This document shows, one piece after another, positions 1 through 64,000 of a stretch of 64,000 bases of DNA. This DNA is from Aeriscardovia sp. (GTDB taxonomy: Bacteria > Actinomycetota > Actinomycetes > Actinomycetales > Bifidobacteriaceae). Made by a program: the position numbers and the translations under genes. The stretch lies in assembly GCA_017405305.1 (NCBI GenBank), contig JAFRAT010000007.1:1-64000 (forward strand). Reading direction: 5' to 3'. Position 1 is the first letter of the stretch. Each line of letters begins with the position of its first letter. The notes beneath the pieces were generated by a model. It was not told where the DNA came from and ran no database searches. It was given only the letters and a program-made list of their open reading frames with translations.

Positions 1-428
1 ACGGCCTGTCCTTTGATATCGGCGGCACGCGCGTCGTCGCGCACACGCTGACGAACCCGGACTTCAACATGACCGACTGGGTCTTCGTGCCCGAAGGCAT
101 GACGAGCCTGGAGGACATCAACGCTTTCAACCACGCGTTCTTCGACCAAACGTCCATCTACACGGACGAATCGGTCTACAGCAAGGCAATACTCACGTCG
201 CACACCCAGTTCACTGTCCGGGACTACGGCGACAGCCCGCTCGGCTTCGTCGAAAGCTTCGGCATGGACGAGGACCAGTGGCGTAAGGCCGGCAAGGTCA
301 CCGTGCTGCGCGCCTGCGCGCTCACACCGTTCCTGTACGACAGGGATGTTTTCAAGACCTATGCCGGCAAGATCAAGGACGCGATGGGGCTCTACCTGGG
401 TCGCGTCCTGGCGGCCGTGAGGAAGTGA
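1..428 (+). CDS. C-terminal part of an unrecognised protein (5' end outside the window)
   Basis: The frame is open from base 3, at the left edge, to a TGA at 426-428, giving 141 visible residues. An ATG at 69 lies inside the open frame, so the true start is probably to the left of the window. The visible part is soluble, with no membrane segment or signal peptide, rich in aromatic residues (for example DWVFVPEG, NHAFFDQTSIYTDE), and ends in a basic VRK. Codon use has the G/C third positions of its neighbours, which supports a real gene. I do not recognise the family. The 154 bases between it and tyrS show no gene. Confidence 0.6.
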   Translation, partial: GLSFDIGGTRVVAHTLTNPDFNMTDWVFVPEGMTSLEDINAFNHAFFDQTSIYTDESVYSKAILTSHTQFTVRDYGDSPLGFVESFGMDEDQWRKAGKVTVLRACALTPFLYDRDVFKTYAGKIKDAMGLYLGRVLAAVRK

Positions 429-582
429 CCACGCGGACGGCCGGATCGGCGGCAAAGTAACCGCCTGCCGCTAGACTGGCGGCAACAGGGAAGTTCAGCG
501 GTGTCTAGAGCGCCTGGATGGGGAACGGAAAGCTTCCGGCCAGGCGCTCCGGCGACAGAGAAGGGAACCGAGAAAGGGAACC

Positions 583-1839
583 ATGGATATTCTCGAGGAT
601 CTGAAATGGCGCGGTGCCATCAACCAACAGACCGACGCCGACGGGCTGAAGACGCTGCTGGACGAGGGGCCGATTTCCCTGTATTGCGGCACCGATCCGA
701 CCGGCGACTCACTGCACGTCGGGCATCTCATCCCGTTCATCGTGCTCAAGCGTTTCCAAATGGCGGGACACCACCCGTACATCCTCATCGGCGGCGGCAC
801 CGGCGCCATCGGTGACCCCTCCGGCCGATCCACCGAGCGCGTGCTTCAGACGCGCGAGACCGTGCACCGCAACGAGGAGGCGCTCACTAACCAGATGATC
901 CGTCTCTTCGGCACGGAGAACTTCGACATCGTCGACAACCGAGACTGGCTCGACCGGATGTCGCTGCTCGACTTCCTGCGCGACTACGGCAAGGACTTCT
1001 CCGTTAACGCCATGCTGTCAAAGGAATCCGTGTCCTCGCGCATGGCCAACGGCATCTCCTTCACCGAATTCAGCTACCAGATCCTCCAGTCCATTGACTT
1101 CCTGCACTTGTACGAGAAGAACAACGTCCAGCTGCAGATTGGCGGAGCGGACCAGTGGGGCAACCTCACCGACGGCGTGGACCTCATCCACCGCAAGCAC
1201 AACGACGCTAAAGTCTACGGCCTGACCATCCCGCTGATGCTCAAGGCCGACGGCACCAAGTTCGGCAAGTCCGCCGGCGGCGCCGTATGGCTCGACCCGA
1301 GGAAGACCTCGCCGTACGAGTTCTACCAGTTCTGGATCAACCAGGACGACCGCGACGTAGTCAAGTACCTCAAGTACTTCACCTTCCTCAGCCACGAGGA
1401 GATCGACGAGCTCGCCGCCAGGAACCGGGAACACCCGGAGCAGCGCGAGGCGCAGCGCCGCCTCGCCCAGGAGGTGACAGCTTTCGTCCACGGCGAGCAG
1501 GCCATGAAAGAGGCCGAGAAGATCTCGCAGGTCCTGTTCAACGGCAGCCTCGCCGACCTGACGGCCGACGAGGTCGAGCAGGCTTTCGGGAAGGTCCCGT
1601 CCGTGACCATCGCGGCCGATAAAGCCAACATCGTCGAAATGCTGGTCAGCTCTGGCATCGAGAAATCCAAGCGCCAGGCGCGCGAGGACATCTCCAACGG
1701 CGCCATCACCATCAACGGAGAGAAGATCACCGACGTCAATGCCGAGATCGACCCCTCCGCGTCCTTCAACGGCCGGTACATGGTCGTTCGCCGCGGCAAG
1801 AGAAAGTACACGCTGGCGCACGTCGAGGACGGCGAGTGA
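583..1839 (+). CDS. tyrS: Tyrosyl-tRNA synthetase
   Basis: Cytosolic class Ic aminoacyl-tRNA synthetase that charges tRNA-Tyr with tyrosine using ATP. The protein has 418 residues, normal for bacterial TyrRS. The ATP-binding signature HVGH is at residues 45-48 (the HIGH motif) and KFGKS at 226-230 (the KMSKS motif). The last ~75 residues form an S4-type RNA-binding domain that recognises the tRNA (SSGIEKSKRQAREDI, then INGEKI). The ATG is preceded by a purine-rich GAAAGGGAACC. Its stop codon overlaps the start of gmk (TGATG), so the two are probably cotranscribed and translationally coupled. I saw no T-box-like leader in the 154 bases upstream. Confidence 0.97.
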   Translation: MDILEDLKWRGAINQQTDADGLKTLLDEGPISLYCGTDPTGDSLHVGHLIPFIVLKRFQMAGHHPYILIGGGTGAIGDPSGRSTERVLQTRETVHRNEEALTNQMIRLFGTENFDIVDNRDWLDRMSLLDFLRDYGKDFSVNAMLSKESVSSRMANGISFTEFSYQILQSIDFLHLYEKNNVQLQIGGADQWGNLTDGVDLIHRKHNDAKVYGLTIPLMLKADGTKFGKSAGGAVWLDPRKTSPYEFYQFWINQDDRDVVKYLKYFTFLSHEEIDELAARNREHPEQREAQRRLAQEVTAFVHGEQAMKEAEKISQVLFNGSLADLTADEVEQAFGKVPSVTIAADKANIVEMLVSSGIEKSKRQAREDISNGAITINGEKITDVNAEIDPSASFNGRYMVVRRGKRKYTLAHVEDGE

Positions 1840-2441
1840 TGACGAGGGAGAGCGGGCACGCCGGCACCCGCCGCCTCATCGTCCTGTCCGGACCGACGGC
1901 CGTGGGCAAAGGGACCGTCGAAGCCGCGATGAAGGCCCGCCACCCGCAGGTATGGGTGTCCGTGTCCGCCACGACGCGCGCGTCACGTCCCGGCGAGAAG
2001 GACGGCGTCGACTACCTGTTCGTTTCCGACAACGAGTTCAACGCCATGAAGGAGCGCGGCGAGTTCCTCGAGAACGCCGTCGTCCATGGCATGGCGCAGT
2101 ACGGCACTCCGCTGCAGCCGGTGCTTGACCATCTGGCAGCCGGCGTGCCGACGCTGCTGGAGATTGACCTGCAGGGCGCTCGCCGCGTCCGGCAGCGCGC
2201 CGCGGAGCTAGGGTTGGACGTGCTGTCAGTGTTCCTGGCGCCGCCGAGCTTCGACGACCTCGTCACCCGCCTAACCACGAGGGGCACGGAAACAGGGGAA
2301 CAGAAGCGTGCCCGTTTGGAAACGGCCCGCGTCGAGCTGGCAGCGCAGGACGAGTTCGATGTCGTCCTGGTCAACGACCAGGTCGAAACCACGGCCGAGC
2401 GACTGTGGGAACTCATCGTGCGCGAATACGGCCTGAACTGA
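1839..2441 (+). CDS. gmk: Guanylate kinase
   Basis: Phosphorylates GMP (and dGMP) to the diphosphate with ATP in purine nucleotide synthesis and salvage. Length is 200 residues, as usual. The P-loop GPTAVGKGT lies at residues 18-26, followed by the family's GMP-binding segment (SATTRASRPGEKDGVDYLFVS) in which Ser, Arg and Tyr side chains hold the nucleotide. The start is the ATG overlapping the tyrS stop by one base (TGATG); a GTG at 1836 is also possible and would add one residue. It lies directly downstream of tyrS. The gap to rpoZ contains only a weak GGCC inverted repeat near 2445-2462. Confidence 0.96.
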   Translation: MTRESGHAGTRRLIVLSGPTAVGKGTVEAAMKARHPQVWVSVSATTRASRPGEKDGVDYLFVSDNEFNAMKERGEFLENAVVHGMAQYGTPLQPVLDHLAAGVPTLLEIDLQGARRVRQRAAELGLDVLSVFLAPPSFDDLVTRLTTRGTETGEQKRARLETARVELAAQDEFDVVLVNDQVETTAERLWELIVREYGLN

Positions 2442-2612
2442 GCGCGGCCCGGAAACAGGCCGACGATGAGCGCGTTTTTCGTCCGGAGGAAAGCCCTGGG
2501 CGCACGCCCCGTCGTCGGCGCGCTGCTGTAGCATGGTGACAGTTTTGATGGTGCATTGGCGTTTCACGCCGCTACATCGCGATCCATCGAATCGAATCTG
2601 AGGAGTAACCAT

Positions 2613-3095
2613 ATGCCACTGGGCACGACGCCTGAACCGCAAGGACTGGGTAATCCGCCAATCGACGAGCTCATGAAGCACGCGGATTCCAAGTACGCGC
2701 TGTCGATTTTCGCCGCGAAGCGCGCGCGTCAAATCAACTCTTACTTCAACCAGCTCAATGAAGGCCTGCTGCAGAACGTGGGTCCGCTGGTCGAGTACCA
2801 GAACGACGACAAGCCGTTGTCCATCGCCTTCCGCGAGATCAACGAGGGCCTTCTGGAGGAAACCCTCGGCGCAGATGAGAAAGACGACGATCTGCAGGCG
2901 CAGAAGCTCATCAACGCGTCGACGGGCATCTCCGTGTCCGCGGCCGACATCGTCGACGCCGCCGCTGTCGACGCCGAGGACGAAGCCGAGGACGCCAATG
3001 ACGTCGACGAGGACGACGACTCCGAGGAAATAGAATCCGACGCTTTGTCCCTGCTGAACGACAACGACGAGGACGACGACTCGGACGACGAGTGA
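2613..3095 (+). CDS. rpoZ: RNA polymerase omega subunit with long acidic C-terminal tail
   Basis: Omega binds the beta-prime subunit and helps RNA polymerase assemble and stay stable. The start is the ATG at 2613, seven bases after AGGAG; an upstream in-frame codon lacks a ribosome site. The conserved omega core is residues ~17-90 ([34 protein letters not shown]). The protein is 160 residues, clearly longer than the usual 80-110, because of a tail of about 60 residues almost wholly Asp/Glu from ~110 onwards. Two exact copies of an 18-base acidic-codon segment (3005-3022 and 3065-3082) lie within the tail. The position next to gmk is typical of bacteria. A hairpin terminator follows. Confidence 0.9.
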
Positions 3096-3108
3096 ACGAG
3101 TGTTTCGG

Positions 3109-3143
3109 GTCTCCCGGCGGCGCGTCCGACGGGAGGCTTTTTT
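3109..3143 (+). terminator. Rho-independent terminator after rpoZ
   Basis: An inverted repeat TCTCCCG / CGGGAGG with a 13-base G/C-rich loop is followed directly by CTTTTTTATT. It sits 14 bases after the rpoZ stop and before the metK ribosome site, so it most likely ends the rpoZ transcript. Confidence 0.75.
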
Positions 3144-3241
3144 ATTGGCGGAGTCCGTCGTCGGAACCGGCTCCGTGTTTTCGAGGCGCGGCCCGATAAC
3201 GTCGGACCGGCTTGTATCGAGTGAGTACCACTGGAGGGAAA

Positions 3242-4453
3242 ATGGCAGAACCGCGCTTGATGACCGCCGAGTCGGTGACCGAAGGACATCCTGACAAGAT
3301 CTGCGACCAGATCTCCGATGCGATCCTGGACGATCTGCTGGCGCAGGACCGCGCGTCGCATGTGGCGGTGGAGACATCCGCCACGCGCGGCCAGTTCTTC
3401 GTGTTCGGCGAGATCGATTCGCAAGGCTACAGCGAGGTGCAGCAGGTCGTCCGCGACGTGGTACGCGGCATCGGCTATGACAATTCGGCCATCGGCCTGG
3501 ACGCCGACTCCTGCGGCGTGCTCGTGGCCATCGGCCAACAGAGTCCGGAGATTGAGCAGGGCGTCAACCGCGTCAGCCGCACGGATTCCATGAGCGCCAT
3601 CGACAAGGAGAACTTGTACGAGCAGCAGGGCGCCGGCGACCAAGGCGTCGTCTTCGGCTACGCCTGCCGCGAGACGCGCGTGCTCATGCCGCTGCCAATC
3701 ACTCTGGCCAGCCGCATGGCCTACCGTCTGGCGCGTATGCGCAAGGACGGCGTCATGCCCGGCCTGCGCCCCGATGGCAAGACCCAAGTCACCGTGGAGT
3801 ACGACAAGAACAATAAGCCGACACGAATCGACGCCGTCATCGTCTCTTCCCAGCACGACCCGGATGTCGAACAGGACGACCTGCGCCGCGAGCTGCGCGA
3901 GCATGTCGTCGACCCGGTTCTGGACGAGTGGTGCGGCGACGCCGTGGCGCATGACGGTTACCGCCTCCTCATCAATCCGACAGGCTCCTTCGTGCTGGGC
4001 GGCCCCGCCGCAGACGCGGGCCTGACAGGCCGCAAAATCATCGTCGACACGTATGGCGGCGCGGCCCACCATGGTGGAGGCGCATTCTCCGGCAAGGACC
4101 CATCCAAGGTCGACCGGTCCGGAGCCTATGCAGCGCGCTGGGTCGCCAAGAATATCGTCGCCGCCGGCCTGGCCGACACTGCGGAAGTCCAGATCGCCTA
4201 CGCCATCGGCATGGCCGACCCGGTCGCCGTCAACGTCGAAACATTCGGTACGGAGACGGCGAGCCGTGAGCGGATCGAAACGGCCGTGCGCCATGTCTTC
4301 GACCTGCGTCCGGCAGCCATCATCGACGAACTGGACCTGCTGCGCCCGATGTACCGCAAGACCGCCTCCTACGGGCACTTCGGCAGAGAGGACCCCGATT
4401 TCACGTGGGAAAAGACAGACAAGGTCGATGCTCTACGCGCCGCTATCCGCTGA
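3242..4453 (+). CDS. metK: S-adenosylmethionine synthetase
   Basis: Makes S-adenosylmethionine from methionine and ATP, releasing phosphate and pyrophosphate. The 403-residue length matches the family. The signature GHPDK is at 15-19, the hexapeptide GAGDQG at 130-135, and the nonapeptide region [16 protein letters not shown] at about 278-293 carries the catalytic Lys and Asp. The ATG at 3242 is chosen because GGAGGG sits three bases upstream; an in-frame TTG at 3212 would add ten unconserved residues. The stop overlaps the priA start (TGATG). I looked for a SAM riboswitch fold in the 150-base leader and did not see one; a terminator of rpoZ occupies part of it. Confidence 0.97.
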
Positions 4454-6705
4454 TGGCAGCCAGTCCGTCCGCAGGCGCCCGGCCCGCCGCCGAACAGCCT
4501 GCGCTCTATGGCCTTGCCGTTCATAAGCGCTCGCGGACGACAAAGAAGACGCCCGCCCGGCCTCATCCGGCCGGGCGTCTGCCGGTGGCGCGCGTCGTCG
4601 TGGACGTGCAGGCACCGCATCTGGGACGGTTCTTCGATTATTTGGTCTTCGAGAAGGACGACACGCTCGCGCTGCCGGGGACGCGGGTCCGCGTCCGCTT
4701 CGGCGGCCGCCTGACGAACGGCGTCGTCTGGAAACGGGCGGAAAAATCGGACACGCCGTCCAGCCGACTGCGGTTCCTTGACCGCGTCCTGGCTGACGCG
4801 CCGCGGCTGAACAGGGAGTACCGCCGCTGCGTCGAAGCGATCGCGCGATTCTTCGGCGGAACGCTGGCCAATGTCCTGCGTCTCGCCGTCCCGCCGCGTG
4901 TCGCCGGCGTCGAGACGGAGCGGCCATGGGCCGACTTGGGCGTCGGCGCTACGGAACGGCGGCGGCGGACGCCGGTGCCGCCAGCGGCGGCGGCAGAACT
5001 GCAAGCGGCGACGCGCCGTGAGTTGGACGGATACTCCGGCATCCGGGAGCTGCTGGACGCCCTCGACACATCCCCGGTGAGGGAAGCCGTTTGGGACGCG
5101 CTGCCCGGTCCGGACCGTTGGGCCAGCGACGTGGCCTGGCTCATCATCGCGGCGCAGCGGCGCGGCCGGGGCGCCGTCACCGTCCTGCCGGGGCGTCCCG
5201 CCCTGCTGGCCGTGCAGCGGGAACTGACCCGATGGGGCTTCTCGCAGTACGCCGTCTTTGATTCCGCGGACAAGCCGGAGGTTCGCTACCGATCCTTCTG
5301 CGCCGTTTCCGCGGGCATCGTGACCTGCGCCATCGGCACGCGGGCAGCGATGTACGCGCCCGTCTCCGGCCCATCGCTCTTCCTCGCCGTCGACGACAAC
5401 GTCTACCAGAACAGCGACGGTCTCGCCCCGTACGCCAACGTCCACGACGTGCTGCGCGTGCGCGCGAAGGAGCAGCACGGTCTTTTCGTCTCGATGGCGT
5501 TCGCCCGCGGCGCCGTCCTGCAGAAAGAATCCGAAGACACCGGCGTCCTGGAGATCCATCCGCTGGACGCGGCCTTGTCCCGCGTCCGCCCGCGGCTGCG
5601 CTGGCTATCGCCAGACGCCGCACGGGCCGCCGGCGACGCGACGGCGTTCGCGCGTATTCCGCACATTGCCGTCGCAGTCCTGGCGAAGGCCGTGGAAACC
5701 GGTCCGGCGTTGGTGGTCGTTCCGATGGAAGGTTTCGCTGAGGTTCTGGCATGTGCCAGCTGCCATCGACAGGCCCGGTGCCGCCGGTGCGACGGACCCT
5801 TGCGGCGCGAAGGCGGCGCTGCGCCCGTTTGCGCGTGGTGCGGCGCGTCTGCCGGATCCTGGGAATGTCCGGGCTGCGGCGGACGCCGGTTGCTGACAGC
5901 CCGCTTGGGGACGCAGGGCACGGCGCAGGAACTGGCGAACTTGGTGCGCGGCGTGCCGATCGTCGTGGCGACCAAACCAGCGTCCGGAACCATGGATCCG
6001 CCGGTAGTCGCCGATGCTCCCGTCATCGTTGTCGCGCCGCCGGGCGCGTTACCCCGCGTCGCGCCGCCGGCAGGAAGCGATGGCCGGACAAATCAAGCTG
6101 GCCACGCGGACCGAGGCGGGAACACAAGCCGATTAGGATACCGCTGTTGCATTGTACTGGACCCATGGGCAGTGTCGTCGGCCGGAAACCTGGACGCCCG
6201 CGAGGACGCGCTCGAAGCGTGGATGTCGGCAGCGGCGCTCGTTGTGCCCGCCGAACAAGGAGGACAGGCGATTCTGGCAGGGGACTGCGATCCGGACATG
6301 GCCCGGTCCTTCGTCGCCTGGGACGCGCGCATCCTGGCCCGCGCTGACTGCGACGAGCGCCGGGAGCTGCGGCTGCCGCCGTTCGTCGCCGCGGCCAGCG
6401 TCTGGGGCGGCCGCCAGGCGGTGGAAGGCTGCCTGGACGCCATCGGCGCCCGCGGCGGGGACCTGTCTCTGGTCGACGGCGTGCCATCCGTGATGGGTCC
6501 GGTTCCCATCCCGGGGCCGGAAACGGAAAGGAACCGGGCTTTGTCCGGCGTCGCGGACCGTGTCCGTGCTATCGTCAGAGTCTCCGAAACGGAGCGCGGC
6601 GTGCTGGTGGAACGGCTGTCCCACGCGGTCGCGGAGCACTCCCGGAAGGGAAATCCGGGCGAACTGCGGTTTTGGGTGGATCCCAAGGACCTGCGCCATC
6701 GGTAA
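4453..6705 (+). CDS. priA: PriA-like primosomal protein N' without helicase motifs
   Basis: Homologue of the replication-restart protein PriA, 750 residues. The N-terminal DNA-binding domain is clear at ~45-130 (VARVVVDVQAPHLGRFFDYLVF, GTRVRVRFGGRLTNGVV). Eight zinc-binding cysteines are in place as four pairs: 434/437, 443/446, 460/463 and 472/475. The Walker A sequence that should carry GxGKT is absent, and the DEEH box is replaced by VDDNVYQ near residue ~315. Actinobacterial PriA proteins are known to have lost these motifs, so this is probably a structural primosome factor and not a helicase. The ATG overlaps the metK stop (TGATG). Placement between metK and fmt is common in Actinobacteria. 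Confidence 0.88.
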   Translation: MAASPSAGARPAAEQPALYGLAVHKRSRTTKKTPARPHPAGRLPVARVVVDVQAPHLGRFFDYLVFEKDDTLALPGTRVRVRFGGRLTNGVVWKRAEKSDTPSSRLRFLDRVLADAPRLNREYRRCVEAIARFFGGTLANVLRLAVPPRVAGVETERPWADLGVGATERRRRTPVPPAAAAELQAATRRELDGYSGIRELLDALDTSPVREAVWDALPGPDRWASDVAWLIIAAQRRGRGAVTVLPGRPALLAVQRELTRWGFSQYAVFDSADKPEVRYRSFCAVSAGIVTCAIGTRAAMYAPVSGPSLFLAVDDNVYQNSDGLAPYANVHDVLRVRAKEQHGLFVSMAFARGAVLQKESEDTGVLEIHPLDAALSRVRPRLRWLSPDAARAAGDATAFARIPHIAVAVLAKAVETGPALVVVPMEGFAEVLACASCHRQARCRRCDGPLRREGGAAPVCAWCGASAGSWECPGCGGRRLLTARLGTQGTAQELANLVRGVPIVVATKPASGTMDPPVVADAPVIVVAPPGALPRVAPPAGSDGRTNQAGHADRGGNTSRLGYRCCIVLDPWAVSSAGNLDAREDALEAWMSAAALVVPAEQGGQAILAGDCDPDMARSFVAWDARILARADCDERRELRLPPFVAAASVWGGRQAVEGCLDAIGARGGDLSLVDGVPSVMGPVPIPGPETERNRALSGVADRVRAIVRVSETERGVLVERLSHAVAEHSRKGNPGELRFWVDPKDLRHR

Positions 6706-6758
6706 CCGGCGGCCAGCTGGCACCATGGCGGAGGAACCGCGGCGAAGGAGTGAGGAAT

Positions 6759-7454
6759 ATGGTGGCAGGAGAGGAAAGGTCACACATGGAGTCTGATATC
6801 CGCAACGTTGTTTTCGATTTCGGCGGCGTCCTCGTCAACTGGAACGTCCGCGGCGCTCTCATGAGCCGCTATTCGCTGCAGACCATCGCAGAGTTCGACA
6901 GCAGCGAAACGTTCCGCCGAGCCAACGCGATGGGCGACCTCGGCGAGCCATTGGACAAGGTCGTCGCGTTCATCCGCGAGGAGGGCTGCGATCTGTGGGG
7001 CGACATGATGCAGTGGTACATCGACCACTTCCGCGACGCCATCGAAGGCGAGATGCCGGGCGCCCGCCAGCTGGTCGCCGACGTCCGGGCCGCCGGCTGC
7101 CATGTCTACGGCCTGTCGAACTGGTCGATGGACACTTTCCGTCTTGTGCGAGACTCCGATGCCCTGCCGGCGCTCCACCTGCTCGAGGACAAGGTCATCT
7201 CCGGCGATGTGCGTCAGATCAAGCCGCATCGCGACATCTACGAGACGGCGCTGACGCGCTTCGGCATCGAGGCCGGGCAGTCGGCGTTCGTCGACGACCA
7301 CGAGGAGAACGTCGAGGCCGCTGAAGCCGTCGGTTTCTGCGGCATCCTGGCGCACGGGTCCACGGGAATCCGCCGCGATCTGATCCGTCTGGGCGTGGAC
7401 CTGCCACGGCTTGTCGCCGGCGACGAGGTCGAAACCAGCAGCAAGGAGGAGTGA
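6759..7454 (+). CDS. HAD-superfamily phosphatase (YihX-like)
   Basis: Haloacid-dehalogenase-like hydrolase, 231 residues, probably a small-molecule sugar-phosphate phosphatase; the substrate is not evident. Motif I is VFDFGGVLVNW with the nucleophile at D20; the second Asp of the usual DxD is Gly, as in the YihX-type subfamily. Motif II is GLSNWS, motif III the Lys in QIKPHRDIY, and motif IV FVDDHEENVEAA. The ATG at 6759 has AAGGAG eight bases upstream; an ATG at 6786 after GAGGAAAGG is a good alternative and starts nearer the conserved core. It sits between priA and fmt, with fmt starting four bases after its stop. Confidence 0.88.
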   Translation: MVAGEERSHMESDIRNVVFDFGGVLVNWNVRGALMSRYSLQTIAEFDSSETFRRANAMGDLGEPLDKVVAFIREEGCDLWGDMMQWYIDHFRDAIEGEMPGARQLVADVRAAGCHVYGLSNWSMDTFRLVRDSDALPALHLLEDKVISGDVRQIKPHRDIYETALTRFGIEAGQSAFVDDHEENVEAAEAVGFCGILAHGSTGIRRDLIRLGVDLPRLVAGDEVETSSKEE

Positions 7455-7457
7455 GCG

Positions 7458-8477
7458 ATGCGCATCCTGTTCGCCGGGACGCCCCAAGCGGCCGTCCCCA
7501 GTCTTGAGGCGCTAGCGGCGCGCAACGAGGTCGTCGCCGTGCTGACCAGGCCCGACGCCGTCCGCGGAAGGGGACGGAAACGGACGGCGAACCCGGTGAA
7601 GCAGGCCGCTGAACGGTTGGGGATCCCTGTCTGGGACGAGGATCCGCGCGATCCGGGTTTCGCCGGGAAAGTCGCCGCGGCGGACCTCGACGCCGCCGCG
7701 GTCGTCGCGTACGGCAAAATCCTGCGCCAGCCGGTCCTTGACGCGGTCCCCGGCGGCTGGTACAACCTGCATTTTTCCCTGTTGCCGTTGTGGCGCGGCG
7801 CGGCTCCCGTGCAGCGGGCCATCTGGAGCGGTGACACGCAAACGGGCCTCACCGTCTTCCGTCTAACCGCCGGCATGGACGAAGGCCCAATCCTCCTGCA
7901 GCGAACGGTTCCGATCGAGGGCGAGCCGACGTCCGGCGAACTGATGGAGCAGCTGGCCGCCAGCGGCGCTGGAGTTCTGTCCGAAGCGTTCGACCGCCTG
8001 GCCGACGGCACCGCCGAGCTGCGCGAGCAGAACGGCCTGGACGAAGTTCCCGCCGACCATGCGCGGGCAGCGAAGATCACCCAGGATGATGCTCATATCG
8101 ACTTCCGTTTGCCGTCCGCGGTCGTCAGCCGCCGGGCGCGCGCCTGCAACCCCGACCCGGGGGCGTGGTGCACCGTCGAATCCGCGGAGCTGAAGGCGCC
8201 GGTCCTGCTGTGCGTCGACCGCCTGGCCGTCGCTGACGCCCAGGATCCGGCGTTCCGGTCGGCCTGCGACGCCGCTGGCGTGTCCGCGGAGAACGCCGAA
8301 ACGGGCCGATTCGTCGTTTCGAAGAAGCACGTGTGGGTGCTGTGCGGCGGTTCCGCTGCCGGCGACGGCGTGGATGCGGTGGAGCTGCTGCGCGTGACGG
8401 CGCAGGGGAAAAAGACGATGCCCGCCGCCGACTGGGGAAGAGGCGCCCGTCTGGGAAGCCAGGCGCGCGGTGTCTGA
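7458..8477 (+). CDS. fmt: Methionyl-tRNA formyltransferase
   Basis: Formylates initiator methionyl-tRNA with 10-formyl-tetrahydrofolate, needed for normal translation initiation. The 339 residues contain the N-terminal Rossmann start MRILFAGTPQAAVPSLE, the signature NLHFSLLPLWRGAAPVQ with Asn 103 and His 105 of the catalytic set, and AGMDEGPIL with the catalytic Asp. The C-terminal OB-like domain begins around residue 205. A strong AAGGAGGAG site within the end of the preceding HAD gene precedes the ATG. It overlaps rsmB by eight bases, suggesting translational coupling. Confidence 0.96.
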   Translation: MRILFAGTPQAAVPSLEALAARNEVVAVLTRPDAVRGRGRKRTANPVKQAAERLGIPVWDEDPRDPGFAGKVAAADLDAAAVVAYGKILRQPVLDAVPGGWYNLHFSLLPLWRGAAPVQRAIWSGDTQTGLTVFRLTAGMDEGPILLQRTVPIEGEPTSGELMEQLAASGAGVLSEAFDRLADGTAELREQNGLDEVPADHARAAKITQDDAHIDFRLPSAVVSRRARACNPDPGAWCTVESAELKAPVLLCVDRLAVADAQDPAFRSACDAAGVSAENAETGRFVVSKKHVWVLCGGSAAGDGVDAVELLRVTAQGKKTMPAADWGRGARLGSQARGV

Positions 8478-9888
8478 TGACATCGACGTGTCGTCGCGGA
8501 TCGTCGCTTTCCGCGTGCTGGAACGGGTCCGCCGCGACGGCTCGTTCGCCAATCTTCTGCTGCCGGCGGAGCTGCGTGTCCGTCAGGTTCACGGCCGCGA
8601 CGCCGCCTTCGCCACAGACCTGACGTATGGCTGCCTGCGCTGGCGCGGCCTGTGCGACGCAGTCGTCTCCGCGGCGGCCAAACGCCCTTGCTCGAAAATC
8701 GATCCAGCGGTCCTGGACGTTCTGCGTCTAGGGGCCTACCAGTCGCTGTTTATGGCTGTTCCGGCCTACGCCGTCGTCTCCAGCTCCGTGACGGTGGCCC
8801 GCCGCGAAAGGCTGGCCCGCCAGTCCGGTTTCGTCAACGCGGTGATGCGCGCGGTGACGGCGCGCGGGCGTCAAGAGTGGGAGGCGCTGGTCGTTTCCCG
8901 CATCCCCAAGGGCGACCGGTACGGACGGCTGGCCGTCCGCTATTCGCATCCGCGGTGGGTCGTCGAGCGGTTGGACCGCTCGCTGCAGGTGGCCGTGGCG
9001 GCCGATCCGTCGTTGGAAGGGATGACTTTGGAGCAAGTGCTGTCCGTCGACGACCGGGCGCCGGCGGTGACCGTGGCGGCCCGACCCGGCCTGATGACGC
9101 CGAAGGAGGTTCTGAGCCAGCTCCCGCACCGGGCCGAAGGAGAGCCAGGCCTGTGGTCGCCGTTCGCGGTCAGGGTCAAAGGCGTGGATCCAGGCTCGCT
9201 ACCCGCCGTCCGTGACGGCTTGGCCGGCGTGGAGGACGAAGGCAGCCAGCTGGCGGCGCTGACCGCCGCGATGGCTCCACTGCCCGAACCGGGGACGGAG
9301 AAACGCTGGCTGGACCTGTGCGCCGGCCCTGGCGGGAAAACGGCGATGTTGGCCGCCGTCGCGCGTCAGCGCGACATCGTGGTGCGGGCCAATGAACCGG
9401 TCCCGCGTCGCGCCCAGCTCGTTCGCGACGCGGTGCGCGCGCTGGCGGACACGGTGCCCGACGTCACTGAAAGGGACGGGCGCGATTACGATCCGTCGCG
9501 CGACGGCCTGTTCGACCGTGTTCTCGTCGACGTTCCGTGCTCCGGACTGGGGGCGTTGCGCCGCCGTCCGGAAGCGCGCTGGACGAAGCGCGAGTCCGAC
9601 ATCGCCGATCTGGCCAACGTGCAGAAGGAGCTATTGGCAGCGGCGACGCTGCTGGTCCGCCCCGGCGGCCTCGTCGCGTACGTCACCTGCTCGCCGGTCC
9701 TCGAAGAGACGCGCGCCGTCGTGGACGCGGTCCTCGCCGCCGACCCGTCCGTCCGCCGTCTCGACGCCGCTGCCGCGATGAGGGCGGCCGCGCCGAAGAT
9801 CCCCGTCGCCAGCCAGGGCGACGTCCAGCTGCTGTCCGCGCCGCACGACACCGACATGATGTTCGTCAGCCTGCTGACGCGGAACTAA
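8470..9888 (+). CDS. rsmB: 16S rRNA (cytosine-967-C5)-methyltransferase
   Basis: Methylates a cytosine in 16S rRNA with S-adenosylmethionine. The 472-residue protein has an N-terminal NusB-like RNA-binding domain (ARRERLARQSGFVNAVMRAV) and a C-terminal Rossmann methyltransferase domain. The SAM loop DLCAGPGGKT begins at residue 282. The two cysteines used by m5C methyltransferases are C357 in VPCSG and C407 in VTCSP. The GTG start at 8470 lies inside the end of fmt. The fmt-rsmB pairing is frequent in bacteria, which supports the call. Confidence 0.93.
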   Translation: MSDDIDVSSRIVAFRVLERVRRDGSFANLLLPAELRVRQVHGRDAAFATDLTYGCLRWRGLCDAVVSAAAKRPCSKIDPAVLDVLRLGAYQSLFMAVPAYAVVSSSVTVARRERLARQSGFVNAVMRAVTARGRQEWEALVVSRIPKGDRYGRLAVRYSHPRWVVERLDRSLQVAVAADPSLEGMTLEQVLSVDDRAPAVTVAARPGLMTPKEVLSQLPHRAEGEPGLWSPFAVRVKGVDPGSLPAVRDGLAGVEDEGSQLAALTAAMAPLPEPGTEKRWLDLCAGPGGKTAMLAAVARQRDIVVRANEPVPRRAQLVRDAVRALADTVPDVTERDGRDYDPSRDGLFDRVLVDVPCSGLGALRRRPEARWTKRESDIADLANVQKELLAAATLLVRPGGLVAYVTCSPVLEETRAVVDAVLAADPSVRRLDAAAAMRAAAPKIPVASQGDVQLLSAPHDTDMMFVSLLTRN

Positions 9889-10008
9889 CATGGAACTGAC
9901 GCGAGTCCGACGCGGATTCGTCGACGGGAATAAGCCTCGCATGTGTTGTTCCGACGCGAAAAAGATTCCTGTTTCGCGCCCGGACCCAGGGCGGAACATA
10001 ATGGAAGC

Positions 10009-10731
10009 ATGATTGCTCCGTCTTTCGTCGCTGAGGCTGCCGCGGCGGCCGTCGTACCATGCGGCGTGTTTGACGCCGGCGTGATCGCGCGCGTCACCAC
10101 GTGGATTCTGCGCCTGTTCACCATCGTCGGCGCGCCTGCCGTCGGATTCGGCGAGCTGGCGCAAAGCGTTTTCCCGCCGATTGCCAGCGAAGCGATCCTT
10201 CCAATGGCCGGCTTCGCGTCCGCTGGAAGCGCGTTCTCGCTGGTGTCCGCCGTCATTTGGGCGCTGATCGGCACCATGATCGGCTCGTCCGCGGTGTACT
10301 TCGTGTGCCGTGCCATCAGCATGGGCCGTCTGGTGTCCATCTGCCGCCGGCTGCCGGGCGTCCGAGTGGACCGGATCGTCCGTTTCAACGAACGGTTCGA
10401 GCGTCACGCGTTCGCGTTGATAGTGATCGGGCGGTTCATTCCAGTCGTGCGTTCGCTGGTGTCCATTTTTGCTGGCTTCGCGAAGGTGGACTTCTTGCGC
10501 TTCCTGCTGCTGACCTTGGCCGACTCCGTGGTCTGGGACTCTCTGCTGCTGGAGTTCGGGCACTTTTTCGGGGATCGCTGGTGCCTTGTCCTGCACATGT
10601 CTGTCGCGTCCGAAGTGATGGTCCTGGTTATCTGCGCCGTCGTGCTGCTGGCCGTCCTCGTCGATTGGCTGGTCGGCTTGTCGGTGATGCGCGGCAAGTC
10701 GGAACTGGGCCTGAAGCGGGCGCTGCGCTGA
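10009..10731 (+). CDS. DedA-family (VTT domain) membrane protein
   Basis: Integral membrane protein of 240 residues in the DedA/SNARE-associated family, which is linked to lipid flipping and proton-motive-force homeostasis. The family's conserved features are visible: an amphipathic re-entrant segment with the acidic residue (FPPIASEAILPMAGFA), a G-rich helix (ALIGTMIGSSAVYFV), then the basic motif FNERFERHAFALIVIGRFIPVVRSLVSIFAG. About five hydrophobic segments are predictable, with a basic cytoplasmic end (GKSELGLKRALR). The ribosome site is poor, so the transcript could be nearly leaderless. It faces hup with a bidirectional terminator between them. Confidence 0.85.
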   Translation: MIAPSFVAEAAAAAVVPCGVFDAGVIARVTTWILRLFTIVGAPAVGFGELAQSVFPPIASEAILPMAGFASAGSAFSLVSAVIWALIGTMIGSSAVYFVCRAISMGRLVSICRRLPGVRVDRIVRFNERFERHAFALIVIGRFIPVVRSLVSIFAGFAKVDFLRFLLLTLADSVVWDSLLLEFGHFFGDRWCLVLHMSVASEVMVLVICAVVLLAVLVDWLVGLSVMRGKSELGLKRALR

Positions 10732-10751
10732 TGGAAGGAAAACGGAAGAGG

Positions 10752-10796
10752 ATGGAGAAAAGGGCCGACGCCGTAGGCGCCGGCCCTTTTCTCCAT
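10752..10796. terminator. Bidirectional terminator between dedA-like gene and hup
   Basis: A long perfect inverted repeat, ATGGAGAAAAGGGCCG against CGGCCCTTTTCTCCAT, with a further GCC/GGC pair inside. The A-run on one arm and T-run on the other make it work in both directions, as expected between convergent genes. A second small hairpin, CCAGAC-TTCGGT-GTCTGG (10836-10853), lies between it and the hup stop. Confidence 0.85.
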
Positions 10797-10904
10797 GAAT
10801 GCCTCCATTGCCCGGATCACGCCGTTCAGACGGTGCCAGACTTCGGTGTCTGGATCACCACCGGGAGGCGTCGCGCGGACCGGACTGCGCCCGCCCGGGG
10901 AACA

Positions 10905-11186
10905 TCACTCGGAAACGGCCTTCTTCAGGAGGCTGCCTGCCTGAAGCTTGACGCCATAGCGAGCCGGAATCTTGATGATCTCGTTGGTGCGTGGATTACG
11001 GCCGGTGCGCTCGGCGCGCTTGACGCGCTCCGCGGAGAAGATACCGGTGAGCTTGAGGCCTTCTCCGCTCTTCAGGGAATCGATGAGAACCTCCTGGAAC
11101 GCGTTGATCGCCGATTCGGACTGGGCCTTGGTGAGATTGGACTTCTGCGCGACCTTGGAAACGAGATCCGCCTTGTTGTACGCCAT
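10905..11186 (-). CDS. hup: DNA-binding protein HU
   Basis: Small histone-like nucleoid protein, 93 residues, which bends and compacts DNA as a dimer. The helical N-terminal half (MAYNKADLVSKVAQKSNLTK) is followed by the beta-arm region with the family signature GRNPRTNEIIKIPAR. The start is the ATG at 11186, eight or so bases after AAGGAA; upstream in-frame codons give an unconserved extension. It is alone on its transcript, with its own promoter candidate near 11265 and the bidirectional terminator downstream. Confidence 0.96.
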   Translation of the reverse strand: MAYNKADLVSKVAQKSNLTKAQSESAINAFQEVLIDSLKSGEGLKLTGIFSAERVKRAERTGRNPRTNEIIKIPARYGVKLQAGSLLKKAVSE

Positions 11187-11261
11187 GATGTGTTCCTTAC
11201 TTCTCAGGGGGCGGACGACGCTTCCATGGGGTTGCCGCCGTGGCGCCCAGATGCGCTTAAA

Positions 11262-11267
11262 ATCATA
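11262..11267 (-). promoter_or_regulatory. Candidate -10 box of the hup promoter
   Basis: TATGAT on the minus strand, about 75 bases before the hup start, in a locally A/T-richer stretch. No clear -35 box is visible. Two exact direct repeats of TGAAACGACG (11289-11298 and 11335-11344, plus-strand reading) lie just upstream. Confidence 0.35.
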
Positions 11268-11344
11268 GCTCCGAATACGTGGAAACCTTGAAACGACGCA
11301 GGTGGCAGGGTTTTTGTTTGCAATCTGCTCACAATGAAACGACG

Positions 11345-13798
11345 TCAGAGCAGGTTCTTTTTCTCCATCCATTTCATGTAGACGCCGCCGAGCACCATGC
11401 GCAGCCAGTAGGTCTCGACACGGAACAGAAGCGTAGCGGACACTGCGATGGTCGGGGGCACGCCAATGCCGATGAACGTCGCCGACAGGACGGCTTCGAT
11501 GGCGCCCAGTCCGCCCGGCGTCGGAACGGCCTGGCCGACCGCGTTCGCCAGCAGGAAGAGGAAGACGGTCTCGATGAAGTCAGCGTGGTAACTGAACGCG
11601 AAGAGCGAGAACCAGAAAGCCATGGCCAGCGTCATGTTCTGGACGACGGAGCCGCTCATCGAAATCAGCAGCGTGCTGGGGTGGGAGAAGAGTTCCAGGA
11701 GCTGGCGGCCGTACGAGCGCAGCGCCGGCGCGACCTTGTCGTGTACCCAGAGGCGCACCGGCGGGATGAGCATGGCCACGGCGCAAGCCGTTCCCAGCAG
11801 CCCGATGACGATGATGACCGTCTTGCCGGGCAGCACGTTCTGCAGGGCGTTCTGGCCGGTGAAGACGCCCAGGACGATGAACATGAGGAACGTGGTGGTG
11901 AACTCGGCCACCATGTCGGCGGAGGTGATGGCGGTGGCGCGCGTGCTCTGGTAGCCGATCTTGCGCAAGAAGGCGAAGTTGACGGCGACCGGCCCGGCGA
12001 GGGCCGGCATGGACACCGCCGCGAAGCTGGCCGCGGCCTGCGTTCCCAGAATGCCGAGGTAGTGGCCCTTGCGCTTGTCGCGATCGATGAACGAGCCGAA
12101 GGCGATACCCGAGCCGGACCAGGAGACCAGCCCGATGAGGAAGCCGGCGAGACCCCACCACGGATCGGCGTCCTTGACGGCTCTGATAACCTGCTCGAAG
12201 TTGAGCTGCGTGAACACGACGACGAGTGCGACAACCACCAGCAGAGCCGTGACGAAGCGGCGCACATTGAAACGCGCCAGCCGCACTGGCTGAGCATCCT
12301 CCAGGTTCTCCGCGGGGCTGAGGGCCTCCAGGTCGGAGCGCAGCGTCTTGAGCAGATGCTTGTCCCAGCCGCTAGCCTGCTTGGTGGGCTGAGGCACGGC
12401 GATGCCCTGGGTGTACGGGGCGATGGACGCCAGCTGCCGGCGTGTCATCACTTTCTGCGCCAGGCTGATCGTCCGGTTGACGCCAAGGGCGGCGCTGAGC
12501 AGAGCCAGCAGTTGCACGCGGTCGATTTGCTCGTGGGCGGTCGCGGAGATGACGTCGCCGTAGGACCAGCCGCCGATGACCGGGGTCCCGTCGGCGTCGC
12601 GGCCGATGCAGGCAGGAGTCAGCTCGCGGTGGGAGATGCCGTGGCTGTGCGCGGTTTCCATGTCGGTCAGCAGACGAAGGACATCGCCGTCGGACAACGC
12701 CGACAGGTCGGCCTGTTCGACGGGGTGCTCCGGCTGTTCGAAGACGAGGAACGCGGATTCGCCGGTTTTGCCGATGGCGGCAGGTTCCGGCACGCGCAGC
12801 CCGATGCGCGCCAGGCTCAGGAGCATCGTCAGATGATGCTCGGTCATGTCGCGGGCGGAGCGGTCTTTGCGGATGGTCAGTCCCTCCATAGTGACGGCCT
12901 TCCACAGCTGTGAGAGGTAGTCGATGGCATGCCGCTGCTCGTCGTTGACGGAGACGACGAGCCGACGGCCATCCTTCGTGACCGCCGTGTATAGACGGGA
13001 CAGGTCGGACAGGTCATCCACGAAGCTCGGCGCTTCGCCGGAGCCGCCGGAGCGCCGGACGAGCGATGCCAGATCGAAGCCGATGCCCTGCAGCGCGGTC
13101 GCCAGCTGCTGGCCCCAGGCGCCGGTGCCTGGAGTGCCGACCGCAAAACGGAGCGCCAGGCCCAGGGCATAGCCCATGGATAGGGAGACGAGCAGGCTCG
13201 TCAGGGTAATGCCGTCGGACGCGAGAACAATGAAGGCCAGCGCGTAGAACACGTCCCAAGCCCACCGGATGCGGGTGCGGATGCTGCGGTTGTTGGCGGC
13301 CGTCAGGAAGGCCGCGATCGCGGTGAACAGCTCGAACGGGCCGGTGCCGAACCAGTTGCCGGCCTGGGTGATGAGCGTGCCCAATGGACTGGTGGGGAAA
13401 CGGGAGATGACGAGGGCGAAGACGCTGGAGACGAGGAAGCCAGCGAACAGGCCGCCCGCGGCCGTTACGGACGGCACCCACAGTTTGGCCATGAGAAGCT
13501 GGACGAACACGATGGCGACGATGCCCACCATCGTCAGCGACAGGATGAACGCGAGCGGCAGCTGGACGAGCCAGTGCAGGTTGGTGCCGGCATGGCGCAC
13601 GTCGCCTTCGATGCCGCTGGCCGTCCCCCGCAGCCAGACGGCAACGAAGAGGACAAGGGCCGTGAACGCGAAAGCGATCACCATTCTGACGAGGTCGCCC
13701 CAGTCGCGCACCCGTTTCGGAGCGGAGTCGACGATGGACACGGGCTGCGGCGCGGCGGACGCTTCGACAGGTTCACCGGGCGTATTCGCTGTTTTCAC
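11345..13798 (-). CDS. Large membrane protein: flippase-like (LPG_synthase_TM) domain joined to a degenerate kinase-like domain
   Basis: An 817-residue protein with three parts. Residues ~35-245 hold six or so hydrophobic segments. Residues ~260-500 are soluble and look like a degenerate protein-kinase/aminoglycoside-kinase fold, with HSHGISHREL at the place of the catalytic loop and GGWSYGD at that of DFG; the catalytic Asp is not apparent. Residues ~525-817 match the membrane region of the MprF/AglD-type flippase family (GLVSWSGSGIAFGSF, PALAGPVAVNFAFLRKIGY, GQAVPTPGGLGAIEA). The likely role is lipid or lipid-linked precursor translocation or sensing, inferred only. GTG start after AGGAAAG. 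It follows the Bat-like operon by 69 bases on the same strand. Confidence 0.8.
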   Translation of the reverse strand: MKTANTPGEPVEASAAPQPVSIVDSAPKRVRDWGDLVRMVIAFAFTALVLFVAVWLRGTASGIEGDVRHAGTNLHWLVQLPLAFILSLTMVGIVAIVFVQLLMAKLWVPSVTAAGGLFAGFLVSSVFALVISRFPTSPLGTLITQAGNWFGTGPFELFTAIAAFLTAANNRSIRTRIRWAWDVFYALAFIVLASDGITLTSLLVSLSMGYALGLALRFAVGTPGTGAWGQQLATALQGIGFDLASLVRRSGGSGEAPSFVDDLSDLSRLYTAVTKDGRRLVVSVNDEQRHAIDYLSQLWKAVTMEGLTIRKDRSARDMTEHHLTMLLSLARIGLRVPEPAAIGKTGESAFLVFEQPEHPVEQADLSALSDGDVLRLLTDMETAHSHGISHRELTPACIGRDADGTPVIGGWSYGDVISATAHEQIDRVQLLALLSAALGVNRTISLAQKVMTRRQLASIAPYTQGIAVPQPTKQASGWDKHLLKTLRSDLEALSPAENLEDAQPVRLARFNVRRFVTALLVVVALVVVFTQLNFEQVIRAVKDADPWWGLAGFLIGLVSWSGSGIAFGSFIDRDKRKGHYLGILGTQAAASFAAVSMPALAGPVAVNFAFLRKIGYQSTRATAITSADMVAEFTTTFLMFIVLGVFTGQNALQNVLPGKTVIIVIGLLGTACAVAMLIPPVRLWVHDKVAPALRSYGRQLLELFSHPSTLLISMSGSVVQNMTLAMAFWFSLFAFSYHADFIETVFLFLLANAVGQAVPTPGGLGAIEAVLSATFIGIGVPPTIAVSATLLFRVETYWLRMVLGGVYMKWMEKKNLL

Positions 13799-13867
13799 TC
13801 TTTCCTGCGCTTTCGCTGGGAGTCGGAGACGCTTCTCAGTCTAATCGGGATTCCGCGCGCATCCGGA

Positions 13868-14467
13868 TCACCAGGGCTGCGGCGTGGTGGCGTGCGTCGG
13901 CGACGCAGCGGTGCCGTCGGCGGTCGAGGAGTCGCTCACGGTATTCTGGCTGAGCAGGGAGTCCAGTTTCGTCTGGTCCTGCGATTCCTGCGTCCGTTCC
14001 TGCGCTTCCTGAATCGCCTGGTTCCGCGCGGCGTCTGTCGGCTGCGACGAGGAGGACGGCGACGAAGCCGACGAGGAGGGCGATGGGGAGGCCGCGCTTG
14101 CCTGCTTGGCATTCTGCTCGGCGGCTTCTTCGTTTTTCTTCTGGATCGCCGTGAGCTTGGCGTCCAGCGACTTGCTGGCCTGCTGGGCCGAACGGATGGC
14201 GTTCCTGACGCGCTGCGCCTGGAATGACGACGTCGATGCCTCCGACGCCAGCTGCTCGTCGACCTGCGACTGGGATCGTTGCAGCGCCGAGATGTCTGGG
14301 TCTTTCTGCGAAGCGGAGATCATGTTGCTCTGCAGCAGCGCTGCCGTCGCGTTGTAACTGCGCGACACCGACCAGTTCAGCAGCAGCGCCGCCGCGCCGG
14401 CGAGGCAGACGAGGGCGCACAGGACGCTGACGACGATGCGGAGCACTGCGGAACGTTTGGCTGTCAC
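13868..14467 (-). CDS. Coiled-coil, single-pass membrane protein at the end of the Bat-like operon
   Basis: A 199-residue protein of unknown function. Residues ~8-32 are a membrane segment (VLRIVVSVLCALVCLAGAAALLL), residues ~40-130 a helical, Gln/Ala/Ser-rich stretch likely to form a coiled coil, and ~135-160 a serine/proline-rich linker. The GTG start at 14467 is chosen because AGGAGG precedes it and because it overlaps the stop of the upstream VWA gene by four bases (GTGA). The overlap ties it to the operon. Orientation suggests an extracytoplasmic coiled coil that could partner the VWA proteins; this is inference. Confidence 0.7.
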   Translation of the reverse strand: MTAKRSAVLRIVVSVLCALVCLAGAAALLLNWSVSRSYNATAALLQSNMISASQKDPDISALQRSQSQVDEQLASEASTSSFQAQRVRNAIRSAQQASKSLDAKLTAIQKKNEEAAEQNAKQASAASPSPSSSASSPSSSSQPTDAARNQAIQEAQERTQESQDQTKLDSLLSQNTVSDSSTADGTAASPTHATTPQPW

Positions 14468-15483
14468 TGGAACCTCCTCTGGCGGTAGAAGTCGATGCCC
14501 AGTTCCCACAGGCACAGTAGCGAGAGCGCCATCGCGTACGGCCACACCGTGATGTCGCGCTGCGAGTGCTTGCGGCGCGTCTGCTCGACGAGGTAGCTGT
14601 GCGAGGTGTCGGGGGTGAGCTTGCTGACGGTGCTCGTGGCATCCAGCATCAACGACGTGCCGCCGAACTGCTCGCCAATCTGCTGAAGGTTCTTCGGATC
14701 CTCCTTGGAAATGGCCGGTTGGTGCGTCTTCGGATCGTCGATCCATTCATCGCCGTCCTGAGCGCTCGTCACGGCCCCAGCGGCGATGTACGGCACCTTG
14801 CCGCCGGCGGCGGAGCCGACTCCCAGCGCCGCTCCGGCGTCGACGAACTGCCGCAGCGGGCTGAAGGAGGCCTGCGGGACAGCGGACGTCTGGTCACCGT
14901 CGGAGATGAAGTACAGCACGATGGTGTTGTTCGGATGCTCTTGATGCACCTTCTGCATGGCGAGCAGCAGGGTGTTGACCGGCTCGCTCAGCTGCGTGCC
15001 GTTCGACACGGCCGTCGGCTCGACCTGCAGGCCGTCCAACCAGTCATGGATGGCTCCGGTGTCCGGGGTCGGCGGGACGGCGAGGTCCGCGGACGCGCCG
15101 AACGTGACGCCGGCGAAGCTCGCGCCCGGGTACAGGGAGACGATGCCGTTGATGGCATCCTTCGCTGCCTGCAGGCGGGTGATCTTCGCGGGGGAACCGT
15201 AGGTCGCATCGTCGACGGCCATGGAGCCGGTGATATCGACGGCGAAGAAGACGTCGGTTCCCGTGACGACCTGCGACGAGTTGGTGGCGGTCGCGGTCGG
15301 ACCCAGGCTCATCACGACCAGCACGAGGGCGATGAACCCGCGGCGCGTCCAGTCGAGGACGGTCGAATCGGAGCGGCCATGGTCGCGCAGGAAGAGGAAC
15401 AGGCCCACGCAGAACGCGGCGAGGACGACGACGTCGAAGACGATGGCGGCGGCCCAGTTGTTGAGAAGCGGCACAAAGGTCAT
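14464..15483 (-). CDS. VWA-domain membrane protein (Bat-like, second VWA)
   Basis: A 339-residue protein with two N-terminal membrane segments (~10-33 and ~47-62), a von Willebrand factor A domain and one C-terminal membrane segment. The metal-ion-dependent adhesion site begins at DITGS (D83, T85, S87), with a later conserved Thr in NGTQLSEPV and Asp in FISDGDQT. VWA proteins encoded beside MoxR and DUF58 genes form envelope-associated complexes of the Bat type. The ATG at 15483 overlaps the upstream stop by four bases (ATGA). An in-frame upstream codon would add 21 residues that are only a shadow of the preceding gene. Confidence 0.82.
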   Translation of the reverse strand: MTFVPLLNNWAAAIVFDVVVLAAFCVGLFLFLRDHGRSDSTVLDWTRRGFIALVLVVMSLGPTATATNSSQVVTGTDVFFAVDITGSMAVDDATYGSPAKITRLQAAKDAINGIVSLYPGASFAGVTFGASADLAVPPTPDTGAIHDWLDGLQVEPTAVSNGTQLSEPVNTLLLAMQKVHQEHPNNTIVLYFISDGDQTSAVPQASFSPLRQFVDAGAALGVGSAAGGKVPYIAAGAVTSAQDGDEWIDDPKTHQPAISKEDPKNLQQIGEQFGGTSLMLDATSTVSKLTPDTSHSYLVEQTRRKHSQRDITVWPYAMALSLLCLWELGIDFYRQRRFQ

Positions 15484-16673
15484 CGTTTCACCCATCCCAT
15501 CACAAGGAAGAGCACCGCGAACAGCAGCCCTAGGATCAGGATCCACGGGTCCGGCTGGTCGTCGAGGTCGACGGTCTGCTCCTTGGCCTCCTGTTCGATC
15601 TTCTGCTTTTCGATGCTATGAACCAGCTGGTCAACCGACTGCCCGTTCTGCCGCGTGGAGAAGGTCCCGCCTTCCCACTCGACCTGCTGGCGGAATTCCG
15701 AGGTCGTAGCGGCGTCGAGCGACTGGTTGTCGCCGGTGTACAGGCCATCGACGCGGATCGAGTTGCGTTTGGCCAGGGCCATCGCCTGGTGCAGCGTGTA
15801 AATCGGCGCGCCGGAGAGCACGTTATCGGTAGCCAGGACGATGGACGCCGGCGAGACACGCGCCTGGGTCGTCTGCGCGGAGGCGGAAAATCCGGGGAAC
15901 ATCGCCTCGCAGCTGACAAGGCCGTCGCCGATAAGGCTAGTGGCGTTCTTGCGGTCCTGCGTCCCGGACAGGAAGTTCGAAATGTTCTGGTACTGCTTCG
16001 GCGTCATGTTGTTGATGCTCTGCTGAGTGGACACGCCGTCGAGGGCCGTCAGCGCGGAGCGGAGCTCCTGCTTGACCAAGGAGTAGTCGTCGGTCAACGG
16101 AAAGACGGTCTTGGACGTGGAGTTGAAGATGCTCATGCCGATGCGCTCGGTCTTGAAGTTCTGGACAAGCTCCAGGTAGCTGGCGATGACCTGCTGGTCG
16201 AACGGCAGCGCGGAACCGGAGACGTCAAGGCACAGCACGATGTCACGCGAAGAACTAGCGGAGCTCAGCGGCATGACGGTGCTGGGCCGGGCCGCCAGGC
16301 ACACGGACCCAACGAGCGCGCAGCAGGCCACGACGCTGCCGGCAGCCACGCCGACGCGGTAGGCGCGGTAGCGCGCCGCGCTGGGAGAAGCGGTGACTCG
16401 GCCCTTCAGGCCCCAGATGAAGAGATGGTGCTTCTCCTTCTTGGCGTGCGAGGTCTTCCCTGTGTCGTTGAGGATGTCAGCGGCGCTCGCGGTCCGTTCG
16501 TTCTGCGCGGCGGCCAACGCGGCTTCGAGGCGTTTCTCGGGGCTGAGCAGACGGCCAGGGTCCGGCTTGTTGGCCGAGCGGCGGGTCAGCCATAGGACCA
16601 GCAGGATGAGCAGAACAAGGAGGACCGCGCCGACGATGAGGACGGCGGGCCATTGCCAAACGAAGCCGTTCAT
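15480..16673 (-). CDS. VWA-domain membrane protein (Bat-like, first VWA)
   Basis: A 397-residue membrane protein. A membrane segment at ~9-30, a basic cytoplasmic loop, a second segment at ~107-128, then a VWA domain whose MIDAS motif is DVSGS (D150, S152, S154), and a C-terminal membrane segment at ~372-392. The domain carries longer loops than its partner (TSLIGDGLVSCEAMFPG, LATDNVLSGAP). The start is ATG 16673, with AGGTGG five bases upstream and a four-base ATGA overlap with the preceding stop; the ATG at 16682 would place the site too close. Membership in the MoxR/DUF58 operon fixes the general role; the partner is unknown. Confidence 0.83.
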   Translation of the reverse strand: MNGFVWQWPAVLIVGAVLLVLLILLVLWLTRRSANKPDPGRLLSPEKRLEAALAAAQNERTASAADILNDTGKTSHAKKEKHHLFIWGLKGRVTASPSAARYRAYRVGVAAGSVVACCALVGSVCLAARPSTVMPLSSASSSRDIVLCLDVSGSALPFDQQVIASYLELVQNFKTERIGMSIFNSTSKTVFPLTDDYSLVKQELRSALTALDGVSTQQSINNMTPKQYQNISNFLSGTQDRKNATSLIGDGLVSCEAMFPGFSASAQTTQARVSPASIVLATDNVLSGAPIYTLHQAMALAKRNSIRVDGLYTGDNQSLDAATTSEFRQQVEWEGGTFSTRQNGQSVDQLVHSIEKQKIEQEAKEQTVDLDDQPDPWILILGLLFAVLFLVMGWVKR

Positions 16674-17158
16674 GCGATCCACCTGCCAATCAGCGATTCG
16701 ACCCAGTCGGCCGCCGCGTCGACGTTCGCTTCGCTGGCGGCTCGGTTGCGGCTGGCGTCGGCGAACTCAGGCGGATACAAAGCGGCGATGGTCTGTTTGA
16801 AAGCGTCAAAATGCTCCTTGTTGCTGACCTGGTGGCGCCGGTTGAGGTCAAGCAGCGTGTTGGACGTCAGATCGGTCCCCAGGCGTTCGGAGGCGAAGGA
16901 ACGGGCGATGCCGGCGAGGCTCGCGTAGGCCTCGGTCTCGGTGATGTCGCCAGCCTGGTAGGACGAACGGATCTTTTCGATGTCGGCGTCCCATTGGCTG
17001 GCCGAATGCGTGACGCTGTGGCGCCACTGTTTAGGCGCGCGCCCCTGCCTGCGGCGGGGGCGGAGGCAGGCGATGACGATGGCGATTAGCGCGAGGACGA
17101 CGAGAACGACGGCGCACCACAGGAAGGCGTCGACGTTGTCGATGTGCGGCACTGTCAT
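16670..17158 (-). CDS. Small membrane protein of the MoxR/VWA operon (DUF4381-like position)
   Basis: A 162-residue protein with one N-terminal membrane segment (~12-32, AFLWCAVVLVVLALIAIVIACL), a basic stop-transfer stretch (RPRRRQGR) and a helical cytoplasmic domain. In Bat-type operons a protein of this size and layout, often DUF4381, lies between DUF58 and the VWA genes; I call it by position and layout and not by a firm sequence match. It overlaps the DUF58 gene stop by four bases and the next VWA gene by four bases. Confidence 0.65.
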   Translation of the reverse strand: MTVPHIDNVDAFLWCAVVLVVLALIAIVIACLRPRRRQGRAPKQWRHSVTHSASQWDADIEKIRSSYQAGDITETEAYASLAGIARSFASERLGTDLTSNTLLDLNRRHQVSNKEHFDAFKQTIAALYPPEFADASRNRAASEANVDAAADWVESLIGRWIA

Positions 17159-18093
17159 GAGGCGGTCATCTCCTTCTGCAGTCGCGGCAGCAAGCTCTCC
17201 TGGTTGGGGCGCATGCCGTTCCGCCGCGTCGACACGAGATGGATAAAGTTCGTCAGCATCTCGTCGCTCGAGCCGCCGCGCAGCAGCGTGTCGCCGTGAC
17301 GGGCCAGCGCACGGTCGAAGGCCAGCGCCAGGACGCGGGAGCGGGTGTCGATTTCGCGGGCGAGTTTGCCGTTTTGCAGGAAAGCCGGCATGAGCTTGCC
17401 GTTCTGCGCGTCCTGGATGCGGCGGTTTGCCGGGTCGAAGGGGTTGACTGGTTCGACGGAGATGAACACGAGCGGGTGGTCCTGGGAAATCGTGGCGATG
17501 AGCTTCTCGTGGCGCGCGTCCATGGCGCTGTCATCGCTGGCGATGACGACCAGGCTGTTGCGCGAGCGGATGCCTTCCGCGTAGCGCAGCATGGACGTCA
17601 GGTCGCGTGGCGCCGGATGCAGCTCCGCGAGGGAATCCGTCAGCACGTGGTCGAACTTGGGGTATCCGCCGGCGAAGGGGATACGCGTGATGGTGCGCGA
17701 GTCCGCCAGGATCAGGGAGATGCTATCCGACCGCTTGAGGCTGAGGAGCGCGAACATGCGCAGCGCGTTGGCGGCCACGTCGAGCAGAGTCTCGCCGCTG
17801 CGGGCCGTGGCACCCATCTGGGAGCTGACGTCCAACATGAGCCAGACCGCGTTGTTGACTTCGCGCTGCCTGTTGATGATGATCGGCCTGCCGGCGCGGC
17901 CGCTGGCTTTCCAGTCGATGAGCTCCGCCTCGTCGCCGGGGGCGTAGGGACGCAGATCGAGGTAGTCGTAGCCGTGGCCGTACTGGCTGGAGCCGTGCTC
18001 GCCTTCGAGCGAGCCGAGCGCTGCGCGCGCGACGGGGAGAGTCAGATGCGATCCAAACGCCTCGAGCTTGGCACGGATGGGGTCTTTCCTCAT
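17155..18093 (-). CDS. DUF58 protein of the MoxR/VWA operon
   Basis: A 312-residue cytosolic protein. The DUF58 signature is visible: YLDLRPYAPGDEAELIDWKA followed by an Arg-rich strand (SGRAGRPIIINRQRE). The next segment, WLMLDVSSQMG, is a partly conserved VWA MIDAS (DxS retained, last Ser replaced by Gln), as usual for this family. DUF58 proteins are thought to work with the MoxR ATPase encoded next to them, which is the case here: the start overlaps the moxR stop by four bases. Confidence 0.87.
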   Translation of the reverse strand: MRKDPIRAKLEAFGSHLTLPVARAALGSLEGEHGSSQYGHGYDYLDLRPYAPGDEAELIDWKASGRAGRPIIINRQREVNNAVWLMLDVSSQMGATARSGETLLDVAANALRMFALLSLKRSDSISLILADSRTITRIPFAGGYPKFDHVLTDSLAELHPAPRDLTSMLRYAEGIRSRNSLVVIASDDSAMDARHEKLIATISQDHPLVFISVEPVNPFDPANRRIQDAQNGKLMPAFLQNGKLAREIDTRSRVLALAFDRALARHGDTLLRGGSSDEMLTNFIHLVSTRRNGMRPNQESLLPRLQKEMTAS

Positions 18094-19154
18094 GGGGCAG
18101 GGACCACCTCGAGCACCTTGTCGACGACCTCGTCGCTGGACAGGTTGTCGGCCATTGCCTCGAATGTCAGCAGGATGCGGTGGCGCAGGATCTCGTGGGC
18201 GAAGGTCTTCATGTCCTCCGGGATGACGTAGTCGCGGCCGTTCATAAGAGCGAAGGCCTGACCGACGCGCACCAGAGCGATGGACGCTCGCGGCGAGGCG
18301 CCGAGACGAACGAGCTGGGCCAAGCCCTTGATCGGGCGCGGTCCGGCGCCGCGGGTCGTGGATGCCAGGTCGACGGCATACTTCATGATCTGGTCGCTGA
18401 CATGGACACGCCGGGCGCAGATGCGCAGAAACTGCACGTCGTCAATGTCGATGCGCTGGTCGAGCGGGGCGTCCGACGGGGTGTCCGTGCCGCGGGACGT
18501 CAGCAGGCGCAGCACGTCCTGTTCTTCCTCGGCGCTGGGGTAGGTCATGAGCGTCTTCATGAAGAAGCGGTCCATCTGGGCTTCCGGAAGGCTGTAGGTG
18601 CCCTCCTCTTCAATCGGGTTCTGCGTGGCGATGACCATGAACGGCCGCGGCAGCTCGATACGCTGGCCGCCGATGCTGACGGCGCCCTCGCTCATAGCCT
18701 CGAGCATGGCTGACTGCGTCTTGGCGCTGGAGCGGTTGATCTCGTCGAGCAGCACGAAGTTGGCGTCGATCGGGCCTATCTGGGTGATGAGCTTCTGCGA
18801 CTGGAAATCGAAAATCTGCGTCCCCACGAGGTCAGACGGCATGAGATCCGGCGTGCACTGGATGCGCTTGAAGGTGCCGGAGACCGACTGGGCGAGCGTC
18901 TGCGCCGCCGTCGTCTTCGCCAGGCCTGGGACGGATTCGATAAGGACATGCCCGCCGGCGATAAGGGACGTGATGAGGGATTCGCGCAGCATCGTCTGAC
19001 CGACGACCTGCGCGGAGAAGCGCTGGCGCAGCTGCGCCGTCAGTTCCTTAGCGCGCTCTGTGTCGCTGCTCGTGAGCGTCGGCTGCATCCCGTCCAAAGG
19101 GTGATCTGCCATCTGTTCATCCGCCGCGAGGGGCGCTGGTGGAAATAGAGCCAT
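18090..19154 (-). CDS. MoxR-family AAA+ ATPase
   Basis: A 354-residue AAA+ chaperone-like ATPase. The Walker A segment is ESVPGLAKTT at ~73-82 (the MoxR-type loop with AKT), Walker B VLLDEINRSSAKTQSALLEAM-like, sensor 1 MVIATQNPIEEEGTY and the arginine-finger region EAQMDRFFMKT. MoxR ATPases act with DUF58 and VWA proteins on maturation or metal insertion of partner proteins. The ATG at 19154 is preferred; a GTG at 19163 would add three residues. First gene of the operon running to 13868; the 55 bases to ung leave room for a promoter, but readthrough from ung is possible. Confidence 0.92.
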   Translation of the reverse strand: MALFPPAPLAADEQMADHPLDGMQPTLTSSDTERAKELTAQLRQRFSAQVVGQTMLRESLITSLIAGGHVLIESVPGLAKTTAAQTLAQSVSGTFKRIQCTPDLMPSDLVGTQIFDFQSQKLITQIGPIDANFVLLDEINRSSAKTQSAMLEAMSEGAVSIGGQRIELPRPFMVIATQNPIEEEGTYSLPEAQMDRFFMKTLMTYPSAEEEQDVLRLLTSRGTDTPSDAPLDQRIDIDDVQFLRICARRVHVSDQIMKYAVDLASTTRGAGPRPIKGLAQLVRLGASPRASIALVRVGQAFALMNGRDYVIPEDMKTFAHEILRHRILLTFEAMADNLSSDEVVDKVLEVVPAP

Positions 19155-19209
19155 GCCCCTCACTCTACAAATCGCTCTTGAGAATCACGTGAAACTGGGC
19201 GCGCGAAGA

Positions 19210-19962
19210 CTAGAACTCCGGTTCGTCCTGCGGCACCGGCAGCCCGGGCTGGGTGTCCGGCAGCGACCAGTCGACCGGCTCGGCGCCCATCTGCTTCAAA
19301 GCGGCATTGGCGCGGGAGAAGGGGCGCGACCCGAAGAAGCCGTACCGGGCCGACAACGGCGAGGGATGCGCCGACTCGATGATCTCCGCGTGCGCCAGCA
19401 GCGGCTTGAGGCTCCGCGCGTCGCGGCCCCAGAGAACCGCCACCAGCGGCAGCGGCTTGCCGTCAGCACCCGTTCGCGCGTCAAGAACACGGATCGCCTG
19501 CTCCGTGACGGCTTCCCAGCCCTTGCCGCGGTGACTGGCGGGCCTGCCCGCGCCCACCGTCAAACACCGGTTGAGAAGCATAACGCCCTGGCGCGTCCAG
19601 GGCCGCAGGTCGCCGTTGGCCGGCATCGGGACGCGGAGGTCCTCCGTCAACTCCTTGTAGATGTTTCGCAGGCTCGGCGGCAGCGGCGAGACGCGCGGGT
19701 CAACGGCGAATGCCAGCCCGATGGGATGCCCCGGCGTGGGGTAGGGATCCTGGCCCACGATGAGCACCCGGACGTCGTCCACCGGCAGGCGGAAGGCCCG
19801 GAAGATGTTCGCGCTCGCGGGAAGGTAGGGTCGGCCGGCCGTGATCTCCCCGCGCAGGAAGTCGCCCATCCGGCGGATGTCTGGTTCGACGGGGGCCAGC
19901 GCCCGTGCCCAGGAAGGATCCATGATGGCGTCCAGAGACGCCCGTTCCGATTTTTCTGCCAT
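19210..19962 (-). CDS. ung: Uracil-DNA glycosylase
   Basis: Removes uracil from DNA at the start of base-excision repair. The protein has 250 residues. The water-activating loop reads [16 protein letters not shown] (Asp retained; Pro in place of the His of E. coli, which is common in actinobacterial enzymes), the uracil Asn lies in [11 protein letters not shown], and the minor-groove loop is [21 protein letters not shown] with the catalytic His. The start is set at ATG 19962, where similarity to the family begins; an in-frame GTG lies nine bases upstream. A larger upstream extension to 20100 would overlap the divergent gene and is unlikely. Confidence 0.95.
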
Positions 19963-20098
19963 GCTGTCCACGGTAGCCGGTCGGTGCGGATTGCGCGCGC
20001 GAATCGGGGCTTTTCGCATCTCGTGCGGCCGTTCCACTAGAATCGCTGGGAAAAGATGCGTTGGAAAGCAAGGCATGGCGACGGCCGGGGAGGCAGAC

Positions 20099-20776
20099 AT
20101 GACAGACCATTCGCAGCAGGCGGCGTTCGACGACGAGTTCGAGAACCCACGGGAAGGGCCGGTCGGCCTCCACCGCGGTAGAAAGAGCCGCGGCGCTCGC
20201 TTCCGCCCCTACGCGGTCACCGCCGTTGCTGCCATCGTCCTGGCCCTGTGCGTGTGGGTCGTATGGAGCGGAAAGTTCCGGTCGGCGTCGACGAGTTCCG
20301 CCGCTGCGAGCCCCACATCCAGCATGCGGACGGCATCGTCCGTTAGGAAGGCGCCCAGCTCGTTCTCCTCCGCGGATTCGGCCTCCGTCGGCGGCGCGGT
20401 GACGTCCGACGCTTCGTCTGACTCGTCCAGCGCGTCCGGTCCCACGGCGCCTATCCAGAACACAGCGAGCCAGAACAGCCCCGCGTCCCCCACGTCGCCG
20501 ACGCCGGACTACAGCTCCCAGGTGACCGTCTACAACGCCAACGGCGCCGCCGGCCTGGCCGGTCGCACGGCGTCCGTGCTCAAGTCGGCCGGCTACACGG
20601 ACGTCCTGGCGGAGAACTACTCGGGCACGCGTCCGCAGGCGGATGTCGTATGGTACAGCTCCGCCTCCGAGAAAGCGACCGCCGACGCTGTGGCCCAGAA
20701 GTTGGGGATCTCGGCGGTGGTGCAGCAGAATTCCGCGCTGCAGAGTCCGGTCGAGGTCATCCTGGTTACCGACTGA
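20099..20776 (+). CDS. Single-pass membrane protein with LytR_C domain
   Basis: A 225-residue protein with a charged cytoplasmic N-terminus, one membrane segment (~39-58, [18 protein letters not shown]), a Ser/Ala/Thr/Pro-rich extracellular linker (~60-135) and a C-terminal LytR_C domain ([33 protein letters not shown], ending VEVILVTD). LytR_C domains usually follow LytR-CpsA-Psr ligases; here the domain stands alone on a membrane anchor, as is common in Actinobacteria. Its ligand is unknown. The ATG at 20099 is chosen for the GGGGAGG five bases upstream over the ATG at 20075. It is transcribed divergently from ung; TAGAAT at 20038-20043 may be its -10 box. Confidence 0.82.
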
Positions 20777-20871
20777 CCGCTGGCCGCTGGCCGCGGACCT
20801 GCTGACAACCGGCTGGCGGCAACCTTCACCGATTCCGCTGGTACGGATGCGTATTGATGGCATCCCCGCGG

Positions 20872-20877
20872 TATCAT
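20872..20877 (+). promoter_or_regulatory. Candidate -10 box of the cspA promoter
   Basis: TATCAT about 78 bases before cspA, in a stretch clearly richer in A/T than its surroundings. No convincing -35 box was found. It would give a leader of roughly 70 bases, a plausible size for a cold-shock mRNA. Confidence 0.3.
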
Positions 20878-20954
20878 TTGAAATACCGTCTGTGTGGTTC
20901 TTCGAAATGCAACAGCTTTTCGCATACGTGGCGGTTTAAGGGAGTTAGGTAAAT

Positions 20955-21161
20955 ATGGCAACGGGTACCGTTAAGTTCTTTAACGCAACCAAGGGATACG
21001 GCTTCATCACTCCGGACGACGGTTCCGAAGACGTTTTCGTACATTACTCTGCTATCCAGGCCGACGGCTATCGGACTCTTGACGAGGGCGACAAGGTCGA
21101 GTATGAGGCGGAGAAAGGTCCGAAGGGTCTTCAGGCAACGACCGCGAAGAAGATCGCCTGA
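20955..21161 (+). CDS. cspA: Cold-shock protein CspA family
   Basis: A 68-residue single cold-shock domain that binds single-stranded nucleic acid and acts as an RNA chaperone. RNP1 is KGYGFI (residues 13-18) and RNP2 VFVHYSAI (27-34). Length and sequence are canonical. The ATG follows GGGAGTTAGGTAAAT. The gene is monocistronic: a strong terminator follows and groEL has its own controlled promoter. Confidence 0.97.
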
Positions 21162-21181
21162 GATTTCATTCGCTTTTCCTG

Positions 21182-21217
21182 ACGGGGAGGTCCGCGCGAA
21201 CGGGCCTTCCCGTTTTT
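21182..21217 (+). terminator. Rho-independent terminator after cspA
   Basis: ACGGGGAGG pairs with CCTTCCCGT (one G-U pair), the stem continues inward by TCC/GGG, and a run of five T follows. It lies 21 bases after the cspA stop. Confidence 0.88.
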
Positions 21218-21277
21218 GTCTCCACCGTATTCCCGAGGGCGCGCGGATTGCGCTCTGGGTGGAGAACGGGAAGGATA

Positions 21278-21304
21278 TTGGCACTCGCCGGGCCAGAGTG
21301 CTAA
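21278..21304 (+). promoter_or_regulatory. CIRCE operator (HrcA-binding site) of groEL
   Basis: TTGGCACTC, nine bases, GAGTGCTAA: the CIRCE inverted repeat with one mismatch (G for A) in the left arm. It lies 98 bases before groEL. HrcA repressor binds CIRCE and releases it on heat shock, so groEL is predicted to be HrcA-controlled. A further left half-site, TAGCACTC, lies at 21314-21321. Confidence 0.93.
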
Positions 21305-21392
21305 TCTCGCAGGTAGCACTCGGGACGGCGGCTGCCGCGCGCTGACGGCGTCTCCTGCCGGTCTCAAGTGATTCCCTTATCCATCGTTTTGA

Positions 21393-23018
<1,626 letters not shown>

Positions 23019-23069
23019 TCCCGGCGGCCGGCGCGTGAAGCGTCGTGCCCGGTGACCTGGAAACGACGA

Positions 23070-23104
23070 GCGGGGGAGCTTCCGACGAAGTTCCCCCGCT
23101 TTTC
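23070..23104 (+). terminator. Rho-independent terminator after groEL
   Basis: GCGGGGGA, CTT and the matching AAG, TCCCCCGC form a stem of 11 pairs with one mismatch around CCGACG, followed by CTTTT. It lies about 50 bases after the groEL stop. Confidence 0.88.
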
Positions 23105-23487
23105 GTGCCTTTGGGGCTGTGCGCCCCTGCGCTTCCGAGCAGACGGCCGAGGGCCGCGCCAGCGCCGTCTGCAGCGGTTCAGCAACGTCCTCGGCGCGCC
23201 ATTGCCACGCCGCGTTCTTGGACTGTTGGGCAGTCGTTCCGTATCAGACGCCGCGCAGCCGGGAGAGATATTGGCAGGCATGCCGAAGACCGCCGCTCGG
23301 CCGGCGGCGATGGACAAGGAACGGCTACCGAGGACGACGCGATCCGCGAAGAGTTCCATTTGGAGCTGGGCCATGCGGTGCTTCTCTCATGCTGCCGATG
23401 GATAAGTCTTCGCTGGCGTGGAACGCCGCGTCGACTACCATGAACAGTAGGAAGTGAGCGCTGGCCGAGAGAGAGGGATCCGGACCC
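23105..23487. other. Intergenic stretch without a convincing gene
   Basis: About 380 bases between the groEL terminator and the next gene. Several open frames exist on both strands, but none has a ribosome site, recognisable protein or the local codon preference. The last ~60 bases, with TACCAT at 23433-23438, may hold the promoter of the following gene. I see no RNA fold worth calling. Confidence 0.5.
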
Positions 23488-24210
23488 GTGCGTCGATGTG
23501 GTGTGAGCCGGTTCGCCGGCGTTGTCGTTCGTACCGCCAGCGCCGTTCTATGCCTAGCGCTGTCGTTCGCGTTGCTAGCTTTCGTGCCAGCCGACGCCTG
23601 GCCGGCGGAACCGTCTTCGTTTTCGGTTTCATCGGGTATGGCCGACAACATCACCGACACCCAGAACCTGCTGGGATCAGCCGCTGCGACGGTTTCAAAC
23701 GCTATCGCCGCCACGAAGAAACAGACCGGCGTCACCGTCAAGTTGCTGTACGTCCCCAGTTTCTCGGATATCCAGCTGGAGAACAACGCGGCGAGCACAT
23801 CGCGCGACCCGGCCGCTTGGGCCGAGGACCTGCTGGCGGCGCAGAAGCCCGTTCCGAACACCGTTCTGCTGGCTGTCGCCTCGCAGGACGGCCGTCTCGT
23901 GGTAGTGGTCTCGCGGAACTCGGCGTCCTGGCTGCGCAGCCAGAGCACTGTCGACAAGCTGTCGGACGCGGCGCAAGGGCCGCTGGAGAAAGGCCAGGCT
24001 CCAGACTGGCCGCAGTCGGCCATCGCGTTCCTGAACGAAATCGACGCTGTCAAGCGCCAGGCAGACGAAGCGCCCGTCCGCCGGGCCTGGAGGATCGCCG
24101 GCATCGTCGTCGGCATGCTGTTGGCAGGTGGAGCGGTCATGGCAGCCGTTGTCCTGCTTCGCCGCCGTTCCACGCCCGGCAAGCACGCGGGCGGCCGCCA
24201 TTCGGCGTAA
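23488..24210 (+). CDS. TPM-domain (TLP18.3/Psb32-like) exported membrane protein
   Basis: A 240-residue protein with an N-terminal signal-like segment (~10-35, ending ADAWPAEP), an extracytoplasmic TPM-type domain (~45-185; DNITDTQNLLG, TGVTVKLLYVPSF, TVLLAVASQDGRLVVVVSRNS) and a C-terminal membrane segment (~198-222) with a basic tail. TPM domains occur in acid-phosphatase-like and envelope proteins; the substrate is unknown. The GTG start is the first in frame with the signal sequence and has only a distant GAGGG, so the exact start is uncertain. Confidence 0.72.
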   Translation: MRRCGVSRFAGVVVRTASAVLCLALSFALLAFVPADAWPAEPSSFSVSSGMADNITDTQNLLGSAAATVSNAIAATKKQTGVTVKLLYVPSFSDIQLENNAASTSRDPAAWAEDLLAAQKPVPNTVLLAVASQDGRLVVVVSRNSASWLRSQSTVDKLSDAAQGPLEKGQAPDWPQSAIAFLNEIDAVKRQADEAPVRRAWRIAGIVVGMLLAGGAVMAAVVLLRRRSTPGKHAGGRHSA

Positions 24211-24573
24211 AGGACATCTGCCAGCGTTCTCTGCTAACCACTCCGTCGGCTGATGCAGGTCGGCCTCTGGCTTGCTGGCGACCGGTTTGCCTGTCGGGAA
24301 ACGGTCTGGCGAGAGGCGCTTCCGCGCCGGATTCCTGCCAGCAGCGGGGAGCATGGGCGTTGTTCCGGAGAAATCTGTACTTTATGGAATAATTGTCGAA
24401 TTCTTGCAAGAACAACGATATGCTTTTGTCCGATTGAAACGGAAAAGATTGCCCTTTTTATAGAAATGAACTACCTGCACGGATGGTTCCTCACAAAAGG
24501 CGTCTTGCACTCTTGACAGAGAGCACCAGTTTTCTTTCAGAGAACGCAAAGTGAACAAAGGAATGATGCGAAT
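24211..24573 (+). promoter_or_regulatory. A/T-rich leader region upstream of the two-component system
   Basis: About 360 bases without a gene. From 24361 the composition turns markedly A/T-rich, unlike anything else in the window. It contains a perfect 12-base palindrome TTCTTGCAAGAA (24401-24412) and a consensus -35 hexamer TTGACA (24513-24518) near the start of the response-regulator gene. The region is probably regulatory, with one or more promoters; short open frames here have no support. Confidence 0.5.
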
Positions 24574-25317
24574 ATGAACAAAAAAGAGGAAGCGACCATC
24601 GTCGTCGTCGATGACGAACCGTCCATTCGCCAGCTTCTCATGGCCGCTCTGCATTTCCAGGGATTCGAGGTCATCTCCGCTTCGACCGGTTCCGAAGCGA
24701 TCGAAGTGATCAAGAGGAACAAGCCGGATCTGGTCGTGCTTGACGTCATGCTTCCGGACATCGACGGCTTCACGGTCACGCGCCGCATCCGCAAAGAGGG
24801 CATCGAGTCCCCGGTCCTCTTCCTGACCGCTCGCGACGACACCCAGGACAAGATCATGGGCTTGACCGTCGGCGGCGACGATTACGTCACCAAACCGTTC
24901 AGCCTCGAAGAGGTCATCGCGCGCATCCGCGCCATCCTGCGCCGCACCCGCCAGGAGGGCGAGGACAACCCAATCATCCGCGTGGGCGACCTCGAGATCA
25001 ACGAGGACTCCCACGACGTGACGCGCCACGGCAAGATCGTCGACCTCAGCCCGACCGAGTACAAGCTCCTGCGCTACCTGATGGACAACGAGGGGCGCGT
25101 GGTTTCCAAGGCGCAGATTCTCGACCACGTCTGGCAGTACGACTGGGGCGGGGACGCAGCCATCGTCGAGTCCTACATCTCCTACCTGCGCAAAAAGGTC
25201 GACGGCGTGACCTACACCGACGAGAACGGCGAGGATCAAAAGGTCGATCGTCTAATCCAGACCAAGCGCGGCATCGGCTACATGATCCGCGCGCCTCGCG
25301 AGAACGCGGCGAAGTGA
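24574..25317 (+). CDS. OmpR/PhoB-family response regulator
   Basis: A 247-residue two-component regulator. The receiver domain (~7-120) has the acidic pair D13/D14, the phosphoacceptor D57 (LVVLDVMLPD), the switch Thr in LTAR and Lys in TKPF. The C-terminal winged helix (~145-240) binds DNA (LSPTEYKLLRYLMDNEGRVV, VESYISYLRKK, RGIGYMIR). It resembles the MprA/TcrA branch of Actinobacteria. It is followed by the cognate kinase gene 95 bases downstream. An insertion TYTDENGEDQKVDR lengthens the wing before the last strand. Confidence 0.95.
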   Translation: MNKKEEATIVVVDDEPSIRQLLMAALHFQGFEVISASTGSEAIEVIKRNKPDLVVLDVMLPDIDGFTVTRRIRKEGIESPVLFLTARDDTQDKIMGLTVGGDDYVTKPFSLEEVIARIRAILRRTRQEGEDNPIIRVGDLEINEDSHDVTRHGKIVDLSPTEYKLLRYLMDNEGRVVSKAQILDHVWQYDWGGDAAIVESYISYLRKKVDGVTYTDENGEDQKVDRLIQTKRGIGYMIRAPRENAAK

Positions 25318-25412
25318 CACCGTCCGCCCGTAGGGAGCGACGGGAACCGGCACGCTGAACGAAGATGGCCGGGGCGCGAGCTCCAGCCGATTTTGCCCGA
25401 GGAGCTGAAACA

Positions 25413-27254
25413 ATGAGCGATGCGGCGGAGCAGACGGAAGCGGGCACACCGGCGTCCGCGGGGGAACCAGCAAAGCAGGACGGGAAGAAGACGGCGTGGA
25501 AGCAGTTCTCCGCATGGGTCCGCTGGCGGTTCGACGCCACGCCGCTATCGCTGAAGCTGGTGTCGATCCTGCTCATCCTCCTCGTGGCGGGACTGTTCGT
25601 CGTCGGCATGACGACGCGGCAGCTGATGTGGTCCTACATGGTCGGCCGCACGGACGACCAGCTGACGCAACAGGCGCAGCTGGTCCTGGACAATGTCAAC
25701 TCGCTGTCGCAGAGCAACGGCCCGCTTCCGACCAACTACTTCCTGCAGATCCGCAACGCGGACAATGACATCGTCAGCACGCCGCTGGTTCCGGTGATGC
25801 GCGACGGTTCCGTGTCAGTGCCGAGGCTGCCCGACAACGGCAAGGCCGGCACACTGCAGATCGGCGTGCCCACGACGCTGCAGGCGACAGTCCTGCAGAA
25901 GGGCAGCGCGTACGGCTCGCGCGTCATCGCCCGCGCACCGTGGCGGGTCGTCAAGCTGCATTGGGTACGGCAGGCGAGCGGGCAGACAGGGTGCCTGTAC
26001 ATCGGCCTATCCCTCAGCGACGCCATGGACACCGTGGCGACCATCACGCACTACTTCCTGGTCGTGGGCGTGGCCATCATCGTCCTGGCGCTCCTCATCG
26101 GGAGCCTCATCATCGCGCGCACGCTCTCGCCCCTCAAAAGCATCGAGAAGACGGCGGCGAAGATCGCGGCGGGCGACCTGTCCCAGCGGCTGCCGTCCCT
26201 GCCGGAGAACACCGAGGTAGGCTCCCTATCAGCGTCGCTGAACACGATGCTGGGCAAGATCGAGGAAAGCTTCCAGGAAAAGGAGGCGATCAACGCCAAG
26301 ATGAAGCGCTTCGTGTCCGACGCAAGCCACGAACTGCGCACCCCGCTGGCCGCCATCCACGGTTACGCGGAACTCTACCGCATGCAGCGCCAGGAGTCCA
26401 GCGCGCTGGAACGGGCTGATTCGACGATCAGCCGCATCGAGGCCTCCAGCACGCGCATGACGGCGCTGGTCAACGACCTACTGAGCCTGGCCCGCTTGGA
26501 CGAGGGCCGCGGCACCGACGTCACCCAACAGGTGCGCATGGACGCCATGCTCGGCGACTCCGGCGAGGATCTGCACGCCCTGGACCCTGTCCGGCCAGTC
26601 CGGTACGGCACGCTGCGGTTCGCCAAAGGCGCGGCGCGCGCGCTGGGCGGCAAGACGCCGACCGCGCTGTCCTCCATCACGGAGTTCGTCGAAGGCCCGT
26701 TACCCAAGATCCAGACCTTCGGCGACCCCGCTCGCCTGCGCCAAGTCTTCACCAACATCGTGGGCAACATCCACCGATACACCCCGGACGACTCCCCGGT
26801 GGAGATCGCGCTAGTCGTGGTGTACGCCGCGATGCCGTACGACATTGCGGGGCAGCTCAAGGCGACGACGGAATCATTCCAGCGATTCGTCCTTTCCATC
26901 GACGTGTCCTCATCCGGCAAGAAAAGCCAGCCGTACATCCTGGCCCGCTTCGTCGACCACGGTCCCGGCGTGAAACCCGGTGCCCTGGATCTGCTCTTCG
27001 AGCGCTTCTACACGGCAGACGCCTCCCGCGCACGGGAAAAAGGCGGCACCGGTCTGGGCATGGCCATCGCCAAATCGGTGATGTCGGCGCACTCCGGTTT
27101 CATCAGCGCGTCCGACACACCCGGTGGCGGCCTGACCGTCAACGTAGTAATGCCCCTGCGCTCGCGGCCGGCCGTCGCCGTCAGCTCGGAATACGCTACG
27201 GGCAGCGATGCGGGTACAGTGGAGAAGGTGGAAAGGCCCGAGAGCCTGGAATGA
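25413..27254 (+). CDS. Sensor histidine kinase, partner of the adjacent response regulator
   Basis: A 613-residue membrane kinase. Two membrane segments (~50-72 and ~212-236) bracket an extracellular sensor domain; a HAMP domain follows (~237-290, RTLSPLKSIEKTAAKIAAGD). The dimerisation helix carries H306 in DASHELRTPLAAIHGYAE. The ATP domain has VFTNIVGNIHRYTP (N box), DHGPGV (G1) and GGTGLGMAI (G2). A ~60-residue segment between the dimerisation and ATP regions (RPVRYGTLRFAKGAARALGG) is longer than usual. The ATG at 25413 has GAGGAG eight bases upstream and is preferred to that at 25365. The stimulus is unknown. Confidence 0.93.
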   Translation: MSDAAEQTEAGTPASAGEPAKQDGKKTAWKQFSAWVRWRFDATPLSLKLVSILLILLVAGLFVVGMTTRQLMWSYMVGRTDDQLTQQAQLVLDNVNSLSQSNGPLPTNYFLQIRNADNDIVSTPLVPVMRDGSVSVPRLPDNGKAGTLQIGVPTTLQATVLQKGSAYGSRVIARAPWRVVKLHWVRQASGQTGCLYIGLSLSDAMDTVATITHYFLVVGVAIIVLALLIGSLIIARTLSPLKSIEKTAAKIAAGDLSQRLPSLPENTEVGSLSASLNTMLGKIEESFQEKEAINAKMKRFVSDASHELRTPLAAIHGYAELYRMQRQESSALERADSTISRIEASSTRMTALVNDLLSLARLDEGRGTDVTQQVRMDAMLGDSGEDLHALDPVRPVRYGTLRFAKGAARALGGKTPTALSSITEFVEGPLPKIQTFGDPARLRQVFTNIVGNIHRYTPDDSPVEIALVVVYAAMPYDIAGQLKATTESFQRFVLSIDVSSSGKKSQPYILARFVDHGPGVKPGALDLLFERFYTADASRAREKGGTGLGMAIAKSVMSAHSGFISASDTPGGGLTVNVVMPLRSRPAVAVSSEYATGSDAGTVEKVERPESLE

Positions 27255-27323
27255 GAGCGTTGAATGGGGAGCGTGTCGCGGCGTGCGCCGTGGCGCGCTC
27301 TCGCTTCTGTCTGGAGGTGCGGT

Positions 27324-27713
27324 ATGCCAAGCGGCAAGGTGCGGTGGTTCGATGCGAAACGCGGATACGGTTTCATCACCAGCGACGACGGCGCGGACGT
27401 CTTCCTTCCCGCAGCGGCCCTCCCGGCCGGAGTGGCGACGGTCCGCAAAGGTGCGCGGATCGAATACTCCGAAGTCGACGGCCGCAAAGGCCCGCAGGCG
27501 ATGGGCGTCCATCTCGTCGGCCCCAAGCCGTCGGTGGTGGCGGCGACCCGGCCGAAGCCGGACGATATGGCCGCCATCGTTGAGGACCTAATTAAACTGC
27601 TGGACAGCGCCGGGGCCAAGCTGCGACGCCACCGGTACCCGGTGGCCGCGGAGTCCCGCAAGCTGGCGGCGATGCTGCGGGCCGTGGCGGACGATTTCGA
27701 TGTTGAGGAGTGA
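27324..27713 (+). CDS. Cold-shock-domain protein with C-terminal helical extension
   Basis: A 129-residue protein. Residues 1-66 are a cold-shock domain (RNP1 RGYGFI; RNP2 degenerate, VFLPAAAL in place of VFVHxSAI). Residues ~67-129 form a helical extension (MAAIVEDLIKLLDSAGAKLRRHRY, ESRKLAAMLRAVADDF). Actinobacteria commonly encode such a lengthened Csp next to a DUF3027 gene, as here: only one base separates its stop from the next ATG. Start chosen for GGAGGT five bases upstream. It probably binds RNA; the partner is unknown. Confidence 0.88.
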   Translation: MPSGKVRWFDAKRGYGFITSDDGADVFLPAAALPAGVATVRKGARIEYSEVDGRKGPQAMGVHLVGPKPSVVAATRPKPDDMAAIVEDLIKLLDSAGAKLRRHRYPVAAESRKLAAMLRAVADDFDVEE

Positions 27714-27714
27714 G

Positions 27715-28614
27715 ATGATCGAGTTTTCCCCGATTGAGACGGCGCGCCGGGCGGCCGTCCAGATGGCGAAGGACGCGTCGGCCGTCGGACGGTTCCTGTC
27801 GCGCCGCAACCTCGGCGACGGCGTGTACGACTTCCGGTTCCAGTCACTGCTGCGCGGCTACGAACAGTGGCAGTGGTCCGTGAGCCTGTACCACGACGTC
27901 CAGATGGAGGAGTGGACCGTCAACGAGTCCTCGCTGCTGCCGACTTCCGGCGCGCTATTGGCGCCGGCTTGGGTGCCGTGGCGGGAGCGGCTGCGGCCCT
28001 CCGACCTGTCAGTGACGGACGCGCTGGGCACGATGCCGGACGATTCCCGCATGGAGGACGGCTTCCTGCCGACCGACGAGCGCGCGGCCGAGGCTGCCGG
28101 CATCGGCCGGACCGTCCGCGAGATCGTCGAGGAATACCGCCTGTCCCGCTCGCACGTCCTGACCTCGCCGGCGCGCCAGAAAATCGCGCAGCGGTGGTAC
28201 AACGGCCCGCACGGCCCCAAGTCGCTGAGCACTCGCGCCGCGGCGGGCCATGTGTGCGAGACCTGCGCGTTCTTCGTCCCGCTCCGGGGAGACCTGGGCG
28301 AGGTGTTCGGCGTCTGCGCCAATAAGTGGAGTCCAGACGACGGCCGTGTGGTCTCCCTGGACCATGGCTGCGGCGAGCACTCCGAGATCGAACCGCAGCA
28401 GACCACGGGCCTGTGGCCGGACAACAAGCCGACTTACGACGACGGCCATATCGATGTGCTACCGCGCTCCGAACGCGAGGATCCCGACCATTCCCGCGTC
28501 GTCGAGAACCTGGACGACGCGGGCGAGGAAGCGGAGGAAGCCGTCGGCGCGAAGACGGACAGAACGGAGAAAGACGCGTCCCGGGACGCGCGGCCGGACG
28601 ATATTGCGCAGTGA
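27715..28614 (+). CDS. DUF3027 family protein
   Basis: A 299-residue protein of a family restricted to Actinobacteria, of unknown function. Conserved parts visible are YDFRFQSLLRGYEQWQWSV, LLPTSGALLAPAWVPWRERL, and a cysteine-rich segment (GHVCETCAFFVPL, FGVCANKWSP, LDHGCGEHSE) that looks like a four-cysteine metal site. The tail after ~250 is acidic and poorly ordered. It starts one base after the cold-shock-domain gene, so the two are translated from one message and may act together. Confidence 0.85.
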   Translation: MIEFSPIETARRAAVQMAKDASAVGRFLSRRNLGDGVYDFRFQSLLRGYEQWQWSVSLYHDVQMEEWTVNESSLLPTSGALLAPAWVPWRERLRPSDLSVTDALGTMPDDSRMEDGFLPTDERAAEAAGIGRTVREIVEEYRLSRSHVLTSPARQKIAQRWYNGPHGPKSLSTRAAAGHVCETCAFFVPLRGDLGEVFGVCANKWSPDDGRVVSLDHGCGEHSEIEPQQTTGLWPDNKPTYDDGHIDVLPRSEREDPDHSRVVENLDDAGEEAEEAVGAKTDRTEKDASRDARPDDIAQ

Positions 28615-28690
28615 GCGCAATCGGGGACGGAGCAAGGCGTCTCGTCACCTGAAATCTGTAGAGTGAAGTGACGAAGTCGGAAGGAAATAC

Positions 28691-31273
28691 ATGTTCGAAC
28701 GGTTCACAGACCGCGCACGAAGGGTGATTGTCCTGGCCCAGCAGGAGGCTCGCGCCCTTCAGCACAACTACATCGGCACGGAGCACATCCTGCTCGGCCT
28801 CATCCGGGAAGGGGACGGCATCGCCGCCAAGGCTCTGGAAGCCAAGGGCGTGGAGCTCGACAAGGCCCGCGCCCAGATCATCGAAATGATCGGCAAGGGC
28901 ACCGCGACCCAGAACGGGCACATCCCGTTCACGCCGCACGCCCGACAGGTCCTCGAGCTCAGCTTGCGCGAAGCGCTGCAACTGGGCCACAGCTACATCG
29001 GCACGGAGCACATCCTGCTCGGCCTCATTCATGAGGGCGAGGGCGTCGGCAGCCAGGTCCTGGTGAAGATGGGCGTCGACCTGGGGGACCTGCGCGCGTC
29101 CGTCATCGACATGATCCGCGGCGTGTCCGCGTCCGAGGGCGACGACCAGGACCGCCTGGCCAACGCCGGCGGCGTGGAGAACAAGACGCCGCAGTCCGGT
29201 TCCGCCATCCTCAACCAGTTCGGCCGCAACCTCACCCAGGAAGCCGCTGACGGCAAACTCGACCCGGTCATCGGCCGCAAGAAGGAGATCCTGCGCGTGA
29301 TGACCGTCCTCAGCCGCCGCACCAAGACCAACCCGGTGCTCATCGGCGAGCCGGGCGTCGGCAAGACAGCCGTCGTCGAAGGACTCGCGCAGCGCATCGT
29401 GGACCAGGACGTGCCGGAGACGCTCAAGGACAAAAAGATCTACGCCCTCGACCTCGCTTCCCTTGTGGCTGGCTCCCGCTACCGCGGCGATTTCGAGGAG
29501 CGCCTCAAGAAGGTCACCAAAGAAGTCAAAACCCGCGGCGACATCATCCTCTTCATCGATGAGATCCACCAGATCGTCGGGGCCGGTTCCGCCGACGGCG
29601 CGCTGGGCGCGGGCGATATGCTCAAGCCGATGCTCGCGCGCGGCGAGCTCCAGACGATCGGCGCGACAACGACGGACGAGTACCGCAAGTACATCGAGAA
29701 GGACGCTGCGCTGGAACGCCGCTTCCAGCCCATCCAGGTCCCGGAACCGACCGTCGCCGAGACCATCGAGATCCTCAAAGGCCTGCGCGGCCGCTACGAG
29801 AAGCACCATCAGGTGACCATCACCGACGGCGCGCTGCAAACCGCGGCCGAGCTGTCTTCGCGCTACATCCAGGACCGCAACTTGCCGGACAAGGCCATCG
29901 ACCTCATCGACGAGGCAGGCGCGCGCCTGCGCATCCAGCGCCTGACCGCCCCGCCGGAGCTCAAGGACCTCGACGTGCGCATCGCGAAGGCCAAGGCAGA
30001 CAAGAACAAGGCCGTCGAAGCGCAGGACTTCCAGAAGGCCGCGGATCTGCGCGACAAGGAGGAGAAGCTCGAGTCCGAGCGCGCCGAGAAGGAAAAAGCG
30101 TGGCAGGACGGCGAATCCGACACGAAGATGGTCGTGGACGATGAGACGATCGCCAAGGTCGTCTCCAACACCACCGGCATCCCGGTCTTCAAGCTGACGG
30201 AGACCGAGTCGAAGAAGCTTCTGGGAATGGAGGAGGCGCTGCACCGGCGCGTCGTGGGGCAGGACGAGGCCATCAGCGCCATCTCCCGCTCCATCCGCCG
30301 CGCGCGCGTGGGCCTCAAGGATCCAAAGCGTCCGACCGGCTCGTTCATCTTCGCCGGCCCGACGGGTGTGGGAAAAACCGAACTCGCCAAGGCGCTCGCG
30401 CAGTTCCTCTTCGACGACGAGGACGCGCTCATCCGCGTCGACATGTCCGAGTTCTCCGAGAAGTACTCGGTGTCTCGTCTCTTCGGCGCGCCCCCGGGGT
30501 ACGTCGGCTACGAGGAAGGCGGCGAACTCACCGAGAAGGTGCGCCGCAAACCGTTCTCCGTCATCCTGTTCGACGAGATCGAGAAGGCGCATCCGGACAT
30601 CTTCAACACGCTGCTGCAGGTGCTGGACGACGGCCATCTCACCGACGGCCAGGGGCGTCTGGTGGACTTCAAGAACACCATCATCATCATGACGACCAAT
30701 ATCGGCACGAAGGACATCACCCGCACGCAGAGCATGGGATTCAGCGCGGGCGATTCGCCGGAGAGCGACTACCGAAACATGAAGGCCGAAGTCACCAGCG
30801 ACCTCAAGAAGCAGTTCCGCCCAGAGTTCCTCAACCGCCTTGACGACATCATCGTCTTCCAGCAGCTGACGAAGGCGCAGGTCCGCCAGATTGTGGATAT
30901 GCAGGTCGACGAACTGAGCGCCCGCCTCTTCGCGCGCCACATGTCGATTGGGCTGACCGACGCCGCCAAGGACCTGCTGACGCAGAAAGGCTTCGACCCG
31001 CTGCTGGGCGCGCGTCCGCTGCGCCGCGTGATCCAGAACGAGATCGAGGACTCCATCGCCGAGCGGATCCTGCAGGGGACGCTACGCGACGGCGAGATGA
31101 TCACGGTCGACGCCCAGGGCGAAGGCCCCCTCGGCGAGTTCCTCTTCGAAAGCAGACCGTTCGACGCCGCCACGGAGACCGGTGCTGGCGCGCCAGCAAC
31201 CGCCGAGCCCGCGGCCCTCGAGCCGACGGCCGCGGGCGATGCCGGAGACGCCGGTCTGACGAAGGCCGAGTGA
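28691..31273 (+). CDS. clpC: ATP-dependent Clp protease ATP-binding subunit ClpC
   Basis: AAA+ unfoldase that feeds substrates to ClpP. The 860 residues contain the double Clp-N repeat (each with [13 protein letters not shown]- or [13 protein letters not shown]-type sequence), a first AAA+ module with Walker A GEPGVGKT at 219-226 and Walker [13 protein letters not shown], a UVR-like middle helix ([15 protein letters not shown]), and a second module with Walker A GPTGVGKT at 556-563. The tail after ~840 is Ala/Pro-rich. GGAAGGAAA precedes the ATG. No CtsR, HspR or ClgR operator was obvious in the 76-base gap upstream. Confidence 0.97.
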
Positions 31274-32770
31274 GTGGGCGCCGCAGGTTCGCAGGCTGCG
31301 AGAAAAGACCGAAGCGACGACGCGTTCCGGTCCGTCCCCCGTCGTGGATGGATGCTGGGCGCACTCATGGCTTCGGCCTTTTTCTGCCTCTTCAACGAAA
31401 CGCTCCTGTCCGTCGGCAACAACGCGGTCATGAAACAGTGGCATCTGGCCTACAACACCGTCCAGTGGACGATGACAGCCTTCCTGGTGGCGATGGGCCT
31501 GTCCGTGCCGATGGCCGCGTTCGTCATCCGGCGGCGCTCCACGCCGCGTGTCCTGGCGACAGCACTCGGGCTGATCGTCGCTGGCTTGGCCATTGACGCC
31601 GCCAGCTCCGTGTTTCCGGTGCTCATCGTCGGGCGCGTTGTCGAAGGCTTTGGCGCTGGATTCATCACGCCGCTGCTATTCTCCAGCGCACTGTCCATCA
31701 CGGACGCCCGCCGCCGGGGCGTCGTCACGGCCACGTGCGGCATCGTCTGCGGCCTAGGGCCGTCGCTTGCGCCGCTGTATTCAGGCGTGATCCTGGACGC
31801 CGGCCTCGACTGGCACTGGCTGTTCGCCGCGCCGCTGTGCGTCTGCTCGCTGCTGCTGGCGATCTCGGCGTTCGCCGTCTCCGACATCTCGCCGCACTCG
31901 GGCAGCATCCCCGATCACCTGTCCATGGTCGAATCCGCTGTCGGCTTCCCGTTGGCCATCGCCGGCATCAACTCCCTAGCCGTATCCCTGGCGTCCGTTT
32001 GGGGGTGGGCCATGGCCGTGGTCGGCGTCGGTTTCTGCATGGCCTGGGCGAAGCGGCAGCTGTCGCTCTCGTCATCTCCGCTCACGGCGGACCGGACCGA
32101 TCCGGAAACGGGGGAGAAGTACGTCATCGCCCCGCTGCTGAACCTGCGGGCCCTGTCCGCGGTGCCGGTCTGGTGCGGCCTGCTGCTCGTCCTGCTGATC
32201 CAAACGGCGAACATGTGCCTGTCCGTCGTGTACCCGATGGCGGTGCAGCCGGCGTTCCAGCTGAATTCCGTGCAATCGTCCCTCATGCTGATGGCGCCGC
32301 TGCTGTTCTCGCAGCTGTGCGCCGCCGCTTCGGGCCGCCTGTTCGACCGCATCGGTCCGCGCGTCGGCGTCTTCAGCGGGTTCGCGCTGCTGATCCTCGG
32401 GTTCCTGCTGTTCGCGCTGAATAGGTCAACGGACGGAGCGGGCCTGCGGACGACCGTCGCCGCTGCCGTCTGCGCCTTCGTCGGCGTGGCCTTCGCGACG
32501 CCCGGCATCGAGGCCACGCTCTTCGCGCTGGCGCCGTCGGCCACGGCCGACGTGTCGACCGCCGTCCAGACGGCGATGCAGGTCGGCGGAGCCATCGGAA
32601 CGGCAGTCAGCATGGCGGTGTTTCAGTCCGCTTTGGGCAGTGATCCATTGCGCGCCGCGTACGTGCATGCCTTCGGGGACGTGTCCTGGATCCTGGTCGT
32701 CCTGTACGCGCTGTGCATGACGATTGCGTACTTTGTCGTCGCTTCGCCGGGACGCCGTCGCCGGCCGTGA
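31274..32770 (+). CDS. MFS transporter, DHA2-like (multidrug-exporter type)
   Basis: A 498-residue polytopic membrane protein with about 14 hydrophobic segments, the DHA2 (14-helix) pattern of drug:proton antiporters. Motif C-like GIVCGLGPSLAPLYSGVIL in helix 5 supports an exporter. The first helix begins around residue 26 (WMLGALMASAFFCLFNETLL). The substrate cannot be read from sequence. The GTG start abuts the clpC stop without a gap, so it may be expressed by readthrough from clpC. Confidence 0.85.
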   Translation: MGAAGSQAARKDRSDDAFRSVPRRGWMLGALMASAFFCLFNETLLSVGNNAVMKQWHLAYNTVQWTMTAFLVAMGLSVPMAAFVIRRRSTPRVLATALGLIVAGLAIDAASSVFPVLIVGRVVEGFGAGFITPLLFSSALSITDARRRGVVTATCGIVCGLGPSLAPLYSGVILDAGLDWHWLFAAPLCVCSLLLAISAFAVSDISPHSGSIPDHLSMVESAVGFPLAIAGINSLAVSLASVWGWAMAVVGVGFCMAWAKRQLSLSSSPLTADRTDPETGEKYVIAPLLNLRALSAVPVWCGLLLVLLIQTANMCLSVVYPMAVQPAFQLNSVQSSLMLMAPLLFSQLCAAASGRLFDRIGPRVGVFSGFALLILGFLLFALNRSTDGAGLRTTVAAAVCAFVGVAFATPGIEATLFALAPSATADVSTAVQTAMQVGGAIGTAVSMAVFQSALGSDPLRAAYVHAFGDVSWILVVLYALCMTIAYFVVASPGRRRRP

Positions 32771-32783
32771 AAGAATAGGGGGC

Positions 32784-33776
32784 ATGGACAAGCTCGCAAT
32801 TGTCGTCGTGACGTACAAACGCCAGGAACTGCTGTCGGGACTCTTCGACTCCATCCTGGCGTCCAGCATCGCTCCGTGGCGCATCGTCGTCACGGACAAC
32901 GAGAACTCGGAGGACACCAGGAAACTGGCGGAGGATTTCGCGCAGGCCGTCGACCGCCGGTGGGGCAGGAGCGCGCCCGACACGGAGACCAACACCCGCC
33001 GGGTCGTCTACCAGGCCATGACGGAGAACACCGGCGGCTCGGGCGGCTTCAACGCGGGCGTCAAACGCGCGTACGACCTGGGCGCGCAGTGGTTCTGGGT
33101 GATGGACGACGACGTCGCCATCGAGCCGGACGGCATCGAGAAGCTTGACAAGTGGACCGGCCGCCACGATGTCATCCAAGGCCAGCGCCATAACTTCGAC
33201 GGCGCCCCGTTCTACTGGCAGTACCACTTCATCGTCCCGCTGGGCATCCCGGACCCCGTCGCTCCCAGCGGCTTCGGCCACGCCGGCTACAAGACCATGA
33301 ACACCGTCTGCTTCGAAGGCGGCCTGTTCAAACGATCCGTGGTCCGGAAAATCGGTTTGCCGGACAAACGGTTCTTCATCTACTGGGACGACACGATGTA
33401 CGGCTACCTAGCCAGCAAGCTCACCAACCCGATCATCGTGCCCGACTTCGTCATGCGCCGCACGCGCGCCATCGGCAACTGGAACATCGCCGGCAAGCGC
33501 AAGCTCAACTCCACGTCCGACATGAACCGCTACCACATCATGCGCAACCGCGGCTACATGGCCCGGTATTTCATGCTGTACGGCGACTACCGGCCGGTGC
33601 TGTTCGGCCTGGGCACGCTGCTGACGTTCGCCAAGGAGCTTGTCCGCCTGGCAATGGTCGACAAATCCTTCAAAACGGGCGTCCCCGCGCTGATCCGCGG
33701 CTGGTGGGATTCCCGCGCGATCCTGCATGACGGGCAGTGGCGGCCGATGCCGCCGCTGGACGACAAGGAGGCATGA
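32784..33776 (+). CDS. GT2-family glycosyltransferase (galactofuranosyl/rhamnosyl-transferase-like)
   Basis: A 330-residue cytosolic or membrane-associated glycosyltransferase. The GT-A fold begins at once (MDKLAIVVVTYKRQELL), followed by TENTGGSGGFNAGVKRA and the metal-binding DDD at 108-110 in WFWVMDDDVAIEPDG; the acceptor-side motif is FFIYWDDTMYGYLASK. These features are typical of the GlfT/rhamnosyltransferase branch of GT2, which builds cell-wall polysaccharides. Donor and acceptor are not known here. ATG follows TAGGGGGC. The next small gene starts immediately after it. Confidence 0.87.
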   Translation: MDKLAIVVVTYKRQELLSGLFDSILASSIAPWRIVVTDNENSEDTRKLAEDFAQAVDRRWGRSAPDTETNTRRVVYQAMTENTGGSGGFNAGVKRAYDLGAQWFWVMDDDVAIEPDGIEKLDKWTGRHDVIQGQRHNFDGAPFYWQYHFIVPLGIPDPVAPSGFGHAGYKTMNTVCFEGGLFKRSVVRKIGLPDKRFFIYWDDTMYGYLASKLTNPIIVPDFVMRRTRAIGNWNIAGKRKLNSTSDMNRYHIMRNRGYMARYFMLYGDYRPVLFGLGTLLTFAKELVRLAMVDKSFKTGVPALIRGWWDSRAILHDGQWRPMPPLDDKEA

Positions 33777-33778
33777 AC

Positions 33779-34168
33779 ATGGTTCCATCAGCACAGGCTT
33801 CCGGCGTCGGCGTCGGCGGCTCGGGCATCGAAGACGCTCCGGTCGGCCTGGAGGCCGGCTGTTTCGCGGCGGAACTGACAAGGATCCCCACGCCCGAACC
33901 GTCCACCTCGGACGCCGTGGCCGACGCCATCGCGCGGCTGCTGGACGGGTACGACGTCCCGGGAAGCGCGCCCGCCGGCGTGACCTCCCCTGCGCCCGCC
34001 AAGGCGGACGAGCCGCTGGACTTCATGACCGACCTCGGCCAATCCTGGGCCGGCGTGGACGTCACCGAGCTGCCAAGCGACAGGACCGGCCGCCCGCTAG
34101 CCGTCATCAACGCCGCCGCGCGCTTCGCCAGCCAACAGCGCGCCCGCCGCGCCGAAAAGAGGCGGTGA
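33779..34168 (+). CDS. Small protein of unknown function between the glycosyltransferase and aminotransferase genes
   Basis: A 129-residue protein rich in Ala, Gly and Pro, without membrane segment or recognisable domain. The central part (STSDAVADAIARLLDGYDVPG) could form a helix; the C-terminus is strongly basic (ARFASQQRARRAEKRR). The ATG at 33779 lies seven bases after AAGGAGG; an ATG at 33773 overlaps the previous stop (ATGA) but is too near that site. Two bases separate its stop from the aminotransferase start. The tight packing and codon preference support a real gene. Confidence 0.65.
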   Translation: MVPSAQASGVGVGGSGIEDAPVGLEAGCFAAELTRIPTPEPSTSDAVADAIARLLDGYDVPGSAPAGVTSPAPAKADEPLDFMTDLGQSWAGVDVTELPSDRTGRPLAVINAAARFASQQRARRAEKRR

Positions 34169-34170
34169 CA

Positions 34171-35430
34171 ATGGCCGAACCGATTCCAAGGTTCTCCCAT
34201 CGCGTCCCCGTCGGCGAGCCGAACCCCATCATCGCCGCCCAGAACGCGGCGAAAGCGGCGGGCCGCCCGCTCTACCAACTCAATGACTCCAACCCGACGC
34301 ACCACGGTCTGACCCTGGAAGGCATGCCGCCGCGCTACGACGCCGAACCGCGGGGCCAAAGCTTCGCCCGCCGGGCACTCGCGGAGTTCCTGACGCGCCG
34401 CGCCCGCAACCAAGGCTTCGACCTGCCGGTCCCGGACTGCGTTCCCGCTCCGGACGGCGCGGCCGCCGGCATGGTCTCCGTGCTTGCGCCGGAACCCGTC
34501 GACCCCGACGACCTATACCTTGCCAGCTCCACGTCGGAGGCCTACTCCTGGCTGATGAAGCTGCTGTGCGACCCAGGGGAGGCCGTGCTGTGCCCGACGC
34601 CGGGTTACCCGCTCATCCCGTCCATCGGCGGCCTTGAAAACGTCGAAGCGGTGCCGTATCCGCTGCGGTACGACGGCTCCTGGTACATCGACGTGGACTG
34701 GATCGCCCGCGTCCTCAACGAGCGCGACGACATCCGCGCGCTGATTCTCGTCAACCCGAACAACCCGACCGGCTCCTACACCGGCCGCAGCGACTACGAA
34801 CGGCTGGTGGAGCTGTGCCGGGAACATCGTCTGGCAATCATCGCGGACGAGGTGTTCTTCGACTTCGCTCTGGAGCCGGCGCACGCCCCGTTCCGCGTCG
34901 CGGGGGAAAAACGCGTTCTGACCTTCGGTCTGGACGGCTTCTCGAAGCTGTTGGCTGCTCCGCATGCCAAGGTCGGCTGGATTCAGATGTCCGGCCCGGA
35001 CGAAGCGATGGCCGAAGCCAAAAAACGCCTGGACGTCATCAGCGACGACTACCTGCCGATGTCCGGCATTCTCGCCGAGCGCATCCCCGGGCTGCTGGAG
35101 CGCGTGCCTGATCAGCTGCGCCGCACGCGCGAGCGAACGGTTGACAATCTGCGCATCCTCAAGGATCTTTTAGCCTGTAGTCGTAGCGGCGTGACGACCT
35201 TGCTGCGCCCGGAGGGCGGCTGGAACGTCCTGCTGCGTTTCCCGGGCTCGCTCGACGAGAACGACCTGGTCGACACCATGATCCGCGAGCAGGGCATCAC
35301 CGCGCAGCCGGGATACTTCTTCGACATGCCGGCCAACGGCTACGTCTGCGCGTCCCTGCTATCGTGCCCCGCCGACTTCCGCAAAGGGATGACGGCGCTG
35401 CTGGACGTCATCGACGGCTTCTTCGAATAG
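34171..35430 (+). CDS. Pyridoxal-phosphate aminotransferase, class I/II
   Basis: A 419-residue fold-type I aminotransferase. The substrate-loop motif NPNNPTG lies at 195-201, the phosphate-side Asp in IIADEVFFDF, and the Schiff-base Lys is K259 in GFSKLLAAPHAKVGW. The N-terminal part (RPLYQLNDSNPTHHGL) resembles the branch that acts on alanine, valine or aromatic amino acids; I cannot decide the substrate. The ATG is preceded by GAGGCGGTGACA within the end of the upstream gene. It ends the short gene run from clpC onwards; imperfect inverted repeats follow it (35432-35468) but no T-run. Confidence 0.9.
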   Translation: MAEPIPRFSHRVPVGEPNPIIAAQNAAKAAGRPLYQLNDSNPTHHGLTLEGMPPRYDAEPRGQSFARRALAEFLTRRARNQGFDLPVPDCVPAPDGAAAGMVSVLAPEPVDPDDLYLASSTSEAYSWLMKLLCDPGEAVLCPTPGYPLIPSIGGLENVEAVPYPLRYDGSWYIDVDWIARVLNERDDIRALILVNPNNPTGSYTGRSDYERLVELCREHRLAIIADEVFFDFALEPAHAPFRVAGEKRVLTFGLDGFSKLLAAPHAKVGWIQMSGPDEAMAEAKKRLDVISDDYLPMSGILAERIPGLLERVPDQLRRTRERTVDNLRILKDLLACSRSGVTTLLRPEGGWNVLLRFPGSLDENDLVDTMIREQGITAQPGYFFDMPANGYVCASLLSCPADFRKGMTALLDVIDGFFE

Positions 35431-35631
35431 CCGTCCGCGGCCGGGCCCATCCGGCACATTCCGGACGGGATTATCATTCCGGTTTACTTTGGGTTCCTCG
35501 CTTTCCTCACGCTGAGAAATCAGGGTAGTTCCTGGCGTAAAGGCCAAAACAGCGCGGAAAGACAGGCTCTTAGCCAATTGACTGACCTTTGTGAAAGGAT
35601 GTCGCGGACTGTTACTAGCCTGGGACCCTAA

Positions 35632-35667
35632 TGACATTGTCAGTGGGCGACTGAGCCAGCGATGTCA
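35632..35667 (+). repeat. Nested inverted repeats in the leader of the nucleoside operon
   Basis: TGACAT ... ATGTCA encloses TCAGT-GGGCG-ACTGA. The element lies 46 bases before the first nucleoside hydrolase, downstream of a possible promoter (TTGTGA 35589-35594, TACTAG 35613-35618). It could be an operator or a folded mRNA leader. Confidence 0.4.
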
Positions 35668-35713
35668 GGGAATGGAAAAACGGTCGAAAGACGAACAAAG
35701 GAGTTTGGTTGGA

Positions 35714-36652
35714 ATGGCCGAGAAAATCATTCTTGATTGCGACCCGGGCCACGACGACGCCGTCGCCATCCTGCTGGCGCTAGGCGATCCGCGCATCGAT
35801 TTGCTGGGCGTAACGACGATCGGCGGCAACGCGCCCCTGGACAAGGTCACCTACAACGCGCGCGCCATGCTCGAGCTGGCCAAGGCAACGGACGTCCCGG
35901 TTCACGCCGGCTGCGCCCGCCCGCTGGTCCGCAAGCCGAAGGACGCTGCGTACATCCACGGCGAGACCGGCCTCAACGGCCTCGAACTGCCGGAACCGAC
36001 CCGTCCGCTGGACGAGGGCCACGCCGTGAACTGGATCATCGACACCATCATGGGCAACAAGCCGAACACCATCACCCTGGTGCCGACCGGCCCGCTGACG
36101 AACATCGCCATGGCGGTCCGCCTCGAGCCGCGCATCGTCGGCCGTGTCAAGCAGATCGTGCTCATGGGCGGCGCCTACGCCACCGGCAACTCCGGGCCAT
36201 GCACCGAGTTCAACGTCCAGTGCGACCCAGAGGCGGCCCACATCGTCTTCAACGAGAAGTGGCGCTCGTTGACCATGATCGGCCTCGACCTGACGCACCA
36301 GGCGCTGTGCACCCGCGAGTACCAGAAGATGATCGCGGCCGCGAACCCGCGTCTCTCAGGCGCGCTCAACGGCCTCATGGACTTCTTCCGCTCCACGTAC
36401 CAGGACCAGGAAGCCTTCCCGGATCCGCCGACGCACGATCCGTGCGCCGTGGCCTACGTCATCGACCCAGGCCTCATCGAGACCCGCCGCTGCCCGATCG
36501 ACGTGGAGCTGACCGGAACCCTGACCACCGGCATGACCGTCGCCGACCTGCGCGCGCAAGCCCCGAAGGACTGCACGAGCCAGGTCGCCACGAAGCTCGA
36601 CGTCGATGGCTTCTGGAACCTCGTCGCCGCGGCTGTCCGGAACCTCGGCTGA
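35714..36652 (+). CDS. Inosine/uridine-preferring nucleoside hydrolase (first copy)
   Basis: Cleaves ribonucleosides to base and ribose. The 312-residue length is normal. The calcium-binding N-terminal cluster DCDPGHDDA (D8, D10, D14, D15) is intact, as are VPTGPLTNIA, the ribose-binding NVQCDPEAA and the C-terminal HDPCAV with the catalytic His and Asp. The ATG has AAAGGAG ten bases upstream. The following transporter and second hydrolase suggest import and cleavage of exogenous nucleosides. Base preference cannot be decided, though the IunH type is most similar. Confidence 0.93.
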   Translation: MAEKIILDCDPGHDDAVAILLALGDPRIDLLGVTTIGGNAPLDKVTYNARAMLELAKATDVPVHAGCARPLVRKPKDAAYIHGETGLNGLELPEPTRPLDEGHAVNWIIDTIMGNKPNTITLVPTGPLTNIAMAVRLEPRIVGRVKQIVLMGGAYATGNSGPCTEFNVQCDPEAAHIVFNEKWRSLTMIGLDLTHQALCTREYQKMIAAANPRLSGALNGLMDFFRSTYQDQEAFPDPPTHDPCAVAYVIDPGLIETRRCPIDVELTGTLTTGMTVADLRAQAPKDCTSQVATKLDVDGFWNLVAAAVRNLG

Positions 36653-36706
36653 CGCGCCCGCATCCGCATCACAGATCGCATCAGATTACTCATAGGGGAG
36701 TGAGCA

Positions 36707-38062
36707 ATGTATCTCGCCATCAACATCCTTGGCCTGCTGGTCTTCGTCGGCCTCGGCTGGGCGTTCTCGGCAAACCGCAAGAAAATCCAGTGGAAATCCG
36801 TCGGCATCATGGTCGTCCTCAACGTCCTGATCGCCTGGATCCTCACCAGCTTCGAATGGGGCCGCGCCGCTGTCAACGCCGCCGCGCAGGGCTTCACCTG
36901 GCTCGTCTCCGTCGCCGACAAAGGCATCTCCTTCGCCTTCGGCTGGTGGGCGCTGCCGCATGACGGCTCCGTGACCTTCGTCGTCAGCGCGCTGCTGCCG
37001 ATCCTGCTGGTCGTCCCGCTGTTCGACATCCTCACGTACATCGGCTTCCTGCCGTGGCTCATCAAGTGGATCGGCCGCTTCCTCAGCTTCATCACCCGGC
37101 AGCCGAAGTTCGAGACCTTCTTCGCCGTCGAGATGATGTTCCTCGGCAACACCGAAGCCCTGGCCGTCTCCAAGATCCAGCTGCAGAAGATGAAACCGGC
37201 CCGCGCCGTCGTCATCGGCATGATGTCGATGAGCTGCGTCACCGCCGCCATCCTCGCATCCTACATCCAAATGGTGCCGGGCCAGTTCGTCCTGACCGCC
37301 GTGCCGCTCAACTGCGTCAACGCGCTCATCGTCGCCAACATGCTCTATCCAGCCGAAGTCACCGAGGAAGAGGACGTCATCTACAATCTCGGCGACGAAG
37401 ACAAAACGCCGGAGCAGATCGCCGACGCCGCTAGGAAAGCCAAGGAAGACCGCGCCATCGTCAAACAGTGCCGCAAGGAAGGCAAGCCCGTTCCGGAAGG
37501 CGTCAGCTACGCGCCATGGTACAAGCGGATGGCCGCCAAGGACCCGAACAAACCGAAGAAGGAACCGTTCTTCTCCTTCCTGGGCGATTCCATCCTCGGC
37601 GCCGGCAAGCTGATTCTCATCATCATTGCCAACGTCGTCGCGTTTGTCGCGCTCGCCGGCCTCATCGACAAGATCCTCGGCGCCATCTGGGACAAACTGT
37701 CGCTCGAGTCCATCCTCGGCGTCTTCATGTACATCCCGTGCTGGCTGCTGGGCCTGCCGGCCAAGACCGCCTGGAGCATGTCGCAGCTTGCCGGCCTCAA
37801 GCTCGTCACTAACGAGTTCGTGGCCATGGGCGACATCACCAAGAGCGTGGCTGCCTTCGCTCCGCACTACAAAGCCGTCATCACAGTCTTCCTCACGTCC
37901 TTCGCCAACTTCGGCACACTGGGCATGATCATCGGCGCCTTCAAGAGCATCGTGGACAAGAAAAAGAACGACGTCATCTCCGGCCAGGTCTGGCGCATGT
38001 TCGTCTCCGGCATCCTCGTGTCGCTGATGTCGGCCGCCATGGTCGGTCTTTTCGTCTGGTAA
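36707..38062 (+). CDS. Concentrative nucleoside transporter (CNT/NupC family)
   Basis: A 451-residue membrane protein that imports nucleosides by cation symport. Family features are visible: VSALLPILLVVPLFDILTYIG, FFAVEMMFLGNTEALAVS (substrate- and ion-binding half), and in the C-terminal half TNEFVAMGDI and TSFANFGTLGMIIGAF. Between the two halves lies a hydrophilic, charged insertion of about 65 residues (~220-285: TEEEDVIYNLGDEDKTPEQI and following), much longer than in NupC. GGGGAGTGAG precedes the ATG. It is flanked by two nucleoside hydrolase genes in one apparent operon. Confidence 0.92.
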   Translation: MYLAINILGLLVFVGLGWAFSANRKKIQWKSVGIMVVLNVLIAWILTSFEWGRAAVNAAAQGFTWLVSVADKGISFAFGWWALPHDGSVTFVVSALLPILLVVPLFDILTYIGFLPWLIKWIGRFLSFITRQPKFETFFAVEMMFLGNTEALAVSKIQLQKMKPARAVVIGMMSMSCVTAAILASYIQMVPGQFVLTAVPLNCVNALIVANMLYPAEVTEEEDVIYNLGDEDKTPEQIADAARKAKEDRAIVKQCRKEGKPVPEGVSYAPWYKRMAAKDPNKPKKEPFFSFLGDSILGAGKLILIIIANVVAFVALAGLIDKILGAIWDKLSLESILGVFMYIPCWLLGLPAKTAWSMSQLAGLKLVTNEFVAMGDITKSVAAFAPHYKAVITVFLTSFANFGTLGMIIGAFKSIVDKKKNDVISGQVWRMFVSGILVSLMSAAMVGLFVW

Positions 38063-38073
38063 TGGTGAAATGG

Positions 38074-38113
38074 GAAACGGCCCGCGTCGGCAGCTGCTGG
38101 TGCGGGCCGTTTC
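38074..38113 (+). terminator. Strong intercistronic hairpin between transporter and second hydrolase
   Basis: A perfect 12-base inverted repeat, GAAACGGCCCGC against GCGGGCCGTTTC, enclosing 16 bases that contain GGCAGCTGCT. No T-run of useful length follows and AAAGGAG starts three bases later. It could be a partial terminator, a processing or stability hairpin, or part of translational control of the next gene. Confidence 0.6.
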
Positions 38114-38129
38114 TGAAAGGAGCAACAAC

Positions 38130-39095
38130 ATGACACAGAAGCTCATCCTCGACCTCGATACCGGCATCGACGACGCGCTTGCCATCTCCTATGCGCTTGG
38201 CAGCCCGGAAGTCGACCTCATCGGCATCGTCGGCACCTACGGCAACGTGCTGCTCCAGCAGGGCATCCGCAACGACCTGGCGATCACGGATCTGCTGGGC
38301 CATCCGGAGGTCAAGGTGTACCAGGGCTTGCCGCACGCCCTGAAGAAGGATTCCTTCGAAGTCCAGCCGGTCTCCGCGTTCATCCACGGCCAAAACGGCA
38401 TCGGCGAGACCGTCATCCCGGATTCCGACCGTGAGCCGGAGAACGAATCGGGCATCGACTTCATCATCGACGCAGTGAAGACCTACGGCAAGGACGTGGT
38501 ATACGTGCCGACCGGCCCGCAAACCAACCTTGCCGCCGCTATCCGCAAGGCGCCGGAAATCATCGGCCAAATCGGCAAGGTCGTGCTCATGGGCGGCGCG
38601 CTCACCGTCCCGGGCAACGTCTCCGCCTGGGCCGAGGCCAACATCTCCCAGGATCCGGACGCCGCCGACGAGGTGTTCCGCTCCGGCATTCCGGCCACCA
38701 TGGTCGGCCTGGACGTCACCCTGCAGACCCTGCTGACCCGCAAAGAGACCGAGCAGTGGCGTCAGCTGGGCAACGCCGCCGGCCGTTTCCTGGCAGACAT
38801 GACCGACTTCTACATCAAGGCCTACGAGACCACGGCGCCGGGCTTAGGCGGCTGCGGACTGCACGACCCGCTCGCCGTTGGAGTCGCCATCGATCCGACA
38901 CTGGTGGCCACGCTGCCGATCAACATGCAGACGGACGTCGAAGGCGCCACTCGCGGCCGCACCATCGGAGACCCGGACAAGCTCAACGATCCGCGCAAGA
39001 CCATGCAGGTGGCCGTGGGCGTCGACGCGCCGCGCTTCCTCAGCGAGTTCATGACCCGCATCACGAACGTCGCGCGCTCCGCCAAAGCCGAATGA
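38130..39095 (+). CDS. Nucleoside hydrolase (second copy)
   Basis: A 321-residue nucleoside hydrolase with the same Asp cluster (DLDTGIDDA; D8, D10, D14, D15), VPTGPQTNLAAAI, ANISQDPDAA and LHDPLAVGVAID. It is clearly diverged from the first copy (for example Leu for Cys at residue 9 and no Cys in the ribose loop), so the two probably differ in base preference and are not a recent duplication. ATG after AAAGGAG with seven bases between. The upstream hairpin may set its level apart from the transporter. Confidence 0.93.
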   Translation: MTQKLILDLDTGIDDALAISYALGSPEVDLIGIVGTYGNVLLQQGIRNDLAITDLLGHPEVKVYQGLPHALKKDSFEVQPVSAFIHGQNGIGETVIPDSDREPENESGIDFIIDAVKTYGKDVVYVPTGPQTNLAAAIRKAPEIIGQIGKVVLMGGALTVPGNVSAWAEANISQDPDAADEVFRSGIPATMVGLDVTLQTLLTRKETEQWRQLGNAAGRFLADMTDFYIKAYETTAPGLGGCGLHDPLAVGVAIDPTLVATLPINMQTDVEGATRGRTIGDPDKLNDPRKTMQVAVGVDAPRFLSEFMTRITNVARSAKAE

Positions 39096-39180
39096 GTCGG
39101 TCCCATCCGCGTCCTTGCGGATGGAATGTCCGTCCAGAACGCGGGAAGCGGGCGCAATGCGCAACGATAACCATGACAAT

Positions 39181-39252
39181 AGAGGGGGTGGCCGCCCGTT
39201 CCTGGCAGCCATCCCCTCTTCATCGGCGCCGCGGAGTCGGGTTCCGCGGCGC
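39181..39252. terminator. Tandem hairpins between convergent genes
   Basis: First stem: AGAGGGGGTGGCCGCC against GGCAGCCATCCCCTCT with one mismatch (39181-39219). Second: CGCCGCGGA against TTCCGCGGCG (39227-39251). They lie between the nucleoside operon (plus) and the acyl-CoA synthetase gene (minus), and probably end both transcripts. Confidence 0.7.
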
Positions 39253-39266
39253 GCTTCAGCTCCTTC

Positions 39267-41090
39267 TCACTTCTTCTTCGGCGCGTAGAGCACCGTGTCG
39301 ATGATATCGGCGTAGCGCTCCTCGATCTGCTTGCGCCGGGTCTTGAGGCTCGGCGTGAGCATGCCATTCTCCAGGGTGAAGCTGTCGGGAAGGATCTCGA
39401 ACTTGCGGATGGACTCGGCGCGGGAAACGGTCTCGTTGGCACGGTCAACGGCGCGTTGCACCTCGGCGCGGATGATGGGGTTCTTCGCGGCTTCCGCCAG
39501 ATCGGCGCACGGCTGAGCGCCACGGGCTTTCAGCCAGGCGTTGGCGTCGCCGAGGTCGAGCGTGACGAGCGCCGACACGAAGCGGCGGTGGTCGCCGATG
39601 ACGAGCACCTGGTCGACGACGGGGGAAGTCATGATGGACGCCGACAACGGGCCGGGAGCCACATTGATGCCGCCAGCGGTGATGATGAGCTCTTTTTTAC
39701 GGTCCGTCAGGTGCACGAAGCCATCGTCATCGATGTCGCCGACGTCGCCGGTGTGCAGCCAACCGTCAATGATGGTCTCGGCGGTGGCGTCGGGCCGGTT
39801 GAGGTAGGCGCGGCACACGTCCGGAGCCTTGACGAGAATCTCGCCGTCGGGGGCGATTCCGATGGTCACGCCGCTGAGCGGGGTGCCCACGGTGCCGATG
39901 CGATTGTTCTGCGGCAGCGACACGCAGACCGGCCCGCTGGTCTCCGTCATACCGTAGCCCTCGAGCAGCGGTATGCCGATGCCATTGAAATAATGGGCGA
40001 GCTGCGGATCCATCGGCGCGCCGCCAGTGATACAGAAGTCGGCGTTCTGCCCGAAAATCTCGCGGATCTTGGAGTAGATGGCCCTGTCGTAGAACGCGTG
40101 CTTGAGGCGTTTGCCCAGCGGAAGCCTGCGGCCTTCCTGCTCCGCATGGGACCACTGGCGCGCAACACGCGTAGAGTCGGCGAACATCCGGCCCGCGAAG
40201 CCTTTGCCCGCGCGCTGGGACGCCGCGTTATACACCTTCTCGAACACGCGCGGCACGCTCATCAGCAGCGTCGGACCGAAATCGTGGAAATCCTGCACGA
40301 TGGTCGAGAAGTCGCTCGACAGGCCCAGCTGGATGGTGCCAGCGAAGGACAGGATCTCCATGTAGCGCGCGAACACGTGGCTCATCGGCAGGAACATGAG
40401 CAGGCGGCGGTCAGGGATGTTGCAGGCGCGCGGCATGTACTGCAGGCCAGAGAGGCAGAGAAACGCGAAATTGGCATGCGTCAACTCCACGCCCTTGGGG
40501 TTACCGGTCGAACCAGAGGTGTACACGATAGTCGCCAGCGCGTCGCCGTGGGTCTGGCGCTCGCGGGCTTCGAACTCCTCGTCGGTGACGGCGCGGCCGA
40601 ACTCGGCGAGGGCCGCCAGCGCGCCGTCGTCGATGACGAAGACCTCGTCCAGGCTCGGGATGGCGGCGCGGACCTCATCGATCTCGCCGCGCATCTCGCT
40701 GGTCTCGGCGAAGGCGATCTTCACGCTCGAATCGTTGAAGATGTACTGGATCTGAGCCGGCGCATTGGTCTCGTACACCGGCACGACAACCGCGCCGATG
40801 GCCAAAAGGGCCATGTCGAGAGCGACCCATTCCCAACGCGTGTGCGAGAAGATGGACACCCGCTCGCCGATTTCGACGCCGTGCGCCATAAGACCTTTGG
40901 CGAGCTTGCGGACGATCCGCTCGAACTCCGTGGCAGTGAGCTTCCGCCAAGCGCCCTCCTGCTTGTACTCGATGAGGGAGGTGTCGGGCAGGCGTTTAAC
41001 GCGGTCCGTCAGGAAATCATACAGGTTGATGTCCGTGTCGATGGGGTGGTCGAGAGGCGTGGTGTGTTGTTTGACGACAATCTGACTCAT
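39267..41090 (-). CDS. Long-chain fatty-acid-CoA ligase (AMP-binding family)
   Basis: A 607-residue adenylate-forming enzyme that activates fatty acids to acyl-CoA with ATP. The P-loop-like motif YTSGSTGNPKG, the YGMTETSGP motif and the hinge/C-terminal motif GWLHTGDVGDIDDDGF and DRKKELIITAGG are all present; the length and N-terminal sequence (RVKRLPDTSLIEYK) fit the FadD15-type branch. In GG(I)NVAPGPLSASI the usual catalytic-region Lys follows later in the C-terminal domain (SLKTRRKQIEE). ATG 41090 is chosen; a GTG nine bases upstream is possible. It is divergent from the MFS gene at 41198. Confidence 0.93.
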   Translation of the reverse strand: MSQIVVKQHTTPLDHPIDTDINLYDFLTDRVKRLPDTSLIEYKQEGAWRKLTATEFERIVRKLAKGLMAHGVEIGERVSIFSHTRWEWVALDMALLAIGAVVVPVYETNAPAQIQYIFNDSSVKIAFAETSEMRGEIDEVRAAIPSLDEVFVIDDGALAALAEFGRAVTDEEFEARERQTHGDALATIVYTSGSTGNPKGVELTHANFAFLCLSGLQYMPRACNIPDRRLLMFLPMSHVFARYMEILSFAGTIQLGLSSDFSTIVQDFHDFGPTLLMSVPRVFEKVYNAASQRAGKGFAGRMFADSTRVARQWSHAEQEGRRLPLGKRLKHAFYDRAIYSKIREIFGQNADFCITGGAPMDPQLAHYFNGIGIPLLEGYGMTETSGPVCVSLPQNNRIGTVGTPLSGVTIGIAPDGEILVKAPDVCRAYLNRPDATAETIIDGWLHTGDVGDIDDDGFVHLTDRKKELIITAGGINVAPGPLSASIMTSPVVDQVLVIGDHRRFVSALVTLDLGDANAWLKARGAQPCADLAEAAKNPIIRAEVQRAVDRANETVSRAESIRKFEILPDSFTLENGMLTPSLKTRRKQIEERYADIIDTVLYAPKKK

Positions 41091-41197
41091 GGTTTCCACT
41101 CTAGTAACTTTCTCCGCCGAAAGTCTGCCGATTCAGCTTAACTGGAAGGGAATCGACAGCCGGCGGACGGACAGGAAGGCAGGCGCGAGCACCGACG

Positions 41198-42682
41198 ATG
41201 GCCAACGACAAGACCGACGCCACGAGCATCTCCAGCACCCGCGACGCTTCCAAAAACCAAACCTCCATGCGCCGCGCCGCGCAACGGGACAACAAGCCGA
41301 CCGGAACCATGCCCGATCCCCGAGCGACGAAGACGGCGCTGCTCATGCTGCTGGTGGTGTACGTATTGGGCACGCTCTGCCTCCAAGCGTTCGACATGGT
41401 ATTCGCCCAAGTAGGCGCGGCCGTCGGAGCGCCAGGGCAGGCATCCCTCATCAGCGCCGTGCCAGGAGTGGTCCTCGGCATCGCCTGCTTCGTCTACGGA
41501 GCGCTCGGCGACTTCGTCTCCCTGCGAGCCATGACCGCCGTCGGCGTCGCCGCGCTGCTCAGCGGATCCATCCTCGGCTTCGTCGCCCATTCGACGCTGC
41601 TGCTCGTCGTCCTGGCGCGCTCCATCCAGACGCTAGGCTACCAGGCCGCCGGCTCCGCCTACGTCGTCATCGCCTCGAAGTACCTGACCGGCCGCGACAA
41701 AGTGCTGTACTTCGGCTTCTTCACCGCAGGATTCCAACTATCCTCGCTCATCGGCGTGCTCTGCGCCGGTTTCCTGTCGTCCGTCGGCTGGCAGTGGCTA
41801 TTCCTCATCCCGGCGCTCGCCGCCGTCATGATCGTCCCGCTCAAACGCACCGTCCCGCGCGGCGCGGCGGCCGGCGGCTCCATCGACATCCTCGGCTTCA
41901 CGCTCTTCGGAGCGGGCATCCTCTTCCTCACGCTGTTCTTCTCGCAGCTGCTGTGGTGGGAGATCGCGCTGTCAATGGCCCTATTCCTCGCCTTCGCCGC
42001 GTACATCTCCCAGGCAAGACATCCGTTCATCACGCCCGCCTTCTTCCGCAACGGCCGGTGGCTGAGCGCCATCATGCTCATCGTCGTCCTATACCTCACC
42101 CAGTTCTGCTGCACGCCGCTGTTCGACCAGATCGGGCAAAAAGTCTACGGCATCACGACGGAACGCGTCAGCCTCCTGCTGGCCCCGTCGTTCGTCGCCG
42201 CCACCATCGTCGCCTGCTCGTCCGGAGCCATCGTAGAGAAACTGGGTCGCAGAACGGCCATCCTCTGCGCCGCCGGACTGGAAACGTTCGGCTACGCGTT
42301 CCTGGCATTCCTCTCCCCCGCCGGACCGGCGATGCTCCTGCTGGGCGCCTGTCTGCTCTACAGCGGCATGGGCATGCTGTACTCGCCGGTGTACGACACC
42401 GTCCTGGACACGCTGCCAATCGACCAGTCCGGCCGCGGTGTGGGCATGAACGACCTAAGCATGGAAGCGTTCGCCTCCATTGGCGTGGCCATCTTCGGGC
42501 CAGCAATCACCGGATCCGCTTTCAGGCGCTCGCTGATGTTTGCGCCGGGCCTGAGCGGGGCGAGGCTGGCCGCCGCGGCGAACGCCAGTGCGCTGCTGTG
42601 GATCTTCGTGGCTGTCCAGCTGACGGGCATTGTCTGGCTGTTGGCGTTCAGCCGCCGCATCTACCAGAACGGCGTCCGGTAA
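41198..42682 (+). CDS. MFS transporter, DHA2-like
   Basis: A 494-residue membrane protein with ~14 hydrophobic segments after a hydrophilic, basic 45-residue N-terminus. The motif-A-like loop GALGDFVSLRAM and a FFTAGFQLSSLIGVLCAGF segment in helix 5 support an exporter of the drug:proton antiporter type. It is not closely similar to the other MFS protein in the window (31274-32770). Substrate unknown. Start ATG has only a weak purine-rich stretch upstream; the region 41100-41197 separates it from the divergent acyl-CoA synthetase gene. Confidence 0.85.
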   Translation: MANDKTDATSISSTRDASKNQTSMRRAAQRDNKPTGTMPDPRATKTALLMLLVVYVLGTLCLQAFDMVFAQVGAAVGAPGQASLISAVPGVVLGIACFVYGALGDFVSLRAMTAVGVAALLSGSILGFVAHSTLLLVVLARSIQTLGYQAAGSAYVVIASKYLTGRDKVLYFGFFTAGFQLSSLIGVLCAGFLSSVGWQWLFLIPALAAVMIVPLKRTVPRGAAAGGSIDILGFTLFGAGILFLTLFFSQLLWWEIALSMALFLAFAAYISQARHPFITPAFFRNGRWLSAIMLIVVLYLTQFCCTPLFDQIGQKVYGITTERVSLLLAPSFVAATIVACSSGAIVEKLGRRTAILCAAGLETFGYAFLAFLSPAGPAMLLLGACLLYSGMGMLYSPVYDTVLDTLPIDQSGRGVGMNDLSMEAFASIGVAIFGPAITGSAFRRSLMFAPGLSGARLAAAANASALLWIFVAVQLTGIVWLLAFSRRIYQNGVR

Positions 42683-42754
42683 GGAATTGGCGCTATGACC
42701 GCCGGCTCGCCGTTATTCGTCGGCAGAACGGCAAAGGAAAGCGTTGGAGATTTT

Positions 42755-42790
42755 CTGTGAAGAACAAGCGTTTCCCCGTGTTTTTCACAG
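42755..42790 (+). repeat. Leader hairpin upstream of the lipoprotein gene
   Basis: CTGTGAAGAACA pairs along its whole length with TGTTTTTCACAG (12 pairs, one G-U) around a 12-base loop. The last G of the hairpin begins a strong GGAGGG ribosome site for the small frame at 42800. Confidence 0.6.
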
Positions 42791-42799
42791 GAGGGAGAC

Positions 42800-42913
42800 A
42801 TGCTGGACGGCGATAATCTTCCTGTTTTCGCGGTGCCGACAGTGTCCACCGCTTGTTCGGCGCCAGATTTTTTAAAGAGAGGCATCCAATGCACAGGGTA
42901 TCGGAAGGTTTGA
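42800..42913 (+). CDS. Possible 37-residue leader peptide upstream of and overlapping the lipoprotein gene
   Basis: ATG preceded four to five bases by GGAGGG, the best ribosome site in this interval. The peptide starts MLDGDNLPVFAVPTV and ends GYRKV; it has no known relative that I recognise. It runs in a different frame across the lipoprotein start (42889) and stops at 42911-42913, where TGATG offers restart at an in-frame Met of the lipoprotein. It may be a translational leader, or a chance frame; the hairpin directly upstream favours some regulatory role. Confidence 0.35.
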   Translation: MLDGDNLPVFAVPTVSTACSAPDFLKRGIQCTGYRKV

Positions 42914-43764
42914 TGGCGATCGTGGCGTCGGTGGTGCTGTGCATCGGCTTGGCGGCGTGCGGCAACGCGGATTCCGGCTCGTCGGCATCGACTTCCCAGT
43001 CGAACGGCATGGCGAAGTACAGCGGCGACACCGTGATGTCGATGGCCTTCCGCCAGGGCAGCCACATCTGGCTGCTGTCCGGCGTGCCGAACCCCGACGC
43101 AGTCATCAACCAGGCCTTTTACTTCCATGACGGGAAAGTGACCGTGTTCCAGTACGTAGGCGACGACGACCTGACGTACAGGCAGATCGAGGACAAGCCG
43201 GATGACCAGGCCATTCAGACCCTGTACAAGTCCGACCGCGCTGGTTGGGACAAATGCTATCCGGACACCAGGTACGCGGTGCCAAAAGCCACCAACTACA
43301 CGTTCCGTCTCTACACCAGCTCTTCCAAAGACGGTGATCCAAGCGTGGAAGCACTGATCGACCCGAGCGTGCTCGATCCGATCGACGGCGCGTTGTCCAT
43401 GATCCAAGCCACGCAGAACGAGGGCGTCACCCCAGCCGGAGACACGCTGGACCTGCCGTTGGCCGACATCAAAGCCGTCGACCGCAACAGCCAGCTGGGC
43501 ACGCTGCATAACAACTTCCACGTAGGCGATCAGCGATATGCGGGCTACGTCAACTGGAACGTGGTGCTCGACAACGTCAAGCAAGGCATCACGCTTGGCC
43601 ACGAAACCGTATACCCCAACAAGGAGTACCTGGTGACTAAGGTAGCTTCGGATACAGCAACCTTTTCGCTTGACCCAGCTGACACCGGGGCATCTGACGT
43701 CGTCTGGCACGGCACTATCGACCTGGCAGCGAGCCTGTCAAAGAATAATGTGAACGCGCAGTGA
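42889..43764 (+). CDS. Lipoprotein of unknown function
   Basis: A 291-residue secreted lipoprotein. The signal peptide (MHRVSEGLMAIVASVVLCIG) ends in the lipobox LAAC with Cys 24 as the lipid-attached residue, followed by a Ser-rich linker (SGSSASTSQS). The mature part has regular hydrophilic/aromatic alternation suggestive of a beta-rich domain (VTVFQYVGDDDLTYRQIED, GYVNWNVVLDNVKQG). I do not recognise the family. The ATG at 42889 follows AGAGAGG by six bases; ATG 42913 would leave a signal peptide without positive residues. Confidence 0.8.
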   Translation: MHRVSEGLMAIVASVVLCIGLAACGNADSGSSASTSQSNGMAKYSGDTVMSMAFRQGSHIWLLSGVPNPDAVINQAFYFHDGKVTVFQYVGDDDLTYRQIEDKPDDQAIQTLYKSDRAGWDKCYPDTRYAVPKATNYTFRLYTSSSKDGDPSVEALIDPSVLDPIDGALSMIQATQNEGVTPAGDTLDLPLADIKAVDRNSQLGTLHNNFHVGDQRYAGYVNWNVVLDNVKQGITLGHETVYPNKEYLVTKVASDTATFSLDPADTGASDVVWHGTIDLAASLSKNNVNAQ

Positions 43765-43817
43765 CAAGCGAGGCGCGCCAACAGAGCCGGCGACGCTACG
43801 CCGTTCGCACATCGAAA

Positions 43818-43858
43818 AGGTGGGAAACACCCGGATCGCGTCCGGGCGTTTCCCACCT
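43818..43858 (-). terminator. Terminator between the lipoprotein and metallothionein-like genes
   Basis: AGGTGGGAAAC and CCCGGA pair with TCCGGG and GTTTCCCACCT with one mismatch. On the minus strand the stem is followed by TTTTC, so it mainly serves the metallothionein-like gene, and may also slow plus-strand transcripts from the lipoprotein gene. Confidence 0.8.
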
Positions 43859-43916
43859 CGTCGTTTTCAGTCGCTCCGCGCCAGGCTAGGCTACGGCGCG
43901 AAGCCGGCCGCGAGAA

Positions 43917-44108
43917 TCACTCGTGGTGGCAGGTGCAGGCCTTTCCTTCCTGGCAGCCTTCACAGTGGCAGTCAGGACCGCAAGCGCAGGAACCCTTCTT
44001 CGGCGCGTGGCACTGGCATCCAGACTCGCTGTGGCACTCGCTGGCCTCGCCTTCACGGCAACCGTGGGAGCATCCTTCTCCGCAGCACTTCTTCTCTTCG
44101 TCGGCCAT
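43917..44108 (-). CDS. Cysteine/histidine-rich metallothionein-like protein
   Basis: A 63-residue protein with 14 Cys (8, 9, 13, 17, 25, 31, 33, 41, 43, 47, 49, 52, 58, 60) and 6 His, arranged mostly as CxC, CC and CxxC: GCQCH, CACGPDCHCEGC, CTCHHE. This composition is that of a metallothionein-type protein binding soft or transition metals in thiolate clusters. It lacks a signal peptide, so it should act in the cytosol as a metal buffer. The ATG has AAGGAG eight bases upstream. A perfect cop-box palindrome lies 94 bases before the start, pointing to copper-responsive control. It matches no named metallothionein that I can identify. Confidence 0.85.
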   Translation of the reverse strand: MADEEKKCCGEGCSHGCREGEASECHSESGCQCHAPKKGSCACGPDCHCEGCQEGKACTCHHE

Positions 44109-44201
44109 GATGGCATCTCCTTTGCGTAGGCATTCCGATATCTTCCGACAGCGTTCGGCTCTGGGGCGCGTGGAGCGCTGCCCATCGCCCTCCCACTGTC
44201 T

Positions 44202-44217
44202 GTTTACAAATGTAAAC
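44202..44217. promoter_or_regulatory. Cop-box-like operator GTTTACAAATGTAAAC
   Basis: A perfect 16-base palindrome whose core TACA-AA-TGTA equals the cop box (TACANNTGTA) bound by CopY-type copper repressors. It lies 94 bases upstream of the cysteine-rich gene on the minus strand, in the only intergenic space where its promoter can be. The matching repressor gene is not in this window. Confidence 0.65.
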
Positions 44218-44587
44218 GAAAATGGCCGCGAAGGGAAGTCACCCGCGCCGCGGTTTTGCTGTGAGTGGAGGAAGAGAACGAGAAGGAAACGTAAAGGTGC
44301 GCTTCGTCTTGTTCGGGATACGTCTGCATAACAAGGGGAATGCCCGATGAACACGGGAGAGAGGCGCGGGCATGGCCGAGGATTCCATGACGAAGGAGCA
44401 GAAGTGCGAGGAACACGTCGAACGGTCTGACCGATCGCCAGCGTATTACGTGGAACGGTCGACAGCCGGCATCTCAGAGCTATGCTACCAGTGCTATGCT
44501 CTACCGATTCTTCGCACGGTATGCGACTGGCAACACGGGCCTTTGATACGCAAAAATGGGCGACGCGTTCCGCAGGTTCCGCAGTGA
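44218..44587. other. Gene-poor stretch upstream of the cop box
   Basis: About 370 bases. One open frame on the plus strand (44372-44587) could code for 71 residues rich in Cys and charged residues, but it has no convincing ribosome site or relatives and lies among decayed sequence. I do not call it as a gene. Confidence 0.4.
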
Positions 44588-44794
44588 CACCACACCATTG
44601 AGGGGGGGGGGAGGCTGATCGGCCACCTGGATGCCCTGACGGCCGCCTGCTACGGGCTGAGGCATGAGGACTATCAAGCCGTGCTCGCCGCGTTCAAAGA
44701 CGGGAGCATCCCCGCAAATGAGAAGAAAACTCGCCTTGAGGCGTTCAACGACATCCTGCTCGATGGATGGCCGCCCGTCGAGGAGACTGAATAG
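44588..44794 (+). pseudogene. C-terminal remnant of a DNA methylase / type II restriction-modification protein
   Basis: The frame read from 44612 gives RLIGHLDALTAACYGLRHED, YQAVLAAFKDGSIPANEK and KTRLEAFNDILLDGWPP, ending at TAG 44792-44794. The LDAL-x-A-x-YGL-x-x-x-DY-x-x-VL-x-x-F pattern is typical of the C-terminus of large N6-adenine methylases of the Eco57I/type IIG kind. No start codon or upstream domains remain. A tract of ten G (44602-44611) marks the left edge, and the same frame is stopped at 44585-44587. It is either a decayed gene end or, less likely, part of a phase-variable gene. Confidence 0.5.
44602..44611 (+). repeat. Homopolymer tract of ten G
   Basis: Ten consecutive G bases, the longest homopolymer in the window, directly before the methylase remnant. 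Such tracts are prone to slippage and also to sequencing error. Confidence 0.7.
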
Positions 44795-45490
44795 AAAAAC
44801 AGCCAGGCGGAATTCAAAAGATCCTCCCGTACTAGGGGCTATGGGCTTTTAGAACTCGGATTCTCGCCGGTTTTCTTCGGCTTCGGCTTCGGGGCATCGC
44901 ATCTGGTAAGAACCGCTCCGCCGCTTTCATACGATACTCCAGGCCTATGCTGCAGCGCACCCATACGATCCGCTTGATCGACGAGCCGATGCCGCTTTCC
45001 GGAAGCAACGAAGGCGAACAGCTCGTACGAGGCGAGCACCCCCACCCAGGTCGCGTGTCTTGGAACGGGGTTCACAGGCTCAGCGCCACCGGTACTTAAG
45101 CTTCGGCGCGGAACTCCCTCTGGCGGCCAGCCGACTCCTACATCGGATCCTCCCAGTCATAAAGCCTTCTACCCATACCAGGATGCCAGAAGCGTCCTCC
45201 ACGCGTGCGAACCACCGCTGGAGCCTCGGTTCCCTGGCACACGCTTCACAGCCTGGTCACAAGGTGCTGATTGGAATCGCGTCAGATGCGCACAGGGCAT
45301 CCCGACGTTCTTTCGAAAGGTTTTCCCCACGCCTCCAGAAGACAACACGGAGCGGAGATTAAATCGAACCCCGCAATCCCTCCCGCGGCGCAACGCCTCA
45401 CCGTCGACTGAAAATCCACAAACAGCCCACAGCTTGAGGGAACGAAGGAGGACAGGCCACTTCCATGGGGGGGCAAGACGAAACGAAAAG
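44795..45490. other. Decayed sequence between methylase remnant and tRNA-Arg
   Basis: About 700 bases with no clear intact gene and less regular codon-position composition than its surroundings. The best candidate is a minus-strand frame at 44839-45075 (78 residues, GVLASYELFAFVASGKRHRL, tail DAPKPKPKKTGENPSS) which has normal codon preference but no start signal; it may be the end of a lost gene. I looked for a copy of the tRNA 3' end that would mark an attachment site and did not find one. Confidence 0.45.
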
Positions 45491-45563
45491 TGCCCCGGAT
45501 GCGATTCGAACGCACGACACCCGCTTTAGGAGAGCGGTGCTCTATCCCCTGAGCTACCGAGGC
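45491..45563 (-). tRNA. tRNA-Arg (anticodon CCU)
   Basis: On the minus strand the 73 bases fold as a complete cloverleaf: acceptor GCCTCGG with CCGGGGC (one U-G pair), D arm with AGCTCAGGGGATAGAGC, anticodon stem CCGCT/AGCGG with loop CTCCTAA (anticodon CCU), T loop TTCGAAT. CCA is not encoded. A TATCAT box at 45576-45581 on the minus strand fits a -10 promoter element about 13 bases upstream. Confidence 0.96.
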
Positions 45564-45701
45564 GTACTAACATGAATGATACACGCGGACCCGACGTGCA
45601 GACGCGGGACGAGGCGTCGGAACGCCGACGTCGGTCGTCCTCGTCCGATTCCGCGCGTGGCCTAGCACCGATGGCACCGGATTCCCCGACAGGAGGACTC
45701 A

Positions 45702-47078
45702 ATGAGCGAACAGCATGGCAACGCCCCGGCGATCGATCGCGCGAGTGGCCGCAAATGGGGCTACAACGTCGATCAAGTGGACGGGTTCCTGGCCCATGCC
45801 CGCGAAAAGTACTCCCAGGCCGAACCGGATCTGACGCAGGACGAGATCCAAACCGCGACTTTCGATCTGGAAAAGGGCGGCTATTCCATCCCACAGGTGG
45901 ATTCCGCTCTGGTCCGCCTCGAGAAAGCCGTCGTTGACAAGCGCACCCAGTGGGACGTGGAGCACCGTGGCGTCCGTGCCTGGATGGCCGACACCCGCGT
46001 GGCCGCCGAGACGCTGCGCCAGCGTGCCGAAGCCCGTCCGGGGGAGCGCTTCACCCCGGCGAAGAAAAAGCAGACAGCGTACGACAAGCGCCAAGTCGAC
46101 CAACTGGTCGACGACGCCTGGCACCGCATCGCATCCGCGGCGCGGCTAGAGACATCGGCGAACCCGCGGAACGCGCAGGACGTCGAGGCAACCGAAGTGT
46201 CGAACGCCGTGTTCACCCAGCGCACGGGTGACAAAGGCTACCGCGAGGATTCCGTCGACGCATACCTCAACAGGGTCGTGCAAGTGCTGACGCGCCTGGA
46301 ATCCGTCAACCGCCTGGGCATCGCCGTTCCATGGGGCGAGAAGCCGGCTCTGACGACCGCTGCCGGCGCCGCGGCTCCGGCTGTCGCGTCGAGAAAGGCG
46401 TCCGCCGCCAAGGACCGGCTGCGGTCATTCGAATCCCGCGCGGTCGAGTCCTCGTCCGAAGCCGCGGACAAGTCGAAGAGCGCCGTCATGCCGGTGGTGA
46501 TCCCGCCAGCGCCGCAGGCCGTCAAGAATCCGCTAGCCACGTCGCAATGCTTAGCGGGCGGCTTCGTCCGGAGTGCGCGCGAAGAACCGCAGGAATCCGC
46601 GGCAAAGCCCGTCGAACGCTTGTCCGCCACGGCAGCCGCTTCCCGGACTGCCGGCGCCGCCGGCATCGCGGGTTTCCCCCGGGATGTCCGCAGCGCTTTC
46701 AGTCCGGCGGAGCCGGAGTCGGCCGCGCCGGCCTGGTCCTCCGATTCCTGGACGTCCCAGTCATCCGAGACGCCCGACAGGGAAGCGGACAGGCCGGTGT
46801 CCCTGACGTCCCTCATCGCGCAGTCCCGCGACCATGAGATGCCGCAGCCGCATCCGCGCCATTCTCTGGACTCGCTGCCGGAGGAGGGCACCGCGCGCAG
46901 TGCGGCCGGGTCCGCCGATTCTGGTTCTGCTGATGCCGGTCCTTCCAAGACGCCGGAGCCGATTGATCCGGACCAGTTTTTCTCCAGGCTGATGGAGTCG
47001 AGTATCATGCCGACTGGCAGCTTCGACATCCCCGATCTGACGTTCCCGGAAGCTAGCGGCGGCGACTCTCAAAAGTAA
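45702..47078 (+). CDS. Protein with repeated DivIVA-type motifs
   Basis: A 458-residue soluble protein. Its first 200 residues hold four copies of the membrane-binding DivIVA signature (G/A)Y-x4-VD-x2-(L/V): GYNVDQVDGFL (20-30), GYSIPQVDSAL (60-70), AYDKRQVDQLV (126-136) and GYREDSVDAYL (179-189). Residues ~200-430 are disordered, rich in Ser, Ala, Pro and Glu; the C-terminus (DPDQFFSRLMESSIMPTGSF) is more ordered. It probably recognises the cell pole or septum or scaffolds envelope growth, by analogy with DivIVA. The ATG follows AGGAGG by five bases. A separate canonical DivIVA is encoded at 57437. Confidence 0.82.
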   Translation: MSEQHGNAPAIDRASGRKWGYNVDQVDGFLAHAREKYSQAEPDLTQDEIQTATFDLEKGGYSIPQVDSALVRLEKAVVDKRTQWDVEHRGVRAWMADTRVAAETLRQRAEARPGERFTPAKKKQTAYDKRQVDQLVDDAWHRIASAARLETSANPRNAQDVEATEVSNAVFTQRTGDKGYREDSVDAYLNRVVQVLTRLESVNRLGIAVPWGEKPALTTAAGAAAPAVASRKASAAKDRLRSFESRAVESSSEAADKSKSAVMPVVIPPAPQAVKNPLATSQCLAGGFVRSAREEPQESAAKPVERLSATAAASRTAGAAGIAGFPRDVRSAFSPAEPESAAPAWSSDSWTSQSSETPDREADRPVSLTSLIAQSRDHEMPQPHPRHSLDSLPEEGTARSAAGSADSGSADAGPSKTPEPIDPDQFFSRLMESSIMPTGSFDIPDLTFPEASGGDSQK

Positions 47079-47197
47079 ATGCGGTACAGTGCATCAGTCG
47101 GCAGCCGGAAGCGGAATCCGACGACAGTCGGTTGATCGAATGATCAGCCATTGGTTCAAAAGGCGGGAAGCCGAAGCGGCGCAGGCCGGGACAGGAC

Positions 47198-48952
47198 GTG
47201 ATCAGGAGCATGGCAAAGCAACGGACAGCGCGGAAATTCCAGCATCGCTGGTCCTATCGCACCCGGCTCCTCGCCAGCATCCCCGTTTTCCTGGTCCTCA
47301 TCGGCATCCTCACCTTCGCGTCGAGTCTGTCAGCCGTGCCGTGGAGCGACCAGCCGATGAACCGCACCATCCAGACCATGACCAGCAACACCGCCGTCGA
47401 CATGGTCCCGACTGCGTCCTCCCTGCAGTGCGACCAGAACGAGTCGCCGACCGATCAGAACGGCCTGTGCGCGGTATCGCTCTCTGCAGGCGTGTACAAG
47501 GTAGCCACGAGGATGCTGTCCTTCGAAGCCACGGAGTCCGGCACGCACGACACGCAGCTGATCCATCTCCTTCTCCACTACCCGGTGGGCGACCACGGCT
47601 CGATGCCGGGCATCATCTTCATCTCCGGCGCGGGCACGGGTTCCGCCACCGGCGCTTACCAGGACCAGGCTGATTACTTCGCATCCGCTGGGTTCATGGC
47701 CGCCACCGTCGACAAGCCCGTGTGGAACACGACCGCCATCTCCCGCAACTACCCGGCCATGGCCAAGGTCTACGACCACGCCATCCAGCTGATGAGCGAG
47801 CAGCCGGGCGTCGACGCGAACAAGATCGGCATCCACATCGACTCCGAGTCCGGCTGGATCGACCCCTACATGCAGGACTTCGACCACAAGATCGCGTTCC
47901 AGATCCTGGCCTCGCCGATGCTCTTCGAGCCGCGCGAAGCCGCCGCGTTCTTCGTGGCCCAGGACTTCTCCATCACCGGCGCGAACCCCGGCTACCAGGC
48001 CATGGTCCGCAAGGTGTTCAGCGCCAACTTCGATATGTTCGGCTTGACGAACGCCAACATCAATCCCTTCAACAACCGGACTTTTTCCATCCCGACGTTC
48101 CTGGCGTACGGCTCGCGCGACGTGCTCACCAGCCAGGTCGACGGCATGATGAAAATCATGGAGATGGCCCAGAAGTCCGGCAACGAGAACTTCGTCCTGC
48201 GTGACTACCCCTTCGCCGACCACATCCTGCGTCTGGGCGACGCTGCCGCCGGCGACACGATCCTGGCTGATCATTACCTCCAGGAAGCGCTCGAATGGAG
48301 CGCAGGCATTGTTAAAGGCTACAAGCAGATGGCGCCGAAAGTCGCCGGCCATGACGTCTACCAGTCCATCGGACTGCCGAAGATCCACGCCACCAAGGCC
48401 GGGACGCTCTACTTCGTCATCCTGCACTGCCTGCTGCTGCTCATGATCCTCGTGTCCTTGGCGTTCTCCGTCATCGTCCTCGTCAAGAAAATCGTGGCAC
48501 TCGTCAAACACCGCGACACTCCCGTGGCCTTTGCCAGCGGCTTCGGCAAGGTCATGCTCTTCATGATCCTCGTCACCGTGTTCGCGTTCCTGCTGTTCAT
48601 CGCCGCCGTCGCCCAAATCATTTGGAGGGTCTCGTGCCTGGGATGGGGAGCGGCACCGATCCAGCCGGCCGGCATGATCTACTGGAGCTGGTACGTCGTC
48701 CAAATCGCCTGCGCCATCGTCGTATGGACATGGGCGCGCGTGCTTGTCAACCTCGTCGAAGCCGGCGCCGATCGCGGTTGGTTCCACTGGTTCAAGCGCC
48801 TAGCACGCGAGCCAGTCGAACCCGTGGCCAAAGGCCGCCAAGAACCATTCTTCGCCACCACGAGGCTAGGACTGGCATACTTCATCGTCCTGACAGCCAC
48901 CATGCTGCTCATCCTGCTGTTCTTCGCCTTCTGGGGACTCTTCCAATACTAA
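47198..48952 (+). CDS. Membrane-anchored alpha/beta-hydrolase-like protein
   Basis: A 584-residue protein: basic N-terminus, a membrane segment (~27-48), an extracellular hydrolase-like domain (~75-390), then four membrane segments (~400-430, ~455-485, ~500-525, ~555-580). The hydrolase part has the oxyanion-type strand PGIIFISGAGTGSATG, a nucleophile-like IGIHIDSESGW that departs from GxSxG, an acid-like FLAYGSRDVLT and a His in YPFADHILRLGD. It is therefore likely an extracytoplasmic esterase or peptidase, but activity is unproven. GTG 47198 or ATG 47210 are both possible starts. It ends one base before recO. Confidence 0.72.
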   Translation: MIRSMAKQRTARKFQHRWSYRTRLLASIPVFLVLIGILTFASSLSAVPWSDQPMNRTIQTMTSNTAVDMVPTASSLQCDQNESPTDQNGLCAVSLSAGVYKVATRMLSFEATESGTHDTQLIHLLLHYPVGDHGSMPGIIFISGAGTGSATGAYQDQADYFASAGFMAATVDKPVWNTTAISRNYPAMAKVYDHAIQLMSEQPGVDANKIGIHIDSESGWIDPYMQDFDHKIAFQILASPMLFEPREAAAFFVAQDFSITGANPGYQAMVRKVFSANFDMFGLTNANINPFNNRTFSIPTFLAYGSRDVLTSQVDGMMKIMEMAQKSGNENFVLRDYPFADHILRLGDAAAGDTILADHYLQEALEWSAGIVKGYKQMAPKVAGHDVYQSIGLPKIHATKAGTLYFVILHCLLLLMILVSLAFSVIVLVKKIVALVKHRDTPVAFASGFGKVMLFMILVTVFAFLLFIAAVAQIIWRVSCLGWGAAPIQPAGMIYWSWYVVQIACAIVVWTWARVLVNLVEAGADRGWFHWFKRLAREPVEPVAKGRQEPFFATTRLGLAYFIVLTATMLLILLFFAFWGLFQY

Positions 48953-48953
48953 A

Positions 48954-49679
48954 ATGCCCCTGTACAGCGACGAAGGCATCGTCCTCAGGACCGCGAAACT
49001 TGGCGAAACCGACCGCATTATTACCCTGCTGACGCGCAACCACGGCAAAGTACGGGCCGTCGCCTCCGGAGCGCGGCGCGTCAAATCCCGCTTTGGCGCG
49101 CGGCTGGAACCCTTCATGCGCGACAGCGTCCTATGCGCCACCGGACGAAGCCTCGACCACGTATCCCAAGCCGTATGCACCGGAGCCTACGCCCGACCCA
49201 TCACCGCTGACTACGGATCATATCTTGCCGCGTCAGCCATGTGCGAAACAACTGACAAGCTCCTTGACACGGAGCACGAACCCGCTCCGGCGCACTACCA
49301 GCTCCTGCTCGGCGCCCTCATCGCTCTGGCGCAACGGCGCCACCAGCCTTGGCAGATAGGCGAGTCCTACGTGCTGCGCGCGATGACGCTCGCCGGCTGG
49401 CGCCCGCGGCTGTCGTCCTGCGTCGTGTGCGGCAGAGCCGACGGTCTAACATCGTTCTCCGTGCGCCTGGGCGGTGCTTTGTGCCGGTCCGACCGCGCGG
49501 CCGGCGCCGTTGAATTAACGGAGGCCCAGTTCGTGCAACTGCAGGCCCTGTCCCTTGGCGACTGGGATCGGTGCGGTGGCAGACGCGACGCATGTGTGGC
49601 GGCATTGGTGGAGGAGTGGGCACAGTACTATCTAGAGCGACCGCTGTGGTCCTTGCGATTGCTAGATTATGAAACATGA
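48954..49679 (+). CDS. recO: DNA repair protein RecO
   Basis: Recombination mediator that loads RecA with RecR at gaps. The 241 residues start with the family's OB-fold sequence (YSDEGIVLRTAKLGETDRII, GKVRAVASGARRVKSRFG), followed by a helical domain and a zinc-like site (CVVCGRADG ... GALC). It overlaps uppS by four bases (ATGA); the recO-uppS pair is common in Actinobacteria. Confidence 0.94.
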   Translation: MPLYSDEGIVLRTAKLGETDRIITLLTRNHGKVRAVASGARRVKSRFGARLEPFMRDSVLCATGRSLDHVSQAVCTGAYARPITADYGSYLAASAMCETTDKLLDTEHEPAPAHYQLLLGALIALAQRRHQPWQIGESYVLRAMTLAGWRPRLSSCVVCGRADGLTSFSVRLGGALCRSDRAAGAVELTEAQFVQLQALSLGDWDRCGGRRDACVAALVEEWAQYYLERPLWSLRLLDYET

Positions 49680-50461
49680 GCTTTGAGAACGTCGATTACA
49701 CGTCGTTGAGCGTCCCTGCGGCACCTTTCTCCGATCCGTCGATTATCCCGCATTTCCCGGCCGGCAAGGTGCCTTGCCACGTCGGCGTCATCATGGACGG
49801 TAACGGTCGTTGGGCCAAGCAGCGCGGCCTGATCCGCACTGAGGGCCACAAAGCCGCCGAACCGGTCGTCTTCGACACCATCGCTGGCGCCATCGAAGCG
49901 GGCGTGCGCTACCTGACCCTGTACACGTTCTCGACGGAAAACTGGAACCGCTCGCCTTTCGAGGTGCGTTTCCTTATGGGTTTCTCGCGCGACATCATCC
50001 ACCGCCGCGTCGGTCAGATGAACGACTGGGGAGTGCGCGTGCGTTGGGCCGGCCGCCGCCCGCGCCTGTGGAAATCCGTCATCGACGAGCTGGACGACGC
50101 AATGGAGAAGACGAAAAACAACAAGACCATCGACGTCGTGTTCGCCATCAACTACGGTGGGCGCGCCGAGATCGCCGACGCGGCCGCGGCCATCGCCAAG
50201 AAAGTGCGCGACGGCCGGATCTCCGGCGACCGCGTGACCGAAAAGATGTTCCAGGAGCACCTCTACAACCCCGACATCCCGAACGTCGACCTGGTGGTGC
50301 GCACGTCCGGCGAGATGCGCACGAGCAACTTCCTGCCATGGGAGGCCGCCTACGCCGAGCTTGATTTCGAGCCGGAGCTGTGGCCGGACTGCGGTCGCCA
50401 GATCCTGTGGCGCGCCATCGGCAAATACGCCCAGCGCGGCCGCCGCTTCGGCAAGGCCTGA
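49676..50461 (+). CDS. uppS: Isoprenyl transferase (undecaprenyl/decaprenyl diphosphate synthase, cis type)
   Basis: Makes the long-chain polyprenyl diphosphate carrier for cell-wall synthesis by adding isopentenyl units in cis. The 261 residues have the catalytic Asp 41 in IMDGNGRWAKQRG, the TLYTFSTENWNRS segment, and the C-terminal pyrophosphate-binding region VVRTSGEMRTSNFLPWEAAY and ELDFEPELWPD. In RTSGEMRTSNF the usual Leu-Arg-Leu-Ser is Met-Arg-Thr-Ser, a minor change. The start overlaps the recO stop. Confidence 0.96.
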   Translation: MSFENVDYTSLSVPAAPFSDPSIIPHFPAGKVPCHVGVIMDGNGRWAKQRGLIRTEGHKAAEPVVFDTIAGAIEAGVRYLTLYTFSTENWNRSPFEVRFLMGFSRDIIHRRVGQMNDWGVRVRWAGRRPRLWKSVIDELDDAMEKTKNNKTIDVVFAINYGGRAEIADAAAAIAKKVRDGRISGDRVTEKMFQEHLYNPDIPNVDLVVRTSGEMRTSNFLPWEAAYAELDFEPELWPDCGRQILWRAIGKYAQRGRRFGKA

Positions 50462-50587
50462 GCATTGCTGGGCCTGACTCGGCATCGTTTTCATCGGCGG
50501 TCCCTCTGCCCTTCGCTAACGCGATGCAGTACCCTGGCCGTGGTTGGTTTTCCGTGATTGACAATCACCCGAGAAAGAAGGACCAAA

Positions 50588-52192
50588 ATGGCTGACACCG
50601 AGAACACGCCCGCCGTCCAGAACGCTAGCGCCGCCGGACAGGCGGCCGCCAAGAAGGATCCGACCGTCGTCCTGCCGGAGGACCTCCCGCAAGATTCAGC
50701 GCACACCACCCGCCACACGTGGTCGCACGGCGGCACCACCGTCGACTATGACGCCACTGTCGGCACCATCCGCATCGACACGCCGAAAGTGAAGCCGGCG
50801 GCGAGCATCTTCTACTCGATGTTCGCGGCGGTCGACGCCGACGGTAAAACGGACCCGACCCGTCCGGTGACCTTTGTCTTCAACGGCGGCCCAGGCTCAT
50901 CCTCCACGTTCCTCATGATGGGTTCCTTCGGCCCCAAGCGCATCGGCCGCGAGGATCTGTCGTCCGGCAAGGGTGCCCCCTACACGCTGCTCGACAACAA
51001 CGAGTACTGCCTGTTGCCGATGTCCGACATTGTTTTCATCGACGCCGCGGGCGCCGGTTTCTCCAAGATCGCCGACAAGGCGAAGGCCGAGCTGTGGAGC
51101 GTCGACGGCGACGTGGCCGGCTTCAGCCAGTTCATCCAGCGCTGGTGCACCAAGTACGGCCGCTGGAACTCCCCGAAATACCTCTTCGGCGAGTCCTACG
51201 GCACCACCCGCGGCTCGCTGCTGACCCTGCGCATGCAACAGGACGGCGTCGCCCTGACCGGCGCGACGCTCATCAGCAACATCCTGGACTACGCCTATAG
51301 CTTCGACGTCAACGACCAGTACTACGTCGGCTACATGCCGACGTACGCCATGATTTCGCAGTTCCACGGCAAGTCCGGCGGCGGCGAATCCGTCAAAGAG
51401 CACGCGATGAAGGCCCGCGTCTTCGCAGAGGCCTACCGCCAGGCCCTCAGCCGCGGCGACAGCCTCGACGGCGCGTCCCGCAGAAACGTCGCGGTCGCGT
51501 ACTCGAAACTCACCGGCCTGCCGGAGAGCTACGTCGACGAGTCCAACTTGCGCATCCCGGACAGCCGCTACCGCAAGCAGGTCCTGCATGACGAAGGCAA
51601 GATCGTCGGCCGCTACGACGGCCGCGTCGCCGGCTACGACCTCGATCCGGCCAGCGACGACGAGACCTTCGTCGTCGACGACGCCTGGCTGAGTCCGGAG
51701 TACGAGGCGCTTGGCAACGAGTATCTGCGCACGGAACTCGGCTACGAGACCAGCGAGGACCGCGTCGCCTTTGCGCCGTTCGACTGGACAACGACCGAGC
51801 CAGGCAAGGGTTGGGTCTGGACCCATAAGACGCCGTACCATATGAAAGCCGATGAGTGGGGCTACATGCCGTTCCCGAACACGCTGGGCGACCTGGCGAC
51901 CGCGATCGTCCAGGAGCCGCAGCTCAAGGTGCTCATCGGCAACGGCTACTACGACCTGGCCACGCCGTTCTTCCAGACCGAGTACGACATCCAGCACCTG
52001 GCTCTGCCGAAGGCCCTGCGCAAAAACATCGCGCTGACCTACTACGAGTCCGGCCACATGGTCTACACCGCTCCGAAGGCGCTGGACAAGCTGTTCCACG
52101 ACATGACCCGGTTCTACGCGGCCAAGACCCCGGACGAGGTGGCGGAGCTCGACGAGCGCGAGGCGATGCCTGACCTCCTGCTCGGTCTCTGA
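50588..52192 (+). CDS. S10-family serine carboxypeptidase-like protein, apparently cytosolic
   Basis: A 534-residue alpha/beta-hydrolase of the serine carboxypeptidase (S10) family. The triad is visible: S203 in [11 protein letters not shown]456 in [11 protein letters not shown] and H490 in ESGHMVYT; the oxyanion strand is FNGGPGSSS. There is no signal peptide or membrane segment; the N-terminus is Ala/Asp/Thr-rich and hydrophilic, so the enzyme is probably cytosolic and may trim peptides. ATG after AAGGA. It stands alone, with its own terminator. Confidence 0.9.
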
Positions 52193-52221
52193 GCCAGTTC
52201 CCGGTCTACGGCCGAGCAGGC

Positions 52222-52266
52222 AAGGGCCAGCGTTCCCGTTGGAAGGAGCGCCGGCCCTTTCGTTTT
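52222..52266 (+). terminator. Rho-independent terminator after the S10 peptidase gene
   Basis: AAGGGCC-A-GCG pairs with GCGCCGGCCCTT, followed by TCGTTTT. It lies about 30 bases after the stop. Confidence 0.75.
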
Positions 52267-52373
52267 CCTGCGTCGCAGGCGCGGGTCCGCCGCCATCGCC
52301 GGACGCCCTGGCGCTGTCTGAAGTCGTCAGTAAAATAGGCGCGCATAAGTGCTTTCCAATGAAAGGTTTTGTT

Positions 52374-53891
52374 GTGGCAGAATCGAAGCTCGATGCGGTC
52401 ATCTCCCTGGCCAAGCGCAGGGGATTCGTCTTTCCGGCTGGCGAGATCTACGGCGGAACTCGTTCCGCATGGGACTACGGCCCGCTGGGCGTCGCGCTGA
52501 AGGACAATATCAAGCATGAATGGTGGCGCTCCATGGTCACCACCCGCAGCGACGTCGAAGGTGTGGACACCTCCATCATCCTTCCTCCGGAGGTCTGGGT
52601 CGCGTCCGGCCACGTCAAGGTCTTCAACGATCCGCTGATTGAATGCCTGTCCTGCCACAAGCGCTTCCGTGCCGATACGCTGGAAGAGGCCTTCGCTAAC
52701 AAACGCGGCCGTCAGCCCAGCGGCCTCGAAGAGATCAGCTGCCCGGCCTGCGGCGTCAAGGGCAGCTGGACGGAACCGCGCGACTTCAATATGATGCTCC
52801 GCACCAACCTCGGCCCGGTCGAGGACGACCACAGCCTGCACTATCTGCGTCCGGAGACAGCTCAGGGCATCTTCGTCGACTTCCAGCAGGTACTGAACTC
52901 CTCCCGCGAAAAGCCGCCGTTCGGCATCGCCAACATGGGCAAGTCGTTCCGCAACGAGATCACGCCGGGCAATTTCATCTTCCGCACCCGCGAGTTCGAG
53001 CAGATGGAGATGGAGTTCTTCGTCGTGCCTGGCACCGACGAAGAGTGGCACCAGTACTGGATCGACACCCGTACCCGCTGGTATACCGACCTGGGCATCA
53101 AAAAGGAGAACCTGCGCCACTACGAGCATCCGAAGGCGAAGCTCGCGCACTACTCCAAGCGCACCGTCGACATCGAGTACCGCTTCGGCTTCGAGGGTTC
53201 CAACTGGGGCGAGCTGGAAGGCATCGCCAACCGCACCGACTTCGATCTCAAAGCCCACTCTGAGCATTCCGGCAAGGACCTCAGCTACTTCGACCAGGTC
53301 ACCGGCCAGCGCTACCTGCCGTACGTCATCGAGCCGGCGGCCGGCCTGACCCGCTCGCTCATGGCCTTCCTCGTAGACGCCTACGACGTCGACGAGGCAC
53401 CGAACACCAAAGGCGGCGTCGATCGCCGCACCGTGCTGCGCCTTGACCCGCGCCTCGCCCCGGTCAAGGCCGCCGTCCTGCCGCTGAGCAAGAAAGAGCC
53501 GCTGCAGTCCATCGCCCGTGACCTGGCCGCCGATCTGCGCGAACAGGACTGGAACATCGACTTCGACATGGCCGGCGCCATCGGCCGCCGCTACCGCCGC
53601 GAGGACGAGATTGGCACGCCGCTGTGCATCACCGTCGACTTCGACACCGCCGAGGATCACTCCGTCACCGTCCGCGACCGAGACACGATGAACCAGGAGC
53701 GCGTCAACGTCGATCAAGTCGTCAATTACGTCCGCGATCACATCACCTCCAAGCGCACCAAGCACGCGATGGGTCCGGCATCCGTCGTCGGCTCGGCCGC
53801 GGCCGATGGCGCGACCGACATCGCCAAGGAGGAGGGCATCGACCTGTCCGCTCCGGTCGACGTGATCGAAGCCACCGGCGACGAGGCTTGA
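52374..53891 (+). CDS. glyS: Glycyl-tRNA synthetase, homodimeric type
   Basis: Charges tRNA-Gly. The 505-residue class II enzyme is the single-chain (alpha2) type found in Actinobacteria, archaea and eukaryotes, and not the alpha2beta2 type. Seen are the start [20 protein letters not shown], a zinc-like insertion (CLSCHKRF ... CPACGVKG), the motif-2 region [18 protein letters not shown] and the motif-3 region [13 protein letters not shown]. The GTG at 52374 is chosen, seven bases after AAAGG; an ATG at 52359 would add five residues without a ribosome site. A TAAAAT hexamer at 52331-52336 may be its -10 box. dusB follows. Confidence 0.94.
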
Positions 53892-53894
53892 TTC

Positions 53895-55205
53895 TTGGAC
53901 GAGCTGAAATCCGGCCAGCTTGCCGACGCGGATGGCGCGGCCGACGCGAAGAAGCGCCGGCTGCGCCGTCTGCGCAACGAGCAGACGATCATCCGTGAAC
54001 AGACCTGCATCGAGAACAGGGCGGAGAACCGCGCCGAAATCGTTCCGCAGGCTCCCGCATGCCTCAAGCCGGTCCATCTGGGAAAACTGGTGGTGAAAAC
54101 GCCGGTCGTGCTGTCCCCGATGGCAGGAGTGACGAACTGGCCATTCCGCGTACTCTGCGAGGGCTACGGTCCCGACGGCCTGTACGTCGCAGAGATGGTG
54201 ACGGCCCGCGCGCTCATCGCTCACAATCCCAAAGCCCTGCGCCTCACTCGCTTCGCTCCAAGCGAAAAGATCCGCTCCCTGCAATTGTACGGCGTCAACC
54301 CCGACGCCATCGGCATCGCCGCGCGCATGCTCGTCGACAACGACTGGGCCGACCATGTCGACCTCAACTTCGGATGCCCGGTCCCGAAGATTACCCGCCA
54401 CGGCGGTGGATCCGCGCTGCCGTGGAAGGTCGACCTTTTTGCTGAGGTCGTGCGCCGCGTCGTGGGCGTCTGCGAGCCGGCCGGAATCCCAGTGACAGCG
54501 AAGATCCGCGTGGGTATCGACCACGGGCACGAGACATTCCTGGAGGCCGGCCACATCGCGCAAGAGGAAGGCGCTGCCGCAATGACGCTCCACGCCCGCA
54601 CGACGGCCGAATATTACGGCGGACATTCTGACTGGTCACGCATCGCCGAGCTCAAGCAAACCGTATCCATCCCGGTGTTCGGAAACGGCGACATCTGGAG
54701 CGCAGAGGACGCGCTGGACATGGTCCGCCAAACCGGCTGCGACGGCGTGTCCATCGGCCGCGGCTGCCAGGGCCGTCCATGGCTGTTCGCCGACATCAAG
54801 AACGCCTTCGCCGGCAGCGACGAGCGCGTCAACCCGGACCTGGGCCAGGTGTGCGACATCATCCTGCGCCACGTGGGTATGCTGGTGGATTTCTACGACG
54901 GCGACGAGCGGATGGCGGTCCACGACATCCGCAAGCACATTGCGTGGTACATCAAGGGCTTCCCCGTCGGGGGAGAGGCACGACGCCGGTTGATGTCCTG
55001 CGAGACCATCGATGGCCTGCGCGCCGTTATGGACGGGCTGGACAGGTCGGCGACGCTACCGGACGAGCTGCTGGGAGCGCCGAGGGGACGCGTCAAGTAC
55101 CAGAAGAAGGTCCACGTGCCATACGGATGGCTCGATTCGCGGACGACCACCGCCCAGGAGAGGGAAATCCTCTTCGGAGAGGATCCACTGGACGCCTCGT
55201 ATTAG
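53895..55205 (+). CDS. dusB: tRNA-dihydrouridine synthase B-like
   Basis: FMN-dependent enzyme that reduces uridines in tRNA. The TIM barrel starts at ~57 (LKPVHLGKLVVKTPVVLSPMAGVTNWPF), with the catalytic Cys 161 in LNFGCPVPKIT, the phosphate-binding GNGDIWSAEDA and GRGCQGRPW. The C-terminal helical RNA-binding domain follows. Residues 1-56 are an extension with a basic run (KKRRLRRLR, 19-27). The start is a TTG with GAGG eight bases upstream; no ATG or GTG lies before the conserved region, so this start is the least certain in the cluster. It begins three bases after glyS. Confidence 0.9.
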   Translation: MDELKSGQLADADGAADAKKRRLRRLRNEQTIIREQTCIENRAENRAEIVPQAPACLKPVHLGKLVVKTPVVLSPMAGVTNWPFRVLCEGYGPDGLYVAEMVTARALIAHNPKALRLTRFAPSEKIRSLQLYGVNPDAIGIAARMLVDNDWADHVDLNFGCPVPKITRHGGGSALPWKVDLFAEVVRRVVGVCEPAGIPVTAKIRVGIDHGHETFLEAGHIAQEEGAAAMTLHARTTAEYYGGHSDWSRIAELKQTVSIPVFGNGDIWSAEDALDMVRQTGCDGVSIGRGCQGRPWLFADIKNAFAGSDERVNPDLGQVCDIILRHVGMLVDFYDGDERMAVHDIRKHIAWYIKGFPVGGEARRRLMSCETIDGLRAVMDGLDRSATLPDELLGAPRGRVKYQKKVHVPYGWLDSRTTTAQEREILFGEDPLDASY

Positions 55206-55318
55206 ACGGCGTTTCCATCCCGGGCGGAAAACCCGTGAAAGCCGCGCGGCATCGCGGTTTTGTGGAGGTAATGCGTTACAGTAGATGCTGTAGAGGCGCG
55301 ACGAAAGAGGAGTGAACT

Positions 55319-56539
55319 GTGAGCGACGCATCCCAGTCTGAAGATTTCGACAAGTTTGACGAGACCGTGATTCGTGTCGTCGGCGTGGGCGGTGGCGGCG
55401 GCAACGCCGTGAACCGCATGATCGAATCCGGCAACATGCAAGGCGTTCAGTTTATCGCGATTAACACGGACGCGAAGGACCTTCTCCGTTCGGAGGCCGA
55501 TATCAAGATCTCCCTGTCCGACGAGACGAGCCGGGGCCTGGGCGCGGGCGCGGATCCGGAGCGCGGCGCGAAAGCAGCGCAGGATCATCAGGCGGACATC
55601 GAGCAGGCGCTCAAGGGGTCCGACATGGTCTTCGTCACCTGCGGCGAGGGCGGCGGCACCGGCACCGGCGCCAGCCCGCTGGTCGCGCACATCGCGCGCG
55701 AGCTGGGAGCGCTGACGGTCGCCGTCGTCACGCGTCCGTTCTCCTTCGAAGGACCGCGCCGCGCTGAGTCCGCGAAATCAGGCATTGAGAAGCTGCGCAA
55801 GGAAGTCGACGCCATCATCGTTATCCCGAACGACCGCCTGCTGCAGATGACCGACACCAACGTGACGCTCCTCGACGCCTTCAGCACGGCCGACACCGCC
55901 CTGAACGACGGCGTCGAAGGCATCACCGACCTGGTCAACGGCGGCTCGTACATCGACGCCGATTTCAACGACGTCAAGACCATCCTCAAGGACTCCGGCA
56001 CCGCGCTCTTCGGCATCGGCCAGGCGCGCGGAGACGATCGCGCCATCAAGGCCGCGGAGCTGGCCATCAACTCCCCGCTGCTCGAGCAAAGCATCGAGGG
56101 CGCCCATGGCGCGCTGGTCCACATCACATCCTCCAACGACATCACGCTCAACGAGGTGGCCGCAGCCACGGAGCTGGTTCGCAAGGTCGTCAGCCCGGAG
56201 GCCCAAATCATCTGGGGCCAGGGCTTCGACGACTCCTATGGCGACGACGTCAAGGTCACCGTCATCGCGGCCGGCTTCGACGACAACCAGATGGGTTCCC
56301 CCGACCAGGGCACGATGGACCAGGGTCTGCCGTTCAACCAGGACAAGGCCGACGAGACGAGCGCGGCCCAGGAGCCGGTCGACCGCCGTCCGCAGGTCCC
56401 GACGATCAATCCGATCCATCTCAACAGCCGCGCCGAATCCGATCAGCCGCTGCAGGCGCAGACGCCGGACCAGCCAGCCAGCGTCGAGGAAGAAGACGAC
56501 ACCACGGGCGACATCGACATTCCGCCGTTCCTCCGGTGA
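55319..56539 (+). CDS. ftsZ: Cell-division protein FtsZ
   Basis: Tubulin-like GTPase that forms the division ring. The 406 residues show GVGGGGGNAVNRMI, the tubulin signature GGGTGTG at 111-117, the T7 catalytic loop region NGGSYIDADFNDVKTIL, and the conserved C-terminal tail DIDIPPFLR that docks SepF and other partners, after a variable linker (~320-390). GTG start six bases after GAGGAG. It is not next to mur/fts dcw genes in this window; downstream are sepF, yggT and divIVA, as in other Actinobacteria. Upstream, TACAGTAGATGCTGTA (55277-55292) may be a promoter or operator. Confidence 0.98.
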   Translation: MSDASQSEDFDKFDETVIRVVGVGGGGGNAVNRMIESGNMQGVQFIAINTDAKDLLRSEADIKISLSDETSRGLGAGADPERGAKAAQDHQADIEQALKGSDMVFVTCGEGGGTGTGASPLVAHIARELGALTVAVVTRPFSFEGPRRAESAKSGIEKLRKEVDAIIVIPNDRLLQMTDTNVTLLDAFSTADTALNDGVEGITDLVNGGSYIDADFNDVKTILKDSGTALFGIGQARGDDRAIKAAELAINSPLLEQSIEGAHGALVHITSSNDITLNEVAAATELVRKVVSPEAQIIWGQGFDDSYGDDVKVTVIAAGFDDNQMGSPDQGTMDQGLPFNQDKADETSAAQEPVDRRPQVPTINPIHLNSRAESDQPLQAQTPDQPASVEEEDDTTGDIDIPPFLR

Positions 56540-56584
56540 GAAACGCGTTCGGGCACAGGGGACAAACCGCGAAAGGGACACTAA

Positions 56585-57043
56585 ATGGGACGCATTAAGG
56601 ATGCGATGTCGTATCTGGGAATGGCCGACGTCAGCGAGGCCGACGTGCCGCAGCAGCCGGATGAGGCCGACATCGACGCGTTCGACGCGCAGAGCGCCGT
56701 CGCCGCCGCGAACAACGTGCAGCAGGTCGCCGTGCGCCAGCGGCCCACGTACACGCGCTCACAGCTGAGCCGCATCACGACGATTCATCCGAAGTCGTAC
56801 GACGACGCGCAGCTGGTGGGCCGCTCCATCCGGGAAGGCATCCCGGTAGTGCTCAACCTGACGGACGTCAGCGAGTCGGTCGCGTACCGCATTGTCGACT
56901 TCTCCGCCGGCGTCGTCTTCGGCCTGCGCGGCTCCATCGAACGCGTCACCCCGCGCGTGTTCCTCCTGAGTCCAGCGCAGGTGAGCATCAGCGTGGAAGA
57001 CAACCGCAACCAATCCGCCCAGCGCGATCCGTTCGCAGACTGA
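56585..57043 (+). CDS. sepF: Cell-division protein SepF
   Basis: Membrane-bound adaptor that ties FtsZ to the membrane; in Actinobacteria it replaces FtsA and ZipA. The 152 residues have the expected N-terminal amphipathic helix (MGRIKDAMSYLGM), a low-complexity linker and the SepF core (TIHPKSYDDAQLVGRSIREG, VVLNLTDVSESVAYRIVDFSAG, ITPRVFLLSP-like). It lies 45 bases after ftsZ, same operon. Confidence 0.96.
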   Translation: MGRIKDAMSYLGMADVSEADVPQQPDEADIDAFDAQSAVAAANNVQQVAVRQRPTYTRSQLSRITTIHPKSYDDAQLVGRSIREGIPVVLNLTDVSESVAYRIVDFSAGVVFGLRGSIERVTPRVFLLSPAQVSISVEDNRNQSAQRDPFAD

Positions 57044-57068
57044 CAGAACGCGGGCAAAAGGACGTTCC

Positions 57069-57347
57069 ATGCTGGTGTGGCTGCTGGAGATTATCCGCTG
57101 GCTGATCGATGTGTACCTGGCGATCCTGGTCGTCCGCATGGTGATCGACTGGATCCTGGTGCTCGCGCGGCGGTGGAGTCCAAGGGGACTGATGGCGGAC
57201 GTCATCCGCATCGTCTACGAGCTAACCGAACCGCCGTTGCGGTGGCTGCGCCGTTGGATTCCGTCCGTTCCCCTGGGGCCGGTGCGGCTCGACGTGAGTT
57301 TCCTGGTCCTGTATTTTGTGCTGGGGCTGGTCGCGGCTCTCATCTGA
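57069..57347 (+). CDS. YggT-family membrane protein
   Basis: A 92-residue protein with two membrane helices (~8-32 and ~70-90) and the loop PRGLMADVIRIVYELTEPPL typical of YggT. The family is encoded between sepF and divIVA in many Gram-positive bacteria and is linked to cell division or osmotic balance; its molecular role is not established. AAAGGA lies six bases before the ATG. Confidence 0.92.
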   Translation: MLVWLLEIIRWLIDVYLAILVVRMVIDWILVLARRWSPRGLMADVIRIVYELTEPPLRWLRRWIPSVPLGPVRLDVSFLVLYFVLGLVAALI

Positions 57348-57436
57348 AAACCAGCCGGTCCGTGGCACGCACCATGATAAAGTGAAGAAGTTTGTATAAC
57401 CTTTCCCAGCTCAGCTGAGAGGAAGTGGAGACACTG

Positions 57437-58750
57437 ATGGCACTACTGACACCGAATGACATTAGGAATCATCGGTTCAATACCACGCGATTCCGCGAAG
57501 GGTATGACATTGACGAGGTCGATAGCTTCCTCGATGAGGTCACCGAGACCGTCGACGCTTTGAGCCGCAGCGCTTTGACCGGCGCCGCAGCTTCTGGTTC
57601 CTCCGCTGCCGCCGGCTCCTCCGTCTCGAACGCCGAGTACGAGAAGCAAATCTCCGAGCTCACCGCCCGCAACGGCGAACTGGAAAAGCAGCTGAAGGCC
57701 GCTCAGGGCGACACCAAAAGCGCAGCTTCCACATCCGACTCCGAGCTGGCTGCCGCCAAGAGCGAGATCAAAGACCTGACCGAGCAGAACTCCCAGCTGA
57801 AGGCGCAGCTCACCCAGCTCAACAAGCAACTCGATGACCTGACCGCCCAGACCGCCAAAGGCGGCGAAGGTTCCCAGGCCCTTAAGGAGCAGCTGGACGA
57901 GACCAAGAAGCAGCTCGCGGCCGTTTCCGACGAACGCGACCAGTTCCGCTCCGCCGATACCCAGCTGGAAACCCAACTCGCCGACGCCAAGAAGCAACTC
58001 GACGCCCTCAAGAAGGACGAGGAGCAAAGCCGCCAGCAGCTCGCCGGACTCAAGCAGCAGCTCGCCGATTCCCAGAAACGCGAAAGTGATCTGCGCGATC
58101 AGGTCTCCAAGATGGAGCCGTCCACCGAAACCGGCAGCCTCAAGAAGATCAGCAACGCCGGCTCCGACAGCGATTCCGAACCGGAGCGCGCAACCGCCAT
58201 GCTCGCTTTGGCCATGCAGCTGCACGACCAGTATGTCGACAAGGGCAAGGCGCAGAAGGCCCAGCTCCTAGCCGAGGGCGAAACCACCCGCCAGAACCTC
58301 ATCAACGAGGGCCAGCAGAAACTCAACGATTCCATCGCCGAAGCCGACGCCTACGTCAAGAAGACCCGCGGCGAAGCCGACCAGTACAGCAAGACAACCC
58401 GCGAAGCGGCCGACCAGTACTCCCAGCGCGTTCGCGCGGCCGCCGATCAGGAGGCCGGCAAGCAGCGCAGCGAGGCCGAGAAGTACGTCGCCGAGATCCG
58501 CGCCGACGCGCAAAGCTACGACAAGAAGACCCGCGGCGAAGCCGACCAGTACAGCAAAGCCGTCAAGAGCAAACTCTTCGAGGACACCAAGGTCATCGAG
58601 GGCAACATCGCGAGCCTCAAGAAGTTCGAATCCGAGTACCGCAGCCGCCTCAAGGACTTCTTGGGCCAGCTGATGAGCCAGGTCTCCCGGTCCGACAACT
58701 ACGACGACAGCGCCAAGATGGCCGACGAGCACGCCGGCCGCAACCTCTGA
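57437..58750 (+). CDS. divIVA: DivIVA/Wag31 polar growth and division protein
   Basis: Coiled-coil scaffold that binds curved membrane at cell poles. The N-terminal lipid-binding domain is canonical (LTPNDIRNHRFNTTRFREGY, DIDEVDSFLDEV). A long predicted coiled coil follows (~85-240, Gln/Glu/Lys-rich), then a second helical part. Residues 308-373 consist of six consecutive 11-residue units of the pattern xxxRxxADQYS. A 35-base sequence is repeated exactly at 58358-58392 and 58523-58557, 55 codons apart. ATG 57437 follows GTGGAG by six bases; a GTG at 57425 adds four residues. The protein (437 residues) is longer than typical DivIVA. Confidence 0.95.
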   Translation: MALLTPNDIRNHRFNTTRFREGYDIDEVDSFLDEVTETVDALSRSALTGAAASGSSAAAGSSVSNAEYEKQISELTARNGELEKQLKAAQGDTKSAASTSDSELAAAKSEIKDLTEQNSQLKAQLTQLNKQLDDLTAQTAKGGEGSQALKEQLDETKKQLAAVSDERDQFRSADTQLETQLADAKKQLDALKKDEEQSRQQLAGLKQQLADSQKRESDLRDQVSKMEPSTETGSLKKISNAGSDSDSEPERATAMLALAMQLHDQYVDKGKAQKAQLLAEGETTRQNLINEGQQKLNDSIAEADAYVKKTRGEADQYSKTTREAADQYSQRVRAAADQEAGKQRSEAEKYVAEIRADAQSYDKKTRGEADQYSKAVKSKLFEDTKVIEGNIASLKKFESEYRSRLKDFLGQLMSQVSRSDNYDDSAKMADEHAGRNL

Positions 58751-58763
58751 GATTTCTCGAACG

Positions 58764-59270
58764 GTGGGCGCTCTGTCGACCGAACGGAAACGGCTGCGTT
58801 TGCGCGCGGCTGTTTTCGTTTGCTGCTCGGCCGTGCTCGTCGGCGTTGACCAGATGACGAAGTCCCTGGCCCAGACCTACCTCAGTGCGACCGCATCGAG
58901 GCCGCTGATCCCCGGCTTCGTGTCGCTGCGGCTGCTGTATAACCCGGGAGCCACCCTGGGCATGGGTTCGTCTATGACCTGGCTGGTGGCGCTGGTCGAG
59001 CTGGCTGCCTGCGTTGCTTTCCTGGTCCTGGCTGCGCGCACGGCGTCCTGGTGGTGGACGTTCGCGTTCGCGTTCGCGTTCTCAGGCGCATTGGGCAACC
59101 TCATCGACCGCATCGTCTACGCGCACGGTTTCCTCAACGGGGCGGTCGTGGATTTCCTGGACTACGGATGGTCGATCGGCAACATCGCTGACGTGGAGCT
59201 GACGGTCGCCGCCGTGCTCATCGTCGTCGGCATGCTGTTTTCCATGCCTTTCTCGTCAAAGGAGAGGTGA
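58764..59270 (+). CDS. lspA: Signal peptidase II (lipoprotein signal peptidase)
   Basis: Membrane aspartyl protease that cleaves signal peptides of prolipoproteins. The 168 residues form four membrane helices. The catalytic pair is D115 in GNLIDRIVYAHGF and D143 in GNIADVELTVAA; the NPGATLGMG segment and VVDFLDYGW are also conserved. GTG start 13 bases after the divIVA stop with a weak ribosome site. A hexanucleotide repeat (TTCGCG, 59061-59078) encodes FAFAFAF in the third helix. Confidence 0.95.
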   Translation: MGALSTERKRLRLRAAVFVCCSAVLVGVDQMTKSLAQTYLSATASRPLIPGFVSLRLLYNPGATLGMGSSMTWLVALVELAACVAFLVLAARTASWWWTFAFAFAFSGALGNLIDRIVYAHGFLNGAVVDFLDYGWSIGNIADVELTVAAVLIVVGMLFSMPFSSKER

Positions 59271-59273
59271 GAC

Positions 59274-60218
59274 GTGACAAGGGTTCTTCCCGTTCCCGAC
59301 GGCTTGATCGGCGTGCGGTTCGACCAGGCTATGGCGAAGATGCTGGGCATCTCGCGCACCAAGGCCGGCGCACTCATCGCCGACGGCCAAGCCAGTGTCC
59401 TGGGCACGGCCGCGCAGAAGTCGACGCGGCTGGGCGCTGACGACATGCTGTCGATCGACCTGCGGGAAACGGAAAGACACGTCGAGCCGGAGGCCCTGGG
59501 CATGGAAGTGCTCTATGAGGACGAGGACATCGTCGTCGTCAACAAGCCCGTCGGCGTCGCCGCGCACCCTTCGCCAGGATGGACAGGCCCGACGGTGGTC
59601 GGCAGCCTCCTCAGACGCGGCGTGAAACTTTCGGAGTACGGCCCGCCACTGCGCAAAGGCGTTGTCAGCCGACTGGACGTGGGCACGTCGGGCTGCATGC
59701 TCCTATGCAAGTCGAACCTGGCGTACCTGGAGATGCGCAAGCAGTTCGTCAACCACGACGTCGACAAGACCTACAACGCCATCGCCCAGGGCGACCTGCC
59801 CCAGGGAAAAGCCACCATCGACGCGCCAATCGCGCGGGCGAAGGCGGCGGACTTCCGTTTCACGGTGACGGCGGCGGGCAAATCCGCCGTCACCCATTAC
59901 GACGTGCTGGAACGCTTCGGCGTGGCCACGCTAGTGAGTGTCAACCTGGAGACCGGTCGCACGCACCAGATCCGAGTGCATTTCTCGTCAATCGGACATC
60001 CGTTGGTCGGCGACCCGCTGTACGGCTCGAACCCGAAGCTCGGGGAGCGGTTAGGGCTGACGCGCCAGTGGCTGCATGCCAGCCAATTGGGCTTCAAGCA
60101 TCCGCGCACCCGCTTATGGACGGTGGTACGGGCGCCATGCCCGGCCGATCTGACACGGTCATTGGACATCCTGCGAACGGAAAGAGCGGAACGTGGCATC
60201 ACGGCAGGCCGGCCGTAA
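59274..60218 (+). CDS. RluA-family pseudouridine synthase (RluD-like)
   Basis: Isomerises uridines in rRNA. The 314 residues have an N-terminal S4 domain (VRFDQAMAKMLGISRTKAGALIADG) and the catalytic Asp 135 in SRLDVGTSG (usually HRLD), with GRTHQIRVHF and IGHPLVGDPLYG in the C-terminal half. RluD-like genes next to lspA are the rule in bacteria, which favours RluD, but the exact target uridines are not shown. GTG start after GGAGAGG. It overlaps the L,D-transpeptidase gene by 26 bases. Confidence 0.93.
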   Translation: MTRVLPVPDGLIGVRFDQAMAKMLGISRTKAGALIADGQASVLGTAAQKSTRLGADDMLSIDLRETERHVEPEALGMEVLYEDEDIVVVNKPVGVAAHPSPGWTGPTVVGSLLRRGVKLSEYGPPLRKGVVSRLDVGTSGCMLLCKSNLAYLEMRKQFVNHDVDKTYNAIAQGDLPQGKATIDAPIARAKAADFRFTVTAAGKSAVTHYDVLERFGVATLVSVNLETGRTHQIRVHFSSIGHPLVGDPLYGSNPKLGERLGLTRQWLHASQLGFKHPRTRLWTVVRAPCPADLTRSLDILRTERAERGITAGRP

Positions 60219-60891
60219 CGCGAAGGCAGGCCGCTCCGCGGTCGGACTATGGTTCGGCGTTGCGCTCGTCTTCTGCATTGCAGTAAACATGCTCATCCAA
60301 AGCCGGCGCGCCAGCGGAACGCACGCTGCGCCACACGCCGAGGCGACGATGGCACTGGAGCGGAAAGCCGTCCCCGCGCCGGTCGCCGACTGGCGCGACC
60401 CGACGGGCGGCGTCCAGCCGAACCTGGCGAATTACCGGAACCTGGCCATCTTCGTCAACCTGGAAACGAACATCGCCGCCGTCGAGTCGAACGGGAAGGT
60501 CATCTACCGCATGCTCACCAGCCCCGGCGTAGACGGCGAGACACCAACGGGCTACTGGCGCACGGACGCCAAAGGCGTGCACTTCTATAACGAGAAGGAG
60601 CACGAGGGCGCGGACTACTACACCGTGATCCACGGCAACTACCTGTTCCACACCGTTCCGACAGGTCGGGCGTTCGGCACATACATCGTCTCCCAGGGCG
60701 ACATCCTCGGCCAGGACGGCAGCCACGGCTGCTGCCGCCTGTCGGTCGCGGACGCCTACTGGCTGTGGAAGCAGTGCCCTCGCAGCACGCCCGTGTACAT
60801 CTACGACTCGAAGAAGGGCCTGGACTCGTTGCTGGCCGCGCATCATTACGCCGACAGGCCGATCAACGTGGAGGAACTGCTGGCGGTGTAA
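60193..60891 (+). CDS. L,D-transpeptidase (YkuD domain), membrane anchored
   Basis: Likely cross-links peptidoglycan or attaches proteins to it. The 232 residues begin with a basic stretch and a membrane anchor (~17-37, VGLWFGVALVFCIAVNMLI), then the YkuD catalytic domain with HTVPTG, and the active-site motif SHGCCRL, in which C180 is the nucleophile, H178 and R182 support it, and a second Cys (C181) replaces the usual Ile or Val. The GTG start lies within rluD, so coupled translation is likely. Acceptor unknown. Confidence 0.9.
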   Translation: MASRQAGRNAKAGRSAVGLWFGVALVFCIAVNMLIQSRRASGTHAAPHAEATMALERKAVPAPVADWRDPTGGVQPNLANYRNLAIFVNLETNIAAVESNGKVIYRMLTSPGVDGETPTGYWRTDAKGVHFYNEKEHEGADYYTVIHGNYLFHTVPTGRAFGTYIVSQGDILGQDGSHGCCRLSVADAYWLWKQCPRSTPVYIYDSKKGLDSLLAAHHYADRPINVEELLAV

Positions 60892-60940
60892 TCGCCGCAC
60901 ACGCCGTGGAAGCCGGCAGATCGGAAGGTAGATTGGAAGA

Positions 60941-63900
60941 ATGAGTTCCGAAAGAATCATTCCCGACGCCGGATTCGTCAACCTGCACAACCACACGCAT
61001 TACTCCGTGCTTGACGGCGCGTCGAAGGTTCCGGACCTCGTCAAGCGCGTCAAGGAACTCGGACAGACGGCCGTCGGCATCACTGACCACGGCAATATGC
61101 ACGGGGCGTACGAGCTGTGGAGCGAAGCCGTCAAACAGGGCATCAAGCCGATCATCGGCATCGAGGCCTACGTGACGCCGGGCACGTCCCGTTTCGACAA
61201 GACCCGCGTGCATTGGGGCACCGAAGCCCAGCAGAAGGCCGGCGACGACGTCTCCAACCGCGGCGAGTACAACCATCTGACTCTGTGGGCCGAGAACGAC
61301 CGGGGCCTCAAGAACCTCATCAAGGCCAGCTCCGACGCCAGTCTCGACGCCAGCACCAGCCATCCGCGCATGGACCAGGAGCTGCTCGAGAAATACCACG
61401 AGGGAATCATCGTCGGCTCGGGGTGTCCCTCGGGTGCCATCCAGACGCACCTGCGCTTAGGCCAGTACGACGAGGCGCTCAAATACGCCGAGTTTCTCCA
61501 GGACCTGTTCGGCAAGGAGAACTTCTACGTCGAGCTCATGGACCACGGCCTGTCCATCGAGAACCGCGTGCGCCGCGACCTGCTGGGGATCGCGGACTAC
61601 CTCCACGCGCCACTCGTGGCCACCAACGACTCCCACTACGTGCGTCCGGAGGACGCCGAATCGCAGGACGCCATGCTCTGCATCAACTCCGGCCGCCATC
61701 TGGACGATCCAGGCCGTTTCAAGTTCGACGGCGCCGGCTACTACATCAAGTCCGCCCAGGAGATGCGCGAACTGTTCAAGGACCTCCCTCAGGCTGTCGG
61801 CAACACCGTCGAGATCGCCGAACGCTGCAACGTCATGTTCGACGATCACGAGGACGGCGCCTATATGCCGAAGTTCGACTGCCCCGAAGGATGGGACGAG
61901 ACCTCGCTGTTCCTGCGCCAGGTGCAGGAGGGCCTGGAGCGCCGCTATCCGGACGGCGTGCCGCAGGAGGTGTCGGAGCAGGCCGACTACGAGTGCGGCG
62001 TCATCTGCCAGATGCAGTTCCCGGGCTACTTCCTCGTGGTGTCCGACTACATACGCTGGGCCAAGAGCCACGGCATCCAGGTGGGGCCGGGCCGAGGCTC
62101 CTCGGGCGGGGCCGTCGTCACCTACGCCATGGGCATCACCGAGATCGATCCGATTCCGCACGGCCTCATCTTCGAGCGCTTCCTCAACCCGGAGCGCGTC
62201 TCCCTGCCGGATATCGACTGCGACTTCGACCCGGAAGGCCGCGCCAAGGTCATCCAGTACGTCTCCGACAAGTACGGCGCCGACAAGGTGGCGCAGTGCA
62301 CCATCTACGGCACCATCAAAACCAAACAGGCCATCAAGGACTCCGCCCGCATCATGGGCTACGAGTTCTCCATGGGGGAGAACATCACCAAGGCCCTTCC
62401 GCCCAGCAAGAACGGCAAGGACATCAGCCTCAAGGACATCTTCGACCCGGAGTCGAAGCGGTACGCGGAAGCGCGCGAATTCCGCGAGCTTTACGGCTCC
62501 GACCCGGACGCCCGCCGGATCATCGACAAGGCGCGCGGCATAGAAGGCCTGATCCGCCAGACCGGCGTGCATGCCTGCGCCACGATCATGGCTTCCATCC
62601 CAATCACGGACATCAGCCCGCTGATGAAGCGCTCCGATGGCACCATCACCACCGTTTTCGAGTACCACACGTGCGAGACGCTTGGCCTGGTGAAAAACGA
62701 CTTCCTGGGTCTGTCGAACCTGACGGTCATCAGGGACGCGCTCGACAACGTCAAAGCCAACCGGGACGCGACGCTGGAGATCGAGAACGTGCCGTTGGAC
62801 GACAAGCCCACCTACGAGCTGCTCAGCCGCGGCGACACGCTGGGCGTCTTCCAGCTCGATTCCGACGGCATGCGCGCTCTGCTGCGCCAGCTCAAACCGG
62901 ACAATTTCAACGACATCTCGGCGCTGATCGCCTTGTATCGCCCGGGTCCGATGGATATGGACTCGCACACCAATTACGCCAAGCGCAAAAACGGCCTGCA
63001 GAAGATCACACCGATCAACGACGAGGTCGCCAAGCCTCTGGCTCCGGTCCTCGATGAGACGTACGGTCTCATCGTCTACCAGGAGCAGGTGCAGTCCGCG
63101 GCCCGAATCCTGGCCGGCTACTCGCTGGGCAAGGCCGATATCCTGCGACGAGCGATGGGCAAGAAGAAACCGGAGGTCCTGGCCAAGGAGAAGGCCCCGT
63201 TCTTCGAAGGCATGAAGGAGCGCGGCTACTCCGAGAAGGCCGCACAAGATGTGTGGGACATCTTCCTGCCGTTCTCCGGCTACGCTTTCAACAAGTCGCA
63301 TTCAGCGTGCTACGCCTTGATCTCCTACTGGACGGCCTATCTCAAAGCGCATTACCCGCTCGAGTTCATGGCGGCTCTGCTGCAGAACGAGCGCGGCAAC
63401 AAGGACAAGACGGCCGTGTACCTCGCCGAGGCGCGGCGCATGGGCATCCGCATCCTCTCGCCGGACGTCAACGAGTCCGTGGGCGCGTATTCCGCTGTCG
63501 GCGACGTCGTCCGCTTCGGCCTGGGGGCCGTGCGCAACGTGGGCGACAAAGTGGTGGACGCCATCGTCGAAGCGCGCCGGCCGGAGAAAGGCGGCCCGTA
63601 TCGCGGCTTCCTGGATTTCGTCAAGCGCGTGCCGATCAGCGCGCTCAACAAGCGGACCGTCGAGTCGCTCATCAAGGGCGGCGCGTTTGACTCCATCGAT
63701 CCCAACCGCCGCGCCCTGTTCATGATCCACGAGACGGCCATCGACCAGGTCGTCCCGCTGCGGCGTAAAGAGGAAGAGGGCCAGTTCGACCTCTTCGCCG
63801 GCGACGGCTCCGCCGCCTCCGATGCCCTGGGCGACGCGGAAATCACCGTGCCGGACGTGGAAGAGTGGGACAAGAAAACCAAGCTCGCCTTCGAGCGAGA

Positions 63901-64000
63901 GATGCTCGGCCTGTACATATCCGACCACCCGCTGTCGAACATGGCCTCGGTGCTCGCCGGCCTGCGCGACATGTCGATCGCCGACTTCTCCAACCGTGCC
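60941..64000 (+). CDS. dnaE: DNA polymerase III alpha subunit (3' end outside the window)
   Basis: Replicative polymerase catalytic chain. The 1020 visible residues have the N-terminal PHP domain (VNLHNHTHYSVLDGASK, GITDHGNMHG), the palm with GPGRGSSGGAVVTYAMGI and catalytic Asp residues in LPDIDCDFDPEGR, the fingers region (GVFQLDSDGMRALLRQLKP, YRPGPMDMD) and SGYAFNKSHSACYAL. The frame is still open at base 64000, so the tau- and beta-binding C-terminus is missing here. The ATG follows GGAAGGTAGATTGGAAGA, 49 bases after the transpeptidase gene. Confidence 0.97.
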   Translation, partial: MSSERIIPDAGFVNLHNHTHYSVLDGASKVPDLVKRVKELGQTAVGITDHGNMHGAYELWSEAVKQGIKPIIGIEAYVTPGTSRFDKTRVHWGTEAQQKAGDDVSNRGEYNHLTLWAENDRGLKNLIKASSDASLDASTSHPRMDQELLEKYHEGIIVGSGCPSGAIQTHLRLGQYDEALKYAEFLQDLFGKENFYVELMDHGLSIENRVRRDLLGIADYLHAPLVATNDSHYVRPEDAESQDAMLCINSGRHLDDPGRFKFDGAGYYIKSAQEMRELFKDLPQAVGNTVEIAERCNVMFDDHEDGAYMPKFDCPEGWDETSLFLRQVQEGLERRYPDGVPQEVSEQADYECGVICQMQFPGYFLVVSDYIRWAKSHGIQVGPGRGSSGGAVVTYAMGITEIDPIPHGLIFERFLNPERVSLPDIDCDFDPEGRAKVIQYVSDKYGADKVAQCTIYGTIKTKQAIKDSARIMGYEFSMGENITKALPPSKNGKDISLKDIFDPESKRYAEAREFRELYGSDPDARRIIDKARGIEGLIRQTGVHACATIMASIPITDISPLMKRSDGTITTVFEYHTCETLGLVKNDFLGLSNLTVIRDALDNVKANRDATLEIENVPLDDKPTYELLSRGDTLGVFQLDSDGMRALLRQLKPDNFNDISALIALYRPGPMDMDSHTNYAKRKNGLQKITPINDEVAKPLAPVLDETYGLIVYQEQVQSAARILAGYSLGKADILRRAMGKKKPEVLAKEKAPFFEGMKERGYSEKAAQDVWDIFLPFSGYAFNKSHSACYALISYWTAYLKAHYPLEFMAALLQNERGNKDKTAVYLAEARRMGIRILSPDVNESVGAYSAVGDVVRFGLGAVRNVGDKVVDAIVEARRPEKGGPYRGFLDFVKRVPISALNKRTVESLIKGGAFDSIDPNRRALFMIHETAIDQVVPLRRKEEEGQFDLFAGDGSAASDALGDAEITVPDVEEWDKKTKLAFEREMLGLYISDHPLSNMASVLAGLRDMSIADFSNRA

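Follow-up and report, generated by a model that had tools for sequence, protein, structure and literature searches.

A candidate CopY operator ahead of a metallothionein-like gene in Aeriscardovia

A cysteine-rich gene and its upstream box

The window, by which we mean the whole 64-kb stretch of DNA that was analysed, comes from a genome of the genus Aeriscardovia (Bifidobacteriaceae; 1.10 Mb in 20 contigs, 99.96% complete), in keeping with the initial annotation, which had spoken of a bifidobacterium-like actinobacterium. Four features lie at the locus:

43819–43857, no strand assigned: hairpin with a U-tract on both sides (−41 kcal/mol, z −7.6)
43917–44108, minus strand: metallothionein-like gene encoding 63 aa, from its translation; no known family
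44117–44123, minus strand: Shine-Dalgarno sequence AAAGGAG, 8 bases before the ATG, read from the sequence and conserved in the sister species
44202–44217, no strand assigned: candidate CopY operator (cop box), arms GTTTACA and TGTAAAC around AA, GTTTACAAATGTAAAC; on the strand of the gene, GTTTACATTTGTAAAC

The 14-Cys protein that had been reported behind the box is the translation product of 43917–44108: 63 residues with 14 cysteines (22%), one CC and four CxC motifs, and 6 histidines. It resembles the metallothioneins as a functional class, being small and cysteine-rich, carrying CC/CxC motifs and retaining 14 of its 14 cysteines in the sister protein. Pfam and NCBIfam profiles gave zero matches to it at E ≤ 1, and the profile of the prokaryotic metallothionein family PF02069 (SmtA/BmtA) does not match it. 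About 60 bases past the stop codon lies the hairpin, followed by U's, which is likely a bidirectional terminator common to the convergent genes 42853–43764 and 43917–44108.

Across all searches, the protein was detected in two Aeriscardovia genomes only. A class-wide search of 395 genomes with a two-sequence profile returned the source genome itself as its sole match; searches of plasmids, PDB sequences and 84,980 genomes, sensitive to close relatives only, gave no homologue beyond one sister species. Weak matches in other Bifidobacteriaceae (E 0.003–0.008) were dismissed, none of them being a small cysteine-rich frame. The sister species is represented by a metagenome-assembled genome from cattle abomasum (Aeriscardovia sp. 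RGIG6), whose homologue shares 84% identity in the search and has 17 cysteines, including all 14; the two genes differ by 9- and 3-base indels that stay in frame. A third Aeriscardovia genome has copY–copA with a box and lacks the small cysteine-rich gene.

The box lies 93 bases from the ATG of the minus-strand gene. Its 7-bp arms are perfect inverted repeats; the central AA is not self-complementary, so the box is symmetrical at 14 of 16 positions and is not the full 16-base palindrome originally described. That AA corresponds exactly to the NN of the operator, and the box matches the 16-base CopR/CopY consensus RNYKACANNTGTMRNY, as refined in the binding studies of O'Brien et al. (2020, PMC7253601). 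The pattern TACANNTGTA occurs once in the window, at the box itself (mean of 0.08 in shuffles), and a first-order Markov model with the dinucleotide composition of the window (65% G+C) predicts 4e-6 occurrences of GTTTACANNTGTAAAC per 64-kb window and 7e-5 per genome. A promoter scan recognised no sigma-70-like promoter near the gene; at a guess, TACATT inside the box might serve as a −10 element.

No other convincing gene was found in the flanks of the box, the plus strand as far as the tRNA-Arg gene (45490–45563) holding short frames only. A plus-strand frame at 44372–44587 is interrupted in the sister species and is for that reason likely gene debris. The stretch from 44220 to 45480, about 1.2 kb between the box and the tRNA-Arg gene, is without a convincing gene.

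Cop boxes and copY operons in the genome and the family

The initial annotation had suggested that a genome search for further cop boxes, a CopY/BlaI-family repressor and a copper ATPase gene would bear on its claim, and all three turned up together. Genome-wide, TACANNTGTA occurs at three sites: the window box and a pair with 28-bp spacing at the end of another contig (C9:15094–15109 and 15122–15137, sequences GTTTACATCTGTAGAC and ATCTACAAATGTAAAC). Exactly these three sites match RNYKACANNTGTMRNY, a reversed-pattern control matches nowhere in the genome, and the consensus is thus exclusive to the window box and the tandem pair. Contigs C9 and C16 share an exact 141-bp overlap, and in the joined sequence copY follows immediately after the tandem boxes, the second of which ends 26 bases ahead of the copY ATG. 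The first tandem box holds TTTACA and the space between the boxes TATCAT, 17 bases apart, a spacing that, judged from the sequence, fits a promoter covered by both operators, as would be expected. The 10-base core with one mismatch has 42 further sites in the genome, which were set aside as unspecific; in Streptococcus pneumoniae, O'Brien et al. (PMC7253601) found that too many CopY sites are predicted when only this core is used.

The genome encodes a single BlaI/CopY-family protein (PF03965), on contig C16. It passes the CopY_TcrY equivalog TIGR02698 with 125.9 bits (cut-off 121.95), carries the metal motif CxCx4CxC near its C terminus as CDCMTRGCDC, and has PDB matches to MecI, BlaI and the transcriptional regulator entry 2k4b. 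This repressor gene heads a copY–copA–copZ operon, in which the next gene, overlapping by 4 bp, encodes a P1B ATPase of the copper subfamily (TIGR01511, 590 bits against a cut-off of 397) with an HMA domain and a CPC motif, and the third encodes a 66-aa, CopZ-like HMA protein. No CsoR-family protein was found in the genome.

The sister species likewise has tandem boxes ahead of copY–copA, and its CopY carries CDCMTRSCAC. Before its small cysteine-rich gene, the box reads ATTTACATTTGTGAAC on the strand of the gene, with changes at 2 of 16 positions, one of them in the core (TGTA to TGTG), so that it fails the strict consensus. In this comparison with a single species, the 14/16 identity does not stand out from the local background: of 277 upstream 16-column windows, 83 do as well, so that it speaks neither for nor against selection on the operator.

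Among 189 genomes of the family, CopY scores above the cut-off in 12 and gives any match in 22. Strict TACA/TGTA boxes are rare in the copY-bearing genomes. Not counting the window box, the copY-bearing relatives have 23 such boxes, of which 22 precede copY, copA or a CopB-like copper ATPase gene; one AT-rich genome (G011), in which one of five boxes lies at copY, is left out of this count. The Bifidobacteriaceae are thereby shown to have established CopY operons bearing exact cop boxes, a combination for which we found no description in the literature searched.

In four genomes of another Bifidobacteriaceae genus (G003–G006), strict boxes also stand ahead of a second copper ATPase, CopB-like with a Met/His-rich N terminus (L079 1501–1554, L080, L081 and L082), from which it follows that the CopY regulon there comprises at least two units. 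Separately, four genomes from two genera (G065, G114, G133 and G151) encode 151-aa CopY-like proteins (L020–L023) with scores of 137–138 bits. The strict TACA/TGTA box is absent from these four genomes, and the proteins may be mobile and use a different operator.

Proposed regulation and alternative explanations

The box is very probably the operator of the genome's single CopY, located at the promoter of a monocistronic copper-metallothionein gene. First, the genome holds only three matches to RNYKACANNTGTMRNY, together with one CopY, a copper ATPase operon and no CsoR that we could find. Second, the strict boxes of relatives lie at copper genes (22 of 23, G011 aside). Third, the window box equals, save for the two central bases, Lactococcus lactis operators that are bound by CopR. 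Fourth, the sister species has kept the cysteine-rich protein, and the box has no other convincing gene beside it. Against these stand the core change in the sister species with its background-level identity, the lack of a recognised sigma-70-like promoter and the over-prediction by the 10-base core in S. pneumoniae; the six histidines, which make Zn or Cd binding possible, count against the copper role.

In the mechanism we propose, Zn(II)-CopY dimers would sit at low copper on the two copYAZ boxes and on the single metallothionein box, keeping both units off. Rising cytosolic Cu(I) would displace zinc at CxCx4CxC, and CopY would leave the DNA. Derepression would then let the cell export copper through CopA, with CopZ acting as chaperone, and at the same time buffer it in the cytosol with the 63-aa protein, which would hold Cu(I) through its 14 thiolates as a copper-thiolate buffer. 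The zinc/copper exchange on CopY, in which Zn-CopY represses and Cu(I) at CxCx4CxC releases, is proposed by analogy with Enterococcus hirae CopY, for which the exchange is established (reviewed in PMC7558416 and PMC10141476). CopY binding at the window box, copper induction of the gene and Cu(I) binding by the 63-aa protein are what we infer.

The gene could be under CopY without its product being a copper sink: the protein might, for example, be a metallothionein for zinc or cadmium, or a buffer of the thiol/redox state, and be called up by copper stress as well. Its six histidines and several CxH pairs are as in Zn-binding bacterial metallothioneins, no Pfam or NCBIfam match fixes the metal, and the CopR regulon of L. 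lactis includes the non-exporters ytjD and lctO (PMC7253601). We nonetheless regard this explanation as unlikely, since a CopY operator before a 22%-cysteine protein is most simply read as Cu(I) buffering, and the genome holds no other recognised copper sensor.

That the palindrome arose by chance or is a relic, without a role at the cysteine-rich gene, would accord with the altered core in the sister species, where conservation of the box is not above background, and with the absence of a canonical promoter from what we could see. Yet it is very improbable when 7e-5 such sites are expected per genome and three of the three operator matches in the genome lie at copper genes or at the cysteine-rich gene. 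Finally, G+C-rich DNA yields many spurious frames and small plus-strand ORFs are present, but that the cysteine-rich frame is no real gene and the box serves a plus-strand transcript is scarcely credible given the good Shine-Dalgarno sequence, the terminator past the stop, the 14 of 14 cysteines kept across two species with in-frame 9- and 3-base indels, and the interruption in the sister species of the only longer plus-strand ORF (44372–44587).

Novelty and relation to known systems

CopY, cop boxes, copper ATPases, CopZ and bacterial metallothioneins, including the copper-regulated MymT under RicR, are known already. Bacterial copper metallothioneins are rare, with MymT as the standard example, and are linked to CsoR/RicR-type or ArsR-type sensors. 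In the open-licence literature we found no report of a pairing of CopY with a metallothionein, or of such a gene in Bifidobacterium, and in the open literature searched no description of the 63-aa cysteine-rich family. The protein probably represents a genus-restricted, previously unrecognised actinobacterial copper metallothionein family that a CopY regulon has acquired; copper would then be answered by a sink as well as a pump, both governed by a type of repressor known chiefly from lactic acid bacteria. The new element of the proposed response is the cytosolic thiolate sink added to the pump. If true, CopY control of a metallothionein would mean that the metallothionein response to copper has been wired a second time and independently, in livestock gut bacteria exposed to copper in feed.

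The arrangement resembles several known systems and departs from each. As in SmtA/SmtB of Synechococcus, which belongs to the PF02069 metallothioneins, a bacterial metallothionein would be placed under a repressor; SmtB, however, is an ArsR-family zinc sensor, and the Aeriscardovia protein has no PF02069 match. Another is MymT/RicR of Mycobacterium tuberculosis, an actinobacterial copper-protective metallothionein with a copper-sensing repressor that also governs other copper genes. RicR is of the CsoR family and has a different operator, whereas the Aeriscardovia repressor is of the CopY/BlaI type and CsoR was not found. The CopR regulon of L. lactis (copRZA, copB, ytjD, yahC and lctO) offers a parallel in the regulation itself, with one CopY-type repressor and operators GTTTACANNTGTAAAC scattered over the genome. 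Its copR, copB and yahC operators have this sequence and are bound by CopR (PMC7253601, Table 2), and outside the two central bases the Aeriscardovia box is identical to them, although the L. lactis operators in that table include no metallothionein. Finally, in E. hirae copYZAB too, CopY carries CxCx4CxC, copY is preceded by two cop boxes in tandem, and the same operon encodes CopZ and a copper P-type ATPase. By contrast with E. hirae, the order in Aeriscardovia is copY–copA–copZ, the host is an actinobacterium, and an extra, unlinked operator stands ahead of a metallothionein-like gene.
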